A stretch of 33,972 nt of DNA. Origin: Cryomorphaceae bacterium. GTDB lineage: Bacteria; Bacteroidota; Bacteroidia; Flavobacteriales_D; Crocinitomicaceae. The notes under the pieces were generated by a model, which saw only the letters and a list, made by a program, of their open reading frames with translations, ran no database searches and was not told the DNA's origin. A program made the position numbers and the translations under genes. Below, one piece after another: positions 1-33,972 of the stretch (within the stretch, counting starts at the first letter, position 1; the number at the start of each line of letters is the position of its first letter). The stretch covers positions 1 to 33,972 of the forward strand of contig JAIXXP010000080.1 of the NCBI GenBank assembly GCA_027490665.1, written 5' to 3'.

Positions 1-393
1 TATCAAGTGCTTTGGGCTACAGACAAAGTACTCAGTATGAATCAAGAAGTTTGGCTAGATTGCCCGATGTCTGAGGGCCCTCGAAAAACAATAGTCAATT
101 ATTTATTCACGCTTCAGGGTAAGCAGATTTCTAAACTGGAATTAGAAGGTTCTCCAGGGCTTTTACAAGACATCCAGGTGGCCTTGCGCAAGCGCGAGAC
201 ACCATATTGCAGCGCGCCAAAAATTGAAGAAGTCTTTCCAATCATCAAAGCGGGCAGGGTGGAGGTTACTCCGCATTATGCCAGTTCGCTTTGCGACACC
301 ACTTTTAAAAGAAAGGGTATCCACCGTGAAGATTTGCGCATCATATCTAACAAGACTTTTCTATCTTTGAATCAAAATAACAACAAAAAATAA
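1..393 (+). CDS. Hypothetical protein, 5'-truncated by the window edge
   Basis: The frame is open from base 1 (first codons TAT CAA GTG) to a TAA at 391-393, so about 130 residues of the C-terminal part of a longer protein are visible and the true start lies outside the window. I do not recognise the family. The visible part is soluble-looking, mixed charged and hydrophobic, with no membrane segment, no clear catalytic motif and a polar Asn/Lys-rich tail. Only one base separates its stop from the fabG start, so it is probably the upstream member of the fabG-hemB-hutH transcription unit. A GTG at 7 could in principle be a start, but the frame continues upstream of it. Confidence 0.6.
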   Translation, partial: YQVLWATDKVLSMNQEVWLDCPMSEGPRKTIVNYLFTLQGKQISKLELEGSPGLLQDIQVALRKRETPYCSAPKIEEVFPIIKAGRVEVTPHYASSLCDTTFKRKGIHREDLRIISNKTFLSLNQNNNKK

Positions 394-394
394 C

Positions 395-1141
395 ATGGGA
401 TTACTAGACAACAAAGTGGTAATAATTACAGGTGCCTCACGCGGCATCGGTAAAGCAATCGCAGAAACTTGCGTACAACAAGGCGCAACTGTTGCATTCA
501 CCTATTTATCTTCTGAAGAAAAAGCACGTGCGCTAGAAGCCGAACTCACTGCCAACGGTGGTGTTGCTAAAGGTTTTCGCTCTGACGCTTCTAAATTTGA
601 CGAAGCTCAACAACTCGTAGACGACGTTGTAGCTGCTTTCGGAACGGTTGATGTCCTTGTGAACAATGCTGGAATTACCCGCGATACCCTCCTGATGCGC
701 ATGACTGAAGAACAGTGGGATGAAGTCATCAATACCAATTTAAAATCTGCATTTAACCTGACTAAAGCCGTGCAAAAGCCAATGCTAAAAGCACGTTCAG
801 GCTCTATCATCAATATGAGTTCAGTGGTTGGTGTCAAAGGAAACGCTGGGCAGTCCAACTATGCGGCTTCTAAAGCTGGCCTAATAGGTTTCACCAAATC
901 GATTGCAGCTGAGCTTGGCTCGCGCAATATCCGTTGCAACGCAATTGCACCTGGCTTCATCGAAACCGAAATGACCGAAGTACTCGATCAAGACGTTGTG
1001 GCTTCTTGGCGCAACAGCATTCCGCTCAAGCGCGGTGGCCAGCCAGTAGATGTTGCCAATGCAACCGTCTTCTTGGCATCTGACCTGTCTGCTTACATCA
1101 CCGGCCAAACGCTACATGTTTGCGGTGGCATGCTCATGTAA
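395..1141 (+). CDS. fabG: 3-oxoacyl-[ACP] reductase FabG-like short-chain dehydrogenase
   Basis: This is a classical SDR of 248 residues, the usual FabG length. It shows the nucleotide-binding TGASRGIG at residues 12-19, NNAG at 90-93, and a catalytic set made of Ser143, Tyr156 and Lys160 (YAASK), with Asn115 also in place. FabG enzymes reduce 3-oxoacyl-ACP with NADPH in the elongation cycle of fatty acid synthesis in the cytoplasm. The C-terminal block reads HVCGGMLM, where FabG proteins usually have HVNGGM. It does not sit among other fab genes but between an unknown gene (1 base gap) and hemB (3 base gap). A related SDR role such as acetoacetyl-CoA reductase cannot be excluded, but the end-to-end similarity favours FabG. 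Confidence 0.88.
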   Translation: MGLLDNKVVIITGASRGIGKAIAETCVQQGATVAFTYLSSEEKARALEAELTANGGVAKGFRSDASKFDEAQQLVDDVVAAFGTVDVLVNNAGITRDTLLMRMTEEQWDEVINTNLKSAFNLTKAVQKPMLKARSGSIINMSSVVGVKGNAGQSNYAASKAGLIGFTKSIAAELGSRNIRCNAIAPGFIETEMTEVLDQDVVASWRNSIPLKRGGQPVDVANATVFLASDLSAYITGQTLHVCGGMLM

Positions 1142-1144
1142 ACT

Positions 1145-2119
1145 ATGAACACCATACGCCCCAGACGCAACCGCAAGAACAGCGCTATCCGCTACATGGT
1201 GGAAGAAACGCAATTAGGTGTTCAGCACCTCATTTACCCGATTTTTCTCAAAGACGGCAAAGGTATCAAAGACGAAGTAGCTTCTTTGCCCAACAACTAC
1301 CGTTGGTCTTTGGACATGCTCTTGCCTGAGATAGAAGCCTGTCTCAATTTAGGGATCAAAACGTTCGATATTTTCCCTGCGGTAGACGAAGCACTCAAAG
1401 ATCAAATGGCCAGCTATAGTTGGGCTTCGGATAATTTCTATTTGCACGCTATTTCAGCAATTAAAGCGCGTTTTCCGGAAGTAGTTATCATGACTGACGT
1501 CGCCATGGATCCGTATTCTTCTGACGGCCACGACGGCTTGGTGCAAAACGGTCAAATCCTCAACGACGAAACCTTACCGATATTAGCCAGAATGACCATC
1601 GCGCAAGCGCAAGCTGGCGCAGATATCATTGGCCCTTCGGACATGATGGATGGCCGTGTTGGTTTTTTGCGCAGCGCCCTCGACGAAAACGGTTTTACCG
1701 ATGTATCGATCATGTCGTACACGGCTAAATATGCGAGCGCATTTTACGGGCCTTTTCGCGATGCCCTCAACTCCGCACCAAAATCAGGCGATAAAAAAAC
1801 ATATCAAATGAATCCGGCCAACAAGCGCGAAGCCTTACTCGAAGCACAGCTCGATTTTGAAGAGGGCGCCGATATGCTGATGGTGAAACCTGCGTTGTGT
1901 TATTTAGATGTCATCGCCTTGCTGAAAGAAAATTTTCCCTTGCCAATAACGGCCTACAACGTCAGCGGCGAATGTGCCATGGTATACGCTGCAGCTAAAA
2001 ACGGCTGGCTCGACTACGAGCGCGCCGTTGGTGAAATGCTCTTGAGTATGCGCCGTGCGGGTGCAGATGGCATCCTGACTTATTTTGCCAAAGATTTTGC
2101 ACAGTTTGTGCGTTCATAA
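1145..2119 (+). CDS. hemB: Delta-aminolevulinic acid dehydratase (porphobilinogen synthase)
   Basis: The 324-residue protein matches HemB over its whole length. HemB condenses two 5-aminolevulinate molecules into porphobilinogen, the first common pyrrole of haem biosynthesis. The two active-site lysines are visible: Lys195 in SYTAKYASAFYGPFRDA and Lys248 in MLMVKPALCYLD. The metal region at residues 118-130 is aspartate-rich (DVAMDPYSSDGHD) and lacks the cysteine cluster of zinc-dependent HemB, so it resembles the Mg-type enzymes of plants and many bacteria. The start ATG follows the fabG stop by three bases, implying co-transcription. No other haem gene is in the window. Confidence 0.96.
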   Translation: MNTIRPRRNRKNSAIRYMVEETQLGVQHLIYPIFLKDGKGIKDEVASLPNNYRWSLDMLLPEIEACLNLGIKTFDIFPAVDEALKDQMASYSWASDNFYLHAISAIKARFPEVVIMTDVAMDPYSSDGHDGLVQNGQILNDETLPILARMTIAQAQAGADIIGPSDMMDGRVGFLRSALDENGFTDVSIMSYTAKYASAFYGPFRDALNSAPKSGDKKTYQMNPANKREALLEAQLDFEEGADMLMVKPALCYLDVIALLKENFPLPITAYNVSGECAMVYAAAKNGWLDYERAVGEMLLSMRRAGADGILTYFAKDFAQFVRS

Positions 2120-2130
2120 TTGTTTCAACC

Positions 2131-3621
2131 ATGCCAATAGAGCTTACTTCTCAGTATCTCAGTCTTGAAGAATTTGAGATTTTACTAAATACCAAAGAAC
2201 CCCTTGTTTTATCTCAAGAATTAAAGGAAGGCATTCAATCTTGTCGGGCTTACCTCGATCAAAAAGTAGCAAATAGTGAGCAGCTCATTTACGGTGTCAA
2301 TACCGGTTTTGGTTCTTTGTGTGACACCGCAATTAGTACTGCGGACCTCGAGGAACTACAGCGCAATCTCGTGTGTTCTCACGCTTGTGGAATAGGTGAG
2401 GAAGTACCGCAAGAAATCGTGCGCAGAATGTTGCTTTTAAAGGTGTTGGGCTTGTCTAAAGGCGCTTCAGGTGTGCAATTAGAAACAATTGAACGCCTGC
2501 TTTTCTTCTTTAACAATCGAATTTACCCAGTAGTTTACCAGCAAGGCAGTTTAGGTGCTTCTGGTGACCTCGCTCCGCTTGCACATCTTTCTCTTCCGTT
2601 AATTGGAGAAGGGGATGTTTATCTTGATAATCAAAAGATAAGCGCTGCTGACTTAAATAAAAAGTTCAATTTAAAACCATTGATTTTAAAATCCAAAGAA
2701 GGACTTGCTCTACTTAACGGAACTCAGTTTATGTCCGCCTATGCTTCTTATGCGGTAGACAAATCGTATCGCTTGTTTGAAGGCTTTAACCAGGTTGCGG
2801 CTTTATCTATCGAAGCCTACGACGCCCGTAAAGAACCTTTTGCGGCAAACGTCAATGAAATTCGCAATCAGGTGGGGCAAATTCGTGTTGCCACTTGGTT
2901 CAGGTCTCAACTAGAAGGCAGTCAGATCATGGAGCAAGCCAAAGCGCATGTCCAAGACCCTTATTCGTTTCGCTGTATTCCGCAAGTGCATGGCGCAACT
3001 CTGGACACGATAGACCACGCGGCGCAAATTGTCACTAGAGAAATCAATGCCGTTACCGACAACCCAACGGTTTTCCCCGACGACGATCAAGTTGTATCGG
3101 CAGGTAATTTCCACGGACAACCATTGGCACTTATTTTAGATTTCCTCGCCATCGCGATGGCTGAAATGGGTAGTATATCTGAACGCCGAACTTACAAACT
3201 GATTTCAGGAACCAGAGGCTTGCCGGCCTTTTTGGTGCAAAACCCAGGGCTCAATTCTGGCCTCATGATCACGCAATACACAAGTGCATCAATTGTGAGC
3301 CAGAACAAACAACTCTGCACACCAGCATCTGTAGACACCATAGACAGTAGCAACGGCCAAGAAGACCACGTCAGTATGGGCGCAAACGCAGCCACTAAAT
3401 TGTATCGCGTGCTAGACAACTGTCAGAAAGTTTTGGCCATTGAACTCATCCATGCTGCGCAAGGTCTTGAATTCAGAAGACCGTTGCAAGCAGCGGTCTG
3501 GACAGAAGAACTATATGCGCAATTCAGAGCGGTGGTTCCTGCTTTAGATACCGATCGAATTTTAGCCGCTGACATGGCCAAAAGTGTTGCGTTTATCCAA
3601 CAATATATTCAACATGACTGA
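2131..3621 (+). CDS. hutH: Histidine ammonia-lyase
   Basis: This is an aromatic amino acid ammonia-lyase of 496 residues. HutH deaminates L-histidine to urocanate, the first step of histidine catabolism. The Ala143-Ser144-Gly145 triad in GASGDLAPL would cyclise to the MIO electrophile. YGVNTGFG lies at 54-61. The selectivity loop carries Ser83-His84, as in HutH, although Flavobacterium tyrosine ammonia-lyases also have SH there. The sequence after the MIO (DLAPLAH) and the block QDPYSFRCIPQVHG fit HutH better than tyrosine lyases. It follows hemB by 11 bases. The other hut genes (hutU, hutI, hutG) are not in the window, so histidine use is inferred from family only. Confidence 0.92.
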   Translation: MPIELTSQYLSLEEFEILLNTKEPLVLSQELKEGIQSCRAYLDQKVANSEQLIYGVNTGFGSLCDTAISTADLEELQRNLVCSHACGIGEEVPQEIVRRMLLLKVLGLSKGASGVQLETIERLLFFFNNRIYPVVYQQGSLGASGDLAPLAHLSLPLIGEGDVYLDNQKISAADLNKKFNLKPLILKSKEGLALLNGTQFMSAYASYAVDKSYRLFEGFNQVAALSIEAYDARKEPFAANVNEIRNQVGQIRVATWFRSQLEGSQIMEQAKAHVQDPYSFRCIPQVHGATLDTIDHAAQIVTREINAVTDNPTVFPDDDQVVSAGNFHGQPLALILDFLAIAMAEMGSISERRTYKLISGTRGLPAFLVQNPGLNSGLMITQYTSASIVSQNKQLCTPASVDTIDSSNGQEDHVSMGANAATKLYRVLDNCQKVLAIELIHAAQGLEFRRPLQAAVWTEELYAQFRAVVPALDTDRILAADMAKSVAFIQQYIQHD

Positions 3622-4162
3622 TAGCAATTTTCCGGAAGAACACCCAAACTTTTTCACCGACGAACAAGATCCGCAAACCGTTTCAAAAAGACCAGTTTTC
3701 CTGCTTGTTTTGGTGATTTTATCAAGCATTAATATCGGCATAAGTACTCTTGGTGCGCTGAGTGGCATGCTTGGTTATAAACCCGATAAGGACATGATCA
3801 AGAAAGAAATGCTCGAATTTGCGAACATGCGCGAGCAACTCGAAAAAGGAAATGCGGAAGATTTCATTTATATCATTGATCAGATGGAAGGTGTTGCGCT
3901 CAATATGTTTAAGCATTTTCAGCTATACAACAGTTTTCAGTTCTTGTTTTTAGTGCTCGGCCTTGCGGGAGTTATTTTGATGTACAGAGCCAAGAAGTTG
4001 GGCTTTCATTTTTATATTTTGTACACCCTAGGTTTGGTTGTGTTACCTTACTTTTTCAATCCGATTACGGGTATTCCAACAATTTTGACCATTGTTGGAA
4101 TTATCTACGGAGGAATTTGGGTATTCATGTACAGCCGCAACCTTCATTGGCTCAAAGACTAA
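3614..4162 (+). CDS. Small multi-pass membrane protein of unknown function
   Basis: I chose the ATG at 3614, giving 182 residues; it overlaps the end of hutH by 8 bases. A longer reading from 3584 uses TTG and runs deeper into hutH. The protein has an acidic soluble N-terminus (about residues 1-26), then four likely membrane spans near 28-50, 105-124, 130-148 and 153-173. A charged, probably helical loop at about 55-100 lies between spans 1 and 2. I do not recognise a named family; many Bacteroidota encode similar short membrane proteins. The overlap with hutH suggests the two are translated from one mRNA. Its stop codon overlaps the stop of the convergent glcD-like gene. Confidence 0.8.
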   Translation: MTDSNFPEEHPNFFTDEQDPQTVSKRPVFLLVLVILSSINIGISTLGALSGMLGYKPDKDMIKKEMLEFANMREQLEKGNAEDFIYIIDQMEGVALNMFKHFQLYNSFQFLFLVLGLAGVILMYRAKKLGFHFYILYTLGLVVLPYFFNPITGIPTILTIVGIIYGGIWVFMYSRNLHWLKD

Positions 4163-5553
4163 AAGATTTTTCCGGGGTTCAGAATTCCATTCGGATCGAA
4201 AACTTTTTTAATACCGCGCATGAGTTCCAGGCCAGTTTGGCTAAAAGCGAGGTCCATGTATGGTTTTTGAACGAGCCCAATGCCGTGTTCACCTGAAATA
4301 GTACCGCCCATTTTGATCACCTCTGTGAAGAGCTCACGTATAGCAACCGTTAGTTCTTCGTTCCAAAAAGTATCGCTGAGGTTTCCTTTGATGATATTCA
4401 CATGTAAATTACCGTCGCCGGCATGGCCGTAGCAAACCGACTCAAACCCGTATTTATGGCCAATGGCCTTCACGGTTGCCAATAATTGTGGTAGCTGATA
4501 CCTTGGTACCACGGTATCTTCTTCTTTGTAAACCGATTGTACTTTAACGGCTTCGCCTACTTTTCTGCGCAAGCTCCAAAGGGTGTTTTTTTGGGCTTCA
4601 GACTCAGCGAATAAGATTTCATCGGTTTGGTATTGTTCCAAAACTGCTAAAATCCCTTCGCATTCTTTGAAGAGTTGCTCGGGGTCAAAGCCGTCTACCT
4701 CAATGAGTAGATGTGCGGCGTGGTTGTCCTTGACTTCAATACTGTAATCTTCAGAAAAAGCCTGCGACCATTTGAGGGCATTGTGTTCCATGAATTCAAG
4801 CCCACTTGGTGTAATGCCCGCATTAAATATAGCAGATACCGCTTCGCAAGCTTGTTGCGCATCGTAGAAAGGTACAAGCATCAGGAGTGTATGGGTCGGG
4901 TGAGGAATGAGTTTGAGTACAATTTTGGTGACAAAAGCAAGCGTACCTTCAGAGCCCACTACCAATTGCGTCAGGTTGTAGCCAGTGGCGTTTTTAAGTA
5001 CGTTGGCGCCGGTCCACATTATGGTGCCGTCGGGCAACACAACCTCTAAATTAAGGACGTAATCTTTGGTGACCCCATATTTAACGGCTTTTGGGCCGCC
5101 AGAATTTTCGGCAATATTTCCACCAATAAAACAAGACCCCTTGCTCGCAGGGTCAGGTGGGTAAAACAAGCCTTTTTCTTTTACTGCATTTTGCAAGGCT
5201 TCTGTGATGACGGCAGGTTCTGTAATGACTTGCGCATTTTTTTCATCAATTTCGATGATGCGGTTGAGTTTTTCGGAGCTCAGCAAAACACCCCCATGAA
5301 TGGGCAAGCAGCCGCCACTCAGGCCCGTTCTTGCGCCTGCAGGCGTTACCGGGATATTGTTTGAATTACAATAAGCCAGAATTTCTGAAACTTCTTGGGT
5401 GTTTTGAGGTAGTAAAACTACCCTTGGCGTAAAGTGTAGGTCTTCGGTGTGGTCGTGGTTGTAGGCCTCGCGGGTGTCGAGGTCAGACTTACAGCGGTCT
5501 TGGAGTAAGGCCGTAAAGAAATCGAGGTCTTGTTGTTCTATGGTGTGGTACAT
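4159..5553 (-). CDS. FAD-linked 2-hydroxyacid dehydrogenase, GlcD / D-lactate dehydrogenase family
   Basis: The 464-residue protein is a PCMH-type FAD flavoenzyme with a C-terminal FAD-oxidase domain. The N-terminal half holds the FAD-binding segment PAGARTGLSGG (71-81) and the GGNIAENSGGPKAVKYG block (144-160). The C-terminal half has GHAGDGNLHVN (376-386), SGEHGIG (420-426) and the closing LNPGK. Relatives oxidise glycolate, D-lactate or other D-2-hydroxyacids to 2-oxoacids. No GlcE, GlcF or iron-sulfur partner is adjacent, so a single-subunit D-lactate dehydrogenase-like enzyme is more likely than a glycolate oxidase complex. The substrate cannot be settled from sequence. Its start overlaps the stop of the upstream methyltransferase in a TAATG, so the two are translationally coupled. 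Confidence 0.87.
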   Translation of the reverse strand: MYHTIEQQDLDFFTALLQDRCKSDLDTREAYNHDHTEDLHFTPRVVLLPQNTQEVSEILAYCNSNNIPVTPAGARTGLSGGCLPIHGGVLLSSEKLNRIIEIDEKNAQVITEPAVITEALQNAVKEKGLFYPPDPASKGSCFIGGNIAENSGGPKAVKYGVTKDYVLNLEVVLPDGTIMWTGANVLKNATGYNLTQLVVGSEGTLAFVTKIVLKLIPHPTHTLLMLVPFYDAQQACEAVSAIFNAGITPSGLEFMEHNALKWSQAFSEDYSIEVKDNHAAHLLIEVDGFDPEQLFKECEGILAVLEQYQTDEILFAESEAQKNTLWSLRRKVGEAVKVQSVYKEEDTVVPRYQLPQLLATVKAIGHKYGFESVCYGHAGDGNLHVNIIKGNLSDTFWNEELTVAIRELFTEVIKMGGTISGEHGIGLVQKPYMDLAFSQTGLELMRGIKKVFDPNGILNPGKIF

Positions 5554-6407
5554 TAGGCTTTCTTTTTTTGAGCGCCAACAAAAAAGATATCGCGCGTATT
5601 GATAGGAATGGCAGCGGCTTTAGGTATTTTGTTATACATCCATTGATGAAACCTACTTGGTTTTTTGTTGAGGATAAACAATGCAAAGTAAATGAGCCCC
5701 AGTGAACGGTAAACAGGCGGATACTTAAAGAATACGGGCTCGAAGCCGTGCTTTTCGAGAAGGGCCGTCATGGATTTTTTGGTGAAGTAATGCAAGTGTG
5801 TGGGAGGGTGGATCATGCGCCACTTTTTGCCTTGTAAGCGAGGTAAAAGCGCACCAAAGTCTCCGGTGGTGAGGTAGAGCATGGCGCCTGGCTTGCATTC
5901 TTTTTGTGCTTTTGCAATAAAGGCGCCCGGATCTGATAAATGTTCGATGACATCCCACATGAAAACGGCATCGTAGGTCATGGAATTGGCTACATCAAGG
6001 TAGTTTTCGGCTGAAAAATGAGGTCCAAAATGTTGATTCGCGTATTGGATGGCATCCTGAGAAATATCGTAACCCTGGTAGTTTACACCTTTGAATGTTT
6101 GGGAGATAGTTTGCTGAAAAAAACCATACGCACAACCAATTTCGAGAATGTCTTTTGGTGCAGGCGCATTTTTTGCAATTTGTTTGGCGCGCTTGCCAAA
6201 ATTCATTTGTAGTATTTCTTTATCGGCTAAGTAATCAGCGTATTCCTCACCCTTGAAATAGTTTTCGGCGTAAAGTTGCTGTAAATAGGCGTGGTCTAGT
6301 TGCAGATTGGCCCAGCCGTGCCCACAATTTTGACACTTCAAAAGGGTGTTGTCAAAAATGGGTTTGGTGTCAGAAAAATGACAGATAGGACATTGCATAT
6401 TTTCCAT
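5553..6407 (-). CDS. Class I SAM-dependent methyltransferase with N-terminal zinc ribbon
   Basis: I place the start at the ATG at 6407 (284 residues). Upstream in-frame ATGs at 6419 and 6494 would add a non-conserved tail, and the 6494 one runs into the thiolase gene. An ATG at 6398 is also possible. The N-terminus has two Cys pairs (Cys6/Cys9 and Cys25/Cys28, CPIC and CQNCGHGW) typical of a zinc ribbon. The SAM-binding motif I is LEIGCAYG at 88-95, followed by the FMWDVIEHLSDP block of the Methyltransf_23 type. Such proteins often modify sugars, lipids or polyketide-like products, but the substrate is unknown. It is coupled to the glcD-like gene through a TAATG overlap. Confidence 0.82.
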   Translation of the reverse strand: MENMQCPICHFSDTKPIFDNTLLKCQNCGHGWANLQLDHAYLQQLYAENYFKGEEYADYLADKEILQMNFGKRAKQIAKNAPAPKDILEIGCAYGFFQQTISQTFKGVNYQGYDISQDAIQYANQHFGPHFSAENYLDVANSMTYDAVFMWDVIEHLSDPGAFIAKAQKECKPGAMLYLTTGDFGALLPRLQGKKWRMIHPPTHLHYFTKKSMTALLEKHGFEPVFFKYPPVYRSLGLIYFALFILNKKPSRFHQWMYNKIPKAAAIPINTRDIFFVGAQKKKA

Positions 6408-6438
6408 GAATGCGAACATAACTAAAATTGGTGAATTC

Positions 6439-6468
6439 TTGCCGACGGCACATTTTATTTTATCTTTG
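6439..6468 (+). promoter_or_regulatory. Predicted promoter for the thiolase-surface protein operon
   Basis: TTG at 6439-6441 and TATCTTTG at 6461-6468 are separated by 19 bases. They match the Bacteroidota -33 (TTG) and -7 (TAnnTTTG) elements and spacing. The ATG of the thiolase follows 17 bases after the -7 element. The match is by eye; the start site is unmapped. Confidence 0.6.
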
Positions 6469-6485
6469 AATAGAAAATCGAAACA

Positions 6486-7694
6486 ATGTCTCAAGAAGTA
6501 TATTTAATTGACGGAATCCGCAGTGCTATTGGAAATTTCGGCGGAAGTTTAGCCACCCTACGCGCCGACGACTTAGCTGCAAAAGTGTTGGCAGGTTTGC
6601 TCGAGCGTCATCCCAACCTCGATTCAACCAGCATTGAAGATGTATTACTTGGCTGTGCCAATCAGGCAGGTGAAGACAACCGCAATGTAGCGCGCATGGC
6701 TTCACTCTTAGCAGGCTATCCAATAGAGGTGCCTGGCGAAACCGTCAATCGCCTTTGTGCTTCGGGTTTGGCAGCTGCCATCAACGCCACACGCGCACTG
6801 CGCTCAGGCGACGGCAATGTTTATGTGGCCGGCGGCGTCGAGCACATGACACGCGGCCCTTGGGTCATTTCAAAAACATCTGCTGCATTTGGCCGCGATG
6901 CCCAAATGTTCGACTCCAGCTTTGGCTGGCGTTTTATCAATCCGCAAATGGAAGCGCTGTACGGCGTAGACAGCATGGGCATGACCGCCGAAAATTTAGC
7001 AGCACACTACAATATTTCTCGCGCAGATCAAGACGCTTTTGCATGTTGGAGCCAAGAGAAAACCGCCGCCGCACAGGTTGCAGGCTTTTATACTGAAGAA
7101 ATTTTACCTATTTCCATTCCTCAGAAAAGAGGGGAGGCGTTGGTGTTCGATAAAGATGAGTTTGCAAGAGCCAACACTACCTTAGAAACGCTTTCCAATT
7201 TGCGTCCGGCCTTTAAAAAAGACGGCAGCGTTACAGCTGGCAACGCCTCGGGGCTCAACGATGGCGCTGCTGCGTTGTTGTTGGCCAACGAGGAAGGGGT
7301 GCGCGCTCATCAGCTCCAACCAATGGCTAAAATTATTTCAGCAGCAGTGGCCGGGGTTGAGCCACGTATCATGGGCATTGGCCCGGTTCCGGCAAGCCAA
7401 AAAGCATTGGAACGCGCAGGCCTCACTTTAGATCAAATGGACCTCATCGAGATCAACGAAGCGTTTGCGGCGCAAGTTTTGGCTTGTACGCGCGCCTTGG
7501 GTCTGCAAGACCGCGATGCGCGCATCAATCCGAACGGCGGTGCCATTTCCCTTGGGCACCCGCTCGGCATGTCTGGAGCACGCTTGCTTTTGACCGCAGC
7601 AAGACAACTCAAACGCAGCAACAAACGTTTTGCACTCGTTACTATGTGTATTGGTGTAGGGCAGGGTTACGCTGCAATCATCGAAAATGTTTAA
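6486..7694 (+). CDS. Acetyl-CoA acyltransferase (thiolase), PcaF/PaaJ-like
   Basis: This is a 402-residue biosynthetic/degradative type thiolase. It carries the nucleophile Cys91 (NRLCASG), the INEAFAAQ block at 323-330, the catalytic His358 in GHPLGMSG, and the second cysteine Cys388 in CIGVGQG. The segment CANQAGEDNRNVARMA (57-72) and the GWRFINPQME and YGVDSMGMTAEN blocks resemble 3-oxoadipyl-CoA thiolases (PcaF/PaaJ) more than acetoacetyl-CoA thiolases. No other paa, pca or beta-oxidation gene is nearby, so the substrate stays open. It has its own predicted promoter. Its end overlaps the next gene, a surface lipoprotein, by 8 bases, which is an unusual partner for a thiolase. Confidence 0.92.
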   Translation: MSQEVYLIDGIRSAIGNFGGSLATLRADDLAAKVLAGLLERHPNLDSTSIEDVLLGCANQAGEDNRNVARMASLLAGYPIEVPGETVNRLCASGLAAAINATRALRSGDGNVYVAGGVEHMTRGPWVISKTSAAFGRDAQMFDSSFGWRFINPQMEALYGVDSMGMTAENLAAHYNISRADQDAFACWSQEKTAAAQVAGFYTEEILPISIPQKRGEALVFDKDEFARANTTLETLSNLRPAFKKDGSVTAGNASGLNDGAAALLLANEEGVRAHQLQPMAKIISAAVAGVEPRIMGIGPVPASQKALERAGLTLDQMDLIEINEAFAAQVLACTRALGLQDRDARINPNGGAISLGHPLGMSGARLLLTAARQLKRSNKRFALVTMCIGVGQGYAAIIENV

Positions 7695-9276
7695 AATGCG
7701 GTTATTTGTTTACTTCGGTATCGTAGCTATAGTTTTCTCTTCGTGTAAGAAAAAAGCAACGCGTTGGCAGTCAGATTGGGTATTGCCTATTCTGACCGAC
7801 ACCCTTTCTTTAGCTCATCTATACAACGACTCCACGCTCAGTATCAGTGGTGCTCAAATCAATATCGACCTGAGTCGTACTTTGCTCGATATCGGACTTT
7901 CCGATATAGTCAAGATCCCAGACACCACTATTTCTCAGCAATACCAGTCTAATTTTACGGTTAGCAATGTGTCGCCAGGTTTTACTTTTGTGAATAGCGT
8001 CAAAACCCATGCACTCGACCTCGGCGATATTCTACTCAAGAAGGTACGCGTGCAAAGTGGTCAGATAGAACTCAAGGTCTATAATCCGCTCAATACGGCA
8101 GTTCTTTATCAAATTGAACTTCCTGGTGTCTCGCAAAATGGCCAAGTTTTTGTTCAAAACTATACGGTTGCAGCCGGAACCGTCCAAAATCCATCAATCG
8201 CTACAGAAACCATTAACTTAAGCGGCTACGAAATAGACCTCTCCGGACAACAAGGCCTAGAGTTCAATAAAATACAATCCAAACTCACCCTCAAAACCGA
8301 CCCAAATGGTCAGACGGTTTCCATCTTCAACAATCAGGTCTTTAAATACGAGGCCACGTTTGAAAACCTGCGCTTCGATTACGCAAAAGGTTATTTTGGC
8401 TCTACGCTCCTTGCCGACCAACAACAATTCACGCTTCCTTATCTAGACAAAATCACAGGCGGATCACTTTCCTTGCCAGACCTGAGCTTAGATGTCAAAA
8501 TTGAAAATGGTTTTAAAATGGCCTTGCGCGCTCAAATTGAACAGATGAACGCCACCAATACCCAAGGTCAGTCTATTTCTTTGAACGCACCGAGTATTGG
8601 CCCCAGTATGTTCTTGGCACCCGCCGTTGGTTCTTGGAACAACCTACAGCCAAGTTCACTGTTACTCCATTTTGACGCGAACAATAGCAATATCAAAAAT
8701 TATATAGAAAACCTCGGAGCTTACCAAAATATATCCTACCAATTGCAACCCAACCCTTGGGGCAACACCTCGGCTGGGCACGACGAAGCATTTGCAAACA
8801 GCCGACTCCGCTTAAAAGTAAGTGCACAAATGCCAATGGCACTCAATGCCGATGCGCTCACGCTACAAGATACTTTTGCCCTCGACCTCTCGCAAGATCT
8901 TAACAAAACGCACGTTACCGGAGCAACGCTAATTCTAGACGCAACCAATGCCTTTCCTGTGGCTTGCGATATCGTTTTGTATTTCATGAAAGATGGTCAA
9001 ATTATGCACACGGTTGTTGCTGATGCGCAATTGGCCTCGGCAGCTTTAGGGCAAATTGATCCTCAAGATGGTTTGCTTAAAAAGAAAAGTAAAATTAAAA
9101 TTGTGCTGCCGCCCGAGTTGGTAGCCGACCTCCAAGTCCTCAATCAAGTGGCAGTTGGTGCAGCATTTGCCACCACTGACCCAACTACAGGCTTGGCAGT
9201 CCAGCAAGCTATTCAAGCGAATGCCTTTTTGGCTTTGCAAGTTCAAATGCAATTGCAAACTCAAATCAGACCCTAA
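7687..9276 (+). CDS. Hypothetical lipoprotein, probably envelope-anchored
   Basis: The 529-residue product begins with a lipoprotein signal (hydrophobic stretch to FSSC, lipid-modified Cys20 followed by KKK). An alternative ATG three codons later (7696) is equally plausible. The rest looks beta-rich, with many Ser/Thr/Asn and short hydrophobic strands, and contains no enzyme motif that I recognise. The basic residues after the cysteine do not resemble the acidic lipoprotein export signal described for some Bacteroidota surface lipoproteins, so it may face the periplasm. It overlaps the thiolase by 8 bases and its stop overlaps the start of the next gene (TAATG), so it is in the same operon. 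Confidence 0.82.
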   Translation: MFKMRLFVYFGIVAIVFSSCKKKATRWQSDWVLPILTDTLSLAHLYNDSTLSISGAQINIDLSRTLLDIGLSDIVKIPDTTISQQYQSNFTVSNVSPGFTFVNSVKTHALDLGDILLKKVRVQSGQIELKVYNPLNTAVLYQIELPGVSQNGQVFVQNYTVAAGTVQNPSIATETINLSGYEIDLSGQQGLEFNKIQSKLTLKTDPNGQTVSIFNNQVFKYEATFENLRFDYAKGYFGSTLLADQQQFTLPYLDKITGGSLSLPDLSLDVKIENGFKMALRAQIEQMNATNTQGQSISLNAPSIGPSMFLAPAVGSWNNLQPSSLLLHFDANNSNIKNYIENLGAYQNISYQLQPNPWGNTSAGHDEAFANSRLRLKVSAQMPMALNADALTLQDTFALDLSQDLNKTHVTGATLILDATNAFPVACDIVLYFMKDGQIMHTVVADAQLASAALGQIDPQDGLLKKKSKIKIVLPPELVADLQVLNQVAVGAAFATTDPTTGLAVQQAIQANAFLALQVQMQLQTQIRP

Positions 9277-10445
9277 TGCGCTGTTTATTCATCCTCTTTT
9301 TTGTAGCCACCCAATTTGCACAGGCCCAGCAAACCATCGTGCTCGACACATATGGTCATTACAATAGCACTGGTGTGCGCAGGCAGGTTGCCGATGCATT
9401 TTTTTATGGAGGCTTAATAGATTCTAGTCAAATCAATCAATCGCTCACCAAACTCAGTGCGCGCAATGCTTTTGGTTTGCAAATGGGGTTCAATGCGCAG
9501 TGGCAAACACCGTGGGCGCTTTCTAAAGACGCTAAGAATTGGAGTTCTAGCTACCGCTGGGTTCTGGGTGCTGGCATTCACCAATACGGCGGCATTCACT
9601 TCTCCAAAGATCTTTTCGGTTTGGTTTTTCAAGGTGGTTTACCTTATATGGGCGATTCCCTCGATATAAGTAACCTCAGGGTAGAGTCGACTACCTTTTC
9701 TAAGCTGGGATTTGGCTTGGTGAATAACAGTACCCAATCTTCGTTTCTTATTCATTTTGTGGCCGTTCATAATCATATCGCAGCTGCACTTCAGAAAGGA
9801 ACATGGTTGCAATACCCTGCAAGTGCTCAAATAGACCTCACGCTTCAAGGCGAAGCCCAATTTAGTGGGGCATCTCCGGCCGCCTATGGTGTGGCTTTTG
9901 ACCTCGACTACCGTTTTGGATCTGCGGAAAACGATGAAGCACCTCAACAATTTCAATTTCAGGTTCAAAACTTTGGTATAGCGCGCAGTACCCAAACGAC
10001 TCAATACAATCTATCAGGTGGCTTTCAATATGCCGGTTATTCTTTTGCACAATGGCAGCAAGCTACTGTAAATGAGCTTTCTGATGCTTTTTTAGATTCT
10101 TTAGGTTATGAAAAAAGCGCAGTAAGCAGTTGGATTTTATTACCCGCACAGTTTCAATTGGCGAAGGTCATCAATTGGGAAAGTCCGCAGCGTTTAGAAG
10201 CTTACTACGGCGCTCAGTTTATGCTGCGCCAAACCTACACACCACTAATTTACGCTGGTGCACACTACAAGGTTAAAAAAGCATGGCAAACGGGTCTCGG
10301 AATGGCCTACGGTGGCTTTGGCGGTTTGCGTGTACAAGCCTATTCTGCTTTTCATTTCAAGCGTTCACAGCTTTTATTGCGCTCTGACAACATTGCGCTG
10401 CAAAATGGCGCTTCACTTTATCTTCAGTTCCGATGCGATTTTTAA
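9276..10445 (+). CDS. Predicted outer-membrane beta-barrel protein of unknown function
   Basis: The 389-residue product has a Sec signal peptide (about residues 1-18, ending in QAQ). It is followed by alternating aromatic/hydrophobic strands and Gly-rich turns, and it ends in a strand with a terminal Phe (LYLQFRCDF), as outer-membrane barrels do. The content recalls Bacteroidota barrel families such as DUF5723 or the PorP/SprF-like proteins, but I cannot assign it firmly. It starts in a TAATG with the preceding lipoprotein gene and overlaps the following T9SS-exported gene by 13 bases. The three envelope proteins are therefore probably made together and may form one surface assembly (inference). 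Confidence 0.78.
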   Translation: MRCLFILFFVATQFAQAQQTIVLDTYGHYNSTGVRRQVADAFFYGGLIDSSQINQSLTKLSARNAFGLQMGFNAQWQTPWALSKDAKNWSSSYRWVLGAGIHQYGGIHFSKDLFGLVFQGGLPYMGDSLDISNLRVESTTFSKLGFGLVNNSTQSSFLIHFVAVHNHIAAALQKGTWLQYPASAQIDLTLQGEAQFSGASPAAYGVAFDLDYRFGSAENDEAPQQFQFQVQNFGIARSTQTTQYNLSGGFQYAGYSFAQWQQATVNELSDAFLDSLGYEKSAVSSWILLPAQFQLAKVINWESPQRLEAYYGAQFMLRQTYTPLIYAGAHYKVKKAWQTGLGMAYGGFGGLRVQAYSAFHFKRSQLLLRSDNIALQNGASLYLQFRCDF

Positions 10446-11905
10446 GTATCCTCAGCTTCTTGTTAGTTGTACAATTAGTCAGTGCGCAATCGCGCTTTTA
10501 TAAATTGTATTCAGGTTCAGGTTTTGACAAAGGCGAAGATGTGTTGGCCTTGCCTGATTCTACCTTTCTTGTTGCCGGAAGCAGTGGCAGCTGGGAGGAG
10601 AACGCACAAGGTTTTCTCATGAAAATCGATTCAGTAGGGGCTTATGTTTGGAGTCAGTCCTATGGCGCGCAAGAAACCGAAGAAATTAAACGTGTTTTTC
10701 ACCGGCCAGGTATGGGTTATTATCTTGCGGGCATGTCGAATTCCTGGAGTAATGGCAACTATGACCCCATGCTTATCTTCACCGATCTAGCGGGCAATCA
10801 ACAATGGATCAAAACGTATCAAAACCCAGCTTGGGAGCGCATCCACGATGGCGTCCAGACCAAAGACACCGGCTTTGTGCTCGTTGGTGAAAGGCAAGTA
10901 ACTTTGGGTGCAGAGGCCGACATATTGCTCATGCGCCTTAACAAAAACGGCGACACACTTTGGACAAAAACCCTCGGAACAGCTGGTGCAGACCGCGCCA
11001 ATAGCGTCATACGTGTTTCGGATAGTTTATATGTTGTTGGTGGTGAGTGGTACGTTGCTGACTCCAGTGCAACAAAGGGGTTTACCATGGAAATCAACGA
11101 TCAAGGTGTTGTTCAATGGTTCGACACTTTGGGTCATCTGAGTGGCGATTTTGCGGTATCAGATCTTACCCAAACGCCATTTGGAATTCAATTTGCGGGT
11201 CATCATACTTTTTCACCAGAAAACCATAATGTTTTTTCAGGTTCTATTTCGCTTAATGGACTTCTGATCAATCAAAATGCGCCTCAAGATGGTACTTTTA
11301 TTTCTGATGACAAATGCCAACAAATTGCCTATCTAGCACAACAAGATCGTTCTATATATGGTATTCAGGTTCAGAATGACAGTACGTTTTCTGAGTACTT
11401 TGATCTTAATTTTGGTTATGTTGATGCCTTATTCGGTTACTGGTTAGGATTACCCTACACAATGGTCATTAATCAAGGTTATGACTATATCGGAAACATC
11501 CGCCCAACTTTAGACGGTGGTTTTATTGCGACAGGCATGAATTCAGTAATCGTTGACGGTCAAAATCAGCTCAATGGTGGTAGTAACGTATTTGTTTTGA
11601 AAGTGAATGGCAATGGTTCGGCCTATGTACAGACCGATACCGTTTTTACGACCCAGCAATTGGTGGGTTTGAGTCCATTATTTGAAGGTAGTGAAGTATT
11701 GATGTTTCCAAACCCAGTTGAATCTGTGTTGCATTTGAATTGGGAAGGTTCGGAACCGAAACAAATCGAAATCTATGGAATGATGGGCAATTTACTTCAC
11801 AGAGAATCCATGACGCCAGCCCAAACAATTGACCTCAGCAATTGGCCGCAAGGTGTTTATTACGTTTGTATCAACGGGAGTGCTTATCCGGTAGTCAAGC
11901 ACTAA
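10433..11905 (+). CDS. Secreted protein with T9SS type A C-terminal sorting domain
   Basis: The 490-residue product has a signal peptide (about 1-18, cleavage after VSA). Its body contains repeated blocks of the type [ILF]-x-[KR]-[ILV]-D/N-x-x-G-x-x-x-W (for example MKIDSVGAYVW and MRLNKNGDTLW), which suggests a bladed, propeller-like fold. From residue 424 there is a typical type A sorting domain: MFPNPVESVLHL, then IEIYGMMGNLL, then LSNWPQGVYYV and a basic end. Such domains direct passage through the type IX secretion system and attachment at the cell surface. It overlaps the barrel gene upstream by 13 bases. The stop codon overlaps the stop of convergent putA. Function beyond export is unknown. 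Confidence 0.9.
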   Translation: MRFLSILSFLLVVQLVSAQSRFYKLYSGSGFDKGEDVLALPDSTFLVAGSSGSWEENAQGFLMKIDSVGAYVWSQSYGAQETEEIKRVFHRPGMGYYLAGMSNSWSNGNYDPMLIFTDLAGNQQWIKTYQNPAWERIHDGVQTKDTGFVLVGERQVTLGAEADILLMRLNKNGDTLWTKTLGTAGADRANSVIRVSDSLYVVGGEWYVADSSATKGFTMEINDQGVVQWFDTLGHLSGDFAVSDLTQTPFGIQFAGHHTFSPENHNVFSGSISLNGLLINQNAPQDGTFISDDKCQQIAYLAQQDRSIYGIQVQNDSTFSEYFDLNFGYVDALFGYWLGLPYTMVINQGYDYIGNIRPTLDGGFIATGMNSVIVDGQNQLNGGSNVFVLKVNGNGSAYVQTDTVFTTQQLVGLSPLFEGSEVLMFPNPVESVLHLNWEGSEPKQIEIYGMMGNLLHRESMTPAQTIDLSNWPQGVYYVCINGSAYPVVKH

Positions 11906-13095
11906 GCTTTTCGTCTTGCTTTTTCTTTAATGATGAGCCCTAGCTCACGGCTCGTTTGGCCCGCCACAGATGTGTTTTCATCTGCGCGTCTGAGCAAATA
12001 AGGCAATACTTCGTTGACGGGTCCGAAAGGTACGTATTTAGCTACTTGGTAACCTGCATCTGATAAATTGTAGGAAATGTGGTCAGACATCCCTAAAAGC
12101 TGCGCAAAGTAAAACTTCGGGTTTTTAGGATCCACTTTATCTTGGTGCAGTAAGCTAGCTAAATACATCGAGCTGTTTTCGTTGTGGGTTCCCGCGCAAA
12201 TCGAGAAAACATCCTTGTGCGCTACTAAGAAGTCAAGCGCTGCATCGTAATCTTTATCTGTGCTTGCTTTGTTGGGCTGAATAGGCGAGGGGTAAGCGAG
12301 TTCTTGCGCTCTTGCACGCTCTTTCTCCATGTAAGCACCGCGTACCAATTTGACGCCATACTGAACCCCGGCTTCTTTTGCGCGTTCCAATTCGCTGTGT
12401 AAATAAGCCAAGCGATCATGGCGATACATCTGAACTGTGTTGTACACAATACAAGCGTCTTTGTTGTACTTGCGCATCATGTCGAAAGTCCATTGGTCTA
12501 TAGCGGTTTGGATCCAGGTTTCTTCGGCGTCAATAAACAAGCGCGTTTGGTGTTTGGCGGCTGCAGCGCAGATGCGGTCTATGCGGTCAATAATGGCTTG
12601 TATTTGTTCGTTTTCTTGGGTGGTGAATGACCTGAAAGCAATTTGTTTTCTGGTGGCCCTGATTTGTTCGGAAACCAATTCTAGAAGGTCGTGTTGTCCG
12701 ATACCGGTGACTTTAAAAACAGCAAAAGGAATGCGTTTGTCTGTGGCTGATTTTTCAATTGTTTGAATAATGATTTGCGTCGTTTGTTCGAAATCATTTT
12801 CTTCGGTTTTACCTTCTACGGAGTAATCTAGGATGGTACCAATGCCAAATGCATGCAAACTGCTTATGGCGGTGTCACACTCATCTATCGTTTCGCCGCC
12901 ACAAAATTGCTTGAAAATAGTGTTTTTAATGAGGCCTTTGATCGGAAGACGCATGCGTAGGGCGAGCGGAGTAAGGACCTTTCCAATTTTCACGATACTT
13001 GGTGCACCAATGATCTTGAATAACAAATAAGCGCGTTGGAGGTCTTGCTTGTTTTTGGAGCGAAAGGCAATTTCGGTGTTGTCGAAAGAAATCAT
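11902..13095 (-). CDS. putA: Proline dehydrogenase (monofunctional PutA-type)
   Basis: The 397-residue protein is a single-domain proline dehydrogenase. It oxidises L-proline to pyrroline-5-carboxylate with FAD and passes electrons to quinones. Recognisable blocks are KLVRGAYMEKER (249-260), the YFAQLLGMSDH block, and the substrate-binding signature YVPFGPVNEVLPYLLRRADEN-like end at 354-374, with the paired arginines 369-370. The P5C dehydrogenase that completes glutamate formation is not in the window. It is transcribed divergently from aroB with only 35 bases between start codons. A promoter element lies 4 bases before its ATG. Confidence 0.93.
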   Translation of the reverse strand: MISFDNTEIAFRSKNKQDLQRAYLLFKIIGAPSIVKIGKVLTPLALRMRLPIKGLIKNTIFKQFCGGETIDECDTAISSLHAFGIGTILDYSVEGKTEENDFEQTTQIIIQTIEKSATDKRIPFAVFKVTGIGQHDLLELVSEQIRATRKQIAFRSFTTQENEQIQAIIDRIDRICAAAAKHQTRLFIDAEETWIQTAIDQWTFDMMRKYNKDACIVYNTVQMYRHDRLAYLHSELERAKEAGVQYGVKLVRGAYMEKERARAQELAYPSPIQPNKASTDKDYDAALDFLVAHKDVFSICAGTHNENSSMYLASLLHQDKVDPKNPKFYFAQLLGMSDHISYNLSDAGYQVAKYVPFGPVNEVLPYLLRRADENTSVAGQTSRELGLIIKEKARRKA

Positions 13096-13099
13096 GCAC

Positions 13100-13107
13100 C
13101 AAAATTA
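13100..13107 (-). promoter_or_regulatory. -7 promoter element of putA, 4 bases before ATG
   Basis: On the minus strand TAATTTTG fits TAnnTTTG exactly. Only the bases gtgc lie between it and the putA ATG (13095-13093), so transcription should begin at or next to the start codon. No clear TTG at -33 was found. Confidence 0.5.
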
Positions 13108-13118
13108 AGCTCTTTTCG

Positions 13119-13126
13119 TAAATTTG
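13119..13126 (+). promoter_or_regulatory. -7 promoter element of aroB, 4 bases before ATG
   Basis: TAAATTTG fits TAnnTTTG. Four bases (aacc) separate it from the aroB ATG at 13131, predicting a leaderless or almost leaderless mRNA. No good -33 TTG is visible at the usual distance. Confidence 0.5.
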
Positions 13127-13130
13127 AACC

Positions 13131-14192
13131 ATGCATACGGCTTCTTTTTCAGAACAGCTGAGTCCAATTGAATGGGGCCCACTACTCAACTCTACTTTTT
13201 CTTCAGTTCTTGCACCGTTTGCAACTAGAAAAATTGCCATTCTCGTCGATGAAAACACCCACGACCACTGTCTTGAATTTTTAATCACAGGCTTTGACGC
13301 TTTGGCTGAAGCAGAAGTCATTATGCTGCCGGCAGGCGAAGAAAACAAAGTACTTGAAGTTTGTTTTCAGGTCTGGGAAACCCTTACAGAAGCTGGTTTC
13401 GGTCGCCATGACCTCCTGATCAATTTAGGCGGCGGCATGGTCACAGACCTCGGCGGCTTTGTAGCCTCGGTTTACAAACGTGGCCTGGCCTTCATCAATG
13501 TACCAACAAGTTTGCTTGGTATGATAGATGCCGCTGTTGGTGGCAAAACAGGAATCGATTTTGCCGGCTTCAAAAATCAAATAGGAACATTCGCAGCAGC
13601 GCAGGTTACCTACATCGATACCGGTTTCTTGCATACCCTGCCAAGCCAAGAATGGACCAATGGTTTTGCTGAGCTGCTCAAACATGCCCTAATTTCAGAT
13701 GTTCAGTTATGGCAAGATCTTTCTTACATTCAAGATGTTCAAAAAGAACTCCAATTAGAAACCATCCAGCAAGGGGTTCAAATTAAAGCGGAAATCGTTG
13801 CGCAAGATCTTACTGAAAAAGGATTGCGCAAAATTCTGAATTTTGGACACACCATTGGCCATGCGCTCGAATCCTATTATTTAAACACCGCAACACCGCT
13901 TTCACATGGGCACGCAGTGGCGCTTGGCCTTTTATTGGAAAGTAAATTATCTGTTGAGCAAGCTACCTTATCGAAACAAGAATTTCTATCGATAGAAACT
14001 CGGATCAAAAGTATTTGTGCGCTTCAAATCCCAAGCGATGCAGAAGGTCTTTGGGCACTCATGCAACAAGACAAAAAGAATGACAACGGCGAGGTTCGCA
14101 TTTGTTTATTGCCTCGAATCGGTTCTTGTCTTTTCGACCAAAAGTTAGCTTTCGAGGTTTTCGAGAAAGTGATTTCAGGCTACTGTTCATAA
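13131..14192 (+). CDS. aroB: 3-dehydroquinate synthase
   Basis: The 353-residue protein is AroB. It converts DAHP to 3-dehydroquinate in the shikimate pathway using NAD and a divalent metal. NAD binding is shown by GGGMVTDLGGF (100-110) and the PTSLLGMIDAAVGGKTGID block (125-143). The metal ligands fall at Glu181 (NGFAELLKHALI), in GHTIGHALE (239-247) and in LSHGHAVALG (258-266). Length is usual for the family. It stands alone on the plus strand between divergent putA and the convergent S46 peptidase gene. It is the only shikimate enzyme here, although pabB downstream uses the pathway's product chorismate. Confidence 0.96.
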   Translation: MHTASFSEQLSPIEWGPLLNSTFSSVLAPFATRKIAILVDENTHDHCLEFLITGFDALAEAEVIMLPAGEENKVLEVCFQVWETLTEAGFGRHDLLINLGGGMVTDLGGFVASVYKRGLAFINVPTSLLGMIDAAVGGKTGIDFAGFKNQIGTFAAAQVTYIDTGFLHTLPSQEWTNGFAELLKHALISDVQLWQDLSYIQDVQKELQLETIQQGVQIKAEIVAQDLTEKGLRKILNFGHTIGHALESYYLNTATPLSHGHAVALGLLLESKLSVEQATLSKQEFLSIETRIKSICALQIPSDAEGLWALMQQDKKNDNGEVRICLLPRIGSCLFDQKLAFEVFEKVISGYCS

Positions 14193-14205
14193 TAGTTTAT
14201 TGCAT

Positions 14206-14229
14206 AAAAAAAAGGCCTCCGAAGAGGCC
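14206..14229 (-). terminator. Strong rho-independent terminator with UUCG loop
   Basis: Read on the minus strand, this is GGCCTC, loop TTCG, GAGGCC, followed by eight T. The stem is six perfect GC-rich pairs closed as C(UUCG)G, an exceptionally stable tetraloop. It lies 41 bases past the stop of the S46 peptidase and should end the minus-strand operon. On the plus strand the same hairpin is followed only by CTTTCC, so it is a weaker terminator for aroB. Confidence 0.9.
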
Positions 14230-14270
14230 CTTTCCTTACAAGCTAGTTGGAAGCACCAACTTGCAATGCT

Positions 14271-16412
14271 TTATTCAACGATGGTCATTTCGTCTACGAT
14301 ATGTTTTGCACCGGCATATTTGTCGATGATGAACAATACGTAACGGATGTCTACGTTGATGGTTTTTTGCAATTTGTTGTCAAAGATGACGTCGCCGGCC
14401 ATGGCTTCGATGTTGCCATCAAAGGCCAAACCAATGAGTTCTCCTTTGCCGTTCAATACTGGCGAACCTGAATTACCACCGGTAATGTCGTTGTTGGTGA
14501 GGAAGTTGACTGGCATGTAGCCTGCTTTGTCAGCATAGCGACCAAAGTCTTTTTTCTCGTTGAGTTCGATCAAGCGTTTAGGCAAATCGAATTCTTCGTC
14601 GTTTGGCTTGTATTTGTTAATAGTACCTTGAAGCGTAGTGTAGTTGTTGATTTTTGCGTCGTTGCGTTTGTCTGCAGGAAGCGCACTTACTTTTCCGTAA
14701 GTCAAACGCAAAGTGCTGTTTGCATCTGGATACAAAATTGTACTCATGCCAGATTCTCTTAAACCTGCAACAAGTAGGCGGTAAGCACGGTTGTAGTCGT
14801 CGGTGAGTTTGATGAGTTCGTCGGAGCGCTTCATGAGCTGCGTCAACATATCTGAAGATAATTTAAATAAAGGGTCGTTGCTCAATTGGCCTTCACTAGG
14901 AGCTTCTAAGAATGCAAGCAATTCATTTCTGGAAGTTAAAATAGAAGTAGTGAACATTGCTTTGATTTCGCTATTGACATCCTTGTCGCTATACATTGCT
15001 TGCATGCCATCAAATAATTGATAATTTGCTTTTTGGCCGTAGAGGTTCAAGCCGGCAATTAAAATATCGAGCTCTGCTGGAATAGATGTATTTTTGAAAA
15101 ATTCATTAATTGCCATTTTTAAATCACCTTTCATGGACTCGCGTTTCGTTGCATCTGCTTTAGCGTAGGCCATTAGTTGTGCGCCTAAGCCTCGTGTAAT
15201 GCCTGCATATTCAGAGTTGCGAACTAAAATAGAGAGGTAGTTATCGTGTCTTGATTTATCGTTGGTAGCTGCGTAAAAAGCATTGATTGTGCTGACGACA
15301 TTGCCATATTTAGCTTTGTTTTCAGGTTTATTTGCCCAAGTATTGAACTTAGCTTCGTTTTGTGCTTTAGAAGCGGCAGTCTGGAACTTAGTGAGGGCGT
15401 CGATCATGCCTTGGCGGTTTTTCCAGTAGTTGGCGGTACGTGCATATTTCGATGCGTAGTTCAAACGAACGTTGGCGTCTTTATCCATGTGAACTTTCAT
15501 GGCATCCATAGCTGTTTTGGAAGCTTCAACCCAAGCAGGGTAGGCGTATTTTACGTTTTGATCGATGCCACCTGCTGGCAACCAGCGGTTGGTTCGACCT
15601 GGGTAGCCCATAATCATGGCGAAGTCACCTTCTTTGACACCATTCAAATTGATAGGCAAGTGGTGTTTTGGGTGTAATGGAACGTTGCTTGTGCTGAAGT
15701 CGGCTGGGTTGCCGTTTGCATCTGCGTAAACGCGAAACATGCTGAAGTCGCCGGTGTGGCGCGGCCACTCCCAGTTGTCGGTGTCGCCGCCGAATTTACC
15801 GATGCTGTTTGGAGGAGTTCCGACCAAACGTACGTCTTTGAAATCTTGGTAAACAAAGAAGTAAAATTCGTTGCCTTGAAAGAAAGAACGGACAGAAACG
15901 ACATATTTGCCACCTTCGCTGTTTTCTTTTTCGATAAGTGCGATTTCTTCTTTGATGATTTTGTCGCGCTCTGTTTCGGACATGTTATCAGAAACTTTAG
16001 CCATGATGCGCTTGGTGCAGTCGTCCATGCGGACAAAGAAGCGTACATATAAAGATTTTGGCTTGAGTTCTTGGCTGCGGTCTGCGGCCCAAAAACCGTT
16101 GGTGAGGTAGTCGTGCTCAGGAGTAGAGAGTTCGGCAATTGCGTCGTAGCCACAGTGGTGGTTGGTGAGTAGCAAACCATCTTTTGAGATGAGCTCTGCT
16201 GTACAGCCGCCATTGAATTGCACAACTGCATCTTTCAAAGAAGAATTGTTGATGCTGTAAATTTCTTCTGCAGTAAGCTGAAGACCCATTTTTTGCATGT
16301 CGCGGTGGTTCAGGCGATCGATAAACATCAAAAACCACATGCCTTCATCGGCACGGACAAAAATCCCTACAAATAAGAACAGGGCAAGTGTAATACGTTT
16401 GAATTGTTTCAT
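14271..16412 (-). CDS. S46 family dipeptidyl-peptidase, DPP7-like
   Basis: I use the ATG at 16412 because it gives a normal signal peptide (MKQFKR, hydrophobic core, cleavage after VRA). The longer reading from 16454 adds 14 residues and covers the promoter. The 713-residue product is a chymotrypsin-fold S46 exopeptidase that releases dipeptides in the periplasm. The triad is His86 (TNHHCGYDAI), Asp222 (HTGDFSMFRVYAD) and Ser648 (GGNSGSPV). The residue 18 positions after the serine, which sets P1 preference, is Gly (FDGN). This fits DPP7/DAP BII with hydrophobic P1 rather than the Arg of DPP11. It is last in the minus-strand unit and is followed by the UUCG terminator. Confidence 0.93.
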   Translation of the reverse strand: MKQFKRITLALFLFVGIFVRADEGMWFLMFIDRLNHRDMQKMGLQLTAEEIYSINNSSLKDAVVQFNGGCTAELISKDGLLLTNHHCGYDAIAELSTPEHDYLTNGFWAADRSQELKPKSLYVRFFVRMDDCTKRIMAKVSDNMSETERDKIIKEEIALIEKENSEGGKYVVSVRSFFQGNEFYFFVYQDFKDVRLVGTPPNSIGKFGGDTDNWEWPRHTGDFSMFRVYADANGNPADFSTSNVPLHPKHHLPINLNGVKEGDFAMIMGYPGRTNRWLPAGGIDQNVKYAYPAWVEASKTAMDAMKVHMDKDANVRLNYASKYARTANYWKNRQGMIDALTKFQTAASKAQNEAKFNTWANKPENKAKYGNVVSTINAFYAATNDKSRHDNYLSILVRNSEYAGITRGLGAQLMAYAKADATKRESMKGDLKMAINEFFKNTSIPAELDILIAGLNLYGQKANYQLFDGMQAMYSDKDVNSEIKAMFTTSILTSRNELLAFLEAPSEGQLSNDPLFKLSSDMLTQLMKRSDELIKLTDDYNRAYRLLVAGLRESGMSTILYPDANSTLRLTYGKVSALPADKRNDAKINNYTTLQGTINKYKPNDEEFDLPKRLIELNEKKDFGRYADKAGYMPVNFLTNNDITGGNSGSPVLNGKGELIGLAFDGNIEAMAGDVIFDNKLQKTINVDIRYVLFIIDKYAGAKHIVDEMTIVE

Positions 16413-16430
16413 GATTAGAATATTGGTTGG

Positions 16431-16461
16431 CGAAGATACAATGAATGCCGTCAATTTGCAA
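16431..16461 (-). promoter_or_regulatory. Predicted promoter of the S46 peptidase gene
   Basis: On the minus strand TTG (16461-16459), 20 bases, then TATCTTCG (16438-16431), one mismatch from TAnnTTTG. The ATG at 16412 follows after 18 bases, the same distance as for the thiolase and thrS. It lies just before the end of the Crp/Fnr gene, so the peptidase may be expressed separately from the upstream genes. Confidence 0.45.
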
Positions 16462-16473
16462 CGTTAATTCGTG

Positions 16474-17070
16474 CTACTTCGAAGAGAGTAGCTTTTTTTT
16501 CATGCGGCTCAGGCTTTCTGGCAAGATGCCGAGGTAAGATGCGATTTGATGTTGGGCTACAATTTGCTCAATTCCGGGGTGGCGTTGTAGCAATTCTTGA
16601 TATCGTTCTTCGGCATGTGCAGAGACAGTCATCAGGAAGCGTTTTTGCAAAACAGCTAAAGTGCGTTGGGCCATAATTCTGAATAAACGCTCCAAAGCCG
16701 GGATTTGCTCAAAAAGATATTCGAGGTCGTCTTTGCCAATTTCTAAAATGTAACTTTCTTCTAAAGCTTGCACATTGAGCGTTGCTGCGTCGTCGAAATG
16801 AAAGGCAGATAAATCGCCTACCCACCAATCGGCAAACGCAAAGTAAAGTACGTGTTCATTGCCTTTCGTATCGGTATAATACACACGGAGTGTTCCGTCG
16901 GCCACAAAGCCTTGGTGAAAATTCTTTGTGCCTTCTTTGAGAAAGAAGTCCTTCTTGTTGACTTTTCGAAGGTGGTAATATTGCTTCATGAGCTCGAAGT
17001 CCGCAGCTGAAAGCGGCACCCGTTGGCTCATGTAATTGAATAGTTTTTGATATGCTAATTGCGCGTCCAT
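16474..17070 (-). CDS. Crp/Fnr family transcriptional regulator
   Basis: I chose the ATG at 17070 (198 residues), which leaves 5 bases after the rsmF-like stop. A reading from 17103 would overlap that gene by 28 bases. The N-terminal two thirds form a cyclic-nucleotide-binding-type beta roll (blocks FLKEGTKNFHQGFVADGTLRV-like and LEIGKDDLEYLFEQIPALERL-like). The C-terminal end carries a winged-helix segment (QHQIASYLGILPESLSRMKKKL). It has no Fnr-type cysteine cluster at the N-terminus, and the cAMP phosphate-binding Arg-Ser signature is not evident, so the ligand is unknown. Similar proteins are common in Bacteroidota. It is co-directional with rRNA and tRNA modification genes upstream and a peptidase downstream. 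Confidence 0.88.
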   Translation of the reverse strand: MDAQLAYQKLFNYMSQRVPLSAADFELMKQYYHLRKVNKKDFFLKEGTKNFHQGFVADGTLRVYYTDTKGNEHVLYFAFADWWVGDLSAFHFDDAATLNVQALEESYILEIGKDDLEYLFEQIPALERLFRIMAQRTLAVLQKRFLMTVSAHAEERYQELLQRHPGIEQIVAQHQIASYLGILPESLSRMKKKLLSSK

Positions 17071-17075
17071 TTGTT

Positions 17076-18395
17076 TTATTTTGGTAGGTGCCTGATGCGC
17101 CATTCGGTGGGGTGCATATTGTTGAAGCGTTGCCCAATTTGCTTGACCATTGCAATGCGTTGATCTTCAAACTCAATGAAGTAAAAACCTGCCGGAGCAG
17201 TCCATTGGTGGCTTTCCCCATGTAGAATTTGCAAGGCTTCTGTCAGTTCAACCTTTTTAATAGGGAGCTCCCATTTCAGGAACAGACTGTAAACCATATC
17301 GTAGCCTGGTGTCCAGTTTTTTTTGTTGGCTGTAGCAACGTGGGTTCCCGTTTTCAGAAACTTTAAATTTTTAAGCTGAGGATAAAAGTCGAGCGCAAAG
17401 GTGGTTGTTGCAAAAATTTTGTCTTCTTCTTGCCAAAATTGTAGGTCACTAGGGAAGGAGAGGTGTTGTGCTATTTCGCTTGGCAGTCCGGTCTGAAGCT
17501 GAGCTTTGGCTGGTTTCGATTTGGGAACATTAGCTTCTGTTTTTTGCAATGCTGCAATATAAAACCCTTCGCTCTTGATCTGATTGGGTAAAAAGTAAAA
17601 GCCGCTGTTGTTTCGGTCTGGCTTCATGCCCTCAAATGCAGGGAGTTCAACCCTGGAAGCGCTGCCATCTTGTAAAAAAGAAAGGAGTTGTTGCTCATTT
17701 TCCTCGGGGTTGAAAGTGCAAGTAGAGTAAATAAGGTAGCCACCTTCTTTGAGCAATGGCCAAACCTCTTCTAATATGTCTGTTTGACGCTCAGCACAGG
17801 TACTGGCATTGCCTAAATTCCATTCGGCTCTGGCCTGATGGTCTTTGCGAAACATACCTTCTCCTGAACAGGGCGCGTCAACAACTAAAACATCGAGCTG
17901 CCCAGCTAAAGCGCTGAGCTCTGAAGGTTTGTGGTTGCACACAAAAACATTGGAATAACCCCATTTGGTGAGGTTTTCACTGAGGATATACGCTCTAGAA
18001 CGATTGATTTCATTGGCGATCAGTACGCCGCGGTGCTGTAAAAAACCTGCAATGAGTGTGCTTTTTCCACCGGGTGCAGCACTTAAGTCCAGTACAACAG
18101 GGTTTTGAGGTAAATCTAGGGTTTGTAATACCTGTTCTAAATACATAGAGCCAGCTTCTTGCGGATAGTAGGCGCCTGCATGAAAAAGCGGATCGTAGGT
18201 AAAACTTGGGCGTTTGTCGAGGTAGACGCCATTTGAATTCCAAGGCACAGGTGTGGTGTTTGTCAAATTATTTTTGCGCATTGGGTGCAGGCGTACTGAG
18301 GTAGGGGCCGGCAATTCTAGTGCTTCTAGCAAGGAAGTCGGGATGAAGTCGTCTGCTTGAATGCGTGCAATGAAGTCTAGTGGTAAGGAGTCCAT
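17076..18395 (-). CDS. RsmF/NOL1-NOP2-type RNA cytosine C5-methyltransferase
   Basis: I use the ATG at 18395 (439 residues); the longer reading overlaps tilS. The protein is a SAM-dependent m5C methyltransferase. SAM binding is shown by LDLSAAPGGKSTLIA (102-116). The two catalytic cysteines are Cys176 in DAPCSGEGMFRK and Cys226 in YSTCTFNPEENE. The extended C-terminal region (about 290-439) resembles the RsmF/YebU family, which modifies 16S rRNA (C1407 in E. coli), but the exact site cannot be known from sequence. Eight bases separate it from tilS upstream and five from the Crp/Fnr gene downstream. Confidence 0.9.
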   Translation of the reverse strand: MDSLPLDFIARIQADDFIPTSLLEALELPAPTSVRLHPMRKNNLTNTTPVPWNSNGVYLDKRPSFTYDPLFHAGAYYPQEAGSMYLEQVLQTLDLPQNPVVLDLSAAPGGKSTLIAGFLQHRGVLIANEINRSRAYILSENLTKWGYSNVFVCNHKPSELSALAGQLDVLVVDAPCSGEGMFRKDHQARAEWNLGNASTCAERQTDILEEVWPLLKEGGYLIYSTCTFNPEENEQQLLSFLQDGSASRVELPAFEGMKPDRNNSGFYFLPNQIKSEGFYIAALQKTEANVPKSKPAKAQLQTGLPSEIAQHLSFPSDLQFWQEEDKIFATTTFALDFYPQLKNLKFLKTGTHVATANKKNWTPGYDMVYSLFLKWELPIKKVELTEALQILHGESHQWTAPAGFYFIEFEDQRIAMVKQIGQRFNNMHPTEWRIRHLPK

Positions 18396-18403
18396 TCTCA
18401 AAA

Positions 18404-19696
18404 TTAATGCTTTTTTGAGAAGCACAGCGTGGCAAATTGGGTCGTGTTAGCCTGGGCTTTGATTTGAGCATTGATTTGTAGCGAAGGAATGGCCAACACT
18501 TTTTGGTCGTCGCATAGGACAAGTTGTTGTTTTCTTAATGGCGCAGGCACGCCAGCTTCTTTTAAAACTTGCAAGACTTTTTTGGAGCCTTTCATGCCTG
18601 AAATGCGAATGGAGTCGCCCATTTGAACTTGTCTGAAATAGGGTTGGCCATTGATTTGAGCTGCATCCACCAACATGCTTTGCTGTTCTTTAACTTCATT
18701 TGTCGAAGCTGGCTGCAAGGTATAGCACCATTCGGACTGTTCCTGAGTAAAAAGTGTAATTTGTTGCTTGTGTTTGACTAGAAAGAATAACGCATTATTT
18801 TTTGCATCCTTCCAACTCAGGTATTTTCCGTTTTCGGCTTGAAAAAGATCGCTGATTCTTCGGATGATATGCGTTGGAACACCGGTTAATTTAAAAAGTT
18901 CAATAAACTGGTAAGCAGATAGTTGAGATATGTCATTTAAACTGATGCTTTTTTCAACTTTGAACTTTTGAAAGGCTTGTTTTAATTGTTCCTGCTGCAT
19001 CTCAATTTCTCGGGAAAAAACCTTTTGGATGCGTGCAATTTCTTGGTTCAATCCAGGAAGTTTTGAATTTAAGAAAGGCAGTAATTCCTGGCGCCAAAGG
19101 TTGCGTCGGTACTTAAGCGTGGCATTGCTGCTGTCTTCGCGCCAAGTTACTTTCATTTCTTTAGCGAGCTCTAAAACTTCTGTTCGCGTTAAGTTGAGCA
19201 GTGGTCTCAATAGATGTTCGCTTTGGCGCGCCATTCCTGCCAAGCCTTTGAGGCCTGCTCCGCGTGCCAATTGAAGCCAGAAAGTCTCGATCTGATCATC
19301 GGCCTGATGCGCGGTGCAAATGAGGCTATCGGGTGTTCGCGCTTGCACCTCCTGGAAAAATGCGTATCGGATGCGTCGGGCTTCGGCCTGGAGGTTCAAT
19401 TTGTTGTTTGCAAGTTGGTTTTTCAAGCCAACTTCAATTACTTCTAGTTTGATTTTGTGTTTTTGACAATAAGCCTTAACAAATGCCTGATCTGCGTCAC
19501 TTTCAGTGCCTCTCAAACCGTAGTTGACGTGCAATATTTGAATGGGCAGTCTGAGTTCGAGCAGCAGCGCACACAAAGCCATAGAGTCTAGGCCGCCACT
19601 TACCGCTACTAAATATGTTGTTGCGTTATTTTGCCCAAAAAAATGAGTTAATTCTTGGAGGGTTTGTTGGAGTAAGGCTGATTTACCTGAGGCCAT
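18404..19696 (-). CDS. tilS: tRNA(Ile)-lysidine synthase
   Basis: The 430-residue protein belongs to the PP-loop ATPases. The motif SGGLDS is at 33-38, followed by the TAHQADDQIETFWLQLARGAG block typical of TilS. TilS attaches lysine to C34 of the tRNA with CAU anticodon, so that it reads AUA as isoleucine. The C-terminal part (about 330-430) holds the substrate-recognition domain with the SMKGSKKVLQVLKEAGVP-like segment. Its first codons overlap the end of pabB by 14 bases, so translation of the two is linked. Confidence 0.96.
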   Translation of the reverse strand: MASGKSALLQQTLQELTHFFGQNNATTYLVAVSGGLDSMALCALLLELRLPIQILHVNYGLRGTESDADQAFVKAYCQKHKIKLEVIEVGLKNQLANNKLNLQAEARRIRYAFFQEVQARTPDSLICTAHQADDQIETFWLQLARGAGLKGLAGMARQSEHLLRPLLNLTRTEVLELAKEMKVTWREDSSNATLKYRRNLWRQELLPFLNSKLPGLNQEIARIQKVFSREIEMQQEQLKQAFQKFKVEKSISLNDISQLSAYQFIELFKLTGVPTHIIRRISDLFQAENGKYLSWKDAKNNALFFLVKHKQQITLFTQEQSEWCYTLQPASTNEVKEQQSMLVDAAQINGQPYFRQVQMGDSIRISGMKGSKKVLQVLKEAGVPAPLRKQQLVLCDDQKVLAIPSLQINAQIKAQANTTQFATLCFSKKH

Positions 19697-20873
19697 GGAT
19701 CAGTTTTTCTGCCTTGAGCAAACATTCTTGGTATTCGTCTTCTGCATTGGCACCAATGGTAATGGCGCTGCCTACTGCACAAGATAAATACTGTGAATTG
19801 CGGTTGTATAGCAAGCTGCGGATCACGACATTGAAATCAAAATCGCCATTTGGTTCAATGAGGCCAATGCTGCCAGAATACAACCCCCTTTTGAAATCTT
19901 CATGGGCTTCAATTTGCTGCATGGCGGCAATTTTGGGTGCGCCAGTCATGCTGCCCATTGGGAAGCAGGCCTCTAAAATAGCTGTAAACCCAACGGAGTT
20001 GTCCAATTGGCAACTGATTTTAGAGATCATTTGGTGTACGGTCTCGAAACTATAGATTGCGCAAAGTTCGTCGACCTTTACGCTGTCTTTGGCCGCTATT
20101 TGGGAGAGGTCGTTGCGCACTAAATCTACAATCATGATGTTTTCAGCGCGTTCTTTTGGATTGTTTTGCAGCGCTGTTGCTAAATGCTGGTCTTGGGCTT
20201 TATCCTTTGACCTCGGAGCCGTTCCTTTGATCGGTTCTGAGCGCAAAAGATGGCCTTTCTTTTGCAGGAATCTTTCGGGACTTGCGCAAAGCACAATATG
20301 GTCGTTGGTCTGAATATAAGCCGCATGCGGAGCTTTGGTAAGCTCGTTTAAGCGACCAAACAGGCCAATTGGGTTTGTTAAGGCCACATTTTCCAGATGA
20401 AATTCCTGACAATAATTCACTTCATATATATCGCCTCTTTGCAGCGCGTTTTTGAGTTTTTCAAACTGCTTGAAATACCTTTTTTTAGATGTTCTTGCTT
20501 GGAAATCAGAGGTCAGGCCTGCATTTTTTTCATCCAATAAAGCATAAAAATTGTTGGCAAAAACTTCATGCTCATTAATGTGAGTACCCCAAGTTAAACG
20601 AAGCTCATCTTTGAGCTGATAAAGGCTTTCGGGCACCCAAAAATGAAGTACAGGAAAGTGAAGGTGGTCCGGATTTGCAGAGGTTAAAGCTTCAAAGGAG
20701 TTCTTTAATTCGTAGGAGAGGTGGCCAAAAATATAATTTCCGTGGTTGGCAGTAAAAAAATCTTGCACCTGGGTTTGGTCAAATTGGTGGTCAAGTTTGA
20801 GTTCATTGGCCATACCAATACCCAAAACAGGGCCTAATTGATGGTGGTGCCAATAAAAACAAGTCGGTTCCAT
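19683..20873 (-). CDS. pabB: Aminodeoxychorismate synthase component I
   Basis: The 396-residue protein is a chorismate-utilising enzyme of the PabB type. It aminates chorismate to 4-amino-4-deoxychorismate for folate synthesis. Supporting motifs are CASPERFL (196-203), the PabB-specific lysine motif PIKGTAPR with Lys216, DLVRNDLSQIA (250-260), GSMTGAPK (307-314) and SGSIGLIE (333-340). PIKGT rather than PIAGT argues for PabB over anthranilate synthase TrpE. The glutaminase partner PabA and the lyase PabC are not in the window. It is the first gene of the minus-strand unit pabB-tilS-rsmF-like-crp-S46, with a promoter element 4 bases ahead of its ATG. Confidence 0.93.
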   Translation of the reverse strand: MEPTCFYWHHHQLGPVLGIGMANELKLDHQFDQTQVQDFFTANHGNYIFGHLSYELKNSFEALTSANPDHLHFPVLHFWVPESLYQLKDELRLTWGTHINEHEVFANNFYALLDEKNAGLTSDFQARTSKKRYFKQFEKLKNALQRGDIYEVNYCQEFHLENVALTNPIGLFGRLNELTKAPHAAYIQTNDHIVLCASPERFLQKKGHLLRSEPIKGTAPRSKDKAQDQHLATALQNNPKERAENIMIVDLVRNDLSQIAAKDSVKVDELCAIYSFETVHQMISKISCQLDNSVGFTAILEACFPMGSMTGAPKIAAMQQIEAHEDFKRGLYSGSIGLIEPNGDFDFNVVIRSLLYNRNSQYLSCAVGSAITIGANAEDEYQECLLKAEKLIHGLR

Positions 20874-20877
20874 GCTT

Positions 20878-20885
20878 CAAATTTA
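20878..20885 (-). promoter_or_regulatory. -7 promoter element of pabB, 4 bases before ATG
   Basis: On the minus strand TAAATTTG matches TAnnTTTG and is followed by aagc and the pabB ATG. The arrangement is the same as for putA and aroB and predicts a leaderless transcript. No clear -33 TTG was seen. Confidence 0.5.
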
Positions 20886-20950
20886 CAAACATCTGTAAGA
20901 ATCATTCATTAAATCCAACCTTTTGGCGGTATTTGTTGTTATGAAGGTGT

Positions 20951-20958
20951 TACCTTTG
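20951..20958 (+). promoter_or_regulatory. Possible -7 element of the TonB receptor operon
   Basis: TACCTTTG matches TAnnTTTG, 34 bases before the receptor ATG. Candidate TTG triplets at 20923 and 20933 give spacings of 25 and 15, neither ideal. The 119-bp gap 20874-20992 holds only this and the pabB element; I see no small gene in it. Confidence 0.4.
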
Positions 20959-20992
20959 CAACGCGCAAGCGTCTCAAAAGACTTATTCTCCT

Positions 20993-23392
20993 ATGAAATC
21001 GATTTTTACTCTCCTTTTTATCAGCTTTTCCTTTCTGATTTCTGCCCAAACAAAAGCAACAATAAGTGGCTACATCACAGATGCAAGAAGCGGCGAAGCA
21101 CTTGGCACAGCGCGCATTTTTGTCAAAGAACTCAAGACCGGAACCGTTGTGAATAATTACGGTTTCTACAGTTTAACAATACCTTTCGGCAACTACCAGG
21201 TCGAATACCGCTGCGATGGATTTACTACAGTTCTCAAAACCATCGATTTAAAAAGCAATCAAACCATTAGTCTGGAGCTCGAAATGGCCGTGCAAGAAAC
21301 CCAAGATGTTAGAGTTACGGGTAAACGCTCCGAGAACGTCACCTCTGCTAAATTGGGTCAAATGGAGCTCAAGATGGATCAGGTCAAAACCCTTCCGGCT
21401 TTCATGGGCGAGGTTGACGTCGTTAAAACATTGCAGCTTTTACCTGGTGTGTCGTCTGTTTCGGAAGGAGGCCAGGGTTTTTATGTACGCGGCGGTGGCC
21501 CCGATCAAAACTTAGTCTTACTAGACGAAGGTGTGGTTTACAATGCTGCCCACTTGTTTGGTTTCTTTTCGGTTTTCAATGCCGATGCCATCAATAGCGT
21601 CAACTTAATAAAAGGTGGCATGCCTGCCAACTACGGCGGTCGGCTTTCTTCTGTTTTAGAGGTCAACATGAACGAAGGCAACCTCAAAAAATTCAAAGTC
21701 AAAGGCGGGATCGGTGTCATTTCATCAAGGTTAACAGTGGAAGGGCCACTCAAAAAAGACCGCGGTTCTTTTGTGGTGTCTGCCCGCCGCACCTACATCG
21801 ATATCCTTGCTAAAGCTGTTATTTCTGACACTTCACCTTTTGCGGGTTCGGGTTATTTCTTTTACGACCTCAATGCCAAACTCAACTACAAACTCACCGA
21901 CAAAGACCGCATTTATCTGAGCGCCTATTACGGAAAAGACATCTTTTCATTTAAAGACAAGAATGGCGGTTTCAGAGTCGATATGCCATGGGGCAATGGC
22001 ATCGCTGCCTTGCGCTGGAACCATTTGTTCACAAGCAAGCTTTTCCTGAACACCACTCTTTCTTATTCAGACTACAACTTTGAATTTGCCTCCACCCAAG
22101 ACGAATTCCGTGTGGCGCTCACCTCCGGCATCCGCGACTACACCGCTAAAGTTGATTTCTCGTATTTCCCTAACCCTAAGCACCGCATCAAGTGGGGTGG
22201 GATCTACACTTACCACGACTTTACGCCAACGAGTCTTTCCGCTCAAAACGACACCATTGTATTCAATACGGGGTCGGCACAGCATTTGTATTCTCACGAA
22301 ACCGCGCTTTATGCCCTCGATGAATTCGATCTCAATGACAAGCTTCGCATCAATGCTGGATTGCGCTACAGCACATTTGCACATGTAGGTCCTTTTGACC
22401 GCTACATCAAAGGCGATGGCATTTCCAAGCCGGATAGCATTGTATCTTACACAAGAAAGGATATCATTGCGTTTTACCAAGGTTTAGAGCCACGCTTCTC
22501 TTTTCGTTATTTGTTGCCCGACAACAGCTCCATCAAAGCGGGTTATGCCTACAATTACCAATATGTTCACCTCGTAACCCTGAGTGCGGTTTCTTTGCCA
22601 ACCGACATTTGGTTCCCGACAACCGATCAAGCCAAACCAGAGCGCGGTTTCCAAACCTCAATTGGCTACTTCCGTAACTTTGACAAAGACCGCTATGAAG
22701 CATCAGTTGAGGTCTACTACAAAGGCATGAAAAACCTCATTGAATTCAAAGAAGGCGCCTTGCCTGGAGACAACGTCAATGACAACACAGACAACCTTTT
22801 AGTGTACGGTGATGGCTGGGCCTACGGGGCAGAATTCTTTTTGAAAAAGACCGAAGGTGCCTTCACTGGCTGGATCGGCTATACTTGGGCCAAAACGGAG
22901 CGTCGTTTTCCTGATATCAATGAAGGCAATGTGTATCCGGCCAAATACGACCGCCGCCACGACCTCACCCTTGTAGGTACCTACAAACCAAACGACACCT
23001 GGACTTTCGGCGCAAGTTTTATCTACGCAACAGGCAACACCCTTACGCTGCCTGCAAGCTGGTACGTGCAAGATCAAAACCTTTTGTTTCAATATGGTCC
23101 GCGCAACTCCACACGCATGGCGCCTTACCACCGCCTAGACCTCAGCGCCACTCGTTACGGTAAAGCTTACAAAACCAAAACGGATCCAGCAACCGGTCAA
23201 GAAATTCAAGTTAAAAAAACCTACCGCAGCAATTGGTCTTTCTCAATTTACAACGTTTACAATCGCCTCAATCCGTTCTTTCTCTACGTAGACAACGACG
23301 GCGATTTCATGAGTGGCAATTTCTCTTTAAGTGTCAAACAAGTCTCTTTATTCCCAATAATACCTAGTGTCACATGGAACTTCGAATTTTAA
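20993..23392 (+). CDS. TonB-dependent outer-membrane receptor
   Basis: The 799-residue product has a signal peptide (1-18, cleavage after ISA). A carboxypeptidase-regulatory-like beta-sandwich follows at about 22-105 (TISGYITDARSGEALGTA), then a TonB receptor plug at about 120-230 (YVRGGGPDQNLVLLDEG, GGMPANYGGRLSSVLEV) and a beta barrel to the end, closing with VTWNFEF. Such receptors import scarce ligands using TonB/ExbB/ExbD energy. There is no SusC signature and no SusD partner, so a polysaccharide system is unlikely. The ligand is unknown. The next gene, a DUF4249 lipoprotein, overlaps it by 19 bases, a pairing seen repeatedly in Bacteroidota. Confidence 0.93.
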   Translation: MKSIFTLLFISFSFLISAQTKATISGYITDARSGEALGTARIFVKELKTGTVVNNYGFYSLTIPFGNYQVEYRCDGFTTVLKTIDLKSNQTISLELEMAVQETQDVRVTGKRSENVTSAKLGQMELKMDQVKTLPAFMGEVDVVKTLQLLPGVSSVSEGGQGFYVRGGGPDQNLVLLDEGVVYNAAHLFGFFSVFNADAINSVNLIKGGMPANYGGRLSSVLEVNMNEGNLKKFKVKGGIGVISSRLTVEGPLKKDRGSFVVSARRTYIDILAKAVISDTSPFAGSGYFFYDLNAKLNYKLTDKDRIYLSAYYGKDIFSFKDKNGGFRVDMPWGNGIAALRWNHLFTSKLFLNTTLSYSDYNFEFASTQDEFRVALTSGIRDYTAKVDFSYFPNPKHRIKWGGIYTYHDFTPTSLSAQNDTIVFNTGSAQHLYSHETALYALDEFDLNDKLRINAGLRYSTFAHVGPFDRYIKGDGISKPDSIVSYTRKDIIAFYQGLEPRFSFRYLLPDNSSIKAGYAYNYQYVHLVTLSAVSLPTDIWFPTTDQAKPERGFQTSIGYFRNFDKDRYEASVEVYYKGMKNLIEFKEGALPGDNVNDNTDNLLVYGDGWAYGAEFFLKKTEGAFTGWIGYTWAKTERRFPDINEGNVYPAKYDRRHDLTLVGTYKPNDTWTFGASFIYATGNTLTLPASWYVQDQNLLFQYGPRNSTRMAPYHRLDLSATRYGKAYKTKTDPATGQEIQVKKTYRSNWSFSIYNVYNRLNPFFLYVDNDGDFMSGNFSLSVKQVSLFPIIPSVTWNFEF

Positions 23393-24303
23393 AATACAGC
23401 AGTTTTGCATTGGTGCTCTCTTTTTTATGGAGCTGTACCAAAGAAGTACAAATAGACATCCCTGGCTACAAAGAACAGCTGGTAGTTGACGGCCGTATCG
23501 AAACTGGGCAGCCTGCTATCGTATTGCTTTCCAAGAGTGCAAATGTGTATTCGAGCACCAATTTTGAATCGTACTTAAATAGTTTTGTTGACGACGCAAT
23601 TGTGGTGTTGTCTGACGGCACCCAAACCGATACCCTTACAAAAATTTGTACCGACGACCTCCCTCCAGGCTTGGAGCAAGTGGCGGAAGGTATTTTTGGC
23701 ATTCCTGCAGAAATTTTAGTCAACTTGCACCTTTGCGCTTATGTTTCGATGAATATGCTTGGCGAAGTGGGCAAAACCTACACGCTCCAAATTGCCCATG
23801 ATGGCAAGCAATATTCGGCAAGTTCTAAAATTCAAACACCAGTAGCTCTAGACTCTACTTATTGGAAGCCTGAAGGAAACTTCACAGACCGAGGTTTTTC
23901 TTGGGCCATGCTCAGTGATCCTTCAAGTACAGCCGATGCTTATTTGTGGGAAGTCAAATACCTGCAAGATTTTCAATTTTCCAAAACGTTCAACCCTTAT
24001 TTCAATGATAAGTTCTTTAACGGACTTTCATTTGAATTTGCCTACGAGAACCCTATGAGTTTTGAAGACCCAACTGCGAACAATCCTTACCGAGGCTATT
24101 TTAAACAAGGTGATACCATCGTAGTAAAATTCTCCAAGTTAGGCATGAACGAATACAACTACTTTGAGAAAAAATACAATCAGATGTATTCTGGCGGAAG
24201 CCCTTTTGCAGTACCCACAAATATTCCTACCAATTTAACGGGTGGAGCACTCGGCATTTGGGTCGCTTATTCGCCTTATTTTGATACGGTAATTTGTAAT
24301 TAG
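23374..24303 (+). CDS. DUF4249 family lipoprotein
   Basis: The 309-residue product has a lipoprotein signal ending in LWSC (Cys21), followed by a beta-sandwich-like region (QLVVDGRIETGQPAIVLLSKS; DAIVVLSDG) typical of DUF4249. DUF4249 genes usually follow a TonB receptor, as here, and are thought to act at the cell surface with it; the exact role is not established. Overlap of 19 bases with the receptor indicates one mRNA. The stop at 24301-24303 abuts the stop of the convergent GtrA-like gene with no gap. Confidence 0.88.
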   Translation: MELRILKYSSFALVLSFLWSCTKEVQIDIPGYKEQLVVDGRIETGQPAIVLLSKSANVYSSTNFESYLNSFVDDAIVVLSDGTQTDTLTKICTDDLPPGLEQVAEGIFGIPAEILVNLHLCAYVSMNMLGEVGKTYTLQIAHDGKQYSASSKIQTPVALDSTYWKPEGNFTDRGFSWAMLSDPSSTADAYLWEVKYLQDFQFSKTFNPYFNDKFFNGLSFEFAYENPMSFEDPTANNPYRGYFKQGDTIVVKFSKLGMNEYNYFEKKYNQMYSGGSPFAVPTNIPTNLTGGALGIWVAYSPYFDTVICN

Positions 24304-24780
24304 TTACTTGAAGGTATACTTTCTCTGTAAAAAATAAGAAAGCAGCACCACAAAAGCACTCGCACACACATTTGCGATAGAAGGGTAAAATTGCAGGTTT
24401 TCAATGAGAATCTTTAAAAGTAGGTAGTTGCCCAGCCAAGAAAATCCTGCGCTTACCGCGTAGCGGAAGAGTTGAACACGACCCATCAATTGGCTTTCGG
24501 TAAACACCACATATTTATTAAGGATAAACCCAAGTGTAAATGCAAGCAAAAAGCAAAGCATGGAACTTAGCGTATATGCAGAAACTACGTACGTGTTTGT
24601 TGCAAAAGCAATATTGAAGATCCGTTTTTCGAATAAGTATTGATAAAACAAATAAAAGAAAACCCAACTCGATACCAAATTAGCACCTCCACAGGCTGCA
24701 TAATAGTACGTCTGTTTGTCGAAAAATCGGGCAAACAGCGGGTAAAAGAGGTCGAGTATTTTTCGAATTAGCTTTCCCAT
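24304..24780 (-). CDS. GtrA-like four-span membrane protein
   Basis: The 158-residue protein has about four hydrophobic spans and the features of the GtrA family: an early FDKQTYYYAACGGANL block, an LGFILNKYVVF block between spans 2 and 3, and a terminal LSYFLQRKYTFK. GtrA-type proteins are linked to the movement or modification of undecaprenyl-phosphate-linked sugars for cell-surface polysaccharides. No glycosyltransferase is adjacent, so the substrate is unknown. It starts inside the DUF2797 gene (13-base overlap) and is last in the gldB-gldC-DUF2797 unit. Confidence 0.85.
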   Translation of the reverse strand: MGKLIRKILDLFYPLFARFFDKQTYYYAACGGANLVSSWVFFYLFYQYLFEKRIFNIAFATNTYVVSAYTLSSMLCFLLAFTLGFILNKYVVFTESQLMGRVQLFRYAVSAGFSWLGNYLLLKILIENLQFYPSIANVCASAFVVLLSYFLQRKYTFK

Positions 24781-25559
24781 TGTATTTGATAACCTGTATG
24801 CTTTCTGATGTTGATCACAAACGACTCATCTATGTAAAGATACTGACCTCTGATGCCTGTAAGTGTACCTTTGATGAGTGGCGTTTGGTCCAAAGATAAA
24901 GATTTCACTTTGGAAGGATAGTGTAATACTGGGTAATTGAACTGCCAAACTTTTTCATCGTTGGTCCAATATTGCGTAAGGTCGGAGGGAAGGGTTTCTT
25001 CGAGCTCCCATTTTTGATCGAGGAGGTCAGGACCGTCAAAAGCGGTGTTTTTGAGCATGTTTTGCCAATTGGTTTTATCGGAGAACTGCGTTTTGAGGGC
25101 AACCTCGAGAACGCCAGATAAATAACGGTTGGGCACTTCTGCAAGTACTATGGCAGCCGCGGCACCTTGATCTATCCAGCGCGTTGGCATCTGTGTTTTG
25201 CGCGTGATGCCCACTTTCAATTGGTCGGTTTGTGCTAAGTACACTAAATGGGGTTGGTTGTGGTGCTTTTCTTCGTAGATAGGGTCGCGTCCAAGGCCAA
25301 GATGCGCCTGGCACAATTCAGGGTGTAAAATGCAAGGGCTTGCTGCCGCGGCACTGGAGAAACAACTGAAGCAAAAGCCTTCGCCAAAGGTTTTGTTGAT
25401 TTTTTTTTTACAATCGCGGCAATAAATGAGTCCTGTAAACTGAAATGCGATTTCTTTACCTAGGAAAGGATGTAGTGCAATTTTGGTATCAGGTGTGGAA
25501 AGAAAATAGTGGATTGGATCCTCTAGTTGCGTTTCCATCTTTGTCAAGACGAATTCCAT
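24768..25559 (-). CDS. DUF2797 domain protein
   Basis: The 263-residue protein shows a possible zinc-ribbon at Cys47, Cys50, Cys63 and Cys66 (CRDC and CFSC), with more cysteines at 77 and 84, followed by the DUF2797 signature (VYLAQTDQLKVGITRKTQMPTRWIDQGA). The latter resembles a GIY-YIG-like N-terminal pattern, but I do not claim nuclease activity. Function is unknown. The start at 25559 is supported by a TAATG overlap with the stop of gldC. The protein is translated in the gldB-gldC operon in this genome. Confidence 0.86.
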   Translation of the reverse strand: MEFVLTKMETQLEDPIHYFLSTPDTKIALHPFLGKEIAFQFTGLIYCRDCKKKINKTFGEGFCFSCFSSAAAASPCILHPELCQAHLGLGRDPIYEEKHHNQPHLVYLAQTDQLKVGITRKTQMPTRWIDQGAAAAIVLAEVPNRYLSGVLEVALKTQFSDKTNWQNMLKNTAFDGPDLLDQKWELEETLPSDLTQYWTNDEKVWQFNYPVLHYPSKVKSLSLDQTPLIKGTLTGIRGQYLYIDESFVINIRKHTGYQIQWES

Positions 25560-25903
25560 TACTCAGGCAAAATATTCATTTTGTCGGCAAAGTGGTAGCA
25601 ATAGTCGCGGAGATCTTCTGAAATGAGGTGCTCGCCTGTTGCCTTCTCGAAGGTATCTGCCATGGTGAGCAGTGTTTGATGAAAAAACTGTTTCATTTCC
25701 TCGATGGTCATGTCTTTGGTCCAGAGATCGATTTTCATGGTGTTTTTTGACTTCGGATCCCATAGGGAAAGGAGGAAGGCTGCTGCTTCGGCGTTGTCTA
25801 TTTGGCCATCACTAGCCGACCAAAGCATACGCAAAGGTAGTTGGTTGGCATTGAGGCCAACTTGAATATTGATTTCGGAGGTTTTTACGATTTGGTCACT
25901 CAT
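25559..25903 (-). CDS. gldC: Gliding motility protein GldC
   Basis: This 114-residue protein has the size and sequence of GldC (TSEINIQVGLNANQLP near the start; a block ending SLWDPKSKNTMKIDLWTKDM; EDLRDYCYHFADKMN near the end). GldC is a small cytoplasmic or peripheral protein that is encoded next to gldB in Flavobacteriia and improves gliding efficiency in Flavobacterium johnsoniae. It overlaps gldB by 4 bases (ATGA) and DUF2797 by one (TAATG). No signal peptide is present. Confidence 0.9.
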   Translation of the reverse strand: MSDQIVKTSEINIQVGLNANQLPLRMLWSASDGQIDNAEAAAFLLSLWDPKSKNTMKIDLWTKDMTIEEMKQFFHQTLLTMADTFEKATGEHLISEDLRDYCYHFADKMNILPE

Positions 25904-26904
25904 TGGGGTACTTCGTATTTTTTTAGAATTTGGTGATAAGGTGTTTGCAGCAAAGTGGAAATGCTGGGTTGATTAGCTTCGATGTATTGCTTGACGATTC
26001 GGTAGCCTAAGAAGCGCCCCATGCGGTCTGGGCTTTCTTGAGGCAAGCCAATGGTGTAAGGACTTTCATTGAGCAGGTTCATGTTGAGTTCTTGGTCGGT
26101 CTTGAATAAAAATTGTTGGTCGACAAGATATTCCCAAAAACCGCGTTCGGCTTTGAGTGCCCATTGGTAATCGGCTTCGGTGTAGCGCAAGTGGTTGTGC
26201 ATTTGCACTTCCGGACTGATGAGCTCAAGAATAGCGAGAAGCTTGCCCCAGCGGATCATTTCTGAGGCTAGGTTTTCATCGGTTGTTTTGAGTACATTGG
26301 TGCTGAGCCAAATAAGGAGGGCGTCAGAGGTGGCATATTGCGGCTCCATTCCTTCTTTGATCCAGCCGTAAAATTGTTGAGCAGGTAAGGAAGTAATAAC
26401 CCCATGCGTTTGGCCTAAATAGCGTTCTTGACCCAAAACAATAGCTTTAGGTGAAGCATAAGCACTTGCCGCAAATTGGGTGTAGGTAAAGTAGACGTCC
26501 TTGGCTACAGGCGCTTTTGGGGCTAAAAAATGTAGTCTTTTCAAGCCAGCTTCAATTTGAGCAAAAGTTTTGTAGCGCCATTTGCTGCGTTGGTCGAGCG
26601 CTTGGCTCACTTTTTTATTGAAAGGATGCGCAAAGGTGCGCTGAAGGCCATTTAGAAATGCGCTGTCTGTTTTGGTCGAGACTTGTAAAGCGTAGGGGAA
26701 GCAAAACTGCGAGAGGTCGAAATCTTCTTTGAGAAGTTCGGTGATGAGCTTGCGTTGTTGGTTGCTATGTGCGTAACGAAAAGCAGAATCTAGGTTGTGG
26801 TAGCGGACAATATGTTTGACGTTTTCTAAATCTACCTTGTAGGGGTCCTCTTGACAAGAAAAAAGACCGACGAGCAGGAGTAGAAGACTGAACTTGCGTA
26901 TCAT
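25900..26904 (-). CDS. gldB: Gliding motility lipoprotein GldB
   Basis: The 334-residue protein has a lipoprotein signal (Cys17 in LFSCQEDPYK) and the blocks typical of GldB: AIVLGQERYLG, QQFYGWIKEGMEPQY, LLIWLSTN and NESPYTIGLPQESPDRMGRFLGYRIVKQY. GldB is required for gliding and T9SS-linked cell-surface movement in Flavobacterium. It begins the minus-strand unit gldB-gldC-DUF2797-GtrA. The divergent neighbour is an outer-membrane barrel gene 43 bases away, followed by nadE, which is also close to gldB in F. johnsoniae. Confidence 0.92.
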   Translation of the reverse strand: MIRKFSLLLLLVGLFSCQEDPYKVDLENVKHIVRYHNLDSAFRYAHSNQQRKLITELLKEDFDLSQFCFPYALQVSTKTDSAFLNGLQRTFAHPFNKKVSQALDQRSKWRYKTFAQIEAGLKRLHFLAPKAPVAKDVYFTYTQFAASAYASPKAIVLGQERYLGQTHGVITSLPAQQFYGWIKEGMEPQYATSDALLIWLSTNVLKTTDENLASEMIRWGKLLAILELISPEVQMHNHLRYTEADYQWALKAERGFWEYLVDQQFLFKTDQELNMNLLNESPYTIGLPQESPDRMGRFLGYRIVKQYIEANQPSISTLLQTPYHQILKKYEVPQ

Positions 26905-26921
26905 GAATATTGTTATTTTTG
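26894..26921 (+). promoter_or_regulatory. Predicted promoter of the barrel-nadE operon
   Basis: TTG (26894-26896), 17 bases, then TATTTTTG (26914-26921), a full match to the Bacteroidota elements. It lies 26 bases before the ATG at 26948. The -33 element falls inside the start of gldB on the other strand. Confidence 0.5.
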
Positions 26922-26923
26922 TT

Positions 26924-26931
26924 CAAAATTA
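26924..26931 (-). promoter_or_regulatory. -7 promoter element of gldB
   Basis: On the minus strand TAATTTTG, 19 bases before the gldB ATG, fits TAnnTTTG and the spacing seen for other genes here. It faces the plus-strand -7 element two bases away. Confidence 0.45.
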
Positions 26932-26947
26932 ACATTAATCAGGCAAC

Positions 26948-27766
26948 ATGAAATCACTGCGTTTTCAACTCCCTTTATTTTGTGCTCTAATTCTCGCAAA
27001 TTACATCTCTAGTTTCGCACAGGCTGTCTCTGAAAAAAAGTTACAAGGTGGCGTCACTGGGTCTGTTGGCCTCAACTTCCCTAAAATGGGAACCAATTTG
27101 TTGAGTAGTGCAAGTGGCTTTTCTTCTTCTTTTGGTGTGAGTTTCACCAAAGCTTCCAAAGAATCCCAAAACATCGCTCTAACAGCAGGTCTGGAGTTTG
27201 ATATTGAAAAAATCAATTATCAAGTAACAGGTACTGATGTTTATTACCGCTTCACAGACAAACAAATCAAAACCAAAGACGAAACAGTTTTATCAGATTT
27301 GTACTTCAATTTATTGGAACGCACCTATGAGCCGCTCTATCTCACCCTTCCAATAGGATTAACCTTTAGAACCGATTTCATCGGCGATTACCGTGGTCTT
27401 TTCAAGTTTGGTTTGCGCAATCGTTTTTTATTGACCAACACAGTAAGTGATATCGGTTCGGTAGTAGATATTTCAGGTGGCCTACCACCAGACTTAAGAG
27501 AAAACATTGGTATGAGCGTATCCAAAGACTTGTTTTTCTACAATGCCAGTATTGGTTTAAGCGCTGGCGTGGAATGGAATTTCTCGGGCTCCACTTGTTT
27601 GGTTGCAGAAATTGGCTACAATTACGGATTCATGCCTCTCCACCTAACGAGTAAAGAGCAAAATTATACCCTTTTCACCCTTGACGAAACCACCCTTGTC
27701 CAAAATTATTTTCGAAACCAAGCCACGCTCAATCAAGCCCAGCTCAAACTGACCTTATTATTCTAA
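26948..27766 (+). CDS. Predicted outer-membrane beta-barrel protein
   Basis: The 272-residue product has a signal peptide (about 1-25, ending SFAQA), then amphipathic strands with Gly turns (VTGSVGLNFP, SFGVSFTKAS, YLTLPIGLTF, LFKFGLRNRFLL, SIGLSAGVEWNF), and it ends with LKLTLLF, a terminal Phe typical of BAM-inserted barrels. It resembles the PorT-like/outer-membrane-beta-barrel group of Bacteroidota without a specific match. The nadE start follows directly after its stop with no gap, so they are co-transcribed. Confidence 0.8.
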   Translation: MKSLRFQLPLFCALILANYISSFAQAVSEKKLQGGVTGSVGLNFPKMGTNLLSSASGFSSSFGVSFTKASKESQNIALTAGLEFDIEKINYQVTGTDVYYRFTDKQIKTKDETVLSDLYFNLLERTYEPLYLTLPIGLTFRTDFIGDYRGLFKFGLRNRFLLTNTVSDIGSVVDISGGLPPDLRENIGMSVSKDLFFYNASIGLSAGVEWNFSGSTCLVAEIGYNYGFMPLHLTSKEQNYTLFTLDETTLVQNYFRNQATLNQAQLKLTLLF

Positions 27767-28549
27767 ATGAATGCACTTGCTGCTCATATTGTTTCTTGGT
27801 TAAATAGCTACCTTCAAAGCGCTAATTCCAGAGGTTTTGTAATTGGTATTTCCGGCGGAATCGACTCCGCAGTCACCTCTACACTTTGCGCACTCACAGG
27901 CGCACCAACGATATGTATCACGATGCCAATTAGGCAAACCAAAGCCGAGTTCGAGCGCGCCAACGAGCACATGCAAGATTTACAAAAGCGCTTTGCAAAC
28001 GTCAGTATTCAAACCATAGACCTCACACTTTCATTTGAAACCTTAGAGGAGGCACTTCCTCTAGATTCTATTTCACAGCCACTCGCCATGGCAAATACGC
28101 GTGCGCGCTTGCGCATGGCTACCTTGTATGCTGTGGCGCAGGCAAATTCCTGTTTGGTTGCAGGCACAGGCAATAAAGTCGAAGATTTCGGTGTTGGTTT
28201 TTACACCAAATACGGCGATGGCGGGGTAGACCTCAGCCCAATTGCCGATCTCATGAAAACCGAGGTTTTTGCCTTGTCTAAAGCTCTTGGGGTGGTTGCT
28301 TCTATCCAAAATGCAGCCCCAACCGATGGCTTATGGGAAGACGGCCGTTCAGATGAAGATCAAATAGGAGCCACCTATCCAGAGCTCGAATGGGCCATGA
28401 CTTATAATGGTGACCCGAGTGCGCTTTCAGGTCGTCAAAAAGAGGTTTTAGCGATTTATACGCGTTATCACCGTGCCAACCTTCATAAAATGCAGCCCAT
28501 TCCAGTTTGCGTTGTTCCAAATCACCTAAAAGCGCTACTGACCCAATGA
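27767..28549 (+). CDS. nadE: NAD synthetase, ammonia-dependent
   Basis: The 260-residue protein is a PP-loop ATPase with SGGIDS at 29-34, and the NadE blocks TGNKVEDFGVGFYTKYGDGG, DLSPIADLMKTEVF and APTDGLWEDGRSDEDQIGATY. It makes NAD from nicotinic acid adenine dinucleotide. It lacks the N-terminal nitrilase domain of glutamine-dependent enzymes, so ammonia is the likely nitrogen donor. The gene starts immediately after the barrel gene and ends in an ATGA overlap with the WG-repeat gene. Confidence 0.95.
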   Translation: MNALAAHIVSWLNSYLQSANSRGFVIGISGGIDSAVTSTLCALTGAPTICITMPIRQTKAEFERANEHMQDLQKRFANVSIQTIDLTLSFETLEEALPLDSISQPLAMANTRARLRMATLYAVAQANSCLVAGTGNKVEDFGVGFYTKYGDGGVDLSPIADLMKTEVFALSKALGVVASIQNAAPTDGLWEDGRSDEDQIGATYPELEWAMTYNGDPSALSGRQKEVLAIYTRYHRANLHKMQPIPVCVVPNHLKALLTQ

Positions 28550-30501
28550 AAAAGGGTTTCATACTGACATTTATATTTTGCCTAACCTCATTTATTTGGG
28601 CTCAAAAAAACACGCGCAAAGGCTTGGCGGCGCTTCAGGCACACAACTATGGTATTGCACAGGGCTACTTTCAAAAAGACCTTTCAAAAGCACCAATTGC
28701 AGCGAGTTATGGATGGGCGCTTTACTATCAAACACCGTTGTTTTACTCCGCTGATAGTGCATATCATTACCTTACATACCTTGAAGAACATCTGAAGTCC
28801 AGCGAATCTAGCGCTCGTTTAAAGCTTCAATCCGACCTTAGTTTTTCAGATACAACAATATCAATTCTTTTTACACGGCTCGCATTGCAAGAATTTCAAG
28901 CTACGCTGAACAGTACCCATCTGGAGGATTTTGAAAAGTTCATGCTGCGCTACGCTCAAAGATTTCCTACTTTGCAAGCCGAAGCTGCTCAAAAACGCGC
29001 TGCGCTGGCTTTTGAAATAGCCGTCAATGCACACACTGCCAATGCCCTCGACGAATTTCTGCGCAATTATCCAGATGCAGACCAGCGAAAAGAAGCACAA
29101 AAACTGCATGAAAAGCTTCTTTATGAAGAGCGCACACAAAACAATACCGAAGTAGCCTTGTCGAGTTTTATTGTTGCCTTTCCACGTAGCCCTTATGTTG
29201 CTGAGGCATGGTCGCGTATTTATGCGAAATATACGCAGGAGCAAACGATATCCTCTCTTTATAGTTTCGTGCAACAATACCCTAATGCACCTCAAGCCGA
29301 TTTAGCTTGGAAGCAAGTGTACAAACTCTATATGCAGCCCTACAGCGTAGAAAAGTTGGCGCAATTTAAACACGATTATCCTGCCTATCCTTTCCTAGAA
29401 GACCTCGCCTCAGATGGCGATTTACTTCTTAAAAAACTCTATCCTTTTGCACAGAATGGTGCCTATGGTTATATGGATACACAAGGCAAAGCTATTATTG
29501 CGCCACAATACGACGACGCGAGCGCTTTTTTTGACGGGTTGGCTATTGTTTCAAAAAACGATCTCTTTGGCCTCATCAATAAAAAGAATGAAAGCATAAC
29601 AGCACTCCAATACCTGGATATCTCGAGGTCTACAGATGGCTTTATTGCTGAAGACAGCACGGGGTATTATATTTTAAGTAACCAAGGTAAATTATTGCAA
29701 AAAGAGGCACTGCAATGGGAAGAACTCCAACAAACTTTAAGTGCGCTTTCCAACCAAATTGAAACAGTTGAGCCTAAGGTAGTTTCAAAATACGAGCGCA
29801 TTGATAAAAACGGCAAAGTAGGGCTCAATAAACAGGGTAAAATAATACTTCCAACTAAATATGATGATATCATTTTTTCAAATGATTCCGGACGCATTTT
29901 TGCCAAACTTGGCAAGTCCTTATATTACTTTGATACATTGGGAAAGAGATTTGAATACAATGGTTTGGAATGGTTTTCGAATGCGCCTGAACTGGCTGCT
30001 TTTTCCAAAGAGGGAGTGGCCGTTTTTTCAAAAGCCTCTAAACTTGGTTTAATAGATATGAAAGGTAAAGTTCTGGTGAAGAATACCTATGACGCAGCTC
30101 AAGCGATTTATAATGGTTTGTGGCCCGTACAACAAAACGGAAAGTGGGGTTTGGTTGCGCTCGATGCCAAAACAGTTTTACCGCTAAATTACGAGCAAAT
30201 TTTAGCGTTTCCACCATTTGGCTTTCTCGTGGAGTCCACTGAGGGTGTCGGTTTGTTAGCCAACGCCAATAATTGGTTGTTGAATCCCAACTTTAAAACA
30301 ATAAAGCGTTTTGAAACATCCTACTTTTTAGTAGAAAACCAGGATGGTTTAGGGCTCTATAATACCGACGGAACCCAACTCATACCTTGTGCTTATCAAC
30401 GCATTGTGAGTCTAGAAGATGGCGTTTTTCAGCTGACCAACGCGTCCGGAATTTCCTATTTTTTAACGATCGAAAATAAAATAGTACAGTTCCAACCATG
30501 A
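28546..30501 (+). CDS. Secreted WG-repeat protein with TPR-like N-terminal region
   Basis: I chose the ATG at 28546, which overlaps the nadE stop in ATGA and gives a clean signal peptide (MKKGFILTFIFCLTSFIWAQ); a reading from 28507 adds 13 residues. The 651-residue product has an alpha-helical TPR-like half (about 25-290, with repeats such as FLRNYPDA and FVQQYPNA). From about 300 to 640 come WG-type repeats (NGAYGYMDTQGKAIIAPQYD; NGKVGLNKQGKIILPTKYDD; NGKWGLVALDAKTVLPLNYE; QDGLGLYNTDGTQLIPCAY). WG repeats form beta-rich solenoids of unclear function and are frequent in secreted Bacteroidota proteins. Confidence 0.88.
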   Translation: MKKGFILTFIFCLTSFIWAQKNTRKGLAALQAHNYGIAQGYFQKDLSKAPIAASYGWALYYQTPLFYSADSAYHYLTYLEEHLKSSESSARLKLQSDLSFSDTTISILFTRLALQEFQATLNSTHLEDFEKFMLRYAQRFPTLQAEAAQKRAALAFEIAVNAHTANALDEFLRNYPDADQRKEAQKLHEKLLYEERTQNNTEVALSSFIVAFPRSPYVAEAWSRIYAKYTQEQTISSLYSFVQQYPNAPQADLAWKQVYKLYMQPYSVEKLAQFKHDYPAYPFLEDLASDGDLLLKKLYPFAQNGAYGYMDTQGKAIIAPQYDDASAFFDGLAIVSKNDLFGLINKKNESITALQYLDISRSTDGFIAEDSTGYYILSNQGKLLQKEALQWEELQQTLSALSNQIETVEPKVVSKYERIDKNGKVGLNKQGKIILPTKYDDIIFSNDSGRIFAKLGKSLYYFDTLGKRFEYNGLEWFSNAPELAAFSKEGVAVFSKASKLGLIDMKGKVLVKNTYDAAQAIYNGLWPVQQNGKWGLVALDAKTVLPLNYEQILAFPPFGFLVESTEGVGLLANANNWLLNPNFKTIKRFETSYFLVENQDGLGLYNTDGTQLIPCAYQRIVSLEDGVFQLTNASGISYFLTIENKIVQFQP

Positions 30502-31274
30502 ATCCAAGGCAAATTCAGTCCGAACATTACCTCAAAGCGCTCATTGTTGTGCTCAGCTTGTACGTGGGCTCATTTGTCTATTTAGAACTAACCACGGTCA
30601 AAAAAGAAGAATTACTTTCCAATGAAGGTCTGTATGAAGTAGCCTTAGAAGAGGTTTCCGAGGAGGAAAAAGAGCAGCTTCGTCAAGAAATGGAGGTGCA
30701 GCAACAAAGCGGTGAATTGCGCAGTATTGCCCGCGACGCAAACGATTCAAGGCCTTCTTCCTATGAGAATTGGTCGGCACAAACAGGCGGAGCAAGCCAA
30801 GGCAATCCCGAACAAACTGCCCATGACTTCGAAGCTGAGGTTTTTGCCCAAACCGGTGGAGCAGCGGCACGAGAACGTATTGTTCAGGAAAGCAATAAGC
30901 GCATACAGCAGCTCAAACAACAAGGGCAAACTGCCCAGACAACCACCTCAACAGGCTCGGCGCAACCCAATCAATTTGCCGGAGCTGTGATGGTCGATTT
31001 TAGTGTCAACAAACGCAGTGCTTACGAGAACAATACTTGGTATGTCAGAAATCCTGGTTACACCTGCGGCTTCAATGCCAGCGGTTTGGTTTATTTACAA
31101 ATAGAAGTAAATGCTGCCGGTAGGGTGAGTGAGGTCAATTATATCGCATCCAAAAGCAAAAATGCAAGTGCCTGCATGATTGAGCAGGCGCTCAAATATG
31201 CCAAGTTATCTAGATTTAACGCTGGTGACGGCACGGCTACAGGCTGGATTTCCTATAAATTTGAAGCCCAATAG
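30498..31274 (+). CDS. Single-span membrane protein with TonB-like C-terminal domain
   Basis: The 258-residue product has a short cytoplasmic tail and one membrane span (about 13-32). A charged helical stretch (about 35-75) and a Gln/Thr/Gly/Ser-rich flexible part (about 80-160) follow. The C-terminal domain (about 195-258: GLVYLQIEVNAAGRVSEVNY, ACMIEQALKYAKLSRFN, GWISYKFEAQ) follows the pattern of TonB C-terminal domains. The linker is not the Pro/Lys-rich type of ordinary TonB. It overlaps the WG-repeat gene by 4 bases (ATGA). It may couple inner-membrane energy to an outer-membrane partner, possibly the barrel encoded first in the operon (inference). Confidence 0.8.
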   Translation: MNPRQIQSEHYLKALIVVLSLYVGSFVYLELTTVKKEELLSNEGLYEVALEEVSEEEKEQLRQEMEVQQQSGELRSIARDANDSRPSSYENWSAQTGGASQGNPEQTAHDFEAEVFAQTGGAAARERIVQESNKRIQQLKQQGQTAQTTTSTGSAQPNQFAGAVMVDFSVNKRSAYENNTWYVRNPGYTCGFNASGLVYLQIEVNAAGRVSEVNYIASKSKNASACMIEQALKYAKLSRFNAGDGTATGWISYKFEAQ

Positions 31275-31283
31275 CTTGTTAAG

Positions 31284-31315
31284 AAAATATTGATTAAAAA
31301 ATAATCATATTTTTG
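31284..31315. promoter_or_regulatory. AT-rich palindrome, candidate operator
   Basis: A perfect inverted repeat TGATTA (31291-31296), five A, TAATCA (31302-31307) lies in an imperfect extended palindrome with AAAATAT on the left and TATTTTT on the right (one base shifted). It sits between the TonB-like gene and the XRE/S24 regulator and touches the predicted -33 element, so it is a plausible autoregulatory operator. It is too AT-rich for an efficient terminator. Confidence 0.45.
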
Positions 31316-31345
31316 ATGAGATATTGGTTATTTTATTTAATTTTG
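31313..31345 (+). promoter_or_regulatory. Predicted promoter of the XRE/S24 regulator
   Basis: TTG (31313-31315), 22 bases, then TAATTTTG (31338-31345), a full -7 match, 17 bases before the chosen ATG. A second TAnnTTTG match, TATTTTTG at 31308-31315, overlaps the palindrome. Confidence 0.5.
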
Positions 31346-31362
31346 AGCAAATAACACGCGCT

Positions 31363-32163
31363 ATGCACATTGCTCAAAATCTCAAGTTCTTACGCAAAAG
31401 AAAAGGCAAATCTCAAGAAGAAATGGCCCAAGACCTCGGCCTCAATCGCTCTACCTACAGCGGCTACGAAAACGAAGTAGCGCAGCCTAGTTTAGAGCTC
31501 TTGCTTCAATTGGCCCAAGCTGAAAAATTGCCTTTAGAGATCCTATTGTCTAAGCAACTCGACCGACTTGCTGTTGCAGAGCTAGACGCACTCCAAGGTG
31601 CTTGGAAAGGCGAGGCGAGTGGGCAGCACCTGCGTGTGCTCACTACAGTTGTCAATACCCAAAACGAAGAAGAAATCGAGCTCATCTCAGAAAAGGTCAG
31701 CGCGGGCTATACCAGTGGCTATGCCGATCCAAGTTATCTCCAAGAACTTCCAACTTTGCGCTTGCCCTTCCTCTCCAAAGACCGCAAATACCGCGCTTTC
31801 CCCATCATCGGAGATTCCATGCCGCCGGTTGTTCACGGATCCTACGTCGTGGGCGAGTTCGTGCAAGATTGGCTGCGCTTGCCTTCAAACACCGCCTGCG
31901 TGGTGGTCACCAAAGAAGACGGTATCGTATTTAAATATGTACAGAACCTACTGCAAGACCAACAAATACTTCGCCTCAGTTCTACCAATCCACTTTATGC
32001 GCCTTTTGAGGTTCCTGTGTCTGAAGTTTTAGAGGTTTGGCGTTTTGTCTCTTATATCTCCAAAGAATTACCCGATATCCAACTCGATCATTCAGCACTT
32101 GGAAGCCAAATTCGCGCAATGCAAGCCGATCTCCAAGCGGCCTTGCACAAGCACAATAAATAG
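31363..32163 (+). CDS. XRE-type regulator with S24/LexA-like C-terminal domain
   Basis: I chose the ATG at 31363 (266 residues), directly ahead of the conserved HTH; the reading from 31324 adds 13 residues that cover the promoter. Residues 1-60 are an XRE helix-turn-helix (LRKRKGKSQEEMAQDLGLNRSTYSGYE). Residues about 110-235 form an S24-like domain: Ala114-Gly115, then RAFPIIGDSMPP with Ser152, and Lys191 in GIVFKYV. These are the positions of the cleavage bond and Ser/Lys dyad in LexA-type repressors. Similar proteins are widespread in Bacteroidota, some chromosomal and some phage-borne; here no phage gene is near. The tail (236-266) may be helical. Confidence 0.88.
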   Translation: MHIAQNLKFLRKRKGKSQEEMAQDLGLNRSTYSGYENEVAQPSLELLLQLAQAEKLPLEILLSKQLDRLAVAELDALQGAWKGEASGQHLRVLTTVVNTQNEEEIELISEKVSAGYTSGYADPSYLQELPTLRLPFLSKDRKYRAFPIIGDSMPPVVHGSYVVGEFVQDWLRLPSNTACVVVTKEDGIVFKYVQNLLQDQQILRLSSTNPLYAPFEVPVSEVLEVWRFVSYISKELPDIQLDHSALGSQIRAMQADLQAALHKHNK

Positions 32164-32185
32164 CTGTCATCTGCAGCATTTTTTG

Positions 32186-32193
32186 TAATTTTG
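32186..32193 (+). promoter_or_regulatory. Possible -7 promoter element of thrS
   Basis: TAATTTTG matches TAnnTTTG and precedes the thrS ATG by 18 bases. No TTG is found at the proper -33 distance. The 48-base gap contains no room for a T-box or long attenuator leader. Confidence 0.4.
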
Positions 32194-32211
32194 TCTTTCA
32201 TTTTATAAATT

Positions 32212-33972
32212 ATGTCTATTCAAGTTACTTTTCCGGATGGCAACATTCGTACGTATGACGCCGGAACAACCGCCATGCAAGTGGCACAATCCATTTCAGA
32301 AGGCTTAGCGCGCAATGTGTTAGCTGCCCGTATCGACGATCAAGTCAAAGATGCCAGCACACCATTAACCCAAGATTGCACGCTCCAACTACTCACTTGG
32401 TCCGATGCAGAAGGTAAATCCACTATGTGGCACTCTTCAGCTCACTTAATGGCCGAAGCACTCGAGTTTTTCTATCCAGGTATCAAATTGGCTATTGGTC
32501 CTCCAGTAACCAACGGTTTCTACTACGACGTAGATCTCATGGAGTACAGCATCTCTGAGAAAGACCTCGAAAAAATTGAGCAAAAAATGAAAGAGCTCGC
32601 CAAGCTCAAAAATCCATTTGTTCGCCAAGAAATCAGCAAAGCAGATGCCATCGCTTACTTCGAAGAAAAGCAAGACCCCTACAAATTAGAGCTTCTTGCC
32701 GATCTTCCAGACGGCAGCATCACCTTTTATACACAAGGTAACTTCACCGACCTCTGCCGTGGCCCACACATTCCAGATACCGGCTCCATTAAAGCAGTCA
32801 AATTAACAGCCATCGCTGGTGCCTATTGGCGCGGCGACGAAAAAAACAAACAACTTACCCGCATCTACGGCATTACTTTTCCGAAGCAAGCTGAACTCAC
32901 AGAGCACCTAGAAAGGTTGGAAGAGGCCAAGCGCCGCGACCACCGCAAATTGGGTAAAGAACTCGAATTATTTACGTTCAGCCAGAAAGTAGGGCAGGGC
33001 TTGCCACTTTGGTTGCCAAAAGGCGCAGCATTGCGCGAACGCCTTGAGAACTTCCTTAAAAAAGCACAGCGCAAGGCGGGGTACCAACAGGTGATTACCC
33101 CACACATCGGCAACAAAGAACTCTACGTTACCTCTGGTCATTACGAAAAATACGGCGCCGATTCCTTTCAACCGATCCGCACCCCAGATCCCAATGAAGA
33201 GTTCTATTTAAAGCCAATGAACTGCCCGCATCACTGCGAAATATTCAAAAGCAAACCCCGTTCTTACAAAGATCTGCCTGCTCGTTTTGCTGAGTTCGGA
33301 ACCGTTTATCGCTACGAACAATCTGGTGAGCTTCACGGCCTTACTAGAGTGCGCGGCTTTACTCAAGACGACGCTCATATCTTTTGTACCCAAGAACAGG
33401 TTAAAGAAGAATTCAAGAATGTTATCGACATCGTCTTGTATGTACTCAAGACCCTTAAATTTGAAAACTTCAAAGCGCAAATTTCCTTGCGCGACAAAGT
33501 CAATAGAGCTAAATACATTGGTTCTGAAGAAAACTGGCAGCGTGCCGAACAAGCAATTATTGAGGCGGCAGCCGAAAAAGAATTGCCAACTGTTGTAGAA
33601 TACGGAGAAGCGGCGTTCTACGGCCCTAAGCTAGACTTCATGGTCCAAGATGCCTTGGGTCGCGAGTGGCAATTAGGTACCATTCAAGTAGACTACAACC
33701 TTCCAGAACGCTTTGAACTCGAGTACATTGGTGCCGACAACCAAAAGCACCGCCCGGTTATGATCCATCGCGCACCTTTTGGTTCCATGGAGCGCTTTGT
33801 AGCAGTATTACTAGAACATTGCGCCGGCGATTTTCCACTGTGGCTCTCCACTGAGCAATTTATTGTCTTGCCAATCTCCGATAAATACAACGAGTACGCA
33901 GAAAAAGTTTCAGAATTCCTAAATAATTCCGATATTCGCGGACTTATTGACGACCGCAACGAGAAAATTGGA
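32212..33972 (+). CDS. thrS: Threonyl-tRNA synthetase, 3'-truncated by the window edge
   Basis: The frame is open from ATG 32212 to the last base, 587 codons, so perhaps 60 residues of the anticodon-binding domain are missing. The order is TGS domain (1-63), editing domain with His74/His78 (HSSAH) and Cys182/His186 (CRGPH), then the class II catalytic core. The core has MNCPHHC (336-342) holding the zinc cysteine, [22 protein letters not shown]-like motif 2 and the motif 3 region near APFGSMERF. ThrRS charges tRNA-Thr and clears Ser-tRNA-Thr. All editing and zinc residues that fall in the window are kept. Further downstream infC-rpmI-rplT would be usual but is outside the window. Confidence 0.96.

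Follow-up and report, generated by a model that had tools for sequence, protein, structure and literature searches.

What a metabolic thiolase is doing at the head of three overlapping envelope genes, and whether those three genes form a unit of their own, are the questions raised by a block at positions 6486-11905 (all on the plus strand) of contig JAIXXP010000080.1 from a Cryomorphaceae bacterium (GCA_027490665.1). The whole 33,972-nt stretch that was analysed is referred to here as the window, and all coordinates are its own. A sequence-only reading had proposed that one promoter precedes a PcaF/PaaJ-like thiolase, a lipoprotein (LIPO), an outer-membrane barrel (BARREL) and a protein with a T9SS sorting domain (T9), joined by overlaps of 8, 1 and 13 bases. 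The features of the block are as follows.

6439..6468, +, promoter-like site of Bacteroidota type: -33 TTG (6439-6441), 19-base spacer, -7 TATCTTTG (6461-6468)
6486..7694, +, 3-oxoadipyl-CoA thiolase (PcaF/PaaJ; TIGR02430), 402 aa, at the head of the probable operon
7687..9276, +, LIPO, 529-aa all-beta lipoprotein with Cys20 and no credible Pfam family; conserved start probably ATG 7696
9276..10445, +, BARREL, predicted 389-aa outer-membrane beta-barrel of FadL-type fold (AlphaFold2, fold search), DUF5723-related at family level
10433..10445, +, 13-base BARREL/T9 coding overlap
10433..11905, +, T9, 490-aa secreted propeller-like protein (DUF5122/SBBP type) and T9SS cargo (PF18962 in 28/28 members, DUF5122 in 11/28, E up to 0.1)
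11702..11884, +, type A C-terminal sorting domain of T9, residues 424-484 (PF18962 E 1e-9; TIGR04183 E 1.1e-9)

A coordinate check placed the open reading frames at 6486-7694, 7687-9276, 9276-10445 and 10433-11905, all (+), which bears out the three overlaps. The 8-base thiolase/LIPO overlap hinges on the choice of start, since relatives align on a conserved Met that corresponds to the second LIPO ATG (residue 4, base 7696), and a start there would give a 1-base gap; among relatives the thiolase-LIPO spacing ranges from -59 to +260. Across the 80 named loci, whose titles are mostly Crocinitomicaceae or Flavobacteriales, the LIPO/BARREL junction is -1 or -4 in 59/76, and 54 of 68 BARREL/T9 junctions have the very same 13-base overlap. 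Upstream, TATCTTTG lies 17 bases 5' of the thiolase ATG, and TAnnTTTG stands at the equivalent place in 14/15 relatives listed. Scanning both strands of the window with letters that we take to be the Bacteroidota promoter consensus gave 12 matches, where 100 mononucleotide shuffles averaged 2.28; inside the four genes the sole other plus-strand match falls within T9 (10875/10899). The four genes are probably co-transcribed as an operon.

The thiolase passes the TIGR02430 cut-off (616.5 vs 597 bits), confirming the PcaF/PaaJ-like assignment, and is the only PcaF-like thiolase of its genome; paaA, paaC and paaD are found on another contig (C87), which suggests that this thiolase is the paaJ of the genome. 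Its proposed tie to the envelope genes stands within this family, where it lies upstream of LIPO in 68 of the 70 named loci with room for it, but not beyond, as it sits elsewhere in 13/13 BARREL-bearing genomes from other families of the order. On this ground and that of the paa genes on C87, we ruled it out as part of the module; it looks like an enzyme of phenylacetate metabolism that shares the operon in this family only, as a local passenger.

LIPO, BARREL and T9, on the other hand, are a real conserved module, their order and strand being kept over much of the class. Neighbourhood comparison showed BARREL following LIPO in 71/71 named loci with room and T9 following BARREL in 62/64, and, in class-wide tables drawn from a sample of 247 genomes (135 genera), 130 of the 138 genomes listed with both have LIPO directly 5' of BARREL and in the same orientation; the co-occurrence of the trio across genomes, on which the sequence-only reading depended, was thus upheld. 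By profile search, which can miss divergent members, relatives of LIPO occur in 189/247 class genomes (101/135 sampled genera) and relatives of BARREL in 180/247; a phylum sample, which includes some class genomes, gave LIPO relatives in 75/247, mostly partial and weak. In the other families of the order T9 is downstream on the same strand in 11/13 loci, the exceptions being L062, with no T9 beside the pair, and L057, with T9 on the opposite strand. Elsewhere in the class, T9 adjoins BARREL in 13 of 20 hand-chosen loci and is absent from the other 7; the T9 profile for this check was built without the 13 tested neighbours, which it matched at E 2e-67 to 5e-125, and it matched three other genes in the 20 loci at 5e-8 to 3e-15. 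These absences, together with L062 and L057, indicate that the LIPO-BARREL pair can do without T9. With window T9 as the sole query, the best genome match adjoins the trio in 9/13 other-family genomes, and in G044, G050, G054 and G058 a different cargo outscores the trio neighbour, which speaks against T9 as a dedicated partner. Co-occurrence with the T9SS was uninformative as a test, as SprA is present in 240/247 class genomes.

Protein distances within the trio co-vary beyond a thiolase control (57 sets), with partial r of 0.695 for LIPO-T9, 0.465 for LIPO-BARREL and 0.412 for BARREL-T9, each reached in 0/2000 permutations. The two weakest links were those of BARREL with the sorting domain (0.247) and with the N-terminal half of LIPO (0.240); this result speaks neither for BARREL gripping the sorting domain nor for the LIPO N-terminus docking in the manner of BamH.

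The AlphaFold2 model of BARREL is a barrel (pLDDT 88.4), so the outer-membrane barrel read from the sequence is predicted with good confidence. Its best VIA-align match was FadL (1t16_A; Z 15.8, rmsd 5.5, 288 residues); the monoaromatic channels TodX/CymD/TbuX gave Z 14.1-15.0, the BAM-complex chains 9n2d_B and 9hiv_F, taken as BamG from their entry titles, 13.7 and 13.3, and two T9SS translocon chains, likewise taken as PorV, 13.2 and 13.0. Foldseek's own ranking placed the autotransporter EstA first, with low TM-scores (0.18-0.42), and the BARREL profile found no significant chain among PDB sequences. Window BARREL itself matches no Pfam family at E up to 1, including DUF5723 (PF18990) and PF03349, whereas 8/30 members of its family match DUF5723 (best E 9.9e-17); the link is therefore one at family level only. 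Pfam gives the function of DUF5723 as unknown, and our literature search on it found no paper. The earlier statement that the two middle proteins fit no known family accordingly stands for LIPO, and gives way for BARREL to a FadL-type fold and these DUF5723 matches. Gln18, the predicted mature start, is present in 30/30 rows of alignment A2, with the first strand from residue 20.

LIPO was modelled at pLDDT 89.6, and Cys20 and Trp27 are invariant in 29/29 rows. Its only clear fold match was 4h3w (BDI_1231 of Parabacteroides distasonis; Z 13.4, 281/313 residues), the next best entry scoring just Z 7.4; 4h3w is also a weak sequence match to the C-terminal part of LIPO (E 0.5) and the only PDB sequence found by the LIPO profile at E 1, which is not significant. 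It differs from LIPO in being shorter, at 10% identity and rmsd 8.0, and is described merely as a putative secreted protein. Matches below it (Z ≤7.4: viral capsids, Cry toxins, PHM, PNGase F) were set aside as common jelly-roll resemblance, and the absence of BamH from the best 50 matches listed was not counted as evidence. The surface lipoprotein export signal (LES) after the Cys is given in PMC5080379 as C-X-K-(D/E)2, Q-A-(D/E)2 or S-(D/E)n; window LIPO (CKKKATRW) carries none of the published signals, which are present in just 4/59 rows of alignment A5 and 2/29 of A1, so LIPO may face the periplasm. At least two acidic residues at +2 to +6 after the Cys were seen in 9/29 A1 rows.

The sorting domain of T9 was found as expected, above the curated cut-offs of both PF18962 (39.0 vs 27 bits, residues 424-484) and TIGR04183 (38.1 vs 23, residues 424-483), which makes it type A; the type B model CHU_C matches weakly in 2/28 members (best E 0.01). 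Gln19 is kept in 28/28 rows.

The Bacteroidota surface is defined by barrel-lipoprotein complexes and T9SS cargoes, and few examples are known to us of one particular barrel being paired with one particular T9SS cargo. One such cargo, PorZ, has propeller domains. In the PorQ-PorZ system a PorV-like barrel keeps the T9SS product via an uncleaved C-terminal domain, and PorZ supplies A-LPS (PMC10202324). A barrel retaining a T9SS product is what we propose for the trio, the difference being that the trio adds a lipoprotein gene and has everything in one gene block; no NCBIfam PorQ, PorZ or PorV match was obtained for BARREL or T9, including 30 BARREL members at E 0.1, in searches that had no positive control. 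In SprF-SprB, too, a barrel gene (PorP/SprF) clusters with that of its T9SS cargo (PMC10202324), but that cargo is type B, whereas the cargo of the trio is type A in 28/28. BARREL as a PorP/SprF was ruled out, as it has no TIGR03519 match at E 1 while a true PorP of the same genome matches at 161 bits (E 3.3e-47).

Taken together, LIPO, BARREL and T9 are probably parts of one cell-surface assembly. The full reading that we prefer, at a probability of roughly 0.45, is that BARREL is a dedicated partner holding T9 at the surface, with LIPO as a structural partner. By means of its type A C-terminal domain, T9 would pass the outer membrane through the T9SS; BARREL, of FadL/PorV type, would take it over instead of its being released, and T9 would stay at the surface with its propeller-like domain exposed. 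LIPO, lipid-anchored, would be associated with the BARREL/T9 unit. PorV and BamG are described as binding partners through extracellular loops (PMC10202324, PMC10994853, PMC12578637), and support for this reading comes from the conserved order, the 13-base overlap, the fold that PorV and BamG have in common, and the distance co-variation. What the analysis shows is the gene layout, the conservation of the unit, the predicted barrel fold, the signal peptides and the sorting domain; to these we add by inference co-transcription, the physical association, the holding of T9 by BARREL, the side on which LIPO lies, and the ligand.

Outside the family, the presence of kdsA beside BARREL suggests a role in LPS more than the retention of a cargo. 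Of 33 loci there, 10 have kdsA (KDO-8-phosphate synthase, LPS core) as the first assigned gene downstream of BARREL, its identity being over the TIGR01362 cut-off in both loci tested, and the gene following T9 in L161 (under the NCBIfam cut-off) and L156 encodes a CptA-like phosphoethanolamine transferase. The trio might then serve outer-membrane or LPS biogenesis or modification, as an LPS handler or an accessory cap like BamG-BamH-BamI, which likewise comprises a FadL-type barrel, a lipoprotein and a propeller (PMC12578637); in addition, PF03349 finds no separate BamG in the window's own genome (E 0.001). We regard this as unlikely, while giving it real weight, because kdsA occurs in none of the 100 family-set loci (20 of the genus and the 80 named) and in the own genome TIGR01362 scores no higher than 119.7 bits, short of its 314-bit cut-off. 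Moreover, BamG and BamH are reported to be universal in Bacteroidota (PMC12611786), as against 180 and 189 of 247 genomes for BARREL and LIPO, counts from profiles that can miss divergent members. With those counts, and a LIPO profile that matches 4h3w alone, an identification of BARREL and LIPO as BamG and BamH is not supported, though BARREL may yet be a divergent BamG. The trio's propeller is also T9SS-exported and not a lipoprotein, and the long N-terminal tail that threads the barrel in BamG is missing from window BARREL (9n2d_B aligned from residue 70, the model from 17). Some BARREL relatives carry a longer N-terminus than window BARREL.

Retention of T9 by BARREL and a link to LPS need not be kept apart in a broader and more tentative version of the preferred reading, which we offer as a possibility: an undescribed outer-membrane complex, widely distributed in the class, whose hatchless FadL-fold barrel would serve a single type A T9SS propeller as its own receiver, bind a new all-beta lipoprotein family and link T9SS export to LPS or surface assembly. 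If true, PorQ-PorZ and SprF-SprB would be joined by a third type of cognate barrel; the compact three-gene unit lets one examine directly whether a barrel can be reserved for one type A cargo, and the kdsA linkage outside the family makes the LPS link testable. In searches aimed at the trio, its parts or its relatives, none of the titles and abstract openings listed describes the trio, a scope outside which most subscription papers and all preprints fall.

The passenger thiolase and the top fold matches suggest another role, in which BARREL would be a FadL/TodX-like channel for hydrophobic or aromatic substrates captured with the help of LIPO and T9, with the thiolase joining uptake to phenylacetate catabolism. 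FadL and TodX/CymD/TbuX do lead the VIA-align results, and the genome's only PcaF-like thiolase does head the block, with paaA, paaC and paaD elsewhere in the genome and linkage nearly constant in the named loci. We nevertheless consider this channel improbable: the alignment begins at FadL residue 41 and model residue 17, so that the N-terminal hatch is absent, and outside the family the thiolase is elsewhere, its spacing to LIPO varying even where the two are adjacent. By sequence, BARREL as a FadL was rejected, PF03349 having 0 matches in the own genome (E 0.001) and none for BARREL (E 1). Many BARREL relatives have more residues before strand 1 than window BARREL does.

Alternatively, the three envelope genes might simply be transcribed together while their products act separately, outside any common complex. 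This would fit the loss of T9 from some loci, but is very improbable in view of distances that co-vary, junctions that hardly change, and an order and strand shared by much of the class.

The lipoprotein, barrel and cargo genes of the window form a real, widely conserved three-gene envelope module, apparently uncharacterised so far; the trio is a new variant of barrel-lipoprotein-cargo assemblies and not a categorically new system. The four open reading frames proposed in the sequence-only reading, overlapping by 8, 1 and 13 bases, are borne out by their coordinates, and a fifth gene lies tail to tail with the last:

6486-7694, plus strand, PcaF/PaaJ thiolase
7687-9276, plus strand, lipoprotein (LIPO), 529 aa
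9276-10445, plus strand, outer-membrane beta-barrel protein (BARREL), 389 aa
10433-11905, plus strand, type A T9SS cargo (T9), 490 aa
11902-13095, minus strand, proline dehydrogenase, 3' of T9

The 8-base overlap depends on the choice of LIPO start codon; LIPO relatives share the Met encoded by the second ATG (7696), one base beyond the thiolase stop. In the named loci, a set of 80 relatives, 59 of 76 LIPO/BARREL junctions have a spacing of -1 or -4, and 54 of 68 BARREL/T9 junctions overlap by exactly 13 bases. A promoter-like site at 6439-6468 (TTG, 19 bases, TATCTTTG) was identified with letters that we take to be the Bacteroidota consensus. TAnnTTTG stands at the equivalent position in 14 of the 15 relatives listed; the pattern occurs at 12 sites in the window, on both strands, compared with an average of 2.28 over 100 mononucleotide shuffles.

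The named loci came from a genome scan and are titled mostly Crocinitomicaceae or other Flavobacteriales; some titles name other organisms (e.g., Chryseobacterium gleum and Chitinophaga pinensis), which we took as binning labels. The closest encodes a lipoprotein 94% identical to LIPO. Counting only loci with room for the neighbor, BARREL lay 3' of LIPO in 71/71 and T9 3' of BARREL in 62/64, so the trio co-occurs, as had been proposed. Each of the 20 loci fetched from the same genus has the order LIPO-BARREL-T9, and BARREL and LIPO were present in 46 and 48, respectively, of 60 related genomes. The other families of the order contributed 13 loci: LIPO was directly 5' of BARREL in 12/12 (L053 begins within the block), and in 11 of the 13 a same-strand T9 lay farther downstream, with kdsA between in two; L062 is without T9, and in L057 T9 is nearby on the opposite strand. 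Across the class Bacteroidia, the LIPO profile matched 189/247 genomes (101/135 genera) and the BARREL profile 180/247, part of them weakly. In 130 of the 138 genomes with both positions listed, the two genes were adjacent on one strand with LIPO first, within 197 bases by match edges; the remaining eight include two LIPO matches reaching a contig end and one pair 478 bases apart. In a phylum sample, LIPO relatives were found in 75/247 genomes, class members included, and those beyond the class were mostly partial, weaker matches.

All 28 T9 members carry the type A sorting domain, and 11 carry DUF5122 propeller repeats. In 20 class loci chosen for holding the LIPO-BARREL pair, T9 was 3' of the pair in 13 (6 directly, 7 after kdsA). 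A T9 profile built without these loci scored the gene beside the pair at E values of 2e-67 to 5e-125 and matched three other genes in the same loci at 5e-8 to 3e-15. With the window T9 as sole query, the best genome match was beside the trio in 9/13 genomes from other families of the order (elsewhere in G044, G050, G054, and G058), which counts against this result. Protein-distance correlations controlled for the thiolase (57 complete sets) were 0.695 for LIPO-T9, 0.465 for LIPO-BARREL and 0.412 for BARREL-T9, none reached in 2,000 permutations; with one control gene and saturation, they are supporting evidence only. The LIPO-T9 link resides mostly in the T9 propeller (0.683, versus 0.335 for the sorting domain), and BARREL shows weak links with the sorting domain (0.247) and the LIPO N-terminal half (0.240) and a stronger one with the LIPO C-terminal part (0.538).

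The thiolase had been read as joined to the trio, and this holds within one family only: it is upstream in 68 of 70 named loci with room (absent there in L094 and L102) and missing from the head of the block in L049 of the genus set, but the best thiolase match was away from the trio in all 13 BARREL-bearing genomes from other families of the order. NCBIfam identifies it as PcaF. The window's own assembly (2.79 Mb, 139 contigs, 92% complete) holds a single PcaF-like thiolase, that in the window, the other match being 40% identical and on contig C1; paaA, paaC, and paaD are on contig C87, where no thiolase match was found. The most plausible reading is therefore that the gene is paaJ of this genome and is fixed at the block head in one family. 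On C87 (L181, 4000-20000), a PorP/SprF gene lies ~3 kb from the paa genes.

The predicted outer-membrane barrel was upheld by an AlphaFold2 model from 57 sequences (mean pLDDT, 88.4; pTM, 0.82), which is beta-rich and has a pair of helices between strands 1 and 2. Foldseek placed an autotransporter first, followed by FadL-family and many other barrels at low TM-scores. VIA-align placed FadL first (Z, 15.8; rmsd, 5.5; 288 residues), then TodX (15.0). BAM-complex barrel chains scored 13.7 (Flavobacterium johnsoniae) and 13.3 (Bacteroides thetaiotaomicron), and chains of the T9SS translocon scored 13.2 and 13.0; from their entry titles we took them as BamG and PorV, respectively. Because the alignments start only at residue 41 of FadL, BARREL has no hatch. 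A hydrophobic uptake channel is an unlikely rival reading. No PF03349 match at E 0.001 and no BamG were located in the window's own genome, which leaves a small chance that BARREL is a divergent BamG. Residues 110-133, the most conserved segment (0.58; mean, 0.44), were taken as an extracellular loop on the basis of the barrel parity rule and not of coordinates. The residue after the signal peptide is Gln in 30/30 order-level rows and 47/57 named-locus rows.

The claim that neither middle protein fits a known family stood for LIPO but not entirely for BARREL: Pfam gave no credible family for 29 LIPO members (best E, 0.002), whereas DUF5723 matched 8/30 BARREL relatives (best, 9.9e-17), the window BARREL not among them. 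NCBIfam, run on the window LIPO and one long relative, gave a best E of 0.063 and no match at 0.001, respectively. Among named families, full membership was found only for T9 (type A cargo) and the thiolase (PcaF). The LIPO model (59 sequences; pLDDT, 89.6; pTM, 0.72) is nearly all beta, and its standout fold match is a putative secreted protein from Parabacteroides distasonis, 4h3w (Z, 13.4; 281/313 residues; rmsd, 8.0; next entry, 7.4), also matched weakly by the LIPO profile (E, 0.5). Residues after the lipidated Cys are among the most conserved. Since the window protein (CKKKATRW) lacks the lipoprotein export signals published in PMC5080379, matched by 4/59 and 2/29 alignment rows, LIPO may face the periplasm, or it may use a different signal. 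Longer relatives (675-721 aa) sit beside BARREL in L171, L172, and L173; they match from profile position ~95 onward, with a longer, different N-terminal part, and that of L172 has no Pfam match.

PMC10202324 describes two modes in which PorV-like barrels hold T9SS products, PorQ binding PorZ via the latter's retained C-terminal domain and PorP/SprF barrels serving clustered type B cargoes; PMC12578637 and PMC12611786 describe BamG-BamH-BamI, a lipoprotein carried by a FadL-type barrel with a propeller lipoprotein adjoining. Because the trio has parts of the same kinds in one gene block, we favor a dedicated surface assembly, at a probability of roughly 45%. A role in outer membrane or lipopolysaccharide (LPS) biogenesis is a less probable rival, and the following neighbors hint at an LPS connection:

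L157, L158, L160, L161, L164, L166, L169, L175, L058, L059: kdsA (KDO-8-phosphate synthase) after BARREL
L161:8137-9828 and L156:11208-12905: CptA-like phosphoethanolamine transferase directly after T9

The kdsA list covers 10 of the 33 loci from outside the family (~560 bases from BARREL in L164, ~200 in L166), and TIGR01362 exceeded its cut-off in both copies tested (L157 and L058); the L161 CptA-like copy is under NCBIfam's cut-off. Among the family set's 100 loci none had kdsA after BARREL, and no TIGR01362 match exceeded the cut-off in the window's own genome, where kdsA and PF03349-type genes may be absent, divergent or within gaps.

Elsewhere in the window, a secreted-looking pair at 20993-24303 (plus strand; 799 and 309 aa; 19-base overlap; nothing in NCBIfam at 1e-8) resembles a receptor plus lipoprotein, and gliding-motility genes lie at 25559-26904 (minus strand): GldC, over its cut-off, and GldB, at 174.9 bits under a cut-off of 190.
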